Shown here in pieces: positions 1-64,000 of a stretch of DNA of 64,000 bases. The DNA lies in assembly GCF_900218015.1 (NCBI RefSeq), contig NZ_UFQQ01000007.1, forward strand, positions 1 through 64,000, given 5' to 3'. The stretch's first letter is position 1, and the number at the start of each line of letters is the position of its first letter. A program made the position numbers and the translations under genes. The stretch comes from Rhodopseudomonas pentothenatexigens (GTDB lineage Bacteria; Pseudomonadota; Alphaproteobacteria; Rhizobiales; Xanthobacteraceae). Below the pieces are notes generated by a model, which saw only the letters and a list, made by a program, of their open reading frames with translations, had not been told where the DNA came from and searched no databases.

Positions 1-652
1 TCGATACAATTGGCACCGGCCCCACGGCGGCATAAAGTCACAAATACCCATCAGCCGCCTCGGCCTGTCCGAGGACAACCTGTTGAGGCTCCACAGCTAG
101 CTGCACAAAACGTCGCGGCGGGGAAAGCCGCGGACGACGGCACGCCAACCGCGCCGCAGCGGAACTCTAAAGCATTTCCGGGGCTGATAGAATCACAAGC
201 GCAGCTCCCGATGCGCGCGTCGCGGCATTTTCCTCCGCAAACCGGCTTTTCTCGCAGCCCGAACAGGCTGGGGCAGACGGTTCGGGGACCAATGTGGCTG
301 AGCAGGCGGCAGACGGAGAAGAGCCCCGCCCGGCGGGGGACGGGACGGGGCTCTCCGATCCGGTCGCGTCGGTAGCGCCCGGACCCACGTTCAAGCGACT
401 TCGACGTCCACTCGAACGATCACGATCGGCGGCGGAATTGGCGAGGCGCTGCGCCGCACGTTCTGTGAAGGCAATGCCGCGGCGTCGGCGATGTTCCGTG
501 CAAGGATGTCGCAGCGATCCGGATTTTTGCGCACAGGGAACCCCGGCGCGGGCCGCGGCGTCATCAGCCGCCGGTATCGCTACCCGCCCGTGTCGGTTAC
601 CAATCCTCATGCGATTCGATGTCGATCGCTTCCCCTCCGGAGACCGTCTGCC
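1..652. other. Left-end stretch without a supported gene
   Basis: No reading frame here looks like a real protein. The open frames are arginine/proline-rich with no recognisable motif, typical of shadow frames in GC-rich DNA. The one clear structure is a GC-rich inverted repeat at 320-354 with a 9-bp stem (AGAGCCCCG paired with CGGGGCTCT), which could be the terminator of a gene ending left of the window. Any gene that began before position 1 cannot be judged. Confidence 0.5.
320..354. terminator. Possible hairpin terminator
   Basis: The 9-bp stem arms lie at 320-328 and 346-354 and close a GC-rich loop. There is no clear U-tract, so a REP-like hairpin is equally possible. It is too far upstream of the DUF3096 gene to be part of its leader with any confidence. 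Confidence 0.3.
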
Positions 653-808
653 ATGACAATCACCACTGCCCACATTCCCGCCATCGTTGCGCTGATCGCC
701 GGTATCCTGATTCTGGTGATGCCGCGGCTCTTGAACTTCATCGTCGCGATCTACCTGATCTGCGTCGGACTGATCGGCCTCGGTGCGCTGCGTTTCCTGC
801 ATCTTTAG
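653..808 (+). CDS. DUF3096 family small membrane protein
   Basis: A 51-residue protein that is almost entirely hydrophobic. Residues 8-28 and 29-48 form two closely spaced membrane segments separated by a Pro-Arg turn (MPRLLNF). The pattern (MTITTAHIPAIVALIAGI, then a PRLLN motif) is what I know as the DUF3096 family of alpha- and gammaproteobacterial inner-membrane peptides, whose function is unknown. I chose ATG 653 because the longer upstream frame is not hydrophobic and not conserved-looking. It stands alone 91 bp before ppdK. Confidence 0.75.
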   Translation: MTITTAHIPAIVALIAGILILVMPRLLNFIVAIYLICVGLIGLGALRFLHL

Positions 809-899
809 TCGTCTCGGGTTCCGCCGCCTTGCTTGCGACCGCCAAAACGTGGTCTAAAGCGCCCGTTTTCTGTTCCTCTTTCGCGGACCGTTGAGAGCC

Positions 900-3914
<3,015 letters not shown>

Positions 3915-3943
3915 GCCGCACTGCTCAAATCGGTCGAACTTCG

Positions 3944-3969
3944 AATGGCCGGGCATCGTCCCGGCCATT
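3944..3969 (+). terminator. Terminator hairpin after ppdK
   Basis: Perfect 10-bp stem (AATGGCCGGG at 3944-3953, its complement at 3960-3969) with a 6-nt loop, starting 30 bp after the ppdK stop. A T-rich stretch follows weakly (GGTATTTAGGG), so it is a plausible intrinsic or processing terminator. Confidence 0.6.
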
Positions 3970-4236
3970 GGTATTTAGGGCTGCTCCCGATCCGTTCCCG
4001 GTTCCACGCGCAACGTGTCGTTAACGACGTTTCCCAACGCAATCTTTACCACCGCCGTGAAGCCGCGATTCACCATGCTGTCGCGTAGTTCCGCGAACTA
4101 ACAGCTTGGCATTGCGTGTTGCGCGCGTGCATCGGCCATTAACGCACGGGCAACTTTAATCGGATAACAACGGAAACGATCAACTTGTCCGAAGCCCTCG
4201 GACTTGATCGCGAGTAAGCGTTGCGTGAGCGTATCG
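3970..4236. other. Intergenic leader between ppdK and the cell wall hydrolase gene
   Basis: Apart from the hairpin just upstream I see no gene in this stretch. It must hold the promoter of the hydrolase gene, but I cannot point to convincing -35/-10 boxes. Confidence 0.4.
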
Positions 4237-5673
4237 ATGTCAGTCATGCGTAACCGGTCGAAGGGCGCGCGGATTGCGTCCTTCGGCCTCGGGGTCTGTG
4301 TCTTCGCGACGCTGCCCAACGAAATCGGACACCAGGATATCGCGTCGCTGCTGGTTCGGCAGACCGGCGTCACCGAGCGCTGGCAGAAGCGGATGTTCGC
4401 GTCCTCGCTCGGCTCGGTGCAGGTCGCGACATTCTCGTTCGGCCGGCCGATCGGAACCTGGATGCCGCAGCTCGGCGCCGCGCGCCTCGTCAGTATCGAG
4501 GGCCGCAGCGGCGGTCTCGGAGCCACCGGCAATCCGCTGCTACGGGCGCCGTCGCGCTACCAGGCGTCGGACTATCCCAAGGTCGACCGCACCCTGAAGG
4601 GCGACCGGCTCGCGCTCGCCAGGCCCGACCAGGCGCCACATCTCGAAGTCGCTCCCGCGTCCGACGAGACGGTGCCAACTCCTTCGAGTGTCGCCGGCGC
4701 CAAGACCGCCGAACAGGTCTCGGATGTCGATGTCCATGGCGCGGCAGCCTCGCCTGATGCTTCGCCGGCGCTCGATCCCGAGCTCGCCGAGGCGCTGCAG
4801 TCGGAGCCGCTGCCACAGTACGACGGCTCGCTGCCGCCGGATGCGCCGCACCAAGCAGCCACACCCACCACCGCTGCGCAGCCGCGCGATCCGTTTTCGT
4901 TCAAGACCGCCAGCCTGTTCTTCGGCACCGGGTCGCTCGGCGGCGCCGAGGAATCGCTGGAACAGTGGCAGCCCGGCGAAGAGCCGATCATCGTGTCGCC
5001 GAACGCCGCCGACCCGGACCTGAAATCGCCGGTGTCGCGATCGGCGTCGCTCGATCCATCGGCGCCGGGAGAGACGGTGGCGGGTAAGGGCCAGGTCAAC
5101 ACCGATCACCACGTCAAGACGCCGGCCGAACGGCTAGGCCTGGCCGCGGATGCCAAGCTGCGCGCCAAGCACGAGAAGTGCCTCGCCGAGGCGGTGTATT
5201 TCGAATCCCGCGGCGAGAAGGTGCGCGGCCAGATCGCGGTGGCGCAGGTGGTGCTCAACCGCGCGTTCTCCGGCTTCTATCCGACCAACGTCTGCGGCGT
5301 GGTTTATCAGAACAAGCACCGCCGCTACGCCTGCCAGTTCACCTTCGCCTGCGACAACGTCGCCGACGTGGTCCGCGAGCCGGAGATGTGGGACCGCGCC
5401 CGCAAGATCGCCCGTGCCATGCTCGACGGCAAGCTGTGGCTGCCCGAGGTCGGCAAGTCGACGCACTACCACGCCTATTGGGTGCGGCCGTCCTGGGTCC
5501 ATGAGATGAAGAAGATGTACAAGACCGGCGTGCACACCTTCTATCGCCCGCGCGCCTGGGGCGACGGCAGCGACGCCCCGAGCTGGGGCACCGCCGCCGA
5601 AACCGCCTCGATCACCGCCCAACTCGCCGAAGCCGCCAGGAGCTCCGCGGAGATTCAGGCGAAGGGCAACTAA
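4237..5673 (+). CDS. SleB-type cell wall hydrolase
   Basis: Probably a peptidoglycan-cleaving enzyme acting in the periplasm. The C-terminal 150 residues match the Hydrolase_2/SleB catalytic domain (CLAEAVYFESRGE, then QIAVAQVVLNR and the CQFTFACD motif); the Glu of AVYFESRGE is the expected catalytic acid. Residues 10-30 form a hydrophobic N-terminal segment that may be a signal anchor, and a low-complexity Pro/Ala/Ser linker of about 250 residues separates it from the catalytic domain. The in-frame TTG at 4204 would add 11 residues; ATG 4237 gives a normal signal-anchor start. 478 aa. In non-sporulating alphaproteobacteria such proteins are generally taken as growth or division hydrolases. 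Confidence 0.8.
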   Translation: MSVMRNRSKGARIASFGLGVCVFATLPNEIGHQDIASLLVRQTGVTERWQKRMFASSLGSVQVATFSFGRPIGTWMPQLGAARLVSIEGRSGGLGATGNPLLRAPSRYQASDYPKVDRTLKGDRLALARPDQAPHLEVAPASDETVPTPSSVAGAKTAEQVSDVDVHGAAASPDASPALDPELAEALQSEPLPQYDGSLPPDAPHQAATPTTAAQPRDPFSFKTASLFFGTGSLGGAEESLEQWQPGEEPIIVSPNAADPDLKSPVSRSASLDPSAPGETVAGKGQVNTDHHVKTPAERLGLAADAKLRAKHEKCLAEAVYFESRGEKVRGQIAVAQVVLNRAFSGFYPTNVCGVVYQNKHRRYACQFTFACDNVADVVREPEMWDRARKIARAMLDGKLWLPEVGKSTHYHAYWVRPSWVHEMKKMYKTGVHTFYRPRAWGDGSDAPSWGTAAETASITAQLAEAARSSAEIQAKGN

Positions 5674-5738
5674 CAGGACAATGGCGCGTGGGCATCGACC
5701 CCGCGGTCGGTGGTATCTTCCACATGTCCCAAGCAGTC

Positions 5739-5770
5739 ATTCCGGGGCGCGCGTAGCGCGAACCCGGAAT
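5739..5770. repeat. REP-like palindrome
   Basis: ATTCCGGG-type arms at 5739-5746 and 5763-5770 enclose a second inner inverted repeat (GCGCGC, GTA, GCGCG). I recognise this as an interspersed palindrome common in Bradyrhizobium/Rhodopseudomonas intergenic DNA. It sits between two convergently transcribed genes and could also end transcription. Confidence 0.6.
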
Positions 5771-5860
5771 CTCGCGGTTTTGAAGGCGGCGCTTTGGGCG
5801 CAGCGCCTTCAGATAGTCGCTGTCTGGCTTTTGCCAAAAGCGTCTCGGCTAACCGTCTGC

Positions 5861-6736
5861 CTAAGCGTCGATGTCCAGCGCGACGTCGAAGTTGGGCGCC
5901 GAGTGCGTCAGCGCGCCGGAGGAGGCGTAGTCGACGCCGGTGGCGGCGATGCTGCTGATCGACTCGCGGGTGACGCCGCCGGAGGCTTCGAGCACGACGC
6001 GGCCGGCGCTGATCGCTACCGCCTGCTTCAGCGTGTCGAGATCCATGTTGTCGAGCAGCACGACGTCGGTGAGGCCGGTATCCAGCACCTCGCGGAGCTG
6101 ATCGAGGGTGTCGACCTCGATCTCGATTTTGACCAGATGGCCGATCTTGGCCCGCGCGGCTTCCAGCACCGGCCGGATGCCGCCGGCGACCGCGATGTGG
6201 TTGTCCTTGATCAGGATGGCGTCGTCGAGACCGAAGCGGTGGTTGAAGCCGCCGCCGCAGCGCACGGCGTATTTCTCCAGCGCGCGCAGGCCGGGCGTGG
6301 TCTTGCGGGTGCAGCAGATCCGCATCTTGCTGCCGGCGGTGTGGCGGACGTAGTCCGCGGTCAGCGTCGCGATGCCCGACAGCCGGCCGACGAAATTCAG
6401 CGCGGTGCGTTCGCCGGTCAGCACGGCGCGGGCCGGGCCGGAGATCGTCAGCACCTGAATCCCCGCCGCGACCGTGTCGCCGTCGCGGGCATGCGCCGCA
6501 ATGGTGATGTCCGGCGAGAGCTGGCGAAACGTCTCGACCGCCAGCGGCAGCCCGGCGATCACGCCGGCCTGACGCGCGACCAGAGTGGCGTGGGCCTGGG
6601 TTGCTTCCGGAATCGTCGCGATCGAGGTGACGTCGCCGGCGCGGCCGAGATCCTCGTCGAGCGCGCGGCGCACCGCGTCGGTGATCGCCAATGGCGACAG
6701 GAATGCATCGGGATGCAGCAAGGCAGACGGCAACAT
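5861..6736 (-). CDS. nadC: Nicotinate-nucleotide pyrophosphorylase (quinolinate phosphoribosyltransferase)
   Basis: Converts quinolinate and PRPP to nicotinate mononucleotide, CO2 and PPi, the third step of de novo NAD synthesis. 291 aa, the normal family length. It has the N-terminal [11 protein letters not shown] motif, the TRKTTPG loop (here [10 protein letters not shown]), the [16 protein letters not shown] active-site segment and the barrel motif VLLDNMD. It is the last gene of nadA-nadB-nadC, starting 14 bp after the nadB stop. Confidence 0.96.
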
Positions 6737-6750
6737 AAAGGTGGTCCTGA

Positions 6751-8367
6751 TCAGGCGAGGGCGGATTGCGCAGAGGAGCGGGGCGCACGCGCGGCACCGC
6801 CGCCGAGCGCAGCGGCGCGCTCGTGGGCCTCGGCCAGCGAGGTGGTGGTGCGTTTCGCCAGCGCCGGGTTCTCGGCCGGGAAGTCGGCGCGGTAGTGCGC
6901 GCCGCGGCTTTCGCTGCGCGCCAGCGCCGCGGTGGCGACCAATAGCGCGCTGGTCGCCATGTTGGCGAGGGTGGTCGAGGAGGTCTCGGCTTCGAGCGCC
7001 GCGAACGTCCGCACCGCCTCGGTGAGCCCTTCACGATCCCGGATCACGCCGACCTTGCCGGCCATGGTCTGGCGCAACAGCTGCTCCTGCGCCGGATCGA
7101 TCGGCGTGCTTGGCGTCTCGTGCACGTCGAGCCGCGACTTTGTGGTGACGAATTCGGTGTTGGCGATGTCCTCGGCAATCCGCGCCGCGTACACCACCGC
7201 TTCCAGCAGCGAGTTGGAAGCAAGCCGGTTGGCGCCGTGCGCGCCGGTGCAGGACACTTCGCCTGCCGCCCATAGCCCGCGCAGCGAGCTCCGGCCGTGC
7301 ATGTCCACCGCGATGCCGCCCATATGGTAGTGCGCCGCCGGCGCGATCGGGATCGGCTGGGTCACCGGATCGATCCCGGCGGAGATGCAGCTCTCGTATA
7401 CGGTCGGGAAATGCTCGGCGAAATGCGCGCCGAGCGCCTTGGTGGCGTCGAGATAGGCGCCGCGGCCGGAGGCGACTTCGGCGAATACGCCGCGGGCGAC
7501 GATATCGCGCGGCGCCAGTTCGGCGAGTGGGTGCGCGGCGAGCATGAAGCGCTTGCCCTGGCGGTTGATCAAGATCGCGCCTTCGCCGCGCAGCGCCTCG
7601 GTGGCGAGCGGCGCCGGATCGCGGCCGACCATGATGGCCGTCGGATGAAACTGAACGAATTCCGGGTCGGCAATTCGCGCGCCGGCGCGGGCCGCGATCG
7701 CCAGCCCGACGCCGCGCGCTTCGATCGGATTGGTGGTGACGGCATAGAGATGGCCGATGCCGCCGGTGGCGAGCACCACGGCGCGCGCCGCGATGTGCAT
7801 CGGCGCGCCGGCGGCGTTGCCGACCTTGCGCAGCCGCAGTCCGGCGACCGCATCGTCGTGCATCAGCAGCCCGTCGGCGAACCAGCCTTCGATCACCTTG
7901 ATCGACGGTGTGGCGCGCACCGCTTCGGTCAGCGCGCTGATGATCGCCTGGCCCGCCATGTCGCCGCGGACGTGAACGATGCGCCGCGCCGAATGCGCCG
8001 CCTCGCGGGCGACCGCCAGCCGGCCTTCGAGGTCGCGGTCGAACGGTACGCCGTAGCTGAGCAGATCGTGGATGCGCGCGGCCGCTTCGCCGGCGAGGCG
8101 GTGCGCCACCGCCTCGTCGACCAGGCCGGCGCCGACCGCGATGGTGTCGGCCGCGTGCGATTCGGCGCTGTCGCCTTCGCCGACCGCGGCGGCGATGCCG
8201 CCCTGCGCCCAAGCGCTGGAGGCGCCTTCGCCGAGCGGCGCGGCGCTGATCACGGTCACCGGACGTGGTGCCAGTTTCAATGCACAGAACAGGCCGGCGA
8301 GACCGCCGCCGACGATGACGACGTCACCATGGACGCCAAGATGTGCGAACTCGGGCGTGGTGCTCAT
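6751..8367 (-). CDS. nadB: L-aspartate oxidase
   Basis: FAD enzyme that oxidises L-aspartate to iminoaspartate, the substrate of NadA. 538 aa. The dinucleotide-binding motif [12 protein letters not shown] is at the N terminus and the ATGGIGHLY and [26 protein letters not shown] motifs of the succinate dehydrogenase/aspartate oxidase flavoprotein family follow. ATG 8367 is preferred to the TTG four codons upstream. About 93 bp separate it from nadA. Confidence 0.96.
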
Positions 8368-8460
8368 GCGGCGATCCAACTCTCACGCGATGTCCGCGAA
8401 CGCCTTCGATGCACAGCGATGGCGGCACGGACGCCGTCATCGGTCACGAGCCGCGAGGGC

Positions 8461-9573
8461 TCAGTTGTTCAGGTTGATCATCCGTTCCACCGAGCGCCGG
8501 GCCGGCGCGACGATGGCGGGATCGACCGTGACCTCCTCGCGCAGATACACCAGGCTGTCGAGGATCTTCGCCAGCGTGATCCGCTTCATGTGCGGGCACA
8601 GATTGCACGGCCGCACCATCTCGACGTCGCGCAGCTCGGCCTGGACGTTGTCGGCCATCGAGCACTCGGTGATCATCACCACCCGCTTCGGGTGCTTGGT
8701 CTTCACCCAGTTGATCATGTGCGCGGTCGAACCGGTGAAGTCGGCTTCGGCCAGCACGTCCGGCGGGCATTCCGGATGCGCGATGATCTTCACGCTCGGA
8801 TCGGCCTCGCGATAGAGGCGCAGCTCGTCGCCGGTGAAGCGCTCGTGCACTTCGCAGGCGCCCTTCCAGGCGATGATCTTCACCTTGGTCTGCGACGCGA
8901 CGTACTTCGCCAGATACTGATCCGGCACCATGATCACGCGGTCGACGCCGAGGCTTTCGACCACCTGCACCGCGTTGGACGAGGTGCAGCAGATGTCGAC
9001 CTCGGCCTTCACGTCGGCCGACGTGTTGACGTAGGCGACCACCGGCACGCCGGGGAACTTTTCGCGCAGCAGGCGGACGTCGGCACCGGTGATGCTGGAG
9101 GCGAGCGAGCAGCCGGCGCGGGAATCCGGGATCAGCACGCGCTTCTCCGGGTTGAGGATCTTCGAGGTCTCCGCCATGAAGTGCACGCCGCACTGCACGA
9201 TGGTCGACGCCTTCACCTTGGTGGCTTCGATCGCGAGCTGCAGCGAATCGCCGACGATGTCGGAGACGCAGTGGAAGATTTCCGGCGTCTGATAGTTGTG
9301 CGCCAGGATCACGGCATCGCGCTCGCGCTTCAGCTCGTTGATCGCCTTGACGTAGGGCGCCATGAACGGCCACTCGACGGGCGGAATGACGTTCTGCACC
9401 TTGGCATAAAGATGCGCGGTCGCCGCCTCGACCTCCGGGGTCCAGTCGAGCGACGGCATCGGCAGTGCGCGCGCCTTCTCCGCAACGCTCAGCGGGGCGC
9501 GGGCCAGCGCACCCTGGCGTGCGTGCGGCGGCAGGCCGAAATTCTCCGGGCCATAGAGTTCAGCAAGCGGCAT
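8461..9573 (-). CDS. nadA: Quinolinate synthase A
   Basis: Condenses iminoaspartate with dihydroxyacetone phosphate to quinolinate, using a 4Fe-4S cluster. 370 aa. Expected landmarks are present: [18 protein letters not shown], the [11 protein letters not shown] cysteine region and the C-terminal [12 protein letters not shown] cysteines. A strong ribosome site (AGGGGAGG) lies 5 nt before ATG 9573. First gene of the NAD operon; the candidate NadQ operator lies 28 bp upstream. Confidence 0.96.
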
Positions 9574-9927
9574 CGACGCCTCCCCTGGTACGCGATCCGA
9601 AATATACTCAATTTGAGCATATGTCGGATTTGAGAAATCCGGCCAGAACGGCCGGCACCTTTCAATGTGCTGCGTTGAACCGCTTCCCTGAGCCGTCTGC
9701 GTCGATCGCTTCCGCTGTCAGGAACTCAAGAGGACACGACTTATCCTCATTAAGAGCAAATCTAATATAACACGCGGCTCTTTGTTCCGCCAGAGGTCGA
9801 AAGGGCTAAATCGTCACAGCAGAGTCACGCAATTGCATCGCTGCAGTGCACCGTGACCTTTACAGCCGGCCCTCTGGTTCTCTAACTCAGGTCGGCACCG
9901 ACAAGCACAATTCAAGGGGGGCGCGAC
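9574..9927. other. Divergent promoter region between nadA and acuI
   Basis: No gene. It holds the nadA ribosome site and the palindrome described separately (9602-9622). A second inverted repeat lies near 9640 (CCGGCC, 5-nt loop, GGCCGG). The rest is a relatively AT-rich stretch around 9740-9790 that probably contains promoter elements for one or both directions. Confidence 0.5.
9602..9622. promoter_or_regulatory. Candidate NadQ operator upstream of nadA
   Basis: A 21-bp palindrome in which 18 of 20 arm positions pair; the core is CTCAATTTGAG flanked by ATATA and CATAT. It lies 28 bp upstream of the nadA start, where repressor binding would block transcription. A NadQ (COG4111-type) regulator is encoded in this same window at 19650-20645, and I recall a similar CTCAA-N-TTGAG type motif for the NadQ regulon of Rhizobiales. 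The link is inferred, not demonstrated. Confidence 0.65.
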
Positions 9928-10914
9928 ATGGCGACGTTCAAGGCGATCAGGATCGACAAGGCCGAAAAGGGCACCGTTGCGGCGCTGACGCAATTCGACG
10001 ACGCCGAGCTGATGGACGGCGACGTCACCGTCGCGGTGGAATGGTCGACCCTCAACTACAAAGATGGCCTCGCTCTCACCGGCAAGGCGCCGGTGGTGCG
10101 CCGCTTTCCGATGATCGCCGGGATCGATTTCGCCGGCACCGTGATCGAGTCCTCGCATCCCGACTGGAAGGCCGGCGACAAGGTGGTGTGCAACGGCTGG
10201 GGCATGGGCGAAACCCATCTCGGCGCCTACGCGGAAAAGGCCCGCGTCAAGGGCGACTGGCTGGTACGCCTGCCGGAGTCGCTCAGCGCGCGTGACGCGA
10301 TGGCGATCGGCACCGCCGGCTACACCGCGATGCTCAGCGTGCTGGCGCTGGAGAAGCACGGCCTGACCCCGAAGGACGGCCCGGTGGTCGTCACAGGCGC
10401 GGCCGGCGGCGTAGGCTCGGTCGCGATCGCGCTGCTCTCCAAGCTCGGTTATCAGGTCATCGCCTCGACCGGCCGGGCGTCCGAAGAGGCTTACTTGCGC
10501 CAGCTCGGCGCCGCCGAGATCATCGACCGTAACGAGCTGTCCGGTCCAGCCAAGCCGCTGGCGAAGGAACGCTGGGCCGGCGGCATCGACAGCGTCGGCT
10601 CGACCACGTTGGCCAATCTGCTGTCGATGACCAAGTACCGCGGCGCGATCGCGGCCTGCGGCCTCGCCGCCGGCATGGATCTGCCCAGCTCGGTCGCCCC
10701 GTTCATTTTGCGCGGAGTGTGTCTTTACGGCATCGACTCGGTGATGTGCCCGCTGCCGGAGCGCAAGCGTGCCTGGGAACGGCTCGCAACCGACCTCGAT
10801 CCGGCAAAACTGGCGGAAATCACGCAGGAAATCAGCCTGGACCAGGTCATCGACGCCGGCGCCAAGGTGCTGGCCGGCCAGGTCCGCGGCCGGATCGTGG
10901 TGAAAATTACGTAG
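9928..10914 (+). CDS. acuI: Acryloyl-CoA reductase-type MDR oxidoreductase (AcuI/YhdH)
   Basis: Zinc-independent medium-chain dehydrogenase/reductase of 328 aa. Members reduce acryloyl-CoA (and some enones or quinones) with NADPH, linked to 3-hydroxypropionate or DMSP-derived acrylate use. The N-terminal GroES-like part has [13 protein letters not shown] and [10 protein letters not shown]; the Rossmann motif [12 protein letters not shown] is at residues 155-166. No structural-zinc cysteine cluster is seen, as expected for this subfamily. It is monocistronic as far as visible. The family is clear, the physiological substrate is inferred. Confidence 0.85.
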
Positions 10915-11028
10915 GGGATCGGTTAGTTCGTTCAGACTTTACCAACCAAGCTGCGCCATTCTTGCCTCAGTTTGTATGGTAAGGATCGGGTTAAACGAGT
11001 TCCACCCGCTCCCAGTAGGAGTACAGGC

Positions 11029-11592
11029 ATGTTTGCGCGCTTCGTATTCGGCGCCTTGGTTTCAGGTGCCGCGGTCCTTCCGGCGATGGCCGGTTCGATG
11101 AATGCGGACGAGGCACGCAGATTCGTCGCCAACAAGGTGTTCGCCTTCACCTGCTTCGACGGAACCCGCGGCGCAGGCCGCGTGTTCGACGACGGCGGTG
11201 CCGCCGGCCAGGTCCAGTTCTCCGGCTCCGGCCCCAACCGCTTCATGCGTCTGCCGGGCAATACGTTGCAGGTCCGCGGCGAGGCGATCTGCGCGTCGAT
11301 CAAGGGCATTCCGTTCGAGCCCTGCTTCAATCTCACCAAGACCAGCGAGCGCAGCTTCCGCGGCTCGGTGTCCGGCATGGGCTTCGCGTATTGCGACTTC
11401 CGCCATTCCGGCCGGATCCAGCTCGCCCGTGCGATCTCGCATTCGCATTCCCGCCCGCGGTCGTTGCATCCGCCCGGCACCCAGCAGCGCGCCGAAGTCA
11501 CCGCCAGCGTGCCGGTGCCGCGCGTCGAATCGGCCCGGCTCGATCCGCCCAAGGTCGAGGCCGCGCCCGAGCTGCGCCGCTCCACGGACTAA
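11029..11592 (+). CDS. Secreted hypothetical protein
   Basis: A 187-aa protein of unknown function. Residues 1-21 are a typical signal peptide ending AMA-G, so it is probably periplasmic. The body has four cysteines (FTCFDGTRG, GEAICAS, FEPCFN, YCDFR) that could form two disulfides, and a Pro-rich tail. An AGGAG ribosome site sits 7 nt before ATG 11029, which decides this start over the upstream in-frame one. It is convergent with the MocR gene, 25 bp away. Confidence 0.7.
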   Translation: MFARFVFGALVSGAAVLPAMAGSMNADEARRFVANKVFAFTCFDGTRGAGRVFDDGGAAGQVQFSGSGPNRFMRLPGNTLQVRGEAICASIKGIPFEPCFNLTKTSERSFRGSVSGMGFAYCDFRHSGRIQLARAISHSHSRPRSLHPPGTQQRAEVTASVPVPRVESARLDPPKVEAAPELRRSTD

Positions 11593-11617
11593 GTCGGATC
11601 GCGTCGCGCCGTCCACG

Positions 11618-12988
11618 TCAAGTTTCCGAATCCGCCGGCCATGTCACGCCGATGGCTGCGAGTCGCTGTAATGCGCGGCCGAGCTCGGCGCGCGTTTCCG
11701 CTGCTGTCAGGCTGATCCGGATCCGGGCAGGCGGCTCGCGGGTCACCGCGAAGGTCGCGGCCGAGACGATATCGACGCCGACTGCTCGGCATGCCGCGAT
11801 CGGGTCCGCCATCTCCGGCGGCACGGCGAGCCACGCGTGCGGCGACGGCTTGGAAGGCCCCGTCCGAGCATTCGGCAACAGTCGGCAGGCGAGCCGGTGA
11901 CGAACCGCCACCTCATCGCGCTGCCACTTCGCCCGGCGCGCGGCGGTGCCGTCTTCGATCCAGCGGCAGGCGATCTCCGCCATCAATGGCGCCAAAGGCC
12001 AGAGTGTCGTCTGCGGCTCGGCCGCGACGGCGCGTGCGACCGGTCCGGCCCCCGCAACTAATCCGAAGCGCAAGCCCGCGGCGACCGACTTCGAGAAACT
12101 CGTCACCAGCGTGCAGCGGTTCGGAATCAGCGCCGCGAGGGGCGGCGTCGCCGCCAGGGCGCCGTAGACGTCGTCCTCGATGATCTGCAGATCGCGCCGC
12201 TCGGCGACCGCGGCCACGGCGGCGCGCCGTGCTTCGCTCATCGTCGCGCCGGTCGGGTTCTGCAGCGCAGGAACCAGCACCACGACCCGCGCCGACGTCG
12301 CCCGCGCCGCACGGTCGAGCGCCTCTGGGACGATTCCCTGCGCGTCGATCGCGACGCCGTGTAGCGGCAGGCCGAGCTGGCGAGCCAACGCCTTGATACC
12401 CGGAAAGGTCAGCTCTTCGACCAGCACCGGCTCGCCGGTCGTACGGATCGCGAGCAGCACCGCCAGCAGCGCCTGCTGCGCGCCTGCCGTCGGTACGATG
12501 TCGGCGGGACGCAATGCGAGACCGCGCGCAGCGACCCAGCTCGCTGCGGTCGCGCGGGTGCGGGCAATCAGAGCCGGTGTCGGATGGTCGAGTGCGGCGG
12601 CGAGTCCTCCATCGCGCGCGATGTCCGCGAGGGCCAGATCCAGATCGGCACTCGACGGATCGATTGCCGGAACGTTGGTGGAGAGGTCGATGAAGCGGAG
12701 AGCGGAGTTATCGATCGGCTCCTTCAGCACGAACAGGACCGCTTCGCGGCTCTCGGACAACACATAGGTCCCGCGGCCGACCTCGCCGGAAACCAGATGT
12801 CTCCGGCTTGCCTCGGCATAAGCCCGGGACACGGTGCTGACGTTGACCTTGAGGCGCCAAGCCAGCTCACGATGGGTGGGGAGCTGGTCTCCCGGCCGCA
12901 ACACGCCGGTCGCGATCGCCTCGGCCAAGGCTTCGACGATGGCGACGTAGCGAACGGGATTTCTGCCGGTAAGGTCGGGCGTCCACAT
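11618..12988 (-). CDS. MocR-type GntR regulator with aminotransferase domain
   Basis: Transcription factor of the MocR/PdxR type, 456 aa. An N-terminal winged helix (GDQLPTHRELAWRLKVN, STVSRAYAE) is fused to a fold-type I aminotransferase-like effector domain with the PLP-lysine motif TSFSKSVAAGLRFG. The start at ATG 12988 gives the usual MWTPDL... MocR beginning; the upstream in-frame start would run through the operator repeats. It is divergent from an EamA transporter, which is a common MocR arrangement, so it probably controls that exporter and itself. Confidence 0.88.
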   Translation of the reverse strand: MWTPDLTGRNPVRYVAIVEALAEAIATGVLRPGDQLPTHRELAWRLKVNVSTVSRAYAEASRRHLVSGEVGRGTYVLSESREAVLFVLKEPIDNSALRFIDLSTNVPAIDPSSADLDLALADIARDGGLAAALDHPTPALIARTRATAASWVAARGLALRPADIVPTAGAQQALLAVLLAIRTTGEPVLVEELTFPGIKALARQLGLPLHGVAIDAQGIVPEALDRAARATSARVVVLVPALQNPTGATMSEARRAAVAAVAERRDLQIIEDDVYGALAATPPLAALIPNRCTLVTSFSKSVAAGLRFGLVAGAGPVARAVAAEPQTTLWPLAPLMAEIACRWIEDGTAARRAKWQRDEVAVRHRLACRLLPNARTGPSKPSPHAWLAVPPEMADPIAACRAVGVDIVSAATFAVTREPPARIRISLTAAETRAELGRALQRLAAIGVTWPADSET

Positions 12989-13064
12989 TGTTTGCCAGAC
13001 AATGTTTCGATTGACCCAAACAATGCGCCTGCAGATGATGCAAATCAACCTCTGGCCGCATTGT
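12986..13064. promoter_or_regulatory. Cluster of CATTGT half-sites, candidate MocR operator
   Basis: Four copies of one hexamer occur in 79 bp: CATTGT at 12986-12991 and 13059-13064, and its complement ACAATG at 12999-13004 and 13020-13025. Two of them extend to a 9-mer (CATTGTTTG at 12986 and CAAACAATG at 13017). The first overlaps the MocR start codon, as expected for an autoregulatory site. Paired repeats of this kind are typical of MocR/GntR operators. Confidence 0.55.
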
Positions 13065-13426
13065 TAGTTCGGCCGAGAGGGATGCGTGGTGACGAGACCG
13101 ATGAGCAGGAGGTCGCATGGCAACATCCTGGCCGTCTTCTGACGAGAAGACACTTACCACGCTCGAGCGGCGTTCGCGGGTAGTCCCGGTCTGACCCGCC
13201 ACTGACACCAACGATCTGAGCACAACGAGATCCGGAGCAGGATTGCATCTCCGGCGGTGACCGCACTCTGCGCGATATCGCCAGAGCACGGCTGTCGCTT
13301 GCCTGGCGACCACGGCGCGGGTCGGTGAGCTGATCCTGTTGTCTCCGGCGGTAAGACCCGACTGCAACGAACCCGATGGTCCGCAACGCGGACGGTCCGA
13401 CCTCAACCCACTTCGACGGTTCACCA
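13065..13426. other. Leader region upstream of the EamA gene
   Basis: I find no convincing gene in this roughly 360-bp stretch. It continues the divergent control region and probably contains the promoter of the transporter gene; no clear promoter boxes are visible. Confidence 0.4.
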
Positions 13427-14359
13427 ATGACTCTGTTCGAGATCGCTTCTGCGACCATCACCAGTATTCGAATCGAGGCGACAAGATCCAGCGTCGCGCT
13501 CGCGTTCATCGGCATCATCGTGGCGGTCTGCTGTCTGGCGACCGGCGGAATATTCGTCAAGCTCAGCGCTCTTGATCCGATCGCGACCGGCGCCTGGCGC
13601 ATCGGTCTCGCCTTGCCGATCGCCTATGCATGGCAGGCACTGGAACGGCGACGTGACCACGCTCCCGAGCACGCACGCGACGCCAGGCAGATCCTGCTGC
13701 TGTGGCTGGCGGGTGCCTGCCTCGGTCTCGATCTGGCGCTCTGGAATGTCTCTTTCCACTACACGACCGTGGCGAATGCCAATCTGCTTGCCAATCTGGT
13801 TCCGTTCGTCGTCGTGCCCGTGGCGTGGCTGGTCTATCGCGAGACCATCAGTCGGCTGTTCGTCGCCGGGTTCGCGATCGCTCTTTGCGGCGTCACCATC
13901 CTGCTGTCTCCCAAGTTAGGCGCCAGCAGCGGCGCGTTGTTCGGCGACGCGCTGGCTCTGATGACGGCGCTGTTCTACGGCTCCTATCTGCTGTTGGTGA
14001 GCGGCTTACGACGCACGATCTCGTCCGGCCGGATCATGTACCTGACGAGCTTCGGCAGCCTGTCGATCCTGGTGCCGCTGGCGCTGCTGTTCGAGCATCG
14101 CCTGTTTCCTGTCCGCCTCTCCGACCTCTGGCCTCTGATCGGGCTCGCACTACTGGCGCATCTCGGCGGGCAGGGACTGCTTGCAGCGTGCCTGCGCTAC
14201 ATTCCGGCCGGCCTGTCTTCGGTGCTGGTGTTGATGCAGCCGGTCGTCGCGGCGCTCTACGCCTGGATGCTGTTCGGCGAGTCCCTGGGACCTGTCGAGC
14301 TTCTGGGCGTCGCGGTCTGCCTGACCGGGATCTATGTGGCGAAGCTCGGCCAGCGATGA
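13427..14359 (+). CDS. EamA/DMT-family transporter
   Basis: Inner-membrane exporter of the drug/metabolite transporter superfamily, 310 aa with about ten hydrophobic segments arranged as two EamA repeats (the second begins near residue 165). Motifs such as ANLLANLVPFVVVPVAW and the C-terminal VLMQPVVAALYAWMLFGE are typical. Substrate is unknown; the divergent MocR regulator hints at an amino acid or vitamin-like metabolite. ATG 13427 is the first start consistent with a short cytosolic N terminus, though its ribosome site is weak. Confidence 0.8.
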   Translation: MTLFEIASATITSIRIEATRSSVALAFIGIIVAVCCLATGGIFVKLSALDPIATGAWRIGLALPIAYAWQALERRRDHAPEHARDARQILLLWLAGACLGLDLALWNVSFHYTTVANANLLANLVPFVVVPVAWLVYRETISRLFVAGFAIALCGVTILLSPKLGASSGALFGDALALMTALFYGSYLLLVSGLRRTISSGRIMYLTSFGSLSILVPLALLFEHRLFPVRLSDLWPLIGLALLAHLGGQGLLAACLRYIPAGLSSVLVLMQPVVAALYAWMLFGESLGPVELLGVAVCLTGIYVAKLGQR

Positions 14360-14502
14360 CGTCGATCATGCGCCGGTCGCACGGGCCGCGTGCTCGTCCG
14401 CAGCCGAGGCGACACGACAGTCGTAGCTTCGGCCCCCTGGCGCGTCGACCGGATGTTGCCGCCCCGCGTGTCGGGGGGCGGTCACCCGTTGCGGGGCCCG
14501 AT

Positions 14503-16818
14503 TCAGAAATCGGTCGTCATCGAGAATCGGAACGTCAGCGGTCTGCCCTGGGCGATGGTGCCGTAGCTCGCGACGCCGGACCAGTAGTCCTCGTTGAACA
14601 CGTTCTGCACGGCTGCCCGGAAGGTGACCGGCCGTGCGTTGATCGTGGTGCGGTAGCGCGCGCCGAGATCGAGCCGTGTCCATGCCGGGATCATCTGCGT
14701 GTTCGCCGCATTGACGTATTGCTGGCCGGTATGGATGGCGGTGGCGGAGAGCGTGAGGCCCGTCGCGAACGGCGTATCCCATTCCGCACCGAGATTGGTC
14801 TGCACCGTCGGAACGCCGACCGGTCTGTTGCCCAGCGTCGCCGCGCTGTTGGTCTTGGTCAGTTCGCCGTCGATCAACGTCACGCCGCCGAGCACGCGAA
14901 CGGTCTGGGTGACTTCCCCGAACACGCCCAGTTCCAGGCCGCGATTGCGCTGCTCGCCGCCTCTCGCGAACACCAGGTTGGTGCCGTTGCTTTCGAGTTG
15001 GCCGAACGGCCTTTCGATCTGGAAGGCGCTGAGCGTCAGGCCGATGCGGCCGAGATCGAACTTGGTGCCGACCTCATATTGCTTGGTCTTGTAGGGAGCC
15101 AGCGTCTCGCCGGCGTTGACGGCGTTCGCCGGAGCGGTCTCGCCGATGCTCAATCCTTCCGCGTAGTTGGCGTAGATCGACATCATGCTCCACGGCCGGA
15201 TCACCAGGCCGACCAGCGGCGTGACTGCGGATTCGTCGGACGACGAGGTGCGGGCGCCGGTCGTGAAGTTGTAGTTCTTGGAATCGATCTGCTGGAACCG
15301 GCCGCCGACGGTGAGCTGCACGCGCTCGTTCAGCATCGACAACGTGTCGGACAGCGCGACGCCCGACAGGGTGTTTTCCGAGGCCCTGCCGATCAGCGTC
15401 GGGTCGGCGACCGACAGCTCGGGGCGATACGCCGGGTTGTAGATGTTGCTGAGCTGGGTCGTGCCCGCCACCGAGCCGCGATCCAGCGTCTGGTTCAGAT
15501 AGCTCGATTGCAAGGTCATCGTGTGCGAGATCGCGCCGGTCTCGAACCGGGAGCGGACGCCGGTCTCGGCGGTCATGCGCCCGACGTCGAACAGCGCGTT
15601 CTCGGTGCGGATGCTGACGTCGCCGGACGAGTTGAGCAGAGTCGGCAGGCCGAACAGCCGATGCACGCGCGAATTGCCGCCGCCGACCGCGCCGAACCAG
15701 GTGACGTTGTCGGTCAGATCGTACTCGACCTTGCCGAGAACCGATTTGTCCTCGCTCTTCGACCACTCCCACGGAGCTTGCACGTTGCGCGCGCCGTTCG
15801 GTGCGGCGGGAACCGCGAAATTGCCCGACGACGGATAGAACGGCCGCTGCGGCGCGTCGAGGTTCTCCCGCTGACCGATGAAGTCGAGCGTGGCGCGCAG
15901 ACGTTCGCCGCGATAGTCGAGCGCGAGCGAGCCGACGAAATTGCTCTGTTGCAGATTGTCGACTGGCGGTTGTCCGCCGTGAGCGCTGCCGTTGAAGCGG
16001 ATGCCGAATTCCTTGTGGTCGCCGAAGCGGCGGGAAATATCCACGCTGGCTCCGCCCTGGGCCTTGGTGGCGAAGTCGGTGGTGAGACGTGTCAGATCGG
16101 TGTCCCCGGCCCGCTTCGGCACGATGTTGATGGTGCCGCCGACGCCGCTGTTGGGCGACAGCCCATAGAGAAACGCCGTTGGTCCCTTCAGCACTTCGAT
16201 GCGTTCGGCGTAGTCGGTGAACACCTGATAGGTCGGGGCGATGCCGAAGATGCCGTCGAACGCGATCTCGCCGAAATTGCCTTCGCCGATCGGAAAGCCG
16301 CGGATGTAGAACGAATCCAGCAGTCCGCCTGACGAATGCGTACTACGCACCGATGGATCCGCATCGAGCACGTCGGCGACGGTCTGGGCGCCGCGATCAC
16401 GGATCATCTGGGACGTATAGGCGGTCGCCGCGAACGGCGTGTCCATGAAGTTGCGATTTCCCAGCATGCCGATGCGCGCGCCCTGCGCGACCTGACCGCC
16501 CGGAAATGCGGCCGGCAGCGTCCCAATCGTCTGCGTCGCCGAGTTCGGCGCCGCAGTGACGGGTTGGGGCGGTGACGGCGGTTCGGCCGAGCGCCGCCGG
16601 ACGGTGCGTGTGGATCGCTGCGGCGCGCTTTGCGACCGCGCGGCTTGCGCGGGCTTTGCGCGCTGACGCGGCTGATCGACCGAGATCGAAGGCAGCTCGT
16701 GAGGGTTTGCGTGCTGCGCGCGGCTTTCGGACGCGCCGGTCCCGACAAGAACCGCCGACAGCACGGTTGTGGCGACGCCGGCGAGTAGTCTGGTCCTGTC
16801 GGTGTGGTCGATACGCAC
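14503..16818 (-). CDS. TonB-dependent siderophore receptor
   Basis: Outer-membrane receptor of the FhuA/FoxA type, 771 aa. A signal peptide (cleavage near SRAQ, residue 35) and a basic, proline-rich linker precede the plug domain (MDTPFAATAYTSQMIRDRGAQTVADVL ... RGFPIGEG ... GPTAFLYGLSP). The 22-strand barrel ends in FRFSMTTDF with the terminal Phe that OMP assembly needs. Family members import ferric hydroxamate siderophores such as ferrichrome. No canonical Fur or Irr box is obvious upstream. No siderophore biosynthesis or ABC genes are next to it, so it may take up xenosiderophores. Confidence 0.9.
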   Translation of the reverse strand: MRIDHTDRTRLLAGVATTVLSAVLVGTGASESRAQHANPHELPSISVDQPRQRAKPAQAARSQSAPQRSTRTVRRRSAEPPSPPQPVTAAPNSATQTIGTLPAAFPGGQVAQGARIGMLGNRNFMDTPFAATAYTSQMIRDRGAQTVADVLDADPSVRSTHSSGGLLDSFYIRGFPIGEGNFGEIAFDGIFGIAPTYQVFTDYAERIEVLKGPTAFLYGLSPNSGVGGTINIVPKRAGDTDLTRLTTDFATKAQGGASVDISRRFGDHKEFGIRFNGSAHGGQPPVDNLQQSNFVGSLALDYRGERLRATLDFIGQRENLDAPQRPFYPSSGNFAVPAAPNGARNVQAPWEWSKSEDKSVLGKVEYDLTDNVTWFGAVGGGNSRVHRLFGLPTLLNSSGDVSIRTENALFDVGRMTAETGVRSRFETGAISHTMTLQSSYLNQTLDRGSVAGTTQLSNIYNPAYRPELSVADPTLIGRASENTLSGVALSDTLSMLNERVQLTVGGRFQQIDSKNYNFTTGARTSSSDESAVTPLVGLVIRPWSMMSIYANYAEGLSIGETAPANAVNAGETLAPYKTKQYEVGTKFDLGRIGLTLSAFQIERPFGQLESNGTNLVFARGGEQRNRGLELGVFGEVTQTVRVLGGVTLIDGELTKTNSAATLGNRPVGVPTVQTNLGAEWDTPFATGLTLSATAIHTGQQYVNAANTQMIPAWTRLDLGARYRTTINARPVTFRAAVQNVFNEDYWSGVASYGTIAQGRPLTFRFSMTTDF

Positions 16819-16929
16819 GTCGTTCCCCCAGTCGTAACATTCGACTTTTGACTAGGGGGCGCCTGACGAGATGACAATCGAAGCGGATTAGAAAGTGTAT
16901 AGATGCGTGCGCAAACGCGTAGAACCAAT

Positions 16930-19599
16930 CTAACGATTCAAATCGACGGTTGCGTCGCTCGTCCGCGATGCGGGCGGCCGGAACAGAATGCGTTGATACA
17001 GCCAGCCGATCGTCACCAGCACGACGCCGAGGCCCATGAACGACAGCGCCCGGTACACGCCGGTCAGCGTCGACATGTCGATCAGGAAGGCCTTGCCGAT
17101 GGTGAGGCCGATCACCACGGCGGAGGCGAGCCGTGCGCGCTGCGAGTTGAACAGCAGACCTGCGCCGAGCAGCAACACGCCGCAGATCAGCCACGCCACC
17201 GAATAGGTGTATTGTTCGGCATCGGTGGTCGGCCCGTACGCCAGGATCGGGCCGTGATACACGCGCTGCACCTGCAGCGTCACGTAGGCCAATCCCATGA
17301 TCAGCGCCAATGCGGCGAAGCCGTTGCCGTAGGCCGGGCGCCGCATGCCCGCCACCGCGTAGGACAGCAGCAGCGCCAGCACGGCCGGCAGCGCGTAGCC
17401 GAGCAGCAGGCTATTGATCACGAGCCCGCCGACATCAGTGGCCCAGAACGTTGGATTCTCCCACAACAGCAGGCCGAACACGCTGCCCAGGCCTCCGAAC
17501 ACCGCCAGCAGGACCGCGGCGACGTTGTGCACCGGGCTGCGGCTGCGCAGCCGCAGCCGTTCGAGGCCGATCGCCATCGCCAGCGTGACGCAGACCTGCA
17601 GCGCGACTTCGGTAAGGCCGGCGCTGTCGCGATAGACGTCGCCGGCGTTGACGGCGTGGCGGATCTCCATGAAAGCCAGCAGCACAGTGAACAGGATCGC
17701 GGCGGATTCCATCATCCGCAACGGAACGTCGTCGCCGCGCTTGCGCATCCACCAGCTCGCCAGCCAAAACGAGGCCGCCGGCACGCCGTAGCCCCACAGC
17801 AGCCAGTTGAACACCGGCGTGGTGCCGACCGCGTCGCCGACGATCCGCGGCTCCCAGCCGATCCGCGCCACCACGATGCCGGCGAGGATCGCGGCGAGCC
17901 AGCGCAGGAACGGGATCGGCCGCTGCAGCGAGATCCATGCGGTGGCCGCGGCCATCAGCGCCAGCGCGATGGTGAGCCAGCCCTTCTCCAGCGCAAAGGT
18001 CAGCGCCAACGCCAGCGCGCCGAGCGTTCCGGTGGCGAACAGCGCGATCGAAATCTGCAGCCCGGGCCGGTTGTCGCGCTTGCCGAGACGTTCCGTCGCA
18101 AGGCCGAACGCAGCGGCCAGCACGACCGCGAGAATCGCGAACGGGATCGAGCGGTCGAGATGCGCGATCCGTGCATACAGCGCAATTAGCAGCGCCAGCG
18201 GCGTGAACACGCCGGCCGCCGCCCAGATCACAGGCACCGAGGCGCTGACCGCGCGGCCCTGCATCAGTACGCCACCGCCGGCGAAACCGATCGCGAACAC
18301 CGCGGCGGCGATCAGATGGGTGGTCACCGGCCCGGCGAGCGGATCGGCGCCGATGCCGGGCAGTGCGCCGCCCGGCAGCACCAACAGGGCGGGATCGCTG
18401 CGGAGTACCCACGACAGGAACACCAGCGCGACCAGCACCGCGCCCGCACCGACGGCCGCGGTCGCCGCCGCCGCGCGCCAGGCGATCGCCAGCGTGGCGG
18501 CGATCAGCAGCGCGAACGCCGCCATCGCCGCGTCGGCATGCCAGCTTGCGATGACGATCAGCGCGGCGCCGAGCAGATAGGTGGCGAGTGCCGCCGACGA
18601 CACCGGCTCGATCCGGCCCGGTTCGATCGGCGGCCCGAACAGCAGGCCGCAGACGACCAACAGGGCCGCGAGCACGAAGCCGGCGATGACGTGGAAGGCG
18701 TGCGGCGCCACCAGCGTCTGCGGCCCTTCGAGGCCCGGCAGCGTCCACAACAGCGCCAGCACCACCGTCGTCACCGCCAGCCATCGCCACAGCCGGATGC
18801 GCGCAAGCCCGAACGAGGCGGCAGTTACCACGGCAAGATAGATGTACAGCGCCCAGTAGTCGGGCTCGCCCGACGACACCAGCACCGGCGTCGCAAAGCC
18901 GGCGACGACACCGAGCCCGGCCAGCGCCGGGCCGTGCAGCAGTGCGGCGGCCAGCGTGCCGAGCGCGACCAGGCCGAGCAGAATGAATGCGGTCGCAGGG
19001 ACGAGAAAATCGTACAGCGCGTAGGCCGCATAGACGGTCGCGAACGCCACCGCGGTGCCGGCCGCGGTAAGGATCGCCGGAATGTTGGCGATCGGCAGCG
19101 CGGCGAGCTGCGCGACGCTCTCCTTGCGACGCGTGGCTTCGCCGGCAATCAGCAGCGCCAGCGCGAAAAGCCCGCCGAGCAGCACCCGCACGCCGGGGCC
19201 GAGCAGGCCCTGCTCGATCGAATAGCGCACCATGAAGAAGCCGCCGAGCGCCAGCGTCAGGCCGCCGACCCACACCACCCAGCGGGTGCCGATCCGTTCC
19301 TCGAAGCCGGGCTTGGCGGCTTCCGGCGCCGCCTCGACGGCGGCGGCGGCGGTCGTTTCGGCGGCTGGTGCTTCGGCCGTAACTGTCGCCGCAATCTCCG
19401 GCACTGGCTCGGCCGCAGGAGCCAGCGGAGCTTCTTTGCTCGCGGTGGGCGGAGCCGTGGCGGCTTCGGGCGATGCGGGGAGGGGGGGGCCTACAGCCAG
19501 GGCGTCGAGCCGGGCCCGGAGCTCGGCGATCTGGGTCTGCCCCTTGCGCGCGATGATCAAGGCGACAACGGCGAGTGCGAAAGCGAGTAGCTCGAACAT
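16930..19599 (-). CDS. DUF2339 polytopic membrane protein
   Basis: An 889-aa inner-membrane protein with more than 20 hydrophobic segments, matching DUF2339 (predicted membrane protein family of unknown function). It begins with a membrane anchor (MFELLAFALAVVALIIA), a short charged helix and an Ala/Pro/Glu-rich linker of about 90 residues, then GTRWVVWVGGLTLALGG, the usual start of the conserved part. GGAGG lies 5 nt before ATG 19599; the frame stays open further upstream but over the neighbouring gene. A run of eight G (19482-19489) lies in the linker. Confidence 0.8.
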   Translation of the reverse strand: MFELLAFALAVVALIIARKGQTQIAELRARLDALAVGPPLPASPEAATAPPTASKEAPLAPAAEPVPEIAATVTAEAPAAETTAAAAVEAAPEAAKPGFEERIGTRWVVWVGGLTLALGGFFMVRYSIEQGLLGPGVRVLLGGLFALALLIAGEATRRKESVAQLAALPIANIPAILTAAGTAVAFATVYAAYALYDFLVPATAFILLGLVALGTLAAALLHGPALAGLGVVAGFATPVLVSSGEPDYWALYIYLAVVTAASFGLARIRLWRWLAVTTVVLALLWTLPGLEGPQTLVAPHAFHVIAGFVLAALLVVCGLLFGPPIEPGRIEPVSSAALATYLLGAALIVIASWHADAAMAAFALLIAATLAIAWRAAAATAAVGAGAVLVALVFLSWVLRSDPALLVLPGGALPGIGADPLAGPVTTHLIAAAVFAIGFAGGGVLMQGRAVSASVPVIWAAAGVFTPLALLIALYARIAHLDRSIPFAILAVVLAAAFGLATERLGKRDNRPGLQISIALFATGTLGALALALTFALEKGWLTIALALMAAATAWISLQRPIPFLRWLAAILAGIVVARIGWEPRIVGDAVGTTPVFNWLLWGYGVPAASFWLASWWMRKRGDDVPLRMMESAAILFTVLLAFMEIRHAVNAGDVYRDSAGLTEVALQVCVTLAMAIGLERLRLRSRSPVHNVAAVLLAVFGGLGSVFGLLLWENPTFWATDVGGLVINSLLLGYALPAVLALLLSYAVAGMRRPAYGNGFAALALIMGLAYVTLQVQRVYHGPILAYGPTTDAEQYTYSVAWLICGVLLLGAGLLFNSQRARLASAVVIGLTIGKAFLIDMSTLTGVYRALSFMGLGVVLVTIGWLYQRILFRPPASRTSDATVDLNR

Positions 19600-19649
19600 C
19601 CAACCTCCAGGCGAGCGGCCCGGATCGTGGGGCGTTTCGCTTTGACCAA

Positions 19650-20645
19650 TTACCGCCGGCCGCGCACGCGCAGGCCGGGGGCGGGGCGTTCCTGCAGCAC
19701 CTCGCGGCGGAAGCGGAACAGCGCGGCGGGGCGCCCGCCGGTTCGTGTCGACATCTCGCCGGTCGGTTCGACCAGCGCGCCGGCTTCCACCAGGCGGCGG
19801 AAATTCTGCTTGTGCAGATGCCGGCCGGAGATTGCCTCGACGGTGTGCTGCAATTCGGTGAGTGTGAACTCGGGGGGAAGAAGTTCGAACACCACCGGGC
19901 GGTATTTCAGCTTGGCGCGCAGCCGCGCGATCGCTGTGGCGAGGATGCGGCGGTGGTCGAACCGCATCGCCACGCCGAGCGCCGGCATCTTGCTGCGCGA
20001 CAGCGCCGCCGGGCGGCCGTCGCGACGTGCCTCCTCGATCAGGCCGGCTTCGTACAGCAGCTCGTAGCGGTCGAGCACGCGCTCCTCGTCCCAAGGCGCG
20101 CCGTCGACCCCGAAGAACAGCCGCACCCGATCCCTGCGCGCCAGCGCCCGCGCCGTCCCCGGCTCCTCGGCCTGGACCGCCCAGGCGGTGAGTTCCGGGA
20201 TGATGTCGCGGGCGATGATCGCGGGCTGCTGCTCGCGCCAGTCTTCCCAGGGGAAGAAGCGGTACCACGGCTCGAAGGTGGCGCCCGCGGCGCGGGCCGC
20301 GTTGTCGGCGGCGCGGGTCAGCGCCAGATAGCCGATCGAGGCGACGTGGACTTCGGTGTCGCCGAGCCGGGCGTGGCGGCCGCGATCGCCGAAGGTATAG
20401 AGCTGCTCGACATAGCCGAGCCGCAGCCCGGTCTGCTCTTCCACCCAGGCGCGCAGCCCGATTTCGAGCGTGCGGTGGGTGATGGCGTCGAACGGACCGT
20501 AGGGCAGGCCGGCGAGGCCGCCGCCGCCATCGCCCGAGGCGGTCAGGATCATCGGCTCGTTGGCCTCGATCGCGACGATCGCCGCGGTCAGGCCGATCTC
20601 GATCGGAACCTTCGCCTTGTCGCTCATCTCGGCAGCCAGGCTCAT
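19650..20645 (-). CDS. nadQ: NadQ-type NAD regulator (Nudix-like domain plus winged helix)
   Basis: Predicted repressor of NAD biosynthesis, 331 aa. The N-terminal 200 residues resemble a degenerate Nudix fold (GLPYGPFDAITHRTLEIGLRAWVEEQTGL) without the catalytic REXXEE box, and the C-terminal 110 residues form a winged helix (FTLTELQHTVEAISGRHLHKQNFRRLVEAGALV) similar to NrtR-type regulators. This is the COG4111 architecture assigned as NadQ in Rhizobiales. ATG 20645 overlaps the preceding stop as ATGA, so the gene is translationally coupled to the phosphatase-like gene. Its likely target is the palindrome upstream of nadA. Confidence 0.8.
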   Translation of the reverse strand: MSLAAEMSDKAKVPIEIGLTAAIVAIEANEPMILTASGDGGGGLAGLPYGPFDAITHRTLEIGLRAWVEEQTGLRLGYVEQLYTFGDRGRHARLGDTEVHVASIGYLALTRAADNAARAAGATFEPWYRFFPWEDWREQQPAIIARDIIPELTAWAVQAEEPGTARALARRDRVRLFFGVDGAPWDEERVLDRYELLYEAGLIEEARRDGRPAALSRSKMPALGVAMRFDHRRILATAIARLRAKLKYRPVVFELLPPEFTLTELQHTVEAISGRHLHKQNFRRLVEAGALVEPTGEMSTRTGGRPAALFRFRREVLQERPAPGLRVRGRR

Positions 20646-21148
20646 TCCAGGTCGACCCGGAACGGCACGCCCTCGATGCTGAGATCGCCGGGCCCGATCA
20701 CGTCGAGCGCGCGCAGCATCCGGCCCTGCCGCCCCAGCGCCCGATCGGCCAGCGCCACGATCAGCCGATTCGGCGACGCGCAGGGCGAGGCCCGCCGGAT
20801 CTGGCGGGCGATCGTCACCTCGTCGCGATGCGGATTGAGCGCGCAGGCGGCCGCGAAGGCGCTGGCGGTGGAGCGGCTGATCCCGGCGTAGCAATGCACC
20901 ACCAGCGGGGCCGCGCGATCCCAGCTCCGGACGAAATCCAGCACCTGGCTGATATGCTGGAGGTTCGGCGCGTTGAAACCGTCCATCGCCTCGGTGATGT
21001 CGTCCATCTCAATCCGCAGGTGATTGGCTTCCCGCACGGTGGCCGGGCGCTGCACCTGGCGGACATTGGCCATCACCGAGAGCACATGGCTGGCCTCGGT
21101 CGCCGCAACGGTCGGATGCAAGGCTGCAAGCGAGCAGACGTGAATCAT
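20642..21148 (-). CDS. Tyrosine-phosphatase-like protein
   Basis: A 168-aa cytosolic protein with the CX5R phosphatase loop HCYAGISRSTAS near residue 93; the Cys and Arg are intact and an Asp-rich segment upstream (MDDITEAMDG) could supply the general acid. It resembles the COG5350 group of predicted protein tyrosine phosphatases. Substrate unknown. It lies between the HD-domain gene and nadQ, all on the minus strand, and overlaps nadQ by 4 bp. Confidence 0.75.
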   Translation of the reverse strand: MIHVCSLAALHPTVAATEASHVLSVMANVRQVQRPATVREANHLRIEMDDITEAMDGFNAPNLQHISQVLDFVRSWDRAAPLVVHCYAGISRSTASAFAAACALNPHRDEVTIARQIRRASPCASPNRLIVALADRALGRQGRMLRALDVIGPGDLSIEGVPFRVDLE

Positions 21149-21215
21149 GGGCCTTTCCGAGGTTGGCACGATCTTAATCCTGCGCCGCGGGCGGTGAAAG
21201 CGCGATGACGGAGGC

Positions 21216-21833
21216 TCAATCCTGCAGGCTCTGGAATCGCGCAAGCAGCCGCTTTTCGGCCTTCCCGGCCGGCCACGGCGTCAGATAGTCCTCGACCATC
21301 GCCTCCGGCAGGCCCGGATCGCTGCCGAACAGCCGCTTGGCTTCGGCCTTGGTGAAACCGGCCAAATGGGTCGCTTCGAGGTAGGCGGAGCCGCGGTCGG
21401 CAGCCTTGATCTGGCGTTCGATCGCCTCGTCGAGCACCGCCGGCAGGCCGAACCGGATGTGGATCGCCCCGAGCAGGCGCTTTTCGACCCGCTTGTAGGA
21501 TTCGCCGATCACCGCCTTGAACGGCGAGATCATGTCGCCGATCACATATTCCGGGGCGTCGTGCAGCAGCGCGGCGAGCCGCAGTCTGGCGTCGATCCGC
21601 GGGTTCTTCTCGCGCATCACCGCCTCGACCAGCAGGGTGTGCTGCGCCACCGAAAAAATGTGCGCGCCCGAGGTCTGTCCGTTCCACCGCGCCACCCGGG
21701 CGAGACCGTGGGCGATGTCGGCGAATTCGACGTCGAGCGGCGAGGGGTCGAGCAGATCGAGTCTGCGGCCGGACAGCATGCGCTGCCAGACGCGCGGGGA
21801 AGCTGAGAGCGTGGCGGAAGACGACTTCGTCAT
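21216..21833 (-). CDS. HD-domain hydrolase (YfbR-like)
   Basis: A 205-aa metal-dependent phosphohydrolase. The HD motif LLHDAPEYVIGDMISPFK is at about residue 88 and an upstream His (FSVAQHTLLV) supplies another metal ligand, as in the YfbR 5'-nucleotidase-like group. Substrate is likely a nucleotide but is not shown by the sequence. First gene of the cluster leading to nadQ. The 5' end of this gene is partly duplicated as a remnant at 24199-24315. Confidence 0.75.
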   Translation of the reverse strand: MTKSSSATLSASPRVWQRMLSGRRLDLLDPSPLDVEFADIAHGLARVARWNGQTSGAHIFSVAQHTLLVEAVMREKNPRIDARLRLAALLHDAPEYVIGDMISPFKAVIGESYKRVEKRLLGAIHIRFGLPAVLDEAIERQIKAADRGSAYLEATHLAGFTKAEAKRLFGSDPGLPEAMVEDYLTPWPAGKAEKRLLARFQSLQD

Positions 21834-21879
21834 GGTTTCCTTGCAGCAGGTGGCGTGCCGTTCGCCGCTTCTTACGCTG

Positions 21880-22737
21880 TCAGCCGAGACAGCGCACGAT
21901 GTGTTGGCTCAGCCGCTGCGCCGGCGGCGACAGATCGGGCGCATGCAGCAGCGCGATCTCGGTGTCTTTGAGATTCGGGAGCGGCGCGCCGTCGATCGTG
22001 TCGAGATCGGCCGGCACCATGTCCTTGGGCAATACGGTGACTCCGAGGCCGGCCTTGACGGCGGCCAGCGAACCGGCGAGCGAACCGCACGTATAGGCCA
22101 CCCGCCACGGCCGCCGGGCGCGATCGAGCGCGTCGACGGCGCGCTTGCGGTAGACGCATGGCGTCGGTGACACCACCAGCGGCAGCGGCCGGTCGGTATC
22201 GATCGCCTGGCGATCGACCATGACCCAGACCAGCGGCTCGCGCCAGACGCGGATGCCGCCGCCGTTGCCCGTGCGCTCGCGCTTGACCAGCGCGAGGTCG
22301 AACGCGCCTTTGCCGAACTTGTCGAGCAGATTGAGCGTGAGGTCGCAGGTCACCTCGAGCGCCACTGCCGGATAGGCATGGGCGAACCGCGCCAGCACGT
22401 CCGGCAGATGGCGGGTGGCGAAATCCTCCGGTGCGCCGAGCCGGACCACGCCGCGCATCTGCGGCTCGACCACGCGCGCCACCACTTCGTCGTTCAGTTC
22501 GAGCATCCGCCGCGCGTAGCCGAGAAAGATCTCGCCCTCCGCGGTCAGTCGCACGCCCTGCGGGCTGCGCTCCATCAGCTTTTGGCCGAGCGCGTCCTCG
22601 AGCCGCTGCATCTGCAGCGACACGGTGGACTGCTGCAGGCGGAGCGACTGCGCGGCGCGGGTGAAATTTCCCATCCCTGCGATGGCCACGAAGGTGCGGA
22701 CGAGGTCGAGGTCGAGATTGGTCAGTCGGCGGGGCAT
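21880..22737 (-). CDS. LysR-family regulator divergent from sbtA
   Basis: A 285-aa LysR-type regulator: N-terminal helix-turn-helix (LVRTFVAIAGMGNFTRAAQSLRLQQSTVSLQMQRLE) and a C-terminal substrate-binding-like effector domain. It is divergent from the SbtA bicarbonate transporter with 124 bp between the starts, so it probably controls it in response to carbon status. That role is inferred from position; the effector is unknown. Confidence 0.85.
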   Translation of the reverse strand: MPRRLTNLDLDLVRTFVAIAGMGNFTRAAQSLRLQQSTVSLQMQRLEDALGQKLMERSPQGVRLTAEGEIFLGYARRMLELNDEVVARVVEPQMRGVVRLGAPEDFATRHLPDVLARFAHAYPAVALEVTCDLTLNLLDKFGKGAFDLALVKRERTGNGGGIRVWREPLVWVMVDRQAIDTDRPLPLVVSPTPCVYRKRAVDALDRARRPWRVAYTCGSLAGSLAAVKAGLGVTVLPKDMVPADLDTIDGAPLPNLKDTEIALLHAPDLSPPAQRLSQHIVRCLG

Positions 22738-22745
22738 GGCTCATC

Positions 22746-22787
22746 ATCAAATTCAACAATGGAACAAGTTTACAATATCAATTTCAA
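22746..22787. promoter_or_regulatory. Direct repeats in the LysR-sbtA divergent region
   Basis: ATCAAATTCAA (22746-22756) and ATCAATTTCAA (22777-22787) match at 10 of 11 positions and are spaced 31 bp, close to three helical turns. They lie in an AT-rich island within otherwise GC-rich DNA, between the two start codons, as expected for a LysR binding region. Confidence 0.4.
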
Positions 22788-22861
22788 AAATCATAGCGCC
22801 GCCCTTAAGGACGCTCCGGTCGCGGCCTCCCGCCGTGCCGGACAACAAAGGGGATCGCCGC

Positions 22862-23839
22862 GTGCAAATCTTCGACCTCGCCTCCGCCAACCTGCTGTCG
22901 CCGATGGTGCTGTTCTTCGGGCTCGGCCTGATCGCCGCGCTGCTGCGCTCCGATCTCGGCCTGCCCGAGCAGATCACCAAATTTCTCGCCCTGTATCTGT
23001 TGATGTCGATCGGCTTTCGCGGCGGCGCCGAAGTCGCCCACCACGGCATGAGCTCGCAGCTCGTGCTCACCATGGCGGCGGGCGTGCTGCTGTCGGCCAC
23101 GGTGCCGTTCATCGCCTACGCGATTCTGCGGCGGGTCTGCGGCATGAACCAGATCGACGCGGCCGCGGTCGCCGGACACTACGGCTCGATCTCGGCGGTG
23201 ACGTTCCTCGCCGTCACAGGCGCGCTCACCCAGTTGTCGATCCCGTTCGACGGCTGGCTGGTGGCGGTCGCCGCCGCGATGGAGACCCCGGCGATCTTCA
23301 CCGCGCTGATGATCGCGCACGGCCGCAACAAAGATGCCGGCGCCTCCGAGCAGCGCAACCTGTTCCGCGAGATCGCGCTGCACGGCTCGATCGTGATGCT
23401 GATCGGCGCTTTCGCGATCGGCGCCATCAGCGGTCCGAAAGGCATGACGCTGCTGAAGCCGTTCGTCGGTGATCTGTTCCCGGGCCTGCTTTGCCTGTTC
23501 CTGCTCGACCTCGGTCTCGTCGCCGGCCGGTGGCTGGCGCGGGGCTGGCGCGAGCTCTCGCCCGCCACCACGGCCTTCGGCTTGGTGATGCCGCTGATCG
23601 GTGCGGCGTTGGCGAGCGTGGTGGCGATGGCGCTGGGGCTGTCCAGCGGCAGCGCCGCGGTGCTGATCACGCTGACCGCGTCGGCGTCCTACATCGCAGC
23701 GCCGGCGGCGATGCGGCTGGCGCTGCCGCGCGCCAATCCGGCGATCGCGCTGACGCTGTCGCTCGGCATCACCTTTCCGTTCAACCTCATCGTCGGCATC
23801 CCGCTCTACATCGCGCTGGCGACTCATCTGACGAAGTGA
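22862..23839 (+). CDS. sbtA: SbtA-type sodium-dependent bicarbonate transporter
   Basis: Inner-membrane transporter of 325 aa with about ten hydrophobic segments in two inverted halves. The motifs GLIAALLRSDLGLPEQ, YLLMSIGFRGG and the later AGHYGSISAVTF are those of the SbtA family, which takes up HCO3- with Na+. It would supply inorganic carbon for the Calvin cycle or carboxylases. Start is GTG 22862 with AAGGGGA 8 nt upstream. Directly followed by a PII-like sbtB homologue that is broken by frameshifts. Confidence 0.85.
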   Translation: MQIFDLASANLLSPMVLFFGLGLIAALLRSDLGLPEQITKFLALYLLMSIGFRGGAEVAHHGMSSQLVLTMAAGVLLSATVPFIAYAILRRVCGMNQIDAAAVAGHYGSISAVTFLAVTGALTQLSIPFDGWLVAVAAAMETPAIFTALMIAHGRNKDAGASEQRNLFREIALHGSIVMLIGAFAIGAISGPKGMTLLKPFVGDLFPGLLCLFLLDLGLVAGRWLARGWRELSPATTAFGLVMPLIGAALASVVAMALGLSSGSAAVLITLTASASYIAAPAAMRLALPRANPAIALTLSLGITFPFNLIVGIPLYIALATHLTK

Positions 23840-23850
23840 AGGAGGCTGCG

Positions 23851-24160
23851 ATGCAGACCCATCTGAAGAAGCGAGTCGAAATCTTCATCGAGGCGCCGCT
23901 GCTGCGGCGGGTCGTGGCGCGCTTCGACTCGCTGCGCGTCTCGGGCTACAGCGTATTGCCGGTGCTGGCAGGTAACGGTCACGAAGGCGCTGGGAGGCGA
24001 ACGGCCTCGTGGGCGACGCCGGCAAGATGATGGCGGTGATTTGTATCCTCGATCCGCCGACCTGCCGCTGCTGCTCGACGGCATCTACCCGATCGTCCAG
24101 CGCCAGATCGGCATCCTGGCGATCAGCGACGTCGAAGTCGTGCGCAACGCGCATTTCTGA
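23851..24160 (+). pseudogene. Frameshifted PII-like SbtB homologue
   Basis: Eleven bp after sbtA, with a good GGAGG site. Three frames read in turn give one continuous PII-like protein of about 103 residues: MQTHLKKRVEIFIEAPLLRR... to GNGHEG (frame of 23851), then WEANGLVGDAGKMMAVICILD (from 23991), then ADLPLLLDGIYPIVQRQIG... to the TGA at 24158-24160. Two separate single-base deletions, near 23989 and near 24055, break it. In intact systems SbtB binds SbtA and adenine nucleotides and controls bicarbonate uptake. Confidence 0.75.
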
Positions 24161-24198
24161 GGTCGTCTTTCGGACGAGCCGCGCGGGGCTGCCGGCGT

Positions 24199-24315
24199 GG
24201 CGGCGAATTCGACGTCGAGCGGCGGTGGGCGAGCAGATCGAGCCTGCGGCCGGACAGCATCCGCTGCCAGACGCCGGGAGAGGCTTGCGGCAATTTACTC
24301 GGCGAAGACTGCATG
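24199..24315 (-). pseudogene. Remnant copy of the 5' end of the HD hydrolase gene
   Basis: This stretch aligns with 21716-21833, the first 40 codons of the HD-domain gene, in the same orientation. The conceptual product shares SP.VWQRMLSGRRLDLL with that protein, then diverges, and contains several small indels. It is a decayed partial duplicate, with the LysR-sbtA-sbtB segment between the two copies. Confidence 0.75.
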
Positions 24316-24481
24316 ATTCGAACGAGATGAAGCTGAAGCGAGGGCCGCCAAGGCGGACGATGTGAGCGCCATATGGGCAGCCTTGCCCGAACTAAGCCAC
24401 CGTCTCGGCCCAGTTCTGTACGATCTCGTGGGTACGATGAGCGACCTTGTGCTGGTGGGCGTGATGCAAGGGGGACGCGCG

Positions 24482-24652
24482 ATGGGGATATCGGATCGTC
24501 GCAATGGCGAGCGGTTGCAGTGCGGTGATGCGGACGATCGAGCCGCCCCCGCGATGGCGCTGCAGGATCTGCAAAAGGAAAACGAATCGTTAAAGGAACT
24601 GGTCGTCAGCCTGTCCGCGCTGGTGATCAAACGTATCGCCGACCCGCGCTGA
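24482..24652 (+). CDS. Small conserved protein with C-terminal helix
   Basis: A 56-residue protein. The C-terminal half (LQDLQKENESLKELVVSLSALVIKRI) is a predicted amphipathic or coiled helix seen in short hypothetical proteins of Bradyrhizobium relatives. ATG 24482 has an AGGGGGA site 7 nt upstream; earlier in-frame starts lack one. Function unknown. Confidence 0.5.
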   Translation: MGISDRRNGERLQCGDADDRAAPAMALQDLQKENESLKELVVSLSALVIKRIADPR

Positions 24653-24739
24653 CCTGGCAGGCTCGCGGGCGGAGGAATACCTTCTGATTGGGCGGTCGTA
24701 CTAAGCCTTTGTTGGCGGTCCGGGTCTACCCTGTCGGCG

Positions 24740-24949
24740 ATGTTCAATCTGCTTCCCAATGCAGACGCGCCGCTTGCCGGATGGGCGATCGAAAACGTCG
24801 GTCCGCTGCTGCTGATCGCAGCCGCAGTGCTGTTCGCCTGGTTCGTCTTCAGGCGCGGCGACGGCACACCGTTCATCGACTTCGGCAGCACCAACGAAAG
24901 TGACTCGGGCGATAGCTGCGGCGACGGCAGCGGAGGGGGTGGCGACTAA
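24740..24949 (+). CDS. Small membrane protein with Gly/Ser/Asp tail
   Basis: A 69-residue protein with one membrane segment at residues 20-37 (NVGPLLLIAAAVLFAWFVF) followed by a polar tail ending DSCGDGSGGGGD. Function unknown; the tail resembles short tails of other small membrane proteins with Gly-rich ends. It is convergent with tag and the stop codons overlap by 4 bp. Confidence 0.6.
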   Translation: MFNLLPNADAPLAGWAIENVGPLLLIAAAVLFAWFVFRRGDGTPFIDFGSTNESDSGDSCGDGSGGGGD

Positions 24950-25584
24950 AGCTGCCGGCTCGGCTGCCTTCGCCGCGCCGGTTTCTTGATCTGCCCGCAG
25001 GTCGCGTGGCAGTGGCAGTCGACCAGATGGTCGTTGACCATCCCGACCGCCTGCATGAAGGCGTACACGATCGTCGGGCCGACGAACTTGAAGCCGCGTC
25101 CCGCCAGCTCCTTGGAGATCTTCACTGACAGGGGCGTCGACGCCGGCACGCCCGCGGTGGTATTGAAATTGTTCACCTTCGGCGCGCCGCCGACGAAGTC
25201 CCACAGCAGTTTCGAGAAGCCCGGGCCTTCTTCCTGAATCTTCAGCCACGCTTTGGCGCTGCCGATCGTGCCTTCGATCTTGGCGCGATTGCGGACGATG
25301 CCGACGTCGTTCATCAGCGCCGCAACTTTGCCGGCGTCGTAGCGCGCGATCTTGGCCGGATCGAAATCGTCGAAGGCGCGGCGGAAATTGTCGCGCTTGC
25401 GCAGGATGGTGATCCACGACAGCCCGGCCTGGAAACCGTCGAGGATCAGCTTCTCGTACAGCGCACGGTCGTCGTATTCCGGCACGCCCCATTCGGTGTC
25501 GTGATAGGCGACGTAAAGCGGATCGTCGCCCGGCCACGGGCAGCGCATCAGTCCGTCGGCACCGACGCGAGGTCCGCGGCTCAT
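24946..25584 (-). CDS. tag: DNA-3-methyladenine glycosylase I
   Basis: Base-excision repair enzyme that removes 3-methyladenine from DNA, 212 aa. Landmarks are RCPWPGDDPLYVAYHDTEWGVP, LYEKLILDGFQAGLSWITIL and the C-terminal zinc-ligand region DCHCHATC. Its start overlaps the ygfZ stop (ATGA), so the two are co-translated from the minus strand. Confidence 0.93.
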   Translation of the reverse strand: MSRGPRVGADGLMRCPWPGDDPLYVAYHDTEWGVPEYDDRALYEKLILDGFQAGLSWITILRKRDNFRRAFDDFDPAKIARYDAGKVAALMNDVGIVRNRAKIEGTIGSAKAWLKIQEEGPGFSKLLWDFVGGAPKVNNFNTTAGVPASTPLSVKISKELAGRGFKFVGPTIVYAFMQAVGMVNDHLVDCHCHATCGQIKKPARRRQPSRQL

Positions 25585-26462
25585 GTGCCGGTTTTCCGTT
25601 GCGTCGGGGTCAGCTCGTTCGGATCGGCGATCAGCAGCGGGACGCCGCCGGCACTGAGCGGTACCGACGCCTCGCGCGCCTCGGCGACGCGGTCGATGCG
25701 CAGCAGCGCCAACCCGCGGCCGGTCGCCGACGATCCCATCGTGCCGACGCTCTTTTCGCCGGCAGTGATCTCGCTGCCGGGCTGCGGCGCTGCACCGTCG
25801 AAGGTGACGCGCACGATCCGGGTGCGCGCTGTGCCGCGGTGGTGCATTCGCGACACCACTTCCTGGCCGATGTAGCAGCCTTTGTTGAAATCGACGCCGG
25901 ACAGGCGATCCATGTTGGCTTCGTGCGGAAACGCGTCGGCATAACCGAAGTCGAGGCCGCCGGCCGGGACGCCGCAGGCGATGCGATGCGTCTCGTAGTC
26001 GTCCGCCGCGACCATCGTGGCACCGAGCGCCTCGGCGGTCGCGGTGGCCAGGATCTCCGGCACCAGGATGCGCCAGCCGAGCTGCTCGCCGCGCGGATCG
26101 CGGAAACCCATCTCCGGCGGCTGCGGCGGTTCGCCGCCCCACAGCGCCAGCACGCCGAGCCGGTCGGACAGGTTCTCGATCAGCACCTTGGCGCGCAGCT
26201 TGTAGAATTTCAGCTTGGTGGCGAGCGCTTCGGTGAGCGGTTTCGGACAATCCAGCAGGAAACCGCCGTCGTCTTCGGCCGGCAGCTCGGTGATCAGGAA
26301 ATCGGTGACGATTTTGCCCTGCGGAGTCAGCAGGGCGCCGAATCGGCCGGCGCCGGGCTCGAGCCTGGTCAGATCGGTGGTGACCAGGCCGTTCAGCAGG
26401 TGCCGCGCATCCGGTCCGCTGATCTTGAGAACGCCACGGTCGGCGAGGAAGGCTGCCTTCAT
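25581..26462 (-). CDS. ygfZ: YgfZ/GcvT-like folate-binding protein
   Basis: A 293-aa member of the YgfZ (IBA57-like) family, which uses tetrahydrofolate in repair or assembly of certain Fe-S clusters. The signature K-G-C-Y-x-G-Q-E is intact (FNKGCYIGQEVVSRMHHRG near residue 195). It is divergent from the dihydroorotase gene with about 150 bp between starts. Confidence 0.88.
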   Translation of the reverse strand: MKAAFLADRGVLKISGPDARHLLNGLVTTDLTRLEPGAGRFGALLTPQGKIVTDFLITELPAEDDGGFLLDCPKPLTEALATKLKFYKLRAKVLIENLSDRLGVLALWGGEPPQPPEMGFRDPRGEQLGWRILVPEILATATAEALGATMVAADDYETHRIACGVPAGGLDFGYADAFPHEANMDRLSGVDFNKGCYIGQEVVSRMHHRGTARTRIVRVTFDGAAPQPGSEITAGEKSVGTMGSSATGRGLALLRIDRVAEAREASVPLSAGGVPLLIADPNELTPTQRKTGT

Positions 26463-26609
26463 TGATCTCTCTCGTGACGCCGGCCGGAAACATCCTTGCG
26501 TTAACGGTCCGGCCGACTAAGACATCCCAAGTTAGGCGGCCGGGCGCTGGTCAACAAGGCTTTGCAAGACTCGCGCCGCTTCGCTCCAAAACGGGCACCC
26601 GAGGACGTC

Positions 26610-27944
26610 ATGACCGGCACATTCGACACCATTCTGAAGGGCGGCACCATCGTCAACCAGGACGGCGAAGGCGTCGGTGATATCGGCATCAAGGACGGCC
26701 GCATCGCCGCGCTGGGCTCGCTCGGCGCCGAAAAAGCCGGCGAGACCATCGATTGCCGCGGCCTGCACGTGCTGCCGGGCGTGATCGACACCCAGGTGCA
26801 TTTCCGTGAGCCCGGCCTGACCCACAAGGAAGATCTCGAAACCGGCTCGCGCAGTGCGGTGATGGGCGGCGTCACCGCGGTGTTCGAAATGCCGAACACC
26901 AATCCGCTGACGATCACCGAAGAGACCTTCACCGACAAGGTGAAGCGCGCCGAGCATCGTATGCACTGCGACTTCGCGTTCTTCATCGGCGGCACTCGCG
27001 ACAATGTCGAGGACCTGCGGAAGCTCGAGCGCGCCCGTGGCTGCGCCGGCGTCAAAGTGTTCATCGGCTCGTCGACCGGCAGCCTGCTGGTCGAGGACGA
27101 TCCGAGCCTCAAGCGCATCCTGTCGGTGATCCAGCGCCGCGCCGCGTTCCACGCTGAGGACGAGTACCGGCTCAACGACCGCAAGGGAGAGCGCATCGAG
27201 GGCGATCCGCGCTCGCATCCGGTGTGGCGCGACGACGTTGCCGCCCTGCAGGCGACGCAGCGGCTGGTGGCGATCGCGCGCGAGACCGGCAAGCGTATCC
27301 ATGTGCTGCACGTCTCGACCCGGCAGGAGATGGAGTTTCTGCGTGAGCACAAGGATGTCGCGTCGGTCGAAGTGACGCCGCATCATCTGACGCTGGTGGC
27401 GCCGGAGTGCTACGAGCGGCTCGGCACGAGAGCGCAGATGAACCCGCCGGTGCGCGATGCCTGGCACCGCGACGGCATCTGGCACGGGCTGGCGCAGGGC
27501 GTGGTCGACGTGCTCGGTTCCGATCACGCGCCGCACACGCTGGAGGAAAAAGCCAAGACCTATCCGGCCTCGCCCTCGGGCATGACCGGCGTGCAGACCT
27601 TGGTGCCGACCATGCTGGACCACGTCAATGCCGGCCGTCTGTCGCTGGCGCGCTTCGTCGATCTCACCAGCGCCGGCCCGGCGCGCTTGTTCAATATCGC
27701 CTGCAAGGGCCGCATCGCCGCCGGCTACGACGCCGACTTCACGGTGGTGGATCTGAAGCGCAGCGAAACCATCACCAACGACTGGGTCGCCTCGCGCGCC
27801 GGCTGGACCCCCTATGACGGCGTCCGCGTCACCGGCTGGCCGGTCGGCACCTTCGTGCGCGGCGCCAAGGTGATGTGGCAGGGCGAACTGACCACACCGT
27901 CGCGCGGCGAGCCGGTGCGGTTTCTCGAGACGCTGAAGCCGTAA
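26610..27944 (+). CDS. pyrC: Dihydroorotase (class I type)
   Basis: Amidohydrolase of 444 aa, of the class I dihydroorotase/cyclic amidohydrolase group. The first metal motif appears as DTQVHFREPGLTHKEDL rather than the common DxHxH form; GVTAVFEMPNTNP, the bridging lysine region GVKVFIGSSTGSL, HVSTRQEM and VLGSDHAPHTLEEK follow. It likely makes dihydroorotate for pyrimidines. A GAGGA site precedes ATG 26610. No pyrB neighbour is seen, and a hydantoinase-like role cannot be excluded, since Gln replaces the usual first His. Confidence 0.8.
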   Translation: MTGTFDTILKGGTIVNQDGEGVGDIGIKDGRIAALGSLGAEKAGETIDCRGLHVLPGVIDTQVHFREPGLTHKEDLETGSRSAVMGGVTAVFEMPNTNPLTITEETFTDKVKRAEHRMHCDFAFFIGGTRDNVEDLRKLERARGCAGVKVFIGSSTGSLLVEDDPSLKRILSVIQRRAAFHAEDEYRLNDRKGERIEGDPRSHPVWRDDVAALQATQRLVAIARETGKRIHVLHVSTRQEMEFLREHKDVASVEVTPHHLTLVAPECYERLGTRAQMNPPVRDAWHRDGIWHGLAQGVVDVLGSDHAPHTLEEKAKTYPASPSGMTGVQTLVPTMLDHVNAGRLSLARFVDLTSAGPARLFNIACKGRIAAGYDADFTVVDLKRSETITNDWVASRAGWTPYDGVRVTGWPVGTFVRGAKVMWQGELTTPSRGEPVRFLETLKP

Positions 27945-28234
27945 CAGCGACGGACGCAACGTTTGCGCACCACCGCCGCACTGCTGCGCGCGCCGCATGC
28001 GGGCGACCTGCCGCACCTCTGCGACGTTTGTCCCGCCTCCGTGGAACTCCGGTGGGGTATTTCGCGTATCCCCTGCGCGATCATCCTTGGCGATGATGGC
28101 AGCCGAGCGATTCGGCTCGCCGGAGCCTGCGGCCGGCGGTGGTTAACAGGAAAGCAACCGAACAGGCGCAGCATTTCACGTCGCACGATCGCCGGGATCG
28201 TCGATTGACCGATACGCCGAAAAGGGGATTCCAG

Positions 28235-28390
28235 ATGGAAGCTCAGAAGACTGCGGTCGAAGCGATCGTCGCGTTGACCGGCTACGACCGCGCCGTGGTG
28301 GCCGAATTCATCCGGCGGTTTTATCTCGCCGGCGTCCGCGATCCGAAGCGACTCACGTTCAAGGGACTGCAGGCATTCGCCCGCTCCTGA
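28235..28390 (+). CDS. Small conserved hypothetical protein
   Basis: A 51-residue, basic, helical protein (MEAQKTAVEAIVALTGYDRAVVAEFIRRFYLAG...). ATG 28235 is preceded by AAGGGGAT, and the coding potential starts exactly there. Function unknown; the compact helix-turn-helix-like pattern could be protein- or DNA-binding. Confidence 0.6.
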   Translation: MEAQKTAVEAIVALTGYDRAVVAEFIRRFYLAGVRDPKRLTFKGLQAFARS

Positions 28391-28411
28391 GTCGCAGTCG
28401 AGCGGTTCGCG

Positions 28412-28675
28412 TCACTGCTTTGCGAGGCCGACCGAAAACTCGCCGTTGAGCACGCGGCCGGGCAGGCCTTCGACGAATTTGGCGACCGCATCTTCGCCGT
28501 AGGTGGCGACCAACTCGGCGAAGGCGGTGAACAGGCTCGCCTGCGCCAGACAATCGCCGTCGACCCCGTCGTGCAGGGCCTCGGCCCATGCCTCGCTGAG
28601 ATAGGTGAGCGCCGTTTGCTTTTGCTCGCGGTCGGATGGAACGTCGCAATCGATGGGGAACGTCGTCAGGCTCAT
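28412..28675 (-). CDS. Hypothetical protein
   Basis: An 87-aa acidic, helical protein with no recognised motif (MSLTTFPIDCDVPSD... AELVATYGEDAVAKFVEGLP). ATG 28675 is chosen over an in-frame start 19 codons earlier because the upstream part is not protein-like. Convergent with the small gene at 28235-28390. Confidence 0.55.
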   Translation of the reverse strand: MSLTTFPIDCDVPSDREQKQTALTYLSEAWAEALHDGVDGDCLAQASLFTAFAELVATYGEDAVAKFVEGLPGRVLNGEFSVGLAKQ

Positions 28676-28805
28676 GAACTTCAGCACGCTGGACGCGCTC
28701 CACAGCGAAGCGCGGTGAGCTAGTGTTAGCATGCGTCTGCCGATCGCCTAGGCAGTTCTTTAGGAAAGGTTAACGGCCTGGGATAAACCCGCAGCCGCCA
28801 AGCGC

Positions 28806-29183
28806 TCAGTTCGCGTATCGAGCGGTGAGATCGCGCGACAGCTTCGATCCCTCCTCCAGGTACCGGCGAATCGCCACGGTCGCGGCCGGGGTACAGGTCC
28901 GGTAGGTCTGCTGGAACCCGTTGTAGCCGCGGTTGAACGCCGCGATCAGCCGGGTCCGCCGCTCCCCCGACGGGGTTTCGGCGTCGATCAGCGCTTGCAT
29001 CTCGTTGCGCCATTTGGGGCCGTCGTTGCCGCCGCAGATTCCGCGCAGATAGTGCAAGGTGCCGAGAATTTCGGCCAGCCGCTGCAACTCGGCGTCGAAC
29101 GGGGCCGCACCGTCCTGCGCCCGCGCCGGGGCGAGCCCGCAGCAGGCGAGAATGATCAGAACGGCGATGGAGCGCTTCAGCAT
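28806..29183 (-). CDS. TIGR02301-family secreted protein
   Basis: A 125-aa protein with a clear signal peptide (MLKRSIAVLIILACCGLAPARAQ, cleavage after residue 22) and a conserved body with LHYLRGICGG, WRNEMQALIDAE and NRGYNGFQQTYRTC. I recognise this as the TIGR02301 family found in Rhizobiales, of unknown function. Two conserved cysteines could pair in the periplasm. Confidence 0.75.
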   Translation of the reverse strand: MLKRSIAVLIILACCGLAPARAQDGAAPFDAELQRLAEILGTLHYLRGICGGNDGPKWRNEMQALIDAETPSGERRTRLIAAFNRGYNGFQQTYRTCTPAATVAIRRYLEEGSKLSRDLTARYAN

Positions 29184-29239
29184 GGCCGGCCTGATAGGCC
29201 GTTTCAGAGGCTGCAGCAAGGCGGTGCCGGCTGCCGAGG

Positions 29240-29683
29240 TCAACGGTCGATCAGAGGGCGGGCGCCGGCGACCAACTCCGCCAGGCCCTCGGTGGTCGGG
29301 AAGTCGGACAACTCGTCCGGCGCGATCCAGCGGGCGTCGTCGAGTTCGTCGTTGAGCCGCGGCTCGCCGGCCGTCCAGCGGGCGGCGAACATCATGATCA
29401 CGTAATGCCCGGCTGCGCTGGCGGCGGACGGCAGCACCTCGCGCCGGCCGGCAAAGCCGACGATCTCGATGGACAGCCCGGTTTCCTCGGCGACTTCCCG
29501 CGCCACCGCCTGCTCCAGCGTCTCCCCGTATTCGACCCGTCCGCCGGGCAACGAATACAGCCCCTTGGCCGGCGCCCGCGCCCGGCGGACGAGCAGCAGC
29601 CGGCCGTCGCGGAAGATCGCGGCGCTGACGGCGAGCTGTGGATGGTGCGGCTGCGCCGGTGCGGCTTCGGTCACGGCGATCAA
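29240..29683 (-). CDS. Nudix hydrolase
   Basis: A 147-aa MutT/Nudix hydrolase with an intact Nudix box (GGRVEYGETLEQAVAREVAEETGL), so it should cleave a nucleoside diphosphate linked to another group; substrate not evident. The start is TTG 29683, overlapping the previous gene's stop as TTGA. GTG 29674 is an alternative. Confidence 0.8.
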   Translation of the reverse strand: MIAVTEAAPAQPHHPQLAVSAAIFRDGRLLLVRRARAPAKGLYSLPGGRVEYGETLEQAVAREVAEETGLSIEIVGFAGRREVLPSAASAAGHYVIMMFAARWTAGEPRLNDELDDARWIAPDELSDFPTTEGLAELVAGARPLIDR

Positions 29684-30186
29684 TGCGACATGATGTAGTC
29701 GACGTCGGCTTCGCTGCCCTGGCCGTTGATGATGCCGCCGGCGCGGCCGATCAGCGGCTTGATCCAGCCGACCGCGCTCTCCGCCAGCTTGGCCCTGGTG
29801 TCGTCCTGCGAGGCCTGGCGCATTGCCTCACCGATCGCGGTGAGAATCGTCGTCATGTTGTTGGTGATGTCGTCGAAATCCGATCTAATCCCCGGATCGG
29901 CCGTGTCATAGGCTTCGATCGCCAGATCGCGGGCCTTGAAATTCGACGCTCTGAAGTGTTCCGCGTAGGAGAGGGGATGCCACGACAGGAAGTCTTCCGA
30001 GCACTCGGGCATGTCCGGGATCATTTCGAGCAGCATCACGGCTTCGTTGAAATGATTCAGATAGTCGGTCGCGAGGCCGGTCTTCGGGTTGATATTGGCC
30101 GCGGCAAGCTGAGCGGCGCGCGCCTCGTCGTAACGGGAGGGCGCAGTTTGCGCAGCTGTGGATTCACTCGACGCCATCGGCGGCAT
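29680..30186 (-). CDS. Conserved hypothetical protein
   Basis: A 168-aa acidic, mostly helical, cytosolic protein without a signal peptide or recognised catalytic motif (NHFNEAVMLLEMIPDMPECSEDFLSWHPLSYAEHF is the best-defined part). ATG 30186 or the one three codons later could be the start. It is coupled to the Nudix gene and divergent from yedK. Confidence 0.65.
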   Translation of the reverse strand: MPPMASSESTAAQTAPSRYDEARAAQLAAANINPKTGLATDYLNHFNEAVMLLEMIPDMPECSEDFLSWHPLSYAEHFRASNFKARDLAIEAYDTADPGIRSDFDDITNNMTTILTAIGEAMRQASQDDTRAKLAESAVGWIKPLIGRAGGIINGQGSEADVDYIMSH

Positions 30187-30238
30187 TTTTGTTTACCGAA
30201 GTTAACAAGCACTGAACACGCCACCGGGTCCTGACAGC

Positions 30239-31009
30239 ATGTGCGGACGCTTCGTGATCACCTCGGCTCCCGCCGCTATCCGACAGCTCTTTGGCTACGC
30301 CGATCAGCCTAATTTTCCGTCACGCTACAACATCGCCCCGACCCAGCCGATTCCCGTGGTGATCGTCGAGGAGGGCGCCCGCCGATTCCGGCTGATGCGC
30401 TGGGGGCTGATCCCGTCCTGGGTGAAGGACCCGCGGACGTTCTCGCTGCTGATCAACGCCCGCGCCGAAACGGTCCAGGACAAGCCGGCGTTCCGCAATG
30501 CGTTCAGGCGCCGGCGCTGTTTGGTGCCGGCCGATGGCTACTACGAATGGAAGGCACGGGGAGCCCGCAAGCAGCCGTATTTCATCCATCCGGCCGGCGG
30601 CGGGCCGATCGGATTCGCGGCGCTGTGGGAGACCTGGACCGGCCCAAACGGCGAGGAACTCGACACCGTGGCGATCGTCACCACCGCGGCGCGCGGCGGC
30701 CTCGCCGAGCTGCACGACCGCGTTCCGGTGACGATCGCGCCGCATCACTTCGCGCGCTGGTTGGATGCGGACGAAACCGATGCCGAAGCTGCGGCGGCGC
30801 TGCTGCGGCCACCGGCAGAGGGCGAGTTCGTCTGGCACCCGGTGTCGACCGCGGTCAACCGCACCGCCAACGACAATCCGCAACTGATCCTGCCGGTCGC
30901 CGCAGAAGAGGTCGAGGCTCCGTCGCCAGTTGCGAAGCCGGCGCCACCGAAGCGCGCGGCGCGGCCCAAGATTTCGGCGGATGACAGCGGGCAGGGCTCG
31001 TTGTTCTGA
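30239..31009 (+). CDS. yedK: SOS response-associated peptidase YedK/HMCES
   Basis: A 256-aa SRAP-domain protein that forms a covalent thiazolidine link with abasic sites in single-stranded DNA, shielding them. The catalytic Cys is residue 2 (MCGRFV). The Asn-containing YNIAPTQPIPV, the Glu of ADGYYEWK and the His of ELHDRVPV are all intact. The C-terminal tail after residue 215 is Pro/Lys-rich and not part of the fold. Monocistronic. Confidence 0.93.
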   Translation: MCGRFVITSAPAAIRQLFGYADQPNFPSRYNIAPTQPIPVVIVEEGARRFRLMRWGLIPSWVKDPRTFSLLINARAETVQDKPAFRNAFRRRRCLVPADGYYEWKARGARKQPYFIHPAGGGPIGFAALWETWTGPNGEELDTVAIVTTAARGGLAELHDRVPVTIAPHHFARWLDADETDAEAAAALLRPPAEGEFVWHPVSTAVNRTANDNPQLILPVAAEEVEAPSPVAKPAPPKRAARPKISADDSGQGSLF

Positions 31010-31034
31010 GCATCCAACATGGTAGAATAGGGCT

Positions 31035-31265
31035 ATGACAGACGAGCAGGTCAAAGAAATTTTGAATCGCGTGCTCACTTGGCCCCGCGAACGCCGCGAG
31101 GATGCGGCGCAGTTGCTGCTCGCCTTGGAAGCGCGCGAGGGCGAGTTTTATCAGCCTGACGACGACGAGTGGGCCGCGATTGAAGAAGGATTGGCGCAAG
31201 CCAGCCGCGGCGAATTCGCTTCTGCCGACGAAATAGCGGCGCTGCTGTCGCCGCCCCGCCCGTGA
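31035..31265 (+). CDS. Antitoxin of a type II toxin-antitoxin pair
   Basis: A 76-aa acidic protein (MTDEQVKEILNRVLTWPRERREDAAQLLLALE...) ending in ASADEIAALLSPPRP, a layout typical of antitoxins that partner RelE/ParE toxins. Its stop overlaps the toxin start as GTGA. It should neutralise the toxin and repress the operon. Confidence 0.75.
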   Translation: MTDEQVKEILNRVLTWPRERREDAAQLLLALEAREGEFYQPDDDEWAAIEEGLAQASRGEFASADEIAALLSPPRP

Positions 31266-31558
31266 CCGTCCGGTTCACCCGGCGAGCAACCGAAGATCTT
31301 CGTGAAATTCTCGACTACTTGAATGCGCGCAATCCTGCTGCGGCCGATCGGGTTCGACAGTCCATTGCGGCGACGGTCCGATCGATCGCGGACCGTCCTC
31401 ATATCGGACTACGCAACGCCAGAGCGCCGGCGCTGCGAAGCTGCCTCGTCGGTCGCTATCCCTACCGCGTTCACTATTCGGTCGAGAACGCGGAGGTTTG
31501 GATCATTCACATCAGGCATTCGGCGCGACGTCCATTTGACCCGGACCGTTCCGACTGA
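31262..31558 (+). CDS. RelE/ParE-family toxin
   Basis: A 98-aa basic protein with the RelE/ParE fold signature: FTRRATEDLREILDYLNARNP at the N terminus and GRYPYRVHYSVENAEVWIIHIRHSARRP at the C terminus. ParE-type members poison gyrase, RelE-type ones cut mRNA; the sequence slightly favours ParE. GTG start, translationally coupled to its antitoxin. Confidence 0.85.
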   Translation: MTVRFTRRATEDLREILDYLNARNPAAADRVRQSIAATVRSIADRPHIGLRNARAPALRSCLVGRYPYRVHYSVENAEVWIIHIRHSARRPFDPDRSD

Positions 31559-31560
31559 AG

Positions 31561-32988
31561 CTACACGACCTTGCCGGGATTCATGATGCCGTGCGGGTCG
31601 AGCAGCGCCTTGATCGACCGCATCAGCTCGATCGCGGTCTTGTCTTTCACTTCGGCAAGCTCGTCGCGCTTCATCACGCCGATGCCGTGTTCGGCCGAGA
31701 TCGAACCGCCGAGCCGGAGCACTACGTCGAACACCACTTTGCTGACGTCGTGCCAGCGCGCCAAGAACTCGGCCTTATCGGCGCCGACCGGTTGGCTCAC
31801 ATTGTAGTGGATGTTGCCGTCGCCGAGATGACCGAACGGCACCGGCCGCGCACCCGGGATCAGGGCGACCACGGCGGCGTTGGCTTGTTCGATGAACTGC
31901 GGCACCGCGGCGACCGGCACCGAGATGTCGTGCTTGATCGAGCCGCCCTCCGGCTTCTGCGCCGGCGAGATCTCCTCGCGCAGCTTCCAGAACGCCTGCT
32001 GCTGCTGCACCGAGCTGGCGATCGCCGCGTCGACCACGATGCCGTCTTCGAAGCCGCGCTCGAGGATCGATTCCAGTGCGGCGCGGGCGTCGTCACGCGG
32101 CGACGACAATTCGATCAGCACGTACCACGGATAGCGCGCTTCGAGCGGGTCGCGGTTGTTGGCATGACGCACCGAGAAATCGAGCGGCGTCTCGGCGATC
32201 AGTTCGAAGCTGGTCAGATTGCCGGCCGCTTCGGCCTGCGCGATGCCGAGCAGTTTCAGCGCGTCCTCCGGCGACTGCAGGCCGACGAACGCGGTCTCGA
32301 CCGCGCGCGGCTTCGGAAACAGCTTCAGCGTCGCTGCCGTGATGATGCCGAGCGTGCCTTCGGCGCCAATGAACAGATTGCGCAGGTCGTAGCCGGTGTT
32401 GTCCTTCTTCAGCTTCGACAGCAGGTTCAGCACCCGGCCGTCGGCGAGCACGACTTCGATCCCGAGCGCCATGTCGCGCGCAAGCCCATAGGCGAGCGCG
32501 GCGGTGCCGCCGGCATTGGTGGAGAGATTGCCGCCGATGGTGCAGCTTCCCTGGGCGCCGAGCGACAGCGGAAACAGCCGGTCGACCTCCGCGGCCTTCT
32601 CCTGCACCCGCTGCAGGATGGCGCCGGCCTCGACCGTCATGGTGTTCGACGAGGTGTCGATCTCGCGGATCTTGTCCATCCGCTTCAGCGAAATCACTAC
32701 CTCGCCATTGTGCGGCGTCTGGCCGCCGACCAGGCCGGTGTTGCCGCCCTGCGGCACCAGCGCGACGCGCGCCTCGTTCGCCAGCTTGCAGATCGCAACC
32801 ACCTCGTCGGTGGAACCCGGCCGCAGCACCAGCGGCGAGTTGCCGCGATACAGATTGCGTTCCTCGGTGATGTAGGCTTCGAGCTCCAGAGGATCGGTCA
32901 GCGCGTGCTTGTCGCCGACGATCGCGGTGAAGCGCGCGATCAGTTCGGGCGAGAGAGAGGCGGGCGAGAGCGGGCTGACGATGTTCAT
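31561..32988 (-). CDS. FAD-linked 2-hydroxyacid dehydrogenase (GlcD/D2HGDH type)
   Basis: A 475-aa flavoprotein of the FAD_binding_4/FAD-oxidase C family. FAD-binding motifs are PQGGNTGLVGGQTP and GGNLSTNAGGTAALAYGLARDM; the C-terminal active-site region is FGHLGDGNIHYNVS, followed by LGGSISAEHGIGVMKRD. Relatives oxidise D-lactate, D-2-hydroxyglutarate or glycolate. There are no GlcE/GlcF genes nearby, so a single-subunit D-2-hydroxyacid dehydrogenase is more likely than glycolate oxidase. Confidence 0.85.
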   Translation of the reverse strand: MNIVSPLSPASLSPELIARFTAIVGDKHALTDPLELEAYITEERNLYRGNSPLVLRPGSTDEVVAICKLANEARVALVPQGGNTGLVGGQTPHNGEVVISLKRMDKIREIDTSSNTMTVEAGAILQRVQEKAAEVDRLFPLSLGAQGSCTIGGNLSTNAGGTAALAYGLARDMALGIEVVLADGRVLNLLSKLKKDNTGYDLRNLFIGAEGTLGIITAATLKLFPKPRAVETAFVGLQSPEDALKLLGIAQAEAAGNLTSFELIAETPLDFSVRHANNRDPLEARYPWYVLIELSSPRDDARAALESILERGFEDGIVVDAAIASSVQQQQAFWKLREEISPAQKPEGGSIKHDISVPVAAVPQFIEQANAAVVALIPGARPVPFGHLGDGNIHYNVSQPVGADKAEFLARWHDVSKVVFDVVLRLGGSISAEHGIGVMKRDELAEVKDKTAIELMRSIKALLDPHGIMNPGKVV

Positions 32989-33005
32989 GGTGTTTCCTCT
33001 TCCCT

Positions 33006-33084
33006 GTCGTTGCGAGGAGCGAAGCGAACGAATCCGAAGCGCGTCTCAGACGCTTTTGGATTGGTTCGTTGCGCTGGCGACGAC
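33006..33084. repeat. REP-like interspersed inverted repeat
   Basis: Outer arms (GTCGTTGCGAGGAGCGAAGC at the left; GGTTCGTTGCGCTGGCGACG at the right) and an inner hairpin around AAGCG/CGCTT. This type of element is scattered through Bradyrhizobium and Rhodopseudomonas genomes. It sits between two minus-strand genes. Confidence 0.6.
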
Positions 33085-33107
33085 GTCGCTATCTGCTTGT
33101 TCGTTGG

Positions 33108-34106
33108 TCATGGGCGCGGCGCCGCTGCGCGGCGCAGGCGATCGTTGATCGCTTCGCCGAGCCCGTGATGCGGGATCGGCATCACGGCAATGCGATGCGC
33201 GCCGCAACCGTCGAGCGTGCGTAACGCGCCGAACAGATGCGCGGCGGCTTCGGTGAGATCGCCGCGCCGCGACAGATTGTGCACGGCGACCGCCGTTTCG
33301 GCGCCCGGCAGCGAATCCGGGCCGAATGCGAGCAGCGCTTCGCCCGGCTTCACCTCGGCCGCATTCAGCCGAACCAGCGCGCGCGGCGCGTAGTGCGACG
33401 CCAGCATCCCCGGAGCGACTGGCGCGTGATGGTCGGCTCTGTCGGTCGTCGCCGGCGCGCCCAGCTGGCCGCCGAGCACCCGTTCGATCGCTTCGCGCGG
33501 CACGCCGCCGGGCCGCAACAGCACAGGGTCGCCGAGGCAGCCGACGATCGTCGACTCGACCCCGACCGTCACTGCTCCGCCGTCGACGATCACATCGATC
33601 CGGCCGCCAAGATCGGTCGCGACATGTGCCGCAGTGGTCGGCGACACGTGGCCGGACCGGTTGGCGGACGGTGCTACCACGGGGCCGCCGAAGGCGCGCA
33701 GCAGCGCCTGCGCCACCGGATGCGCCGGGACCCGCAGCGCAACGCTGTCGAGTCCCGCGGTGGCGAGATCGCACACCGAACAGCTTGCCGCCTTCGGCAG
33801 CACCAGTGTCAGCGGCCCCGGCCAGAATGCCTCGGCGAGGCGCAGCGCGACCGAGTCGAACCGCGCGATCGCGCGCGCCGCGTCCAGATCCGCAACATGC
33901 GCAATCAGTGGGTTGAACGACGGCCGGCCCTTGGCGGCGTAGAGCCGCGCCACCGCTTCCGCATTTACCGCATCGGCACCGAGCCCGTACACGGTCTCGG
34001 TCGGGAACGCGACCAGCCCGCCGCCGCGCAGCGCGCGCGCAGCTTCGTCCGCGTCGGTCGCGGCGAGCCTCTTGGTGATCAGGTCGAGCATCATTTCGGG
34101 TTTCAT
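33108..34106 (-). CDS. tsaC: L-threonylcarbamoyladenylate synthase, Sua5 type
   Basis: Makes threonylcarbamoyl-AMP from Thr, HCO3- and ATP for the t6A37 modification of ANN-decoding tRNAs. 332 aa, the two-domain Sua5 form. The YrdC domain has RGGGLVAFPTETVYGLGADA, KGRPSFNPLIAHV, WPGPLTLVLP and PSANRSGHVSPT; after the linker LRPGGV, the Sua5 domain has PGMLASHYAPRA. ATG 34106 gives the normal N terminus. Confidence 0.93.
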   Translation of the reverse strand: MKPEMMLDLITKRLAATDADEAARALRGGGLVAFPTETVYGLGADAVNAEAVARLYAAKGRPSFNPLIAHVADLDAARAIARFDSVALRLAEAFWPGPLTLVLPKAASCSVCDLATAGLDSVALRVPAHPVAQALLRAFGGPVVAPSANRSGHVSPTTAAHVATDLGGRIDVIVDGGAVTVGVESTIVGCLGDPVLLRPGGVPREAIERVLGGQLGAPATTDRADHHAPVAPGMLASHYAPRALVRLNAAEVKPGEALLAFGPDSLPGAETAVAVHNLSRRGDLTEAAAHLFGALRTLDGCGAHRIAVMPIPHHGLGEAINDRLRRAAAPRP

Positions 34107-34335
34107 ATCGCAATTCGTGCGGATGCGAAGTAGCAAAGTCGACGCGCTGTATTGCATCGCGGTGCAGCTACGTGGCACGATCTTGCAGCCCGAGCCCCTG
34201 CAAATCTCCGAAACCGGCCTCTCCGCGCGCGAAAACCCAAGGAAAATCGTGGGTTGGAACTGATCCGCGGTGCCGCGGCTTGCAAGCTACTCTGATATGG
34301 AGTGAGGTGGTCCGTTCAAACAGGCGACCCATCCG

Positions 34336-35238
34336 ATGCAGCTCAATCCCCTCCGTCATGCCGAACGCGTCACCGGCCGAAGGCAATCGGCCCTGATTGA
34401 TCTGTGGTCGACCACGGGCTTCGCCGCCGCGGTGAGCGAGGTGACGGGGCCGCATATCTACGAGTTCGGCGAACTGCCGGTGCCGACCGTCGCGATCACG
34501 CTGTACGACGTCCGCCGTCACGTGCTGATGGAAAACGGCAAGGTGCGCCGCGACGCGCCGGTCCGCTCCGGGCGGTTCCGTATCGGACAACCGGGCCGCC
34601 GCGTGGTGGTGGACGCGATTCCGGACACTCAGTGGGGCAAGCTGCTGCTGCTGTATCTCGGCGAGCCGTTGCTCAAGGAGGTCGGCGCATCACTCGGCTC
34701 AGCCGGTCCGATCAGTTTACGCGACACCGCTTGGGAGGTCGACGATCCGCTGCTGGAAGTCTCGGCCAAACGTCTGGTCGAGGCCAGCGACAGCGGCGAC
34801 CGGCCGAACGCGCTGCTCGCCGAGCAATTGGCCTATACGCTCGCGCTGCATCTGACGGATCGCTATTCGGCGCCGCGCGCCGCGACGGCCGGTCAGTCCG
34901 CGCCGCTGGAGGCGCCGGTGCGCGACCGTATCGCCGAGTTCGTCCGGTCCGATCTCGGCGCGCCGATCACCTTGGCGGCGATGGCCGAGGTCGCGGGCAT
35001 GAGTCCGTCCTGCTTGATCCGCAGCTTCAAGCGTTCCACCGGAATGACCCCGCATCGCTTCGTGGTGGAACAGCGCGTCGCCGCCGCCCGCCGGCTGCTC
35101 GAGAGCTCGGACCTGCCGATCGTCGAGATCGCGCTCGGCGTCGGGTTCTCGTCGCAATCGCATTTCGGCGTCGCGTTCCGGCAGGTGACCGGCGAGAGCC
35201 CGGCGCGGTATCGCCGGCTGCAGCGCGGGCGCGGCTAA
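34336..35238 (+). CDS. AraC-family transcriptional regulator
   Basis: A 300-aa regulator with a C-terminal AraC double helix-turn-helix (LAAMAEVAGMSPSCLIRSFKRSTGMTPHRFVVEQR and then IVEIALGVGFSSQSHFGVAFRQVTGESPARYRR). The N-terminal 200 residues are the ligand-sensing part. It lies upstream of, and in the same direction as, an MFS transporter and a hydrolase gene, 125 bp away, so it probably controls them. Confidence 0.85.
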   Translation: MQLNPLRHAERVTGRRQSALIDLWSTTGFAAAVSEVTGPHIYEFGELPVPTVAITLYDVRRHVLMENGKVRRDAPVRSGRFRIGQPGRRVVVDAIPDTQWGKLLLLYLGEPLLKEVGASLGSAGPISLRDTAWEVDDPLLEVSAKRLVEASDSGDRPNALLAEQLAYTLALHLTDRYSAPRAATAGQSAPLEAPVRDRIAEFVRSDLGAPITLAAMAEVAGMSPSCLIRSFKRSTGMTPHRFVVEQRVAAARRLLESSDLPIVEIALGVGFSSQSHFGVAFRQVTGESPARYRRLQRGRG

Positions 35239-35363
35239 TTTTTCGACAAACAGCCGCGAACTCTGCGACTACCTGAAAATTTTCCGGCAGACGTCGTCTC
35301 ACGATTGCGAAATTTGTCGCCGACGAGCGGTCGCCCGGTGAAGGCGAGCGAGGGAGGATACGC

Positions 35364-36650
35364 ATGACGACATCTTCGAGCACGGTCGCGCCGATCACGG
35401 ACACCAGCCTGACCGGCTTCTACAAGGACATGACCGTCACCGAGAAGCGAACGTTCTGGGCCTGTGCGACGGGCTGGGCGCTCGACGGCATGGATTTCAT
35501 GATCTACCCGCTGGTGATCGGAACGATCATCGCGCTGTGGCAGGTCGATGCCGGCTCGGCGGGGCTTGCCGGCACTGTGACGCTGCTCGCATCGGCGGTC
35601 GGCGGCTGGGCCGCCGGTTATCTCGCGGACCGGATCGGCCGCGTCCGCACGTTGCAGCTCACCATCATCTGGTTCTCGCTGTTCTCGCTGTTGTGCGCGT
35701 TCGCGCAGAACTTCGAACAGCTCCTGATCCTGCGCGCGCTGCTCGGCTTCGGCTTCGGCGGCGAGTGGGCCGCCGGCGCCGTGCTGATCGGCGAGACGAT
35801 TCGTCCGCAGTATCGCGGCCGGGCGGTGGGCTCGGTGCAGTCGGGCTGGGCGGTGGGCTGGGGGCTGGCGGTGCTGGCGCAGGCCGCGCTGTTTTCGCTG
35901 CTGCCGGCCGAGCAGGCATGGCGCTGGATGTTCGCGATCGGCGCGCTGCCGGCGCTGCTGGTGCTGTATCTGCGCGCCTACGTGAAGGAACCGCAGGTCG
36001 CGGTCGAAGCCCGCGCCAAGGTCACCGCGGCGGGCGGCAGCCGCTCGATCCTGGCGATCTTCCAGGGCCGGATCCTGAAGACCACCATCCTGGCCTCGCT
36101 GGTCGCGACCGGCTGTCAGGGTGGTTACTACGCCATTACCTTCTGGGTGCCGCGCTTCCTCACCACCGAGCGCAAGCTGTCGATCGTCGGCTCGACCGGC
36201 TATCTGGCGACGTTGATTATCGGTTCGTTCGTCGGCTATCTGGTCGGGGCCTGGTTCGCCGATCGGTTCGGCCGCCGCAGCCTGTTCCTGACGTTCTCGC
36301 TGGGCGCGATGGTGGTGGTGCTGGCCTATACGCAGCTTCCGCTGTCCAACGAGATGCTGTGGGTGCTCGGCTTCCCGCTCGGCTTCTTCGCCTCGGGTTA
36401 CTTCTCCGGCATGGGGGCGTTCCTGACCGAACTGTTTCCGACCAGCCTGCGCGGCTCGGGTCAGGGCTTCTGCTACAATTTCGGCCGCGGCGTCGGCGCG
36501 CTGTTTCCGTTCCTGGTCGGCTACCTGTCGCAGGTCACCACGCTCGCCAACGCGATCTGCCTGTTCGCGGTGTTCGCCTACGTGCTGTTCTTCGCGGCCG
36601 CCTACGCGCTGCCGGAAACCCGCGGCAGGGTGCTGAGCGCCGATGAGTAA
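35364..36650 (+). CDS. MFS transporter, aromatic acid/H+ symporter-like
   Basis: Inner-membrane 12-segment transporter, 428 aa. The signature GWALDGMDFMIYPL and the loop motif GYLADRIGRVRTL fit the sugar/aromatic-acid symporter branch of the major facilitator superfamily. Its stop overlaps the following amidohydrolase start by 8 bp. An aromatic or dicarboxylic acid substrate is inferred from subfamily and neighbour. Confidence 0.82.
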   Translation: MTTSSSTVAPITDTSLTGFYKDMTVTEKRTFWACATGWALDGMDFMIYPLVIGTIIALWQVDAGSAGLAGTVTLLASAVGGWAAGYLADRIGRVRTLQLTIIWFSLFSLLCAFAQNFEQLLILRALLGFGFGGEWAAGAVLIGETIRPQYRGRAVGSVQSGWAVGWGLAVLAQAALFSLLPAEQAWRWMFAIGALPALLVLYLRAYVKEPQVAVEARAKVTAAGGSRSILAIFQGRILKTTILASLVATGCQGGYYAITFWVPRFLTTERKLSIVGSTGYLATLIIGSFVGYLVGAWFADRFGRRSLFLTFSLGAMVVVLAYTQLPLSNEMLWVLGFPLGFFASGYFSGMGAFLTELFPTSLRGSGQGFCYNFGRGVGALFPFLVGYLSQVTTLANAICLFAVFAYVLFFAAAYALPETRGRVLSADE

Positions 36651-37545
36651 CGCTGATCGATCCAAGGATCCGGCTCCGGCGTGTCCGGGGCCGGATCCCG
36701 CCCCGCGCCGGCCGACCCGCTACGTGGTGCCGCCCGGCGCGGTCGACACCCACGCCCACGTCATCGGATTGCCGCCGGCCTATCCGTTCGTCGAGGCCCG
36801 TAGCTACACGCCGCCGGCGGCGACGCCTGAATCGTATCTGGCGATGCTCGACGCCACCGGCATGACCTACGGCGTACTGGTGCAGGTCAGCGTGCACGGC
36901 ACCGACAACCGCCTGATGCTGGAGACGCTGCAGGCCCACCGCGAGCGGCTGAAGGGCATCGCGGTGATTCCGCTCGGGCTGCCGGACAAGGAGCTGGCGG
37001 CACTGAAGGACGCCGGCGTCATCGGGCTGCGGCTCAACATCCTGTATGGCGGCGGCATCGGGTTCGAGCGCGTCGGCGAATACGCAGCGCTCGCCAAGGA
37101 GCTCGGCTGGCATCTGCAGTTCCTGATCGACGCCAAGGACCTGGTACCGCTGGCGCCGCAGCTCGGCGATCTGCCGGTGCCGTTCATCGTCGACCACTGG
37201 GGGCACTTTCCGGTGTCGCGCGGGATCGACGATCCCGGCTTCCAGACGCTGGTGTCGCTGGTGCGCGACGGCGGCTGGGTCAAGCTGTCGGGCGCCTATC
37301 GGAATACGGTCGAGGGATTTCCTTATCTGGACACCATTCCGTTCGCCCGCCTGCTGCACCAGACGGCGCCGGACCGCTGCGTCTGGGGCAGCGACTGGCC
37401 GCACGTGGCGACCTGGACGCACATGATGAACGTCGGCGAACTGCTCGATCTGCTCGCCGACTGGGTGCCCGATGCGGCGGCTCGCGACCGTGTGCTGACC
37501 GACAATGCCCACCGCCTGTATGGCTTCACGCCCGTTCAGGGCTGA
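36643..37545 (+). CDS. Amidohydrolase-2 family TIM-barrel hydrolase (LigI-like)
   Basis: A 300-aa hydrolase with the metal/active-site landmarks VDTHAHVIG near the N terminus, FIVDHWGHFP in the middle and VWGSDWPH near the C terminus. This pattern matches 2-pyrone-4,6-dicarboxylate lactonase and related amidohydrolase-2 enzymes that open lactones from aromatic breakdown. It overlaps the MFS gene, so uptake and hydrolysis are probably coupled; the actual substrate is not known. Confidence 0.78.
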   Translation: MSNADRSKDPAPACPGPDPAPRRPTRYVVPPGAVDTHAHVIGLPPAYPFVEARSYTPPAATPESYLAMLDATGMTYGVLVQVSVHGTDNRLMLETLQAHRERLKGIAVIPLGLPDKELAALKDAGVIGLRLNILYGGGIGFERVGEYAALAKELGWHLQFLIDAKDLVPLAPQLGDLPVPFIVDHWGHFPVSRGIDDPGFQTLVSLVRDGGWVKLSGAYRNTVEGFPYLDTIPFARLLHQTAPDRCVWGSDWPHVATWTHMMNVGELLDLLADWVPDAAARDRVLTDNAHRLYGFTPVQG

Positions 37546-37558
37546 GCTTTCATGCGCG

Positions 37559-37589
37559 CGACCGCCGTCCCGACCGAGGGCGGCGGTCG
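37559..37589 (+). terminator. Hairpin after the amidohydrolase gene
   Basis: CGACCGCCG (37559-37567) pairs with CGGCGGTCG (37581-37589), extended inside by CCC/GGG. It starts 13 bp after the amidohydrolase stop and just before the tRNA gene. Confidence 0.6.
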
Positions 37590-37668
37590 GACAACATTCC
37601 TGCTCAATATCCACACGGGAACGCTTGCGGAGCCGGAAGGTCGACGCTATAAGCCGGACCTCGCTTGT

Positions 37669-37745
37669 CGGAGTGTGGCTCAGCCCGGTAGAGCACTGCG
37701 TTCGGGACGCAGGGGTCGCAGGTTCGAATCCTGCCACTCCGACCA
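37669..37745 (+). tRNA. tRNA-Pro(CGG)
   Basis: A 77-nt cloverleaf with encoded CCA. The acceptor arms CGGAGTG and CACTCCG pair perfectly; the anticodon stem CTGCG/CGCAG encloses the loop TTCGGGA with anticodon CGG; the T arm contains GGTTCGAATCC. The 3' 45 nt, from the anticodon loop on, are duplicated at 41575-41619, so this is the attachment site of the adjacent island. The tRNA itself is intact. Confidence 0.95.
37701..37745 (+). repeat. Left attachment repeat (in tRNA-Pro)
   Basis: Positions 37701-37745, from the anticodon loop (TTCGGGA...) to the CCA end, are identical to 41575-41619 over 45 bp. Confidence 0.92.
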
Positions 37746-38144
37746 CTTAAACCGCTGATTTCATTGGATTTTTTAAAACATTCATTTTCTGCCCTGACTC
37801 TGGGGTACAGATTGGGTACAGAAATGCCGCGTCGGACTTTCCTCAGAGCATAAAAACGGTCTCGTAATCGAAAGTTTTGCTCGATTTGGCCATCTCTCTC
37901 TATGCCGCCAGCCGCAGTTAAGGCGGACTTCGGCGCGCAAAACGCAGGGTGCTCAGGTTCTCCAAAATATCTCGTGGAAGTCTAACGAGCCAAGTTTGCA
38001 ATTGCTCGGAACCCGCCGACGTGAATTCGTTTGCTTGAATTCGAGCAAGCCGTTTGCTTTTTCATGCTTGCGTCGATTCGTATGAGACGAGTGTAGGTCT
38101 TGTAGCGCGCTGGTTGTGCCCCTAGGATTTTTCCCGGGGGGAAG
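37746..38144. other. Left end of the island, non-coding
   Basis: About 400 bp without a supported gene. It contains the paired GGGTACAG octamers (37803-37821), then an AT-richer stretch that probably includes the promoter of the next gene. No integrase fragment is detectable in any frame. Confidence 0.5.
37803..37821 (+). repeat. Paired GGGTACAG octamers, left end
   Basis: Two octamers (37803-37810 and 37814-37821) spaced 11 bp start to start. The same pair with the same spacing and orientation recurs at 41470-41488. They may be integrase arm-binding sites. Confidence 0.6.
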
Positions 38145-39053
38145 ATGGCTACCATTCGGCTCGACGCCTTTTCTCAAGACACTATTGTCCTGCACTTCGG
38201 TGGTCCGGAGGGGGCCATCGATGCATACACGCTGGCGAACGCTCTAATTGGCTTCGCTGACACGGCCTACGCCGTTAACGCCGCGATCGATCCTGGCCAA
38301 GAAATCGAGATCATCGTCGAGGCGACGGGGCCGGGCAGCTACCGAACTGTACTTCGGAAACTGAGGAAGGGTTTCACCGGTGGTGTGCTGTCTGGCATTG
38401 CTGGCACCATCCTGTGGAACGTCGTGTCGAACGTCATTTATGACGCTACACTAAAGGGCGCGGATCCAAAGCCCCAGATCATTATCAACACGACAGAAGT
38501 CATCATTAAGCACGGGAGCGACACGATCATCGTCCCACGAGTTGTCCATGATGCGACCGAGAACGTGAAAAAGAATCCTGCGGTTCAAGAAGGAGTCAGA
38601 AAAACTTTCGACAGCCTTGAGGCGGATACTCACGTCAAGGAGTTTGGCATCACCGGCGGCATCTCTGATCCGCGCCCCCTTATCTCGATCCCACGTTCCG
38701 AATTTCGATTCGTGGTGACACCTATCGTGGAACTGGAAGAGCAGCCGCTGGAGCGCATTAGAAAAGAGCGCGCTCGCCTTATCATCTTGAAGGCTTGGCT
38801 GAATCACGCGCGACGCAAATGGTCATTTGAATGGAACGGTGTGCCCCTGTCTGCGCCTGTCGCAGATAAGGAGTTTCTCGATAAACTAGACCGACGCGAG
38901 CATCTACTGGGTTCGGGAGACGCGCTGGACGTTGAGATCACTTATCGTCAAAGGTTCGAAGCAGCCCTTGGCGTTTACGTGAATGATTCCGCCTCTTTCG
39001 TGGTCTCCCGCGTCATACGTCCTGTGCCTCGCGAGATGCAGAAGAGGCTGTAA
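38145..39053 (+). CDS. Island protein with glycine-rich hydrophobic segment, unknown function
   Basis: A 302-aa protein I cannot assign. Residues 1-75 are predicted beta-rich (TIRLDAFSQDTIVLHFGG...). Residues 76-98 form one hydrophobic, glycine-spaced segment (GFTGGVLSGIAGTILWNVV) that could insert in a membrane or pack like a glycine zipper. The C-terminal 200 residues look soluble. It is followed 51 bp later by the HEPN-motif gene in the same direction. Codon use is less GC-biased than the flanks. The pairing with a HEPN protein in a tRNA island suggests a defence or toxin role, by inference only. Confidence 0.75.
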   Translation: MATIRLDAFSQDTIVLHFGGPEGAIDAYTLANALIGFADTAYAVNAAIDPGQEIEIIVEATGPGSYRTVLRKLRKGFTGGVLSGIAGTILWNVVSNVIYDATLKGADPKPQIIINTTEVIIKHGSDTIIVPRVVHDATENVKKNPAVQEGVRKTFDSLEADTHVKEFGITGGISDPRPLISIPRSEFRFVVTPIVELEEQPLERIRKERARLIILKAWLNHARRKWSFEWNGVPLSAPVADKEFLDKLDRREHLLGSGDALDVEITYRQRFEAALGVYVNDSASFVVSRVIRPVPREMQKRL

Positions 39054-39104
39054 GTTATTGCAGTTTGAGAATGATCTTCAGGATTAGACTTTAGGAGAGG
39101 GGAT

Positions 39105-39819
39105 ATGGTGGCGGCGCCAGCGGGGGGACAACAGCCAGACCCTAATCAAGCATATTACGATAAGGCCAAACGCGCGCTCCAAGAACTGTTTGAGAAAGCG
39201 AAGGCGAAGAACGAACTGCATTTCGTTATGGCATTGATGCCCGAGTTTCGCGGCATGCAGGACGGCGGCTGGAATACGGGTGAAGAAGCCGTGCAAGCGT
39301 TCGATCAGTTCACGGACCACATAAAGTCGCTTGACCAAAACAGCGTCGTTCGTGTTCGCATCATTCTGGCGTTCTACCTGATGCTTTCGGAGTGCAGCGG
39401 ATTCTATGAGATACCCAAGAAACTGATGCTTACCGCGGAAGGGAAGGGCAACAATATCTGGCCTTTTCAGTCGCTCGTAAAGAAGCATGAGAAGACAGGT
39501 CGAGCTATCGACCCCAACGCCAACGCCATCATGAAGAACATGATGGGTCATGCCTACGACATCCAGCTTTTTGAGTTGTCTGAAATTCAGAGAGGCATTT
39601 GATCCCGACCTGAGAAACGCGATTGCACATGCGGACTACATTCTAGCTGCAGATGGAGTTCGCATCCGGAAGCGGAACGGTGGTCAACCTCGCGTTATCT
39701 CTTGGAACGAGTTTGATGCCCTCTTTTGTAAGGGGGCCAATCTATTCAGCTTCATTCGTCAATATGTGGATCAGTATGTGAAAAGCTACGACCGCCTAAG
39801 AAGATCCAAGCACAACTAA
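39105..39819 (+). pseudogene. HEPN-motif protein, interrupted by one frameshift
   Basis: Starts at ATG 39105 behind AGGAGAGGGG. Read straight it stops at 39602; removing one A in the run at about 39586-39588 joins it to the second frame and gives 237 residues ending at 39819. The join reads ELSEFREAFDPDLRNAIAHADY, containing the R-x4-H motif of HEPN RNases (R170 and H175 of the joined protein). HEPN proteins of this kind occur in abortive-infection and toxin systems. The insertion may be real inactivation, a sequencing error or recoding; there is no strong slippery site. Confidence 0.7.
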
Positions 39820-39940
39820 ATCACAACGAGCCGTTGACCGACTACACACTGTACTATGTTCCTCGGTCCGGCGCCTTCGGTTTTACGACTGGTGCTCCGC
39901 CGACGTAAAGCTGGCGTCATTTTGCCTGAAAGATTGGCCA

Positions 39941-40177
39941 ATGCCTGTTTCCCGGATCGAACAAATCGTCGGCGGCAAGGTGATGAAGTGTGTCGTTCCG
40001 AGCAAGGCTGGAAAGTTTCGCTGCTTTCCTAAGGGGATGAACACAGACCCGGTCTGGTTCACCACATTGGACGAAGTGGCCGATTATCTGCGAACGAACC
40101 TGCACTCAGGTGTACGGATGCAGCCAGGCGACAGCAAAATTGTCGACCATATCCATATCGATGGCCTGCCAAGATAG
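39941..40177 (+). CDS. Small island protein, unknown
   Basis: A 78-aa basic protein with no recognised domain (…DPVWFTTLDEVADYLRTNLHSG… is the most protein-like part). The ribosome site is weak and no homologue comes to mind, so the call rests on composition and position only. Confidence 0.45.
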   Translation: MPVSRIEQIVGGKVMKCVVPSKAGKFRCFPKGMNTDPVWFTTLDEVADYLRTNLHSGVRMQPGDSKIVDHIHIDGLPR

Positions 40178-40323
40178 CACGCAAGTTGGCGAGTTTATCG
40201 CGCTGGACAGGGTGTGCCGTGGCGCTCTTTCAATCATGCCAGAGCTATCGCAGCGCGTGACCACACGATAACGGAAACAAATATAGCACAGTTCGACAGC
40301 TCCACACGCGTGGGGAGCGGAGG

Positions 40324-41382
40324 CTACTTTTTCGTACGCGATTTTGCTCGCTGTCCTTTCAGCTTGCCGTAGGCAGATAGAATTTGCGCGGTGTCGGCTC
40401 CGTCGATTATGCAGTACCGCCGCGGCCGGCGCGGATCATAGGCAAGGCCCTCGGTCATTCGAACGACGGTGTTCTCTATTTTGTTGCAGTGCTGCACGAC
40501 GATCAAGTCGACCGGTTCTTCGAACGCGCGGATGAGTTGATCACCACGCTTGCCCATGTTTGCGGGATGTAGCGGGCCTGGCACGGACGGTCCTTTAAAG
40601 ATGAACGCCGTCGACGTTGGCTCTCCGTCGATCGTTAGGCGCGTGGTCTGAAGATCAGATTTTTCGCCGCCCCAATCCTTCGGCACATAGGGCTCCCCAA
40701 CAATGTCGGCGAACGCTTGCTTGACGTCCGCCTCGGGCATGGCCTCGATCGCTTTGAGTTCGGCCGCTGTTGGCTGAGGACTGCGCTCGATCCGTGCGAA
40801 CGCATCAATCTGCTGCGGATACACGCGAATTGAGGTCGCGATGGGCATTGGAAGCGTTCCAGCGCCTTCAATCTCTTCGCCGATAATGTAGGGGAAGATC
40901 GCAACCTTTTGGCCATGAAATTCGAAGTGGCCGGCAACAAGCATGCGCTTCCTCCCTTTCAAGACCGAGATCGAGGTTGATGAATAGAAATGATCGTTGC
41001 TCAACTCGCCGGCCATTTCGTATTCGACGGCTGCTAGGGGGATGGTCGCTCTAAGCGTGGCATTTTTAGCGGGCTTTCGTTCTTGCGCCCGTCTGAGGGC
41101 CTCAACTGCGCCGGAAAAGGTAAAGACGCCCCATAAGAACCCTAAGATGCGCTCACCCTCGACGTCTCTCTTGGCAACAATCTCGGTGAGGTTCGGAAAC
41201 TGGCCAGATCGCAATAGGTCTTCGGCCGTCGCTGCGACGTCCCTCATGGCATCGGCACGCTCGCCTGAACTGTGAACGAGCGGTTCTTGCGCCTGGGTCG
41301 GGAATTTGATGTTGGCGAGGAGACCCAAGCGCCGGCTGTTGAGATAGTATGGAAAAAGTCTGAGGCGCGCAAAGGCCGCCAT
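40324..41382 (-). CDS. Island protein, possible nuclease-like fold, unknown function
   Basis: A 352-aa protein. ATG 41382 has a perfect AGGAGG 7 nt upstream, which decides the start; longer in-frame starts would run through the GGGTACAG repeats. The N-terminal 240 residues are undefined. The C-terminal part (DLQTTRLTIDGEPTSTAFIFKG, then NMGKRGDQLIRAFEEPVDLIVVQHC and RRYCIIDGAD) resembles a family of bacterial proteins with an AFxxKGP..G motif that I associate with restriction-endonuclease-like folds. The usual acidic residue two before the Lys is absent, so catalysis is uncertain. Confidence 0.6.
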   Translation of the reverse strand: MAAFARLRLFPYYLNSRRLGLLANIKFPTQAQEPLVHSSGERADAMRDVAATAEDLLRSGQFPNLTEIVAKRDVEGERILGFLWGVFTFSGAVEALRRAQERKPAKNATLRATIPLAAVEYEMAGELSNDHFYSSTSISVLKGRKRMLVAGHFEFHGQKVAIFPYIIGEEIEGAGTLPMPIATSIRVYPQQIDAFARIERSPQPTAAELKAIEAMPEADVKQAFADIVGEPYVPKDWGGEKSDLQTTRLTIDGEPTSTAFIFKGPSVPGPLHPANMGKRGDQLIRAFEEPVDLIVVQHCNKIENTVVRMTEGLAYDPRRPRRYCIIDGADTAQILSAYGKLKGQRAKSRTKK

Positions 41383-41469
41383 GTAGATGCCTCCTAAAAC
41401 CATCGCGGCAAACACTTGACTCGTTCGGAACTTCGAACGCCCGTTGCCGGTCCCGTCGGAGATAATATC

Positions 41470-41488
41470 GGGTACAGTTTGGGTACAG
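41470..41488 (+). repeat. Paired GGGTACAG octamers, right end
   Basis: Octamers at 41470-41477 and 41481-41488, matching the left-end pair in sequence, spacing and orientation, 87 bp before the right attachment repeat. Confidence 0.6.
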
Positions 41489-41574
41489 AATGAACGTGAA
41501 CGAACCAAGAAAGGTGTACCCGAAGCGTGGCAAAAAGTGCTGCAATTACAGTGTTATATCGGTCGCCATTCTAT

Positions 41575-41619
41575 TTCGGGACGCAGGGGTCGCAGGTTCG
41601 AATCCTGCCACTCCGACCA
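41575..41619 (+). repeat. Right attachment repeat
   Basis: Exact 45-bp copy of the 3' part of tRNA-Pro, preceded by unrelated sequence, so it is not a functional tRNA. It marks the right boundary of the island. Confidence 0.92.
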
Positions 41620-41835
41620 TTCAGCCTGACCCGACAGGCATTTTCCCGCAATTCTGACTCTCGACGGTCGGCGCTGGTGCCGGAGCGATGCGCGTGGCCG
41701 ATTGACGCTGGTCAAATTGCTGCCGGGCAGCGTATTCCGGGTTTCGGGTTCGCAGGCAGTTTTGCTAGGACGCTGCCCGCCGGTTCCAGGATGGACCCCG
41801 GACCTGTCGCCCTCCTGCCGAATTGCCGAGGACCG

Positions 41836-42375
41836 ATGCTGAGGGACTACCGCGCTTATCTGTTCGATCGCGACGGCAATATCTTCGCGATCGAGACGTT
41901 TCGGGCTGCCGACGATGCTTTCGCGCTGCTGAAGTCGAAACAGATCAGTGGGCGCGGCGGCTTCGAGTTGTGGCGGAGCGGCGATTGGATCGCCCGCGTC
42001 GATGCCGAGGGCCGAGCCTGGACCCCGCCGAGCCCTGCCGAGCGCGAGGCGGCGCTGAACGGCCTGTACAAGGTCGAGGTTGCAGGGGGCGAACTGCAGA
42101 TGACCGGAACGCTGAGTCTGCTCGACGGCGTGGTTCGTGGCGGTCAGGAAACTTTCGCGATTACCGGCCGATATCATTGCAGCGGAGATGCGATCAGCGG
42201 GATGGTGCTGGGGCGGCGTCACAGCCCGCAGCAACGCGGCTATGTGTTTCCGCTCGACGAGGTCCGGCTGCAACTCGATGGCTGGGTGTTCGCCGACCAC
42301 ATCGCCGGCAGCGCACGGGCCGCAGAATTGCCCGATGCCCGCTTCGAGGTTCGGCTGACGCGGCTCGGCGGCTAG
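41836..42375 (+). CDS. GrlR-like protein with N-terminal extension
   Basis: A 179-aa cytosolic protein in two parts. Residues 1-65 (DYRAYLFDRDGNIFAIETF... WRSGDWIARV) look like a short domain seen alone in many Rhizobiales proteins. Residues 73-179 (LNGLYKVEVAGGELQMTGTLSLLDGVVRGG ... ITGRYHCSGDAISGM) resemble the beta-barrel of GrlR, a lipid- or protein-binding negative regulator in enterobacterial type III secretion. No secretion genes are near. ATG 41836 chosen because coding character begins there. Confidence 0.65.
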   Translation: MLRDYRAYLFDRDGNIFAIETFRAADDAFALLKSKQISGRGGFELWRSGDWIARVDAEGRAWTPPSPAEREAALNGLYKVEVAGGELQMTGTLSLLDGVVRGGQETFAITGRYHCSGDAISGMVLGRRHSPQQRGYVFPLDEVRLQLDGWVFADHIAGSARAAELPDARFEVRLTRLGG

Positions 42376-42468
42376 CCGATCGGGGCTTCCCGTTGCGGCG
42401 CCGCCTGGACGCGGTTCCCGCGGAACCAGGCGGTTTGCGCGACATTGAACCCGCAACAGGAGGGTCAG

Positions 42469-42729
42469 ATGTCCAATCGGTTTCGCATCGCTTCGCTCGT
42501 CTACATGATGACCAACGCCGTGCTGTTCGGCATCGGCCTCGTGGCCGTGCTGACCATCCCGGCGCTGGCACAAAACGCGATGGCGTGGGTCCCGGCGGCG
42601 GTGGTGGCGAGCTTCGTGCTGGCGGCGCCGATCGCCTGGTGGATTGCGCCCCGGTTGCGTGCGCGGTTTTGGCGGCACCGCGACGGCGACGTCATTTCCG
42701 GTCCCTCGACCGCCACCGACAACCCCTGA
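42469..42729 (+). CDS. Small two-segment membrane protein
   Basis: An 86-aa inner-membrane protein with two hydrophobic segments (about residues 9-31 and 40-60). AGGAGGG lies immediately upstream of ATG 42469. Function unknown; the layout resembles DUF2798-type or similar small membrane proteins, but I do not assign it. Confidence 0.65.
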   Translation: MSNRFRIASLVYMMTNAVLFGIGLVAVLTIPALAQNAMAWVPAAVVASFVLAAPIAWWIAPRLRARFWRHRDGDVISGPSTATDNP

Positions 42730-42837
42730 GGCTTGTCGGACGGGGTGAGCGGATCGGAGGCGCGAAGCTGGCTTCGAGCCATTCTGCGCCGCGTTCGAGA
42801 TACGCTTCCGAACGCGGCTGTTCGCCGCCCCCGGCGG

Positions 42838-42851
42838 TTGATAAAGATCAA
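42838..42851. promoter_or_regulatory. FNR/FixK box
   Basis: TTGATAAAGATCAA is a perfect match to the FNR/FixK/AadR consensus TTGAT-N4-ATCAA. It lies 61 bp upstream of the Crp/Fnr-type regulator gene, so expression of that gene is probably oxygen-controlled. Confidence 0.8.
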
Positions 42852-42912
42852 CTGTGTACTGCTGGGTCGAGCCCATATCTCGGCAGGTCCAGCGTGAACC
42901 CGGTTGGTCGCG

Positions 42913-43587
42913 ATGAGCTTGCCAGAGATCGATTGGTTGCGGGGCTTCCCGGCGCTTGCCGAGTTGCCAGACGCGGAGCGGAGCCCGCTCGCGGGTGCGG
43001 CGATGGCGATGAGCCTGCCGGCCGGCGCGTCGGTGTTCGCACCCGATCAGCCCTGCGGCATGTTCATCCTGGTCTGTCGCGGCACCGTCCGGGTGTTTCA
43101 GCTCGATGCCGAAGGCAACGAGATCGTGCTGTACCGGCTCGGCCCCGGCAGCATCTGCATTCTCACGACGCTGGCGCTGCTCGCATCCGACAATTACAGC
43201 GCGTTCGCAGTGACCGAGAGTCCAGTCGAGGCGATCGGTCTCCCCGCCGCGACCTTCCACGAGCTGATGGGCAGTTCGGCGCAATTCCGCAGCTTCGTCT
43301 TCCACGCCCAGGCGGCGCGGATGGCGGATCTGATGGCGGTGATCCAGAACGTCGCGTTCGCCTCGATCGAGACCCGGCTGGCATCGCGGCTGCTGGCGCT
43401 GGCGGCCGACGATCGCGAACTGTCGATCACCCACGCCCAACTCGCGGCTGAAATCGGCACCGCGCGCGAAGTCGTCAGTCGGCACCTCAAGACCTTCGAG
43501 CGCCGCGGCTGGGTCAGCCTCGGCCGTGGTCGCGTCGAATTGCGTAACGCAGCACCGTTGCGAGCGGCGGCGCGGACTGGCCGTTGA
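42913..43587 (+). CDS. Crp/Fnr-family transcriptional regulator
   Basis: A 224-aa regulator with an N-terminal cyclic-nucleotide-binding-like beta roll (FILVCRGTVRVFQLDAEGNEIVLYRLGPGSICILTTLALL) and a C-terminal helix-turn-helix (ITHAQLAAEIGTAREVVSRHLKTFERRG). It lacks the N-terminal cysteine cluster of FNR, so it does not sense oxygen through an Fe-S cluster; its own promoter does carry an FNR box. Probably controls the two genes downstream. ATG 42913 is used rather than TTG 42904. Confidence 0.88.
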   Translation: MSLPEIDWLRGFPALAELPDAERSPLAGAAMAMSLPAGASVFAPDQPCGMFILVCRGTVRVFQLDAEGNEIVLYRLGPGSICILTTLALLASDNYSAFAVTESPVEAIGLPAATFHELMGSSAQFRSFVFHAQAARMADLMAVIQNVAFASIETRLASRLLALAADDRELSITHAQLAAEIGTAREVVSRHLKTFERRGWVSLGRGRVELRNAAPLRAAARTGR

Positions 43588-43688
43588 ACGTTGGATGGAC
43601 CGCGCGGCGGCCGGTGACTTGGTCACAGACCGTGACCCTCGCACGCCTTAGAACGAACCTGTCACTCAACCGAGCGAGGGGAACGAAG

Positions 43689-43877
43689 ATGACTGTGAAC
43701 ATGGGAATGATCGATCGCGTGCTGCGTGCCATCGTCGGCGCCGGCCTGATCTATTGGGCGTTGACCGGCGGTCCGATCTGGGCCTGGTTCGGCGTCGTGC
43801 CGCTGCTGACCGCTGCGATCGGTTTCTGCCCGGCCTACACGCTGTTCGGCATCAAGACCTGCTCGACCAAGTCCTGA
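43689..43877 (+). CDS. DUF2892 membrane protein
   Basis: A 62-aa protein with the DUF2892 (YgaP membrane part) pattern: MGMIDRVLRAIVGAGLIYWALTG, a second segment, and GFCPAYTLFGIKTC, the conserved cysteine-containing end. Such proteins often accompany thiol/rhodanese or redox-responsive regulators. It lies about 100 bp after the Crp/Fnr regulator, in the same direction. Confidence 0.85.
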   Translation: MTVNMGMIDRVLRAIVGAGLIYWALTGGPIWAWFGVVPLLTAAIGFCPAYTLFGIKTCSTKS

Positions 43878-43955
43878 CGCCTCGGCTTTCTCGAATAGCT
43901 CCCGGGATCAGGCACAGCCTCGGTCCCGGGAGCGTTGTTTTGCACAGGTGAGATC

Positions 43956-44333
43956 ATGCACAAGAACTGGATCGACATGACGGGCGAGCTCTCGGTGGCG
44001 CTGCGCGAAGTGCGCGGCGGCGCCCCGGACGTCATGAAGGGATTCTCCGCGATCGCCCAGGCCGCCCTCAAGGCCAACGCCCTCGACACCAAGACCAAGG
44101 AGCTGATTGCGCTCGCGATCTCGGTGGCGACGCGCTGCGACGGCTGCATCGGCTTCCACGCCGAGGCCGCGGTGAAGCAGGGCGCCACCCGCGACGAGAT
44201 CATGGAGACGATGGGCATGGCGATCTACATGGGAGCCGGCCCGAGCGTGATGTACGCCGCCCAGGCGGTCGAGGCCTACGATCAGTTCGTCGCCAAGAAG
44301 GCTGCTGCGGCCTCGCCGCCCGCCGCGGAGTAA
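43956..44333 (+). CDS. AhpD-like carboxymuconolactone decarboxylase family protein
   Basis: A 125-aa protein with the redox motif CDGCIGFHAEAAVKQGATRDEI typical of the CMD/AhpD family, which reduces peroxides with a CxxC disulfide. It begins 78 bp after the DUF2892 gene and is probably part of the same FNR-linked set, suggesting a role in redox or oxygen adaptation. Confidence 0.85.
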   Translation: MHKNWIDMTGELSVALREVRGGAPDVMKGFSAIAQAALKANALDTKTKELIALAISVATRCDGCIGFHAEAAVKQGATRDEIMETMGMAIYMGAGPSVMYAAQAVEAYDQFVAKKAAAASPPAAE

Positions 44334-44464
44334 CCGCTGACGGCCCCCGGGTGAATTCCGCTCTGCGGTAGAGCGTTTCGCCTCGGCCGCCACGCAGCCC
44401 CGGCTGCCTTGCGTCGTCGCCCGCGCTGCGTCATATGGTCGGGTCTTGTCCACGAGATCCGACC

Positions 44465-45544
44465 ATGGCGCATCAAATTCAAGAAGTCCTGCAAGCTTTT
44501 GCCGCCGGTGAAATCGTCGTCGTCACGGACGACGACGACCGCGAGGGCGAGGGCGATCTGGTGGTCGCCGCCTCGCTGTGCACCGCTGAGAAGATGGCGT
44601 TCATCATCCGCCACACCTCCGGTATCGTCTGTGCGCCGATCACCATGGACGATGCGCGGCGGCTGCGGCTCGATCCGATGGTGGCGCACAACGACTCCAA
44701 TCACACCACCGCCTTCACCGTCTCGATCGACTACAAGCCCGATGGCGGCACCGGGATCTCGGCGGATGAGCGCGCCTCGTGCTGCCGCGCGCTGGCCAAT
44801 CCGAACGCCGGCGCCAACGACTTCGCGCGCCCAGGTCACATCTTCCCGCTGATCGCCCGCGAGGGCGGGGTGCTGCTGCGCTCCGGCCACACCGAGGCTG
44901 CAGTCGATCTGTGCAAACTCGCCGGCCTGCCTCCGGTCGGTGTCATCAGCGAGCTGATGAACGATGACGGCACCGTCACCAAGGGCTCCCAGGTCGTCGA
45001 GTTCGCCCAGAAGCACAATCTCAAGCTGGTCACCATCGCGGATCTGATTTCGTATCGTCAGGCGCGCGAGAAGCTGATCGAACGCGTCGCCACGTTTCCG
45101 ATCGACAGCCCGATCGGCCCGATGCAGGGCTATGCGTATCGCTCGCCGTTCGACGAGATTGCCCACGTCGCCTGCGTCTTCAACGGCATCGGTGACGGCA
45201 AGAACGTGCTGACCCGGTTCCACAAGCCGAACATCGTCAAGGAGATCTTCACCGGTCCGCGGCGGATGCAGGCGGTGCTCGATCATTTCAAGGCCAACGG
45301 TTCCGGCGTGCTGATCTATCTGCGCGACGGCGCCGCCGGCGTCCCGGTCGCGCCGCTCGACGAGCAGAAGACCGCCGAAGCCGACCGGCATCGGCAATGG
45401 CGCGAGATCGGTGTCGGTGCGCAGATCCTGCGCGATCTCGGTGTGACCTCGATCCGGCATCTCACCACGTCGCAGATCGACTACAAGGGGCTGTCCGGTT
45501 TCGGCATCGAGATCGTCGGCAACGAGCACCTTGAAGGCACCTGA
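44465..45544 (+). CDS. ribB: 3,4-dihydroxy-2-butanone 4-phosphate synthase with degenerate C-terminal RibA-like domain
   Basis: Makes DHBP from ribulose 5-phosphate for riboflavin. 359 aa. The N-terminal synthase domain is intact (VVVTDDDDREGEGDLV, HTSGIVCAP, DFARPGHIFPL, RSGHTEAAVDL). The C-terminal 150 residues follow the GTP-cyclohydrolase-II fold but lack the zinc-ligand motif with three cysteines and the RCDCG segment, so it should not act as RibA. Similar RibB-plus-inactive-RibA proteins are known in proteobacteria. No FMN riboswitch is apparent upstream. Confidence 0.85.
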   Translation: MAHQIQEVLQAFAAGEIVVVTDDDDREGEGDLVVAASLCTAEKMAFIIRHTSGIVCAPITMDDARRLRLDPMVAHNDSNHTTAFTVSIDYKPDGGTGISADERASCCRALANPNAGANDFARPGHIFPLIAREGGVLLRSGHTEAAVDLCKLAGLPPVGVISELMNDDGTVTKGSQVVEFAQKHNLKLVTIADLISYRQAREKLIERVATFPIDSPIGPMQGYAYRSPFDEIAHVACVFNGIGDGKNVLTRFHKPNIVKEIFTGPRRMQAVLDHFKANGSGVLIYLRDGAAGVPVAPLDEQKTAEADRHRQWREIGVGAQILRDLGVTSIRHLTTSQIDYKGLSGFGIEIVGNEHLEGT

Positions 45545-45604
45545 CCGAGGTCTTACCCTCCCCATCAACGTCGCCCGATGCGGCAAGGTCTGAAAGGACA
45601 ATCG

Positions 45605-46819
45605 ATGAGCGTGCGCGCGCAAACCAAGGACAAGCCGGCTGCGGCGAGCTTCAAGTGGGACGATCCGCTGCTGCTGGAAGATCAGCTCACCGAAGACGAG
45701 CGGATGATCCGTGACACCGCGCGCGCCTACGCCCAGGACAAGCTGCTGCCGCGCGTCAACCAGGCGTATCTCGAAGAGAAGACCGACCGCGAGATTTTCA
45801 ACGAGATGGGGTCGCTCGGCCTGATCGGCGTCACGCTGCCGGAGGACTACGGCTGCGCCAATGCCAGCTACGTCGCCTACGGCCTCGTCGCGCGCGAGAT
45901 CGAGCGGGTCGACTCGGGCTATCGCTCGATGAACAGCGTGCAGTCGTCGCTGGTGATGTATCCGATCTACGCGTACGGCGACGAGAACCAGCGCAAGAAG
46001 TATCTGCCCAAGCTCGCCTCCGGCGAATGGGTCGGCTGCTTCGGCCTGACGGAGCCGGACGCCGGCTCCGACCCCGGCGGCATGAAGACCAAGGCCGAGA
46101 AGGTCGCCGACGGCTATCGCCTCACCGGCAGCAAGATGTGGATCTCGAACGCGCCGATCGCCGACGTGTTCGTGGTGTGGGCGAAGTCCGCCGCGCACGA
46201 CAACCAGATCCGCGGCTTCGTCCTCGAGAAGGGCATGAAGGGCCTGTCGGCGCCGAAGGTCGGCGGCAAGCTGAGCCTGCGCGCCTCGATCACCGGCGAG
46301 ATCGTGATGGACGGCGTGGTGGTGCCGGAAGACAACCTGCTGCCCAACGTTGCGGGCCTCAAGGGTCCGTTCGGCTGCCTCAACCGCGCCCGCTACGGCA
46401 TCTCCTGGGGCGCAATGGGCGCCGCCGAGGACTGCTTCCACCGCGCCCGGCAGTACACGCTCGATCGCAAGCAGTTCAACCGTCCGCTCGCCGCCACCCA
46501 GCTGGTGCAGAAGAAGCTCGCCGACATGGAGACTGAGATCACCCTCGGGCTGCAGGCGTCGCTTCGCGTCGGCCGGCTGATGGACGAGGGCAAGATGGCC
46601 CCGGAGATGATCTCGATCGTCAAGCGCAACAATTGCGGCAAGGCGCTGGACATCGCCCGGATGGCGCGCGACATGCACGGCGGCAACGGCATCCAGATCG
46701 AATACCACGTGATGCGCCACGCCCAGAACCTCGAGACCGTGAACACCTACGAGGGCACCCACGACGTCCACGCGCTGATCCTCGGCCGGGCGATCACCGG
46801 TCTGCAGGCGTTTTCGTAA
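45605..46819 (+). CDS. gcdH: Glutaryl-CoA dehydrogenase
   Basis: FAD acyl-CoA dehydrogenase of 404 aa that oxidises and decarboxylates glutaryl-CoA to crotonyl-CoA. The catalytic Glu is in [20 protein letters not shown], a form diagnostic of Gcd[22 protein letters not shown] and [16 protein letters not shown] bind FAD and substrate. It would serve lysine/tryptophan or benzoate (pimeloyl-CoA) breakdown, a well known trait of R. palustris. Confidence 0.92.
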
Positions 46820-46860
46820 GGCGTGGCGTAACGGCGCGCCCTTCGTTCCGCGCTCTGCCG

Positions 46861-46953
46861 TCGTCGCCCACGAAAGCGGGCGACCCAGTATCTCAGGGCG
46901 TTCGCCATATGCGATGGCGGTGAGTACTGGATCCCCGCATGCGCGGGGATGAC
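46861..46953. repeat. Interspersed repeat, two-hairpin type (copy 1)
   Basis: Starts TCGTCGCCCACGAAAGCGGG, passes CCAGTATCTCAG and ends in the hairpin ATCCCCGC...GCGGGGAT (46931-46950). The same plan recurs at 52801-52922 with a longer insert, so it is a dispersed family. Confidence 0.75.
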
Positions 46954-47004
46954 CACCCCGGTGAGGGGTAAGAACAAACAACAATCAAACTGGTTGGAAA
47001 CGCC

Positions 47005-47940
47005 ATGAGCGACGAGAATCGCCCCGAGGACGACGTTCCGTTCAATCGCGAATTCGCGTTGCAGCCGGGCGTCGTCGAGGAGATCCGTCCCGGCCTGCGC
47101 CGGGTGCTGTGCAACAACCCGTCGCCGTTCACTTTCACCGGCACCGTCAGCTACATCGTCGGCCGCGGCAAGGTCGCGATCATCGATCCCGGGCCGGCGG
47201 ATGAAGCGCACGCCGCCGCGCTGCTCGATGCCGTGAAGGGCGAGACCGTCACCCACATTCTAGTGACCCACACCCACAAGGATCACTCGCCCGGCACGCC
47301 GCTGATCAAGCAGGCGACCGGTGCCACGGTCTACGCCGAGGGGCCGCATCGGGCGTCGCGGCCGTATTTCGAGAGCGAGACGGTATCGACCGAATCCGGC
47401 GCCGACCGCAGTTTCAAGCCGGACGTCGAGATCCGCGACGGCGATGTGATCGAAGGTGACGGCTGGACCATCGAGTCGGTGGCGACCCCCGGTCACACCG
47501 CCAACCACATGGCGTTCGCCTGGCGCGAGGGCGATGCGCTGTTCGTCGGTGATCACATCATGGGCTGGTCGACCACCATCGTGGCGCCGCCGGACGGATC
47601 GATGCCGGACTACATGGCGTCGCTCGACCGGCTGATCGGCCGCGACGAACAACTCTATCTCTCCGGCCACGGTGCCGAGATTCCCGAAGGGCCGCGCTAC
47701 TCGCGTTTCCTGAAGCGACACCGCCTGGCGCGCGAAGCCTCGATCCTGCACCGGCTCGGCAAGGGCGAAACCGACATTCCCAGCATGGTGCGGGCGATCT
47801 ATATCGGCATCGACCCGCGGCTGGTGGGCGCTGCCGGCTATTCGGTGCTGGCGCATCTGGAAGACCTGGTGATGCGCGGCGTCGTCGCCACCGAAGGCGA
47901 CCCGGTGATCAGCGGGCGATATCGGCTGGCCCGGAGTTGA
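47005..47940 (+). CDS. MBL-fold metallo-hydrolase
   Basis: A 311-aa metallo-beta-lactamase-fold protein. The metal motif HTHKDHS (THTHKDHSPGTPL), the later TPGHTANH and the GDHIMGWS Asp/His are present. C-terminal winged-helix-like segment (SILHRLGKGETDIPSMVRAIY) matches the LACTB2/glyoxalase-like subgroup, some of which are nucleases. Substrate not evident. Confidence 0.82.
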   Translation: MSDENRPEDDVPFNREFALQPGVVEEIRPGLRRVLCNNPSPFTFTGTVSYIVGRGKVAIIDPGPADEAHAAALLDAVKGETVTHILVTHTHKDHSPGTPLIKQATGATVYAEGPHRASRPYFESETVSTESGADRSFKPDVEIRDGDVIEGDGWTIESVATPGHTANHMAFAWREGDALFVGDHIMGWSTTIVAPPDGSMPDYMASLDRLIGRDEQLYLSGHGAEIPEGPRYSRFLKRHRLAREASILHRLGKGETDIPSMVRAIYIGIDPRLVGAAGYSVLAHLEDLVMRGVVATEGDPVISGRYRLARS

Positions 47941-47974
47941 CGGCGGGGCTGCAGCCGTAGTCGATCGGACGCGC

Positions 47975-48009
47975 GAGCAGGAGCGCGCATCGTCTGTGCG
48001 CTCCTGCTC
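47975..48009. terminator. Bidirectional terminator between convergent genes
   Basis: A perfect 12-bp stem (GAGCAGGAGCGC at 47975-47986, its complement at 47998-48009) with an 11-nt loop, between the MBL-fold gene and the convergent DUF4142/PRC gene. Confidence 0.75.
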
Positions 48010-48052
48010 TCGTCGGCCGTCACGGCGCTCGCAAGGCTGTTGCCAATTTGGG

Positions 48053-49648
48053 CTATTGCCAGTTTCGGAGATCGATCGTCCCGTCGACTTCGGCGTAGTT
48101 GGTTGCCTGGTTGCGATAGTCTGCGAGGTTGTCGAGGTCGTCCGCGGTGACGCCCCGGATGACCAGATGGTCGCCGCGTCGCCAGAAGCGGTCGGTCGGG
48201 AACGCGACCTTGTCCTCGCCAAATCCCAGGAAGCCGCCGTCGGTGATCACCACATAGTTGCGGCCCGTGCTGTTGCGGACCACGGCGTCGACTTCACCGA
48301 CATCCTCGCCGCGCACGTTCAACACCTGCATTCCCTCCAACGTGCTGACTGCGACCGGATGCCGTTGCGCACGGTCCGTCGCTCCGGCGGAGCCTTCGGT
48401 CTGCCCGCTCGGAGAGGCGGCGAGCCTGCGGCCGGCGTTATCGCGTTCCTCACTGGTCGCCTCGCCGCGCGCAGTCTGCTGCGAGGTGTTCGACCGAGAG
48501 GCCGACCGGCTCTGCTCGTCCGTCATCGCGCGGTCACGTCCGGTGTCTTCCTGGTCGGTGGCTCGTCCTTGACCGGCAGCCATCCGCTCGACCCGGACCT
48601 TCGGTTGCCCTTCAGCCCGGTTGATGACGACCCGCGGATCTTCGCGTTCGTAACGCACCGAGGGCTGGCCCTGTGCGCGTTGGACGTCCACTCTGGCCTG
48701 CTGACGCTGGATATTGACGTCCGCCTGGTCGCGCTCGACCTGGACCTGGGCCTGCTGGTCGGAACGCTGCAGGCGTACCTGAGGCTGCTGTTGCTGCACC
48801 TGCACCTCTGGCTGAGCCTGACTGACGTCGACCTGCGGAGCAGGCATGCGGAGCGTGATTTCAGGCTGCGGGATGTCGATCCTGACCGTGGGCTGCGGCT
48901 GCCGCACGATGATCTCTGGCCGGGACTGATCGACCGAGACGTTAGGGCGAGCCTGGCGAACCGTGACTTGCGGCGAGCCCTGTTCGATCCGGACCTGGGG
49001 CGGGGTGCGCTGAATCTGGACCTGAGCGCCGGTGCCGGACCGCCGGTCCGCCGACATGTTGGGGAACATCTCGTCTCGGATTTCGAGGATCGATTGCTGA
49101 TGCTCGCGCAGGGTCGGCAGGGTCTGCTGAGCGAACTGCAGCAGCGGGCCCTGAGCGCCGGAATCGACGAAGCGCTGGAACAGATCGACCGCACGTTGGT
49201 GCGCCTCGATCTGCATCCGGACGTAAGTGCGATCGAACCGCTTTCCGTCCATGCGCTGCAACCGGTTGATCTTGCGCTGGTGCTTGGTGTCCAGCCGATC
49301 CTGCACGGACAGGTCGGCCCCCTGCGTCTGCTGCGCTGCCTGCTTCATCCGGTCGGCTGCCTTGCCGTGATCGTTCACCATCCGGCGTGCGAATTGTTGC
49401 AGGCGTCCGTTGTCACTCTTGTCCTGCACCAACCGACTGGATTCGATCTCGAACATGTTGGAGACGGCGGCCTGGTCGAGGAAATCCTGCGGACGGACCG
49501 ACGACTGCTGCCGATCGGCATCGTTGGTCGAACGGGTCTCGGCGGCCGGGTTGCCTGTGTTTGTATTTCGTTGTTGCTGTGCCCAGCTATGAACCGGTAC
49601 CAGCGCGCTGGTCGCAAGTGCAACGGCCGCTATCAGATACAATCTCAT
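48053..49648 (-). CDS. Exported DUF4142 / nonapeptide-repeat / PRC-barrel protein
   Basis: A 531-aa protein. Residues 1-23 are a signal peptide (ending HSWA-Q). Residues 53-195 are a DUF4142 helical domain with the AVSNMFEIESSRLV and FARRMVNDHGKAAD motifs. Residues 217-291 repeat P-x-[VI]-x-[VL] every nine residues, and a looser form continues to about 355; a Ser/Arg-rich linker follows. The C-terminal 100 residues are a PRC barrel (LNVRGEDVGEVDAVVRN ... VITDGGFLGFGEDKVAFP). The start has a perfect AAGGAGGTGA site. Probably a stress- or envelope-related periplasmic protein. Confidence 0.8.
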   Translation of the reverse strand: MRLYLIAAVALATSALVPVHSWAQQQRNTNTGNPAAETRSTNDADRQQSSVRPQDFLDQAAVSNMFEIESSRLVQDKSDNGRLQQFARRMVNDHGKAADRMKQAAQQTQGADLSVQDRLDTKHQRKINRLQRMDGKRFDRTYVRMQIEAHQRAVDLFQRFVDSGAQGPLLQFAQQTLPTLREHQQSILEIRDEMFPNMSADRRSGTGAQVQIQRTPPQVRIEQGSPQVTVRQARPNVSVDQSRPEIIVRQPQPTVRIDIPQPEITLRMPAPQVDVSQAQPEVQVQQQQPQVRLQRSDQQAQVQVERDQADVNIQRQQARVDVQRAQGQPSVRYEREDPRVVINRAEGQPKVRVERMAAGQGRATDQEDTGRDRAMTDEQSRSASRSNTSQQTARGEATSEERDNAGRRLAASPSGQTEGSAGATDRAQRHPVAVSTLEGMQVLNVRGEDVGEVDAVVRNSTGRNYVVITDGGFLGFGEDKVAFPTDRFWRRGDHLVIRGVTADDLDNLADYRNQATNYAEVDGTIDLRNWQ

Positions 49649-50051
49649 CGCTCACCTCCTTGTTTGTTGCAGAAGAACAAGACGGAGCTGCACGCAGCTT
49701 GGCTGCGTCAGGTCGGCCGCCTTACCCCGCAAATCGTCTCCGCGAACACCGTTCCTGTGCGGGGTCGCGACAATTTGGACGATTAGTTTCGGACGCGGCG
49801 GCTGCTGACCGAAATCGGGCGTGGCCGGTGGCTCAGGTTTCGACGCGCGCTGCCGAAGACCGACATCGGTTCAAGTAGTTCTTTGGATCCGCGTGTTCGT
49901 CCGGTGCCGCGCCATCGCGCACCGGTTGACCGGCCGGTCGATCGAGCCGTGTTCCCCGCCGGATCGGGACGAGCGTTCAGCGTCCGCTACCGTGCGATGG
50001 AGGACTGCGGCCAGCACAACGGCTGCCGCCGGCGGCGATTAGCAACTGCGG
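49649..50051. other. Intergenic region upstream of the DUF4142/PRC gene
   Basis: About 400 bp with no supported gene. It holds the strong ribosome site of the minus-strand gene at its left end and probably its promoter. I see no repeat family or convincing operator here. Confidence 0.45.
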
Positions 50052-51803
50052 TTACAGCTTGTAGGCGGTGCGGAAGCCGCCCCAGTGGCGACCGCGGACC
50101 CGCACCGGCACGTCGATCTCGCGCATCATCACGGTCTGGCCGCCGCCCATGTCGCGGGCGTAGCTCTGGATCAGGAACGAGCGGGTATTGCGACCGGCCG
50201 CGAGTCCGGCCGGATCGTTGAAGATCCGGCGATTGCGTGAGTTGGCGGTGTTGAAGGTGACGTCGCCTGGCCGCTGCGGCTGCGAGTACAGTTTGTTGTG
50301 CACCGGCAGATAGCCGTTGCGGTCGATCATCACGCAGAACGCCATCCGCGGATCCTTGGCCAGGAACGCTTCCTGGAACGGCGGTAGTGCACGGTCGGCC
50401 CAATCGAGATATTGCGTGCGGTACTGCTTCGGATCGGTGCCGGGGATCTCCGCGTAACTCTCGTCGAACATCTGCTCCATCGTCAGCGCGCCCGACGCGA
50501 TGCCGCGTTCGAAGATCTTGGCCAGTTCGTGCCCGGCTTCGATCGCGCGGGTGACGAATTCGGTGTTTTCGTCGCGGATCGCCCACAGCCGGTCCTCGAT
50601 CCGCTCCTGCAGGCCGGCGTCGGGTGCGACGAACCGCGCCACGACGCCGGCCTTGCCGTGCTCGGCGATCCGAACGCGGCAGGCTCCGATATCCTGCAAC
50701 TCGGCGGAGAGCTGCTGGCCCGTCACCAGAGCGGCGGCGGCCGGGCCGCTGATCAGCACGCCGTCCATCGAGATTTCGTACACCGGGGCGGCGACCCTGC
50801 CGCGCTGGGTGTCGAGCTCGATCTGCAGGTGGCACGGCAGCTTCTCGCGCCGCCGTGCGTCCTCGCGGTCGCCGAGCTTGAGCAGGACCGCGGTTCTGGC
50901 TCGCAGCTTCTCGGCGAAATTGGTGACGTTCTGGCCGGCGCGCGCGACCTCGTCGCCGTGCTGTTCGGCCTCGCGGGTGGCGCTGTCGATCTCTGCGGCG
51001 CTGTCGCCGACCGAGGCGATGAAGGTCGATGCCGAGGTCGCATTGTCGGCGATGTCGCCTGTGGTGGCATTCTGTTCGGCCACCGCGCCGTTGACGTTGT
51101 CGAACACCGGCCGGATCGCCGCGATCGCGCTGGTGATGCGGTGGACGGCATCGGCCGAACTGGAGGCGTCGCGCTGCAGCGCGTCGATCTTACGCTTGAT
51201 CTCCTCGGTGGCCTCCTGGGTCTGCACCGCCAGCGCCTTCACTTCGGTCGCCACCACGGCGAAGCCTCGCCCCGCCGCGCCGGCGCGGGCCGCCTCGATC
51301 GTCGAGTTCAGCGCCAGCAGCGTGGTCTGCCGGGCGATCTGGGAGATCAGATTGACGACGTTGCCGATCGCCGCGGAGGAGTCGCGCAGCCGCTCGACAT
51401 TGGCGGTCGCCTCGTCCGCTGCGGCGCTGGCGTCGTCGGCGAGCTGCGAGGCCTGACGGACCTGGGCGCCGATGCCATGAGCCGAATGGGTGAACTTGTC
51501 GGCAGCCTGGGAAAACGAGCTGGCGGTCGCCTGCGCGGCGCTGGTCCGGCCCGTCAGAGCGTCGGTGCGCTCGCGGATCGTATGCAGCGTGGCGGTGGTG
51601 GATTGCACGCCGGTCGTCACCGAATGGGCGGCACGCTCGAGCTGGCGAATCAGCGAGCCGAGCTCGAGTTCCAATAGCTCCAGCATCTCGCGGGCCGAAT
51701 CGGCCTCAATGGCGGCGGACTCCGTTCCGGCCGGCGCCGCTATGGCGACGTCCGGCGCCGGCGCCGGGTCCGGCAGCCGCTTGCGAAATAGGCCGAGGGC
51801 CAT
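50052..51803 (-). CDS. Cytosolic methyl-accepting chemotaxis protein with PilZ domain
   Basis: A 583-aa chemoreceptor without any membrane segment. Residues 36-310 are a coiled-coil MCP signalling domain whose hairpin tip (QIARQTTLLALNSTIEAARAGAAGRGFAVVA, residues about 155-185) binds CheA/CheW. Residues 315-395 look like a PilZ domain (ARRREKLPCHLQIEL and EISMDGVLISGP), the c-di-GMP-binding fold. Residues 400-583 form a C-terminal sensory-like domain (FCVMIDRNGYLPVHNKLYSQ). GGGAGG precedes ATG 51803. It should link c-di-GMP or a cytosolic cue to taxis. Confidence 0.85.
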   Translation of the reverse strand: MALGLFRKRLPDPAPAPDVAIAAPAGTESAAIEADSAREMLELLELELGSLIRQLERAAHSVTTGVQSTTATLHTIRERTDALTGRTSAAQATASSFSQAADKFTHSAHGIGAQVRQASQLADDASAAADEATANVERLRDSSAAIGNVVNLISQIARQTTLLALNSTIEAARAGAAGRGFAVVATEVKALAVQTQEATEEIKRKIDALQRDASSSADAVHRITSAIAAIRPVFDNVNGAVAEQNATTGDIADNATSASTFIASVGDSAAEIDSATREAEQHGDEVARAGQNVTNFAEKLRARTAVLLKLGDREDARRREKLPCHLQIELDTQRGRVAAPVYEISMDGVLISGPAAAALVTGQQLSAELQDIGACRVRIAEHGKAGVVARFVAPDAGLQERIEDRLWAIRDENTEFVTRAIEAGHELAKIFERGIASGALTMEQMFDESYAEIPGTDPKQYRTQYLDWADRALPPFQEAFLAKDPRMAFCVMIDRNGYLPVHNKLYSQPQRPGDVTFNTANSRNRRIFNDPAGLAAGRNTRSFLIQSYARDMGGGQTVMMREIDVPVRVRGRHWGGFRTAYKL

Positions 51804-52000
51804 GGTTCCTCCCGCAGAACTAGAATCTGGCCGGCTACTCTCGCGTTCCCTCGTGAAGTTACGGTTAAATTTTCTTTTGGTGGAATTACGGGTATTGCGC
51901 CGGATCAACGCGGCAAGTCTTTGATTTTGGCGGGTGTGCCGCTTATAACCCCGCGCCGCAGCCCGAAATTCAATCTGGATCGACCCGCGAGAGAGAGCGC

Positions 52001-52747
52001 ATGGCCGGACATTCGCAATTCAAGAACATCATGCACCGCAAGGGCCGGCAGGACGCGCAGCGGTCCAAGCTGTTCAGCAAGCTCGCCCGCGAAATCACGG
52101 TGGCGGCCAAGCTCGGCACGCCGGACCCGGCGATGAACCCGCGGCTGCGGGCCGCGGTGCTGGCGGCACGCGCGGAAAACATGCCGAAAGATAATATCGA
52201 GCGCGCCATCAAGAAGGCGATCGGCGGCGACTCTGAGAACTACGACGAGATCCGCTACGAGGGTTATGGCCCCGGCGGCGTCGCGGTGATCGTCGAGGCG
52301 CTGACCGACAACCGCAACCGCGCTGCGTCCGACATCCGCTCGTTCTTCACCAAGTCGGGCGGCAATCTCGGCGAAACCGGCTCGGTGTCGTTCATGTTCG
52401 ACCGCACCGGCATCATCGAATACGACGCCGACAAGGCTAGCGCCGACGACATGCTCGAGGCGGCGATCGAAGCCGGCGCCGACGACGTGGTCTCGTCCGA
52501 GGCCGGCCACGAGATCTATGCCTCGCAGGAGACTTTCCGCGACGTCGCCAAGGCGCTGGAAGCCAAGTTCGGCGAAGCCCGCAAAGCCGCGGTGATCTGG
52601 AAGCCGCAGAACACCATCGCGGTCGACGACGAGACCGGCGAGAAGCTGTTCAAGCTGATGGACAACCTCAACGACCACGACGACGTCCAGAACGTCTACG
52701 CCAATTTCGAGGTCTCGGACGCCCTGATTGCGAAGATGGCGGGGTGA
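52001..52747 (+). CDS. yebC: YebC/PmpR-family protein
   Basis: A 248-aa YebC-family protein ([28 protein letters not shown]). Members act as transcription regulators or help ribosomes through polyproline stretches. It lies just before ruvC in many proteobacteria, as here, but a repeat and 274 bp separate them. Confidence 0.93.
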
Positions 52748-52800
52748 GGCTGCCATCTGAGACTTGCTTTGGCGGGGTGCGTTCGCCCCAAATTCTCCCG

Positions 52801-52922
52801 TCATCGCCCGGCTCGACCGGGCGACCTAGTATCCCAGTGCGTTGCTGATAGAGCGGGGCCGTCGCTGCGGCCAAATGCCAGTGCTTCTGGAATACTGGAT
52901 CCCCGCCTGCGCGGGGATGACG
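52801..52922. repeat. Interspersed repeat, two-hairpin type (copy 2)
   Basis: Begins TCATCGCCCGGCTCGACCGG, contains CTAGTATCCCAG and ends with TACTGGATCCCCGCCTGCG and the complementary arm. It matches the 46861-46953 copy at both ends, with about 30 bp more in the middle. Confidence 0.75.
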
Positions 52923-53021
52923 GCTGAGAGTGGGGCTGTGGCAGTGCCTCACGCTGGGGACGGCGTTTCCCCCGTCCCCGTTTCTGTTTCGTTCACGTCT
53001 ATCTGGCGTTATCACTGCGCC

Positions 53022-53543
53022 ATGAGCCAGCCGCCGATTCGCAGCGTCCGCATTCTCGGGATCGACCCCGGCCTCCGCCGCACCGGCTGGGGGGTGGTCG
53101 AGAGCGAGGGCAATCGACTGGTCTATGTCGCCTGCGGCTCGGTCGAGCCGAAGGACACGCTGCCGCTGGCCGAGCGGCTGCTGGCGATCCACGATGGGCT
53201 GACCAAGGTGCTGGCCGAACACGCGCCGGCCGAGGCCGCGGTCGAGCAGACCTTCGTCAACAAGGACGGCGCCGCTACGCTGAAGCTCGGCCAGGCGAGG
53301 GGCGTGGCGATGCTGGTGCCGGCGATGCACGGCCTGCTGGTCGCCGAATACGCGCCCAACCTCGTCAAGAAGACGGTGGTGGGCGCCGGCCACGCCGACA
53401 AGACCCAGATCCAGATGATGCTGAAGATCCTGCTGCCCAAGGCGGAGCCGAACAGTGCCGACGCCGCCGACGCGCTGGCGATCGCCATCACCCACGCCCA
53501 CCACCGCGTCGCCGCGCAGCGGCTGAAGGCGGTGGGGGCATGA
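53022..53543 (+). CDS. ruvC: Holliday junction resolvase RuvC
   Basis: A 173-aa endonuclease that cuts Holliday junctions in recombination and fork repair. [16 protein letters not shown] carries the first catalytic Asp; the conserved glutamates ([11 protein letters not shown]) and the final [13 protein letters not shown] Asp are intact. ATG 53022 gives the normal N terminus. Confidence 0.95.
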
Positions 53544-53594
53544 GGATGTTTGCTTGTGTAAGAGGGGCGCAGCCTCTCCCCGCTTGCAGCCCGC

Positions 53595-53834
53595 CCCCTC
53601 TCCCGCTTGCGGCAGAGGGCTGGGGTGAGGGCGACGCCGGCACCGTGCTCGGGGACCCCCACCCCCGGCCCCTCCCCGCAAGGGGGAGGGGAGAAGGGCA
53701 CAGCGCGCTCCCTCTCCCGCTTGCGGGAGAGGGTTGGGGTGAGGGCGACGCAAGCACAGTGCCTGTGAACGACGCGGGCACCGTGCTCGGGGCCCCCCAC
53801 CCCCGGCCCCTCCCCGCAAGGGGGAGGGGGGAAG
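53595..53834. repeat. Two copies of a two-hairpin GC-rich repeat between ruvC and ruvA
   Basis: Each unit has a first hairpin (CCTCTCCCGCTTGCGG with its complement), a spacer TTGGGGTGAGGGCGACG, and a second hairpin (CCCCTCCCCGCAAGGGGG). Unit 1 is about 53595-53693, unit 2 about 53710-53831. The same unit recurs before ruvB. The stretch from 53544 to 53859 holds no gene. Confidence 0.8.
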
Positions 53835-53859
53835 AGGCGACGTGCCGCGGAGCCGCGCC

Positions 53860-54477
53860 ATGATCGGCAAACTCAAGGGAGTCATCGACAGCTATGGCGA
53901 GGACTATGTGATCCTCGACGTCCACGGCGTCGGCTATCAGGTGCACTGCGCCAGCCGCACTCTGCAGGCGCTGCCATCGCCGGGCGAGGCGGCGGTGCTG
54001 TCGATTGAGACCTATGTGCGCGAGGACCAGATCAAGCTGTTCGGCTTCCGCACCGACACCGAGCGCGAGTGGTTCCGGCTGCTGCAGACGGTGCAGAGCG
54101 TCGGCGCCAAGGTGGCGCTGGCGGTGCTGTCGACGCTGCCGCCGCACGACCTCGCCAACGCCATCGCGCTGCGCGACAAGGCCGCGGTGGCGCGCACGCC
54201 CGGCGTCGGGCCGAAGGTCGCCGAGCGCATCGTGTCGGAATTGAAAGACAAGGTGCCGGCGCTCGGCAACGTCGATCCGGCTGTCGTGCATCTGTCCGGC
54301 GCGATCGACGACAACACCGCGCCGCGCGCTGTCGCGGATGCGATCTCCGCACTGGTCAATCTCGGCTACGGCCAGCCGCAGGCGGCCGCGGCCGTCGCCG
54401 CCGCCTCGCGCGCCGCCGGCGAAGATGCGGCGACCGCGCAACTGATCAAGCTCGGCCTGAAGGAGCTGTCGAAGTGA
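53860..54477 (+). CDS. ruvA: Holliday junction branch migration subunit RuvA
   Basis: A 205-aa DNA-binding subunit that holds the four-way junction for Ruv[29 protein letters not shown] starts the OB domain; two helix-hairpin-helix motifs ([14 protein letters not shown] and [16 protein letters not shown]) and the C-terminal UBA-like RuvB-binding domain follow. Its stop overlaps the next start as GTGA. Confidence 0.95.
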
Positions 54478-54899
54478 GTATCACCGACACCGACCGCGCG
54501 CTGATCGATGCCGCGATCGAAGCGATCACCAAACGCTACCGCAACGACTGGCAGGAGGTCGGTGCCGCGCTGCTGACGCGCACCGGCCGACGCTACGTCG
54601 CGGTCAATCTCGACGCCTATCTGGGCCGGATGGCGGTGTGCGCCGAGGCGGTCGCGCTCGGCCAGGTGATCATGGAATTGGGCGACGCCGGTATCGACAC
54701 CATCGTGGCGGTGCGCCACCCCAAGCCGCACGACACCGACCGCACCGTCCGCGTCGTCTCCCCCTGCGGCGCCTGCCGCGAACTGATCTGGGACTACGAC
54801 CGCAATGCGCGGGTGTTAGTGCCCGGCCCGGACGGCGTTGAAGCGGTCGGCATCAGTGAGCTGCTGCCAAACAAATACAGCCGGGAGCGGGTGTTGTGA
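54474..54899 (+). CDS. Cytidine-deaminase-like protein
   Basis: A 141-aa zinc deaminase-fold protein. The zinc motif appears as VCAEAVALG and, 70 residues later, [11 protein letters not shown], so Cys, Glu and two further cysteines are in place. It is closest to small cytidine or blasticidin-S deaminase-like proteins. GTG 54474 overlaps the ruvA stop, so it is translated with ruvA. Its presence inside the ruv cluster is unusual. Confidence 0.8.
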
Positions 54900-54945
54900 G
54901 CGCAGCGCTGATGTTAGCCGCTGCGCCCGCTCCCCGCACGGCCCG

Positions 54946-55044
54946 CTCCCTCTCTCGCCTGCGGGAGAGGGCTGGGGTGAGGGCGACGCGGGCACAGTGC
55001 TCGGGGACCCCCACCCCCGACCCCTCCCCGCAAGGGGGAGGGGA
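54946..55044. repeat. Two-hairpin GC-rich repeat before ruvB
   Basis: Third copy of the unit found between ruvC and ruvA (TCCCTCTCTCGCCTGCGGGA ... GGGTGAGGGCGACG ... CCCCTCCCCGCAAGGGGG). It fills most of the gap between the deaminase gene and ruvB. Confidence 0.8.
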
Positions 55045-55079
55045 GCGCTCAGTGCTCGGCGCCATGGTACACTCCGCCA

Positions 55080-56120
55080 ATGACTGACCCCCGCCTCGTC
55101 ACCCCCGAGCGCCGCGGCGATGATCTCGGCGATGCGGCGCTGCGGCCGCAGAATCTGTCCGAGTTCGTCGGCCAGCAGCAGGCGCGCGCCAATCTGCAGG
55201 TGTTCATCGACGCGGCGAGGAAGCGCAAGGAAGCGCTCGACCACGTGCTGTTCGTCGGTCCCCCTGGACTCGGCAAGACCACGCTGGCGCAGATCGTCGC
55301 GCGCGAGCTCGGCGTCGGGTTCCGCGCCACGTCCGGGCCTGTCATCGCCAAGGCCGGCGATCTCGCCGCGCTGCTGACCAATCTGGAAGAACGCGACGTG
55401 CTGTTCATCGACGAGATCCACCGCCTCAGCCCGTCGGTCGAGGAGGTGCTGTATCCGGCGATGGAGGACTTTCAGCTCGACCTGATCATCGGCGAGGGCC
55501 CGGCGGCGCGCTCGGTGAAGATCGACCTGTCGAAGTTCACGCTGGTCGGCGCCACCACGCGGGCGGGCCTGCTGACCAATCCGCTGCGCGACCGTTTCGG
55601 CATTCCGGTGCGGTTGAATTTCTACACCATCGACGAGCTGGAGAGCATCGTGCGCCGCGGCGCCCGCGTGCTTGGCACGCCGATCACCGACGACGGCGCC
55701 AACGAGATCGCTCGCCGTGCCCGCGGCACGCCGCGCATCGCCGGCCGGCTGCTGCGCCGGGTGCGCGACTTCGCCTCGGCGGCCGATGCCGAAGCGATCG
55801 ACCGCGCCATCGCCGATCATGCGCTCGGCGCGCTGGAAGTCGACAGCGCCGGGCTCGATGCGATGGACCGGCGCTACCTCACCACCATCGCGCTGAACTA
55901 TGGCGGCGGCCCGGTCGGCGTCGAGACCATGGCCGCGGCGTTGTCGGAGCCGCGCGACGCCATCGAGGACATCATCGAGCCGTATCTGATCCAGTGCGGC
56001 TATCTGCAGCGCACCCCGCGCGGCCGCCTGCTCACCGACCACGCCTTCCGTCACCTCGGCCTCGCCGCCCCATCACGCGATCCGGCGCAGTTCGGGCTGT
56101 TCGGCGGGGAGGAGGAATAA
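55080..56120 (+). CDS. ruvB: Holliday junction branch migration helicase RuvB
   Basis: A 346-aa AAA+ motor that drives branch migration with RuvA. Walker A is [14 protein letters not shown], Walker [11 protein letters not shown], sensor 1 [11 protein letters not shown], and the winged-helix C-terminal domain ends [12 protein letters not shown]. The first codons sit directly after the repeat, so its ribosome site is poor. Confidence 0.96.
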
Positions 56121-56133
56121 AGGCGCCATAGAA

Positions 56134-56167
56134 ATCGGCATCAGATGATGCTATATTTGATGCCGAT
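56134..56167. promoter_or_regulatory. VapBC operator palindrome
   Basis: A perfect 10-bp inverted repeat, ATCGGCATCA at 56134-56143 and TGATGCCGAT at 56158-56167, with a 14-bp AT-rich spacer. It ends 11 bp before the antitoxin start, where the VapB-VapC complex would bind to repress its own operon. Confidence 0.7.
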
Positions 56168-56178
56168 GGAGGAGCCTC

Positions 56179-56385
56179 ATGAGGACGACGATTGCCATCG
56201 ACGATGAGTTGTTTGCGAAAGCTCAGAAATTCGCAGGCCTCGACGAAAAGTCCGCGGTGATCAAGACGGCGCTGCAGGCCTATGTCGAACGTGAAGCAGC
56301 GAGGCGACTTGCGCGCATGGGTGGGTCGATGCCCGATGCCAAGGCGCCCCCGCGTCGGCGCTCACCCAAATTCACCAACGACTGA
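56179..56385 (+). CDS. vapB: VapB-family antitoxin
   Basis: A 68-aa protein with the ribbon-helix-helix start MRTTIAIDDELFAKAQKFAGL and a toxin-wrapping C-terminal tail. Its stop shares a base with the toxin start (TGATG). It neutralises VapC and represses the operon through the palindrome just upstream. Confidence 0.88.
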   Translation: MRTTIAIDDELFAKAQKFAGLDEKSAVIKTALQAYVEREAARRLARMGGSMPDAKAPPRRRSPKFTND

Positions 56386-56753
56386 TGCTCCTGGTCGACA
56401 CATCGATCTGGATCGACCATTTCCGCAAGGGAGACTCGACGCTCAGCGCCGCTCTTGGTCGGGAAGAGGTCCTGGTCCATGCTTTTGTTCTGGGCGAGTT
56501 AGCGCTGGGCCATAACGTTCAATTTGAGACGATCGCGGCCGACCTTTCGGACCTTCCTCAAGCGACGATTGCGGTGCCTGGTGAGGTACTGCGGCTCATT
56601 TCGCGCGCCGAGCTGGGCGGCTCGGGAATCGGCTACGTGGATGCACATCTAGTCGCTTCGACGCTGCTGACGCCTGAGGCGCAGCTATGGACGCGCGATA
56701 AGAGATTAAAAGCGGTGGCCGATCGACTATCGATCTCCGCCCAAGTGGAGTGA
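56385..56753 (+). CDS. vapC: VapC-family PIN-domain toxin
   Basis: A 122-aa PIN-domain ribonuclease. The acidic active-site residues are visible: DTSIWIDHF near the start, GELALG, YVDAHLVAS and WTRDKRL. VapC toxins cut tRNA or rRNA to stall growth. The pair lies between ruvB and ybgC. Confidence 0.9.
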   Translation: MLLVDTSIWIDHFRKGDSTLSAALGREEVLVHAFVLGELALGHNVQFETIAADLSDLPQATIAVPGEVLRLISRAELGGSGIGYVDAHLVASTLLTPEAQLWTRDKRLKAVADRLSISAQVE

Positions 56754-56757
56754 CGAG

Positions 56758-57204
56758 TTGTCCCACCCCCTCGACGGCGCCATCATCGATGGCGCGCATC
56801 ATATGCAGGTCCGGGTCTATTACGAAGACACCGACTTCTCCGGCATCGTCTATCACGCCAATTATCTACGCTTCATGGAGCGCGGACGGACCAATTATCT
56901 GCGGCTGCTCGGGGCGGCGCAGAGCGAGTTGTTCGCGGAGGCGGAGAGCGAGACGCCGGGCTTCGCTTTCGTGGTGCGGGCGATGCAGCTCGACTTTCTT
57001 AAATCCGCCAAGATGGACGATCTGCTGGAGGTGATCACCCGGCCGGTCGAGGTTCGCGGCGCCTCGATTACCATGCAGCAGCAGATCAAGCGTGGCGATC
57101 TGGTGCTGATGGAGGCCAAGGTCAAAGTTGCGTTCGTGTCGGGCGGCCGCGCCAAGCCCATTCCGGCCCCGCTTCGCGTGGCGATGAAGGCCGACGTCGC
57201 CTGA
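56758..57204 (+). CDS. ybgC: YbgC-type acyl-CoA thioesterase
   Basis: A 148-aa hot-dog-fold thioesterase (VYYEDTDFSGIVYHANYLRFMERGR carries the catalytic Asp). YbgC hydrolyses short or medium acyl-CoAs and usually heads the tol-pal operon. Here the next gene is a metallophosphoesterase, so tolQ does not follow. TTG 56758 is the likely start, just after vapC. Confidence 0.88.
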   Translation: MSHPLDGAIIDGAHHMQVRVYYEDTDFSGIVYHANYLRFMERGRTNYLRLLGAAQSELFAEAESETPGFAFVVRAMQLDFLKSAKMDDLLEVITRPVEVRGASITMQQQIKRGDLVLMEAKVKVAFVSGGRAKPIPAPLRVAMKADVA

Positions 57205-57280
57205 TCCTGCGCGCCCGACCAAGATCGAGGCGTTCGAGCCGGATAGAATTGCTGTCATCATTCGATGCGATTTGACCGGG

Positions 57281-58198
57281 ATGATCACGCGGCGTCGGTT
57301 TCTGAAATGGTTGGCAGGGCTGGGGCTGTCCAGCGCGGCGCTGCTGGCCTACGGTTTCGTTGTCGAGCCGCTGCGCTGGCCGGCAATCACCCGTTATCGG
57401 GTGACGCCGCGCCGGTGGCCCGCGGGCCTGCATCTGAACATCGCGGTGGTCGCGGACATCCACGCCTGCGATCCCTGGATGACCGCCGAACGGATTCGCT
57501 CGGTCGTCGCCACGACCAACGGCCTCGGCGCCGATCTCGTCGTCCTGCTCGGCGACTATTCGGCAGGGCATCGTTGGATTCTTGGCCCGGTCGAGTCGCA
57601 GGATTGGTCGTCGGCGCTGGCCGGGCTGCAGGCGCCGCTCGGCGTGCATGCGATCCTCGGCAATCACGATTGGTGGGACGACCGGACCGCACAGGCGGCC
57701 GGCGCCGGTCCGACCTATGGCCGCTTGGCGCTGGAACGGGTTGGCATTCCGGTCTACGAGAACGATGTGGTGCGCCTGAGCAAGGGCGGACAAAGCTTCT
57801 GGCTCGCCGGGCTCGGCGACCAGTTGGCGTTCTGGCCGTCGCGACATCGACGGCCCGGCCGGCGCGGCGGCGCGGACGACCTGCCGGCGACCTTGGCCAA
57901 GATCTCGTCGGACGATCCGGTGATCCTGCTGGCGCACGAGCCCGACATCATGACGCAGGTTCCTGACCGGGTTGCCCTGGTGCTGAGCGGACATACCCAT
58001 GGCGGACAGGTCCGCCTGTTCGGCTGGTCGCCGGTCGTCCCCTCCCGCTACCGCAATCGCTATGCCTACGGCCACGTCCGCGAACAATGCGACCTGATCG
58101 TATCGGGCGGTCTGGGCTGCAGCATCGTCCCGTTCCGCCTCGGCGTGCCCCCGGAGATCGTCCTGGTCACGGTGGGTGAGCCGGCCGCGGCCGCCTGA
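57281..58198 (+). CDS. Membrane-anchored metallophosphoesterase
   Basis: A 305-aa YkuE/MPP-fold phosphoesterase. The N terminus has a twin-arginine-like MITRRRFLKW followed by a hydrophobic segment. Metal ligands are in VVADIHACDP, LLGDYSAG, GNHDWWDD, LLAHEPD and SGHTHGGQ, so the site is complete. Relatives act on UDP-diacylglucosamine or other phosphodiesters at the membrane; the substrate here is unknown. ATG 57281 is preferred to TTG 57272. Confidence 0.83.
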   Translation: MITRRRFLKWLAGLGLSSAALLAYGFVVEPLRWPAITRYRVTPRRWPAGLHLNIAVVADIHACDPWMTAERIRSVVATTNGLGADLVVLLGDYSAGHRWILGPVESQDWSSALAGLQAPLGVHAILGNHDWWDDRTAQAAGAGPTYGRLALERVGIPVYENDVVRLSKGGQSFWLAGLGDQLAFWPSRHRRPGRRGGADDLPATLAKISSDDPVILLAHEPDIMTQVPDRVALVLSGHTHGGQVRLFGWSPVVPSRYRNRYAYGHVREQCDLIVSGGLGCSIVPFRLGVPPEIVLVTVGEPAAAA

Positions 58199-58337
58199 CC
58201 ACGCGTGCCTGAGCCGCGCCTCGCGCGGTCCCGCGGCGGCGCGGCGCCGGCCCAGCAAACTTACCAGCGGAGCTCGCGATATCCATATTTCCGTTTTGAT
58301 GTTATCGAGGAAGCGATCTTCAACCTCCGACGCGAGC

Positions 58338-59660
58338 ATGATGGACTCAGTTCAAGCAACGCCCCACAGGATCGTCATCGTCGGCGGCGGCGCCGGCGGC
58401 CTCGAACTCGCCACCGCGCTGGGCGACAGATACGGCAAGTCGGATGCCGTTCGTATCACCCTGGTGGATCGCAGCCGCACCCACATCTGGAAGCCGCTGC
58501 TGCACGCGATCGCGGCCGGCTCGCTGCGGCGCTCCCAGCACGAGCTGAACTACCTGGCTCAGGCGCATTGGCACGGCTTTCACTACCGGCTCGGCGAGAT
58601 GAGCGGTCTCGACCGTGCCCGCAAGGTGATCAAGCTGGCGCCGGTGATCGACGACGAGGGGCGCGAGATCAATCCGGAAAGCGAGCTCGGCTACGATACG
58701 CTGGTGATCGCAGTCGGCAGCGTCACCAATGATTTCGGTACCCCCGGGGCGCGCGAGCATGCGGTGCCGCTGGAGACGCCGGAGCAGGCTTCGCGCTTCA
58801 ACAAGCGCATGGTCAATGCCTGCCTGCGCGCTCAGCATCAGCACAGCCCGATCGAGCCCGGCCAGCTCCACGTCGCGATCATCGGCGCCGGTGCCACCGG
58901 CACCGAACTCGCCGCCGAGCTGCATCATACCGCGCGTGAGATCATCGCCTACGGGCTCGACAAGATCGATCCGGAGCACGACCTCAAGATCGTGCTGATC
59001 GAAGCGGCGCCACGAATCCTGCCGGCGCTGCCGCCGCGGATTTCAGAGGCGACGCTCAAGCTGCTGGACGATCTCGGCGTCGAGGTGCGGACCGGTGCAC
59101 GCGTGGCGGAAGTGCTCGACCATGCGGTGCGGCTCGCCGACGGCGAAGTGATCCCCTCCGAGCTGGTGGTGTGGGCCGCCGGCGTCCGGGCCCCGGACTT
59201 CCTCGAGGGCATCGACGGGCTCGACACCAACCGCATCAACCAACTCGTCGTCCGCCCGACGCTGCAAGCCACCCGGGACAACGATGTGTTCGCGATGGGT
59301 GACTGCGCCGCCTGTGCCATCCCCGGCTACGAGAACGGCGTGCCGCCCCGGGCGCAAGCCGCTCACCAGGAAGCGGAGTTCATGTTGGAGCAGATCGAGA
59401 AGCGGCTGAAGGGCGAGCCGCTCGGCGAGTTCCGCTACCGCGATCTCGGTTCTCTGGTCTCGCTCGGCAAGTATTCCGCAGTCGGCAATCTGATGGGGTC
59501 GCTGGTCGGCAAGAGCTTCCTGATCGAGGGCTATTTCGCCCGCTTCATGTACCGCTCGCTGTACAAGATGCATGAAGCCGCGCTGTACGGCCGCGGCCGA
59601 ACCCTGCTCAGCGTGCTGTCCGGCGCGACGCGCCCGACCCCGACGGTGAAGCTGCATTAG
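58338..59660 (+). CDS. ndh: Type II NADH dehydrogenase
   Basis: A 440-aa NDH-2-type flavoprotein with FAD motif RIVIVGGGAGGLELATALG and NAD motif LHVAIIGAGATGTELAAEL. The C-terminal part includes VFAMGDCAAC and a membrane-associating amphipathic end. It passes electrons from NADH to quinone without pumping protons. ATG 58338 is used. Could also be a related sulfide/quinone or other pyridine nucleotide oxidoreductase, but NDH-2 fits best. Confidence 0.85.
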   Translation: MMDSVQATPHRIVIVGGGAGGLELATALGDRYGKSDAVRITLVDRSRTHIWKPLLHAIAAGSLRRSQHELNYLAQAHWHGFHYRLGEMSGLDRARKVIKLAPVIDDEGREINPESELGYDTLVIAVGSVTNDFGTPGAREHAVPLETPEQASRFNKRMVNACLRAQHQHSPIEPGQLHVAIIGAGATGTELAAELHHTAREIIAYGLDKIDPEHDLKIVLIEAAPRILPALPPRISEATLKLLDDLGVEVRTGARVAEVLDHAVRLADGEVIPSELVVWAAGVRAPDFLEGIDGLDTNRINQLVVRPTLQATRDNDVFAMGDCAACAIPGYENGVPPRAQAAHQEAEFMLEQIEKRLKGEPLGEFRYRDLGSLVSLGKYSAVGNLMGSLVGKSFLIEGYFARFMYRSLYKMHEAALYGRGRTLLSVLSGATRPTPTVKLH

Positions 59661-59769
59661 GACGCAGGCTGCTCTCGCGTCCCCCGGTGTCCCCCGGACA
59701 GCCGTCATCGCCGCCATCGGCTAGATTGGCGGCGATGACGATTGATTCGGGCGTGCCGGGAGACGAGAC

Positions 59770-61002
59770 GTGACGAAGGGAGTGCGGTCTCGCGAGGTGC
59801 CGCTGATGGGGCAGGGCGAGCGCGATCTGCGGCTCGATTTCCTGCGCGGCGTCGGCCAGTGGATGATCTTCGTCGATCACATCCCGTACAACTTTCTCAA
59901 CTGGTTCACGCTGCGCAATTACGGCTTCTGCGATGCCGCCGAGTTCTTCGTCTACATCTCCGGCTACTCGATCGGCTTCGCCTACGGCCCGGCGGCGCGC
60001 GCCGGCGAGATGGTGGCCGCGACGAAGCGGCTGTGGACTCGCGCGACGCAGCTCTACGTCGCGCACGTGTTCCTGTTTCTGTTCTTCACCGCTCAGGTGT
60101 CGCGCGCCGCGCGGCGCTTCGACAATCCGATGTACAAGGACGAGTTCAACGTCGCGCAGTTCCTCGCCAATCCCGACGTGATGATCCAGCAGGCGCTGCT
60201 GCTGACCTACAAGCCGGTCAACCTCGACGTGCTGCCGCTGTATATCGTGCTCGTCGTCGCCGCGCCGCTGATCTTGTGGGGCCTTCTGCGCCGCCCGCAT
60301 CTGACGCTGGTGTGCTCGGGTCTGCTGTACGTCGTCTCCCGCTACTTCGGCTGGAATCTGCCGTCGTTTCCGGACGGCCACTGGTACTTCAATCCGTTCG
60401 CGTGGCAGTTTCTGTTCGTGTTCGGCATCTGGTGCGGCTTCGGCCACGGTCCGCAGATCCGCCCGTGGGTGAAGTCGCTGCCCAATCAGCTCCTGAGCTG
60501 GACCATCGTGGTGGTCGCCTTGGTGATCGCGCTGTCGTGGAATTTCGAACCGCTGTACGGCCTGGTGCCGGAATCGATCGGCAAGATTCTGTACCCGATC
60601 GACAAGACCAGCCTGGCGCCGGTGCGGCTGATCCATTTTCTCGCGCTGCTCGCGATCGTCGTAAAGCTGCTGCCGCCGGACCTGCCGGCGCTGCGGTCGG
60701 AGTGGCTGCGTCCGATCGTCCTGTGCGGCCAGCGCTCGCTGCCGGTGTTCTGCATCGGGGTGATGCTGGCGTTCACCGCGCACTGGATTCTGGTCCAGGT
60801 GTCGGGCGGCATCGCGATGCAGATCCTGGTCAGCGTCGGCGGCATCGGTCTGCTGACCGGCGTGGCCTGGCTCGCGACTTGGTATCGAACGTTGCCCAGT
60901 CTGGTTTCGGTGCCGGCGACGGTGCCGGTCGAGCATGCTCATCACCGTCGCGCTGCGGACGACGATGTCGCCACTGCCGGCCCGCCGCGATCGGATCGCT
61001 GA
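59770..61002 (+). CDS. OpgC-like membrane acyltransferase
   Basis: A 410-aa inner-membrane protein with about ten hydrophobic segments. RDLRLDFLRGVGQWMIFVDHIPYN and AAEFFVYISGYSIGFAYG match OpgC, which succinylates osmoregulated periplasmic glucans in alphaproteobacteria. No opgGH genes are beside it. GTG 59770 is the likely start. Confidence 0.85.
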   Translation: MTKGVRSREVPLMGQGERDLRLDFLRGVGQWMIFVDHIPYNFLNWFTLRNYGFCDAAEFFVYISGYSIGFAYGPAARAGEMVAATKRLWTRATQLYVAHVFLFLFFTAQVSRAARRFDNPMYKDEFNVAQFLANPDVMIQQALLLTYKPVNLDVLPLYIVLVVAAPLILWGLLRRPHLTLVCSGLLYVVSRYFGWNLPSFPDGHWYFNPFAWQFLFVFGIWCGFGHGPQIRPWVKSLPNQLLSWTIVVVALVIALSWNFEPLYGLVPESIGKILYPIDKTSLAPVRLIHFLALLAIVVKLLPPDLPALRSEWLRPIVLCGQRSLPVFCIGVMLAFTAHWILVQVSGGIAMQILVSVGGIGLLTGVAWLATWYRTLPSLVSVPATVPVEHAHHRRAADDDVATAGPPRSDR

Positions 61003-61028
61003 CCCATCGACGGTGCGTGCTTGACTCG

Positions 61029-61046
61029 TTGTACCAATCGGTACAA
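61029..61046. promoter_or_regulatory. Candidate TetR operator
   Basis: TTGTACCAATCGGTACAA is an 18-bp palindrome with 7-bp perfect arms (16 of 18 positions symmetric). It lies 35 bp before the DUF1348 gene, and a TetR regulator gene follows that gene. The ACC-N4-GGT core is typical of TetR operators. Confidence 0.6.
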
Positions 61047-61081
61047 TGTCGCTGCGGTTCAGCCGCAGTGGAGAAGCTGTC

Positions 61082-61549
61082 ATGTCGCGCCCGCCGTTGC
61101 CGCCCTTTACCCGCGAGACCGCCGCCCAGAAGGTGCGGATGGCCGAGGACGCCTGGAATTCGCGTGACCCGGTCCGGGTGTCGCTGGCCTATACGCCGGA
61201 CAGCCGCTGGCGAAATCGCGCCGAATTTCTGCAAGGCCGCGACGCCATCGTCGAATTCCTCACTCGCAAATGGAACAAGGAACACGACTATCGGCTGATC
61301 AAGGACCTTTGGGCGTTCGAAGACAACCGCATTGCGGTGCGGTTTCAGTACGAATGGCGCGACGATGCCGGCCAGTGGTACCGCGCCTATGGTAACGAGC
61401 AGTGGGAATTCGACGCCGACGGGTTGATGTGTCGCCGCGAGGCCAGCATCAACGACGTCGCGATCAGCGAGAGCGACCGCCGCTTCCATTGGCCGGCGCC
61501 GGGCCCGCGTCCTGACGATGCGTCGGGTCTTGCCGCGGAGCCGTTCTGA
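61082..61549 (+). CDS. DUF1348 (NTF2-like) protein
   Basis: A 155-aa protein of the DUF1348/NTF2-like family ([23 protein letters not shown] ... [16 protein letters not shown]). The fold has a conical cavity; function unknown. The palindrome upstream and the TetR gene downstream suggest they form an autoregulated pair. Confidence 0.82.
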
Positions 61550-61589
61550 GACCTACCCGAATTGATCACACCGACGCGACAACCACTCC

Positions 61590-61676
61590 GCCATGCCCGG
61601 GCCTGTCCCGGGTATCTGTGACCAGGGCCTCACCGCGCAACGAGACGTGGATGGCCGGCGCGAGCCCGGCCATGAC
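61590..61676. repeat. Interspersed palindromic repeat
   Basis: Two hairpins: CCCGGG-N5-CCCGGG near 61596-61612 and ATGGCCGG...CCCGGCCAT near 61651-61673. The outer sequence (CCATGCCCGGGCCTGTCCCG) is a known type of Rhizobiales repeat. It separates the DUF1348 and TetR genes. Confidence 0.65.
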
Positions 61677-61714
61677 TGGGGTAGGACATTTGCATCGTTG
61701 AGGAATGGGCCGTT

Positions 61715-62296
61715 GTGAACACCCGCCGACCATCCGCCGCGAAAGCAACGACCGACCGCGCCGCCCTGCTGCCGCTGCTCGGCGAAGTGTTTCGGACCCA
61801 CGGCTACGAAGGCGCATCGCTGGCGCTGATCACCGAGGCGACGGGGCTCGGCAAGGGAAGCCTGTATCACTTCTTCCCCGGCGGCAAGAAGCAGATGGCC
61901 GAAGAGGTGCTGGCCGAAATCGATGGCTGGTTCGAAGCGAACATCTTTGCGCCGCTGCGCGATCCGTCCGATCCGATGGCCGCCATCGCGGTAATGATCA
62001 CGGGCGTCGATGCGTATTTCCGCTCTGGGCATCGCGTTTGCCTCGTCGGGGTGATCGCACTCGGCCATGCGCGCGACGAGTTCGCCGCCCAGGTGAACGA
62101 CTACTTCGCCCGCTGGCAGGAGGCGCTCGCCGTTGCGTTGCGCCGCTGCGGGGTGTCGGCTGTCGCAGCCCGACGCCGCGCCGAGGATGCGGTGCTGTCG
62201 ATTCAGGGCGCCCTGGTTCTCGCGCGCGCCCGCAATGACGCGGCGGTGTTCACGCGTGCGTTGTCCGAATTGAAGGCGCGATTGCTCGCGGCCTAG
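61715..62296 (+). CDS. TetR-family regulator
   Basis: A 193-aa regulator with an N-terminal helix-turn-helix (GYEGASLALITEATGLGKGSLYHFFPGGKKQM) and a C-terminal ligand-binding domain. GTG 61715 follows a GAGGA site. Its likely operator is the palindrome at 61029-61046 in front of the DUF1348 gene. Confidence 0.87.
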   Translation: MNTRRPSAAKATTDRAALLPLLGEVFRTHGYEGASLALITEATGLGKGSLYHFFPGGKKQMAEEVLAEIDGWFEANIFAPLRDPSDPMAAIAVMITGVDAYFRSGHRVCLVGVIALGHARDEFAAQVNDYFARWQEALAVALRRCGVSAVAARRRAEDAVLSIQGALVLARARNDAAVFTRALSELKARLLAA

Positions 62297-62447
62297 CGCG
62301 CACCCCCGAGCACCCTCTGTTCCGTCTCGCCGCCTCACCGTTCTCCGGAAGGCGCTCAGGTTTCCGGCTTGGACAGCCGAACTTTGTTGGGCATGGTGTC
62401 GGCCAGGGACGAAGACAATCGTCTTACAGCCGAGGGAGACGCACGCC

Positions 62448-62819
62448 ATGCTCTACGCCATCCTCTGCTATCACGACGAAAATTTCGTCGGTTCTTGGAG
62501 CCGCGAAGAAGACGCCGCCGTGATGGAGAAGCTCAAGGCCGTCCACGGCAAGCTCGCCGAGGCCGGCCGGCTCGGTCCGGTGGCACGGCTGCTGCCGACC
62601 ACCGCGGCCACGACGCTGCGCAAGGATTCGGAACCGCCGGTGGTGATTGACGGCCCGTTCGCCGAGACCAAGGAGCAGTTGCTCGGTTTCTACGTCGTCG
62701 AGTGCGACGATCTCGACGCTGCGCTCGATGTCGCGCGCGATCTCGGCCGCGTCAATCCAGGCGGCGCTTACGAGATCCGCCCCATCGGATTGTTCACGCC
62801 GGGGACGGCGCTGCCATGA
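62448..62819 (+). CDS. DGPF/YCII-related protein
   Basis: A 123-aa YCII-fold protein with the DGPFAETKEQLLGFYVV signature (VIDGPFAETK). Such DGPF proteins are genetically linked to ECF42 sigma factors. The stop overlaps the sigma factor start as ATGA, so the two are translationally coupled. It may be a target or partner of the sigma factor; it lacks a membrane anchor, so it is not a classical anti-sigma factor. Confidence 0.88.
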   Translation: MLYAILCYHDENFVGSWSREEDAAVMEKLKAVHGKLAEAGRLGPVARLLPTTAATTLRKDSEPPVVIDGPFAETKEQLLGFYVVECDDLDAALDVARDLGRVNPGGAYEIRPIGLFTPGTALP

Positions 62820-64000
62820 CCGACCTCGCCTGGATCGAAACCGCGATCATCGCCGCGCGGCCCCAGGCGATCGGCGCTCTGCTGCGCTACTTCCGCGATC
62901 TCGACACCGCCGAGGAGGCGTTCCAGAACGCCTGTTTGCGGGCGCTGAAATCCTGGCCGCAGAACGGGCCGCCGCGCGACACGGCGGCGTGGCTGATCAT
63001 GGTCGGCCGCAATGTCGCGATCGACGATCTGCGCCGCGGCAAGAAACAGCAGCCGCTGCCCGATGACGCGGCGATCTCCGATCTCGAGGATGCCGAGGAT
63101 GCGCTGGCCGAACGGCTCGACGGCTCGCACTACCGCGACGATATCCTGCGGCTGCTGTTCATCTGCTGCCATCCGGAACTGCCATCGACCCAGCAGATCG
63201 CGTTGGCCCTGCGGATCGTGAGCGGGCTGACCGTGCCGCAAATCGCACGGGCGTTTCTGGTGTCCGACGCCGCGATGGAGCAGCGCATCACCCGCGCCAA
63301 GGCCAAGGTCGCGCGTGCCGGCATGCCGTTCGAGACACCCGGCGCGGTCGAGCGCGCCGAGCGGCTCGGTGCGGTCGCAGCGATGATCTATCTGGTATTC
63401 AACGAAGGCTATTCGGCAGCCGGCGAGACCGCGGGGGTGCGCGCTCCGCTGTGCGAGGAAGCGATCCGGCTGGCGCGATTGCTGCTGCGGCTGTTCCCGT
63501 CCGAACCGGAAATCATGGGGCTGACGGCGCTGATGCTGCTGCAGCACGCCCGGGCGCCGGCACGATTCGATCCCGGCGGCGAGATCGTGTTGCTCGAGGA
63601 TCAGGATCGCAGCTTGTGGAACCCGACGTTGATCGCCGAGGGGCTGTCGCTGATCGACAAGGCAATGCGTCACCGCCGCACCGGGGCGTATCAGATCCAG
63701 GCGGCGATCGCGGCGCTGCACGCGCGCGCGGCCCGCTACGAGGACACCGATTGGCAGCAGATCGATCTGCTGTACGGCTCGCTCGAAATCCTCCAGCCAT
63801 CGCCGGTGGTGACGCTCAATCGCGCGGTCGCGGTGGCCAAGCTGCGCGGGCCGGAGGCGGCACTGGCGATGATCGAGCCGCTGGAATCGCGGCTCGGCAG
63901 CTACTTCCACTACTTCGGCGCCAAAGGCGCGCTGTTGCTGCAGCAGGGGCGCTGCGACGACGCGCGCACCGCCTTCGATCGCGCCATTGCGCTCGCCCGG
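62816..64000 (+). CDS. ECF42-type RNA polymerase sigma factor (partial, runs off window)
   Basis: An ECF sigma factor with a long C-terminal extension; 395 codons are visible and no stop is reached. Region 2 is MTDLAWIETAIIAARPQAIGALLRYFRDLDTAEEAFQNACLRAL, region 4 includes GLTVPQIARAFLVSDAAMEQRITRAKAK. The extension (about residues 180-395) has helical TPR-like pairs (ALLLQQGRCDDARTAFDRAIALAR near the end) as expected for ECF42. Coupled to the DGPF gene upstream. Confidence 0.9.
   Translation, partial: MTDLAWIETAIIAARPQAIGALLRYFRDLDTAEEAFQNACLRALKSWPQNGPPRDTAAWLIMVGRNVAIDDLRRGKKQQPLPDDAAISDLEDAEDALAERLDGSHYRDDILRLLFICCHPELPSTQQIALALRIVSGLTVPQIARAFLVSDAAMEQRITRAKAKVARAGMPFETPGAVERAERLGAVAAMIYLVFNEGYSAAGETAGVRAPLCEEAIRLARLLLRLFPSEPEIMGLTALMLLQHARAPARFDPGGEIVLLEDQDRSLWNPTLIAEGLSLIDKAMRHRRTGAYQIQAAIAALHARAARYEDTDWQQIDLLYGSLEILQPSPVVTLNRAVAVAKLRGPEAALAMIEPLESRLGSYFHYFGAKGALLLQQGRCDDARTAFDRAIALAR

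Follow-up and report, generated by a model that had tools for sequence, protein, structure and literature searches.

The stretch analysed here, 64,000 nucleotides of a Rhodopseudomonas pentothenatexigens contig (the window), contains an island of 3.9 kb that adjoins a tRNA-Pro(cgg) gene. We read this island as a cargo-shuffling cassette, with no recognised integrase, that carries two separable phage-exclusion genes of the prophage type, the second of them dead in this genome; we give this reading a probability of about 0.55. Gene 1 is an intact member of a family named LAPAL, whose relatives are found next to the repressor or integrase of temperate phages, and inside small transposons. Gene 2 is a broken copy of a HEPN-like gene. 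The two genes had originally been predicted to form a defence-like two-gene unit. A defence-like role agrees with their context, namely a match of gene 1 to a PADLOC family, the repressor/integrase region of temperate phages as a setting of its relatives, and a HEPN-type motif in gene 2. As a rule, the two-gene unit is not supported.

Organization of the island

The last 45 nt of the tRNA-Pro gene, which serves as the integration site, recur without mismatch at the far end of the island, and the GC content is 0.51–0.58 between the repeats, compared to 0.63–0.70 beyond them. The location of both genes in a tRNA island, part of the original prediction, is therefore well founded. The features are as follows, in window coordinates; numbers of the form L004 denote loci fetched for comparison.

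37669–37745, + strand: tRNA-Pro(cgg), the integration site, whose final 45 nt form the left end repeat (ARAGORN, repeat search, Rfam tRNA)
37803–37823, + strand: GGGTACA doublet near the left end (repeat search)
38145–39053, + strand: gene 1, LAPAL_fam/PDC-S42, 302 aa, intact (ORF list, profile matches, AlphaFold2 model)
38382–38438, + strand: gene 1 segment, hydrophobic and with glycines, at residues 80–98 (hydropathy; predicted helix 83–103)
39105–39602, + strand: first open piece of gene 2, 165 aa (homologous to the intact L006, L004 and L070 genes)
39550–39819, + strand: second open piece of gene 2, in another frame, with R-N-x3-H at 39613–39630
39820–39905, + strand: 3' end of the broken gene 2, back in the first frame (tblastn homology to intact relatives)
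39941–40177, + strand: 78-aa ORF with no assigned function (ORF list; present in L004 and L070 too)
40324–41508, − strand: gene with no assigned function; its product has 394 aa in the ORF list and 352 aa in L004 and L070
41470–41490, + strand: GGGTACA doublet near the right end (repeat search)
41575–41619, + strand: right end repeat, 45/45 nt the same as the 3' end of tRNA-Pro

Islands of the same type are present in L004, L005, L006 and L070. The nearest is L070, which shares 97.9% DNA identity with window positions 38145–41619 over 3481 bp and is closer than those of L004, L005 and L006. GGGTACA doublets are found at both island ends in L004 and L005. In L006 the left end has a single copy and the right end a doublet; L070, which contains the right end alone, has a doublet there. 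We infer that these doublets are candidate integrase arm-type sites. The reverse-strand gene is a conserved island gene, with 90% identity to the L004 copy, and has no family in Pfam, PADLOC, NCBIfam or PHROGs (best match 0.22). The island contains no recognised integrase, and profile scans of its proteins (Pfam, PADLOC, NCBIfam, PHROG) detected no recombinase or transfer-gene family. The tRNA was the sole match in an Rfam scan. A promoter scan found none, against 2.1 expected, and terminator-like sites numbered 6, against 4.9 expected.

Among eight loci fetched from the same genus, none is a clean empty site. In four of them, the tRNA-Pro gene and the left flank are syntenic at ∼90% with a single copy of the repeat, and ∼6 kb or more follow until the right flank resumes. 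The att-type end repeats at the 3' end of a conserved gene, the size of a few kb and the lack of recognised recombination genes resemble the cis-mobilizable elements (CIMEs) that a paper on streptococci describes as having att-type ends and cargo only (PMC7563491). Unlike a CIME, the island was not seen in tandem with an ICE or IME. A CIME moves when an ICE or IME supplies the integrase, and the tRNA-Pro cassette may likewise be mobilised in trans.

Gene 1 is a divergent member of the LAPAL family

Gene 1 is open over 302 codons, as first described, and matches three named families over most of its length, contrary to the initial statement that neither protein could be assigned to a named system. 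The match to NCBIfam NF053583 (LAPAL_fam) has an E-value of 6.2e-47 and a score of 160.4 bits (cut-off 60), aligning residues 14–293 with profile positions 1–290 of 292. The others are PADLOC PDC-S42 (PDLC05015; 2.4e-15, profile positions 8–274 of 302) and phrog_3243 (7.3e-13). We take PDC-S42 to be a PADLOC family of phage-defence candidates; membership was judged by coverage and E-value instead of PADLOC's own thresholds. Nothing was found in Pfam at E≤1. The branch represented in the window is divergent, with 16–24% identity to aligned viral members outside its own lineage, and reads TLANALIGFAD at the site where other members have LAPAL.

In draws of 297 genomes from the order and 398 from the phylum, which overlap and both include the window's own genome, 11 and 15 genomes, respectively, score above the LAPAL_fam cut-off. 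The gene 1 protein has no match in 15 other genomes of the genus. A tblastn search with gene 1 against phages and plasmids, as well as a megablast search with one viral LAPAL gene against E. coli genomes, returned none, and a profile search of PDB sequences with both families gave no meaningful match. In the literature searched, we found no relevant paper for LAPAL, PDC-S42, phrog_3243 or two E. coli protein accessions.

Predicted structure of gene 1

The glycine-spaced hydrophobic segment that was the basis for regarding gene 1 as membrane-active does exist. The highest 19-residue hydropathy, 1.49, is reached at residues 80–98. This segment is ordinary in strength and not striking alone: a value of 1.4 is reached by 218 of 549 mechanically called ORFs of 250–350 aa in the fetched loci. 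In the alignment, 28 of 35 LAPAL members have their hydropathy peak at this position and the other seven elsewhere (a 36th, L050, was left out as too short at 122 aa). The lack of the segment in these seven, among which are L045, L053 and L060 out of the four checked transposon copies, weakens a membrane step.

The AlphaFold2 model of gene 1 (pLDDT 77.6, pTM 0.60) consists of an N-terminal α/β part, a helix (residues 83–103) that spans most of the hydrophobic segment, and a β-rich C-terminal part; residues 77–86 are modelled poorly. A Foldseek search of the PDB gave no match at E≤0.001. The top probabilities among the best 50 of 757 matches belong to the mitochondrial single-stranded DNA-binding protein Rim1 (0.87, 0.77 and 0.77), and entries for HIN-200 proteins and tRNA synthetases recur; λ RexA is absent from these 50. 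All three recurring groups presumably contain OB folds, and the C-terminal part of gene 1, as modelled, is possibly OB-like.

Genomic settings of LAPAL genes

The LAPAL gene of one viral locus (L154) is present in 34 of 5426 E. coli genomes. Six of these 34 prophages were opened, and in each the gene immediately follows an S24- or XRE-type repressor on the same strand. The gene adjoins the integrase gene in Listeria phage vB_LmoS_188, Lactobacillus phage A2 and Bifidobacterium phage PMBT6, and is 1.4 kb from the integrase, with five small ORFs between, in Bifidobacterium phage Bbif-1.

These settings are reflected in the neighbours of viral LAPAL genes in general. From 80 viral loci, seven without a LAPAL ORF by profile were removed, and the remaining 73 were reduced to 46 non-redundant copies; one of these has no upstream and one no downstream neighbour, leaving 45 on each side. 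The nearest upstream neighbour matches HTH_3 in 13/45 and Peptidase_S24 in 7/45, compared to 0/45 downstream for either (Fisher p = 8.9e-5 for HTH_3). Neighbours lie on the LAPAL strand in 35/45 cases upstream and 18/45 downstream. The neighbours within two genes that were taken for a PHROG count (143 of 177) fall in 194 PHROG families, the 25 commonest of which comprise regulators, repressors and a UmuD-like family besides unnamed ones. ORFs were called mechanically, such that some neighbour assignments may be wrong; L054, without an ORF call, was excluded, and for genomic loci 25 of the 69 nearest neighbours were dropped as short or shadow ORFs and two second neighbours were added.

A second setting is provided by transposons. 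An IS1595-type transposase accompanies LAPAL in 8 of 119 loci searched, some of which are redundant. In all four that were checked, inverted repeats of 24–40 nt (73–91%) bracket only LAPAL and the transposase:

L045, 7867–9841: LAPAL + IS1595-type transposase unit, with a perfect 8-bp target duplication on its flanks
L052, 6553–8755: unit of the same kind
L053, 7862–10073: unit of the same kind
L060, 7778–9857: unit of the same kind

No target duplication was found for L052, L053 and L060. We conclude that LAPAL is an accessory gene able to travel alone, the repeats enclosing no cargo besides it.

NCBIfam describes LAPAL_fam as 'putative phage structural', a description at odds with most of the contexts above. 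Were it right, gene 1 would be a structural protein and the island a scrap of a prophage. Besides the name, the tail-morphogenesis family Phage_tail_S, found upstream of viral LAPAL in 3/45, points in this direction, and some LAPAL copies do sit among structural genes. The repressor/integrase setting in phages, with HTH_3 as the upstream neighbour in 13/45, argues against a structural role, as do the copies that are the sole passenger beside an IS1595-type transposase and the tRNA-Pro islands, whose ORF lists contain no recognised phage structural gene. In the E. coli prophages and in phages A2, vB_LmoS_188 and PMBT6, the gene lies in or beside the lysogeny region and not in a structural block. 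We therefore rejected this assignment as highly improbable for gene 1, and the 'structural' annotation of the family is probably wrong.

The closest parallel in position is λ rexAB, placed directly downstream of the repressor in the accounts given by PMC12894663 and PMC11077077. LAPAL occupies the same position, on the same strand, in the E. coli prophages. Unlike RexAB, LAPAL is one protein, and the copy in the window has no repressor beside it. No gene for a RexB-like, four-helix protein is annotated next to LAPAL in the E. coli prophage loci inspected for a partner.

Other neighbours were noted in passing. A TIR effector family occurs among the LAPAL neighbours (L066), and, by eye, LAPAL is beside or between restriction-modification-like genes in L043, L061, L064 and L091.

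Gene 2 is a broken member of a putative HEPN-like family

The ORF list contains gene 2 as the two overlapping pieces reported earlier, 39105–39602 and 39550–39819. Homology to intact relatives extends from 39105 to about 39905, beyond position 39819 where the gene had been thought to end, and a tblastn comparison with these relatives places frame breaks at two points. The RNAIAH motif (39613–39630) is encoded as described. The second piece is open across it in the sequence as it stands, and the gene has two breaks where the removal of a single base had been proposed. Gene 2 is a pseudogene in the window, judging by its reading frame.

Intact near relatives occur in Bradyrhizobium (L004 and L006), a viral contig (L070) and a genome locus (L089), with 80–91% identity to the L006 protein. 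More distant homologues are found in phage records, viral contigs and plasmids. The homologue in Microcystis phage Mwe-Yong1 (39.8% identity, 8e-56) is flanked by tail and capsid genes and lies on the opposite strand, and those in L090 and L097 are near AAA-type defence-like genes.

Several further features of these homologues were noted. By eye, those in L099 and L100 lie amid phage head and tail genes. Versions of ∼370–390 aa (L072, L073, L096, L097 and L098) seem to have a common C-terminal extension, which the 268-aa island versions lack. Two homologues have, at a distance of 5 nt (L089, 2824–4427) and 11 nt (L095, 6298–8795), a partner protein that ends in a hydrophobic tail at its C terminus; this partner in L095 itself has an R-N-x3-H stretch.

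The gene 2 pieces reach the cut-off of no family in Pfam, PADLOC or NCBIfam, the NCBIfam and PHROG scans being of the open pieces only. The intact L006 homologue has no Pfam match, and none of ten homologues matches PADLOC. A hit of the second piece alone to phrog_5223 (0.0038) would make gene 2 a phage neck protein, an assignment that we rejected.

HEPN proteins, as characterised in PMC3710099, have an R-x4-6-H motif that ends helix 3, a polar residue after the arginine, and often an acidic residue in helix 2. An R-x4-H motif alone means little because it occurs in 900 of 2694 ORFs of the fetched loci (63 of 2694 for R-N-x3-H); what counts is its conservation in the 14 homologues. R171, N172 and H176 are invariant in 14/14 (8/8 and 9/9 alignment rows), down to 23% identity. 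In the AlphaFold2 model of the L006 protein (pLDDT 81.2, pTM 0.81), the motif at 171–176 closes a predicted helix (168–175), which may correspond to helix 3 of the HEPN fold. E96 is invariant in both alignments, and E102-x3-K106 is present in near relatives only.

The R-N-x3-H stretch might be a coincidence in an unrelated helical family, which would leave gene 2 outside HEPN. Consistent with such a coincidence are the missing profile matches of the pieces and their homologues, the acidic helix-2 motif, kept in part only, and the comparisons with known HEPN proteins: aligning gene 2 by hhalign with AbiV, with DUF4145 and with an NTase-HEPN protein yielded nothing, and no Foldseek match to the PDB reached E≤0.001. 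The invariance of R, N and H at a predicted helix end argues against it. Furthermore, the top probability among the best 50 of 299 Foldseek matches, itself non-significant, is to YutE (1ylm; probability 0.33, TMt 0.48, E = 2.2), which is counted as HEPN in PMC3710099. We consider a coincidence quite unlikely. Gene 2 resembles the HEPN toxins AbiV, DUF4145 and DUF86/YutE in the R-x4-H motif, the asparagine after the arginine and the predicted helix end, and differs from them in having no sequence-profile match to those tried. From two of the features described for HEPN proteins, the invariant R-x4-H and the polar residue after the arginine, gene 2 appears to represent a HEPN-like family and a candidate toxin of the RNA-cutting type.

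Pairing and cargo exchange

Among the loci fetched, gene 1 and gene 2 occur together only in one tRNA-Pro island lineage (the window, L004, L006 and L070). Within it, both genes are on the same strand with gaps of 51–54 nt in the window, L006 (54) and L070 (53). Of the 15 fetched loci with a gene 2 homologue that were searched, the 12 outside this lineage lack LAPAL in the DNA fetched, which is truncated for some. Of the observations originally set out to refute the proposal, the outcome is mixed: some homologues do occur as pairs, and the R-x4-H motif lies at the end of a predicted helix. In 265 genomes of one genus, presumably Bradyrhizobium, gene 1 is present nearly full-length at ≥58% identity in five (nine with any match), gene 2 in four, and both in two. 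An obligate pair kept across independent lineages was not observed, and we treat the pairing as an island association. A fixed toxin-antitoxin pair was likewise rejected, given the gene 2 homologues without gene 1 and the intact gene 1 beside a dead gene 2.

The related islands differ behind gene 1. L005 is the same tRNA-Pro island, homologous to the window from 66 nt before gene 1 (93% identity) to the 3' end of this gene. In place of gene 2 it has an unknown gene followed by an AbiV HEPN gene (PF18728, 2e-33; PADLOC AbiV, 1.4e-9), such that a HEPN toxin of the AbiV type is found in the same island type. The order in L004 is gene 1, a 175-aa gene, a relic of the gene 1 3' end (28/31 nt, E = 1e-7), and gene 2 just downstream of the relic. 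A type XI retron-like RT-protease (PADLOC, 5.5e-159; L006, 8025–9632) replaces the rest of the island in L006. The cargo therefore changes behind a constant gene 1.

Such exchange might alternatively reflect a modular two-gene system in which gene 1 stays in place as the trigger and a HEPN protein encoded downstream serves as an effector that can be exchanged. Gene 2 and AbiV would be such effectors, as might the 175-aa L004 protein. The same-strand gene 2 at 51–54 nt in the window, L006 and L070, and AbiV as the second gene after gene 1 in L005, would be expected from such a system, as would the 31-nt relic in L004, which looks as if modules of gene 1 plus cargo recombine. Elsewhere, LAPAL is followed by Abi_2 (3.4e-60) in L062, a family that we take to be HEPN, and a DUF4145 gene is two genes from LAPAL, on the other strand, in L007. 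The gene 2 homologues next to a hydrophobic-tail protein in L089 and L095 are also in line with it. The wider survey is less favourable. At least 6 of 36 genomic loci (35 and the window) have a HEPN-type gene no more than two genes away from LAPAL, namely the window, L004, L005, L006, L007 and L062, of which three are one lineage; this is a lower bound, drawn from the neighbours scanned and from 25 of 66 neighbour families. None of the 90 neighbours of viral LAPAL genes (0/45 upstream and 0/45 downstream) matches a HEPN Pfam family, the transposon copies have no HEPN partner, and most gene 2 loci lack LAPAL in the stretches fetched. We regard the modular system as unlikely. Nevertheless, the 51–54 nt spacing and the recurrent HEPN genes behind gene 1 in this lineage fit a functional pair better than chance, and this speaks against our preferred reading of two separable genes.

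Possible functions and implications

If the two genes are separable, gene 1 would be a single-gene exclusion protein waiting at or near the membrane. It would sense something made by an incoming phage, perhaps a nucleic acid bound through its C-terminal part, and then harm the membrane or stop growth, as the two proteins RexA and RexB do together. An intact gene 2 would act as a HEPN-type RNase that halts translation in the infected cell. Since gene 2 is a pseudogene here, only gene 1 can act in this genome, in a cassette that would swap its cargo beside a constant gene 1.

A broader and unlikely proposal joins these elements: LAPAL would be a widespread one-protein counterpart of RexAB that travels on three vehicles, the immunity region of prophages, IS1595-type transposons (with LAPAL as their only passenger) and integrase-less tRNA cassettes, and in the tRNA-Pro cassettes it would be a constant trigger with exchanged HEPN effectors.

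The analysis mainly confirms what was initially observed in this region and corrects its interpretation, in that a fixed pair is not upheld; known kinds of genes and elements gain members. The 'structural' annotation of LAPAL is called into question and a testable alternative is supplied. A candidate single-gene exclusion protein gains an evolutionary and regulatory context, and a HEPN-like family is added that is absent from the models of the libraries scanned. If the constant-trigger reading is true, the tRNA-Pro island would be a defence cassette that swaps its effectors with the sensor unchanged.
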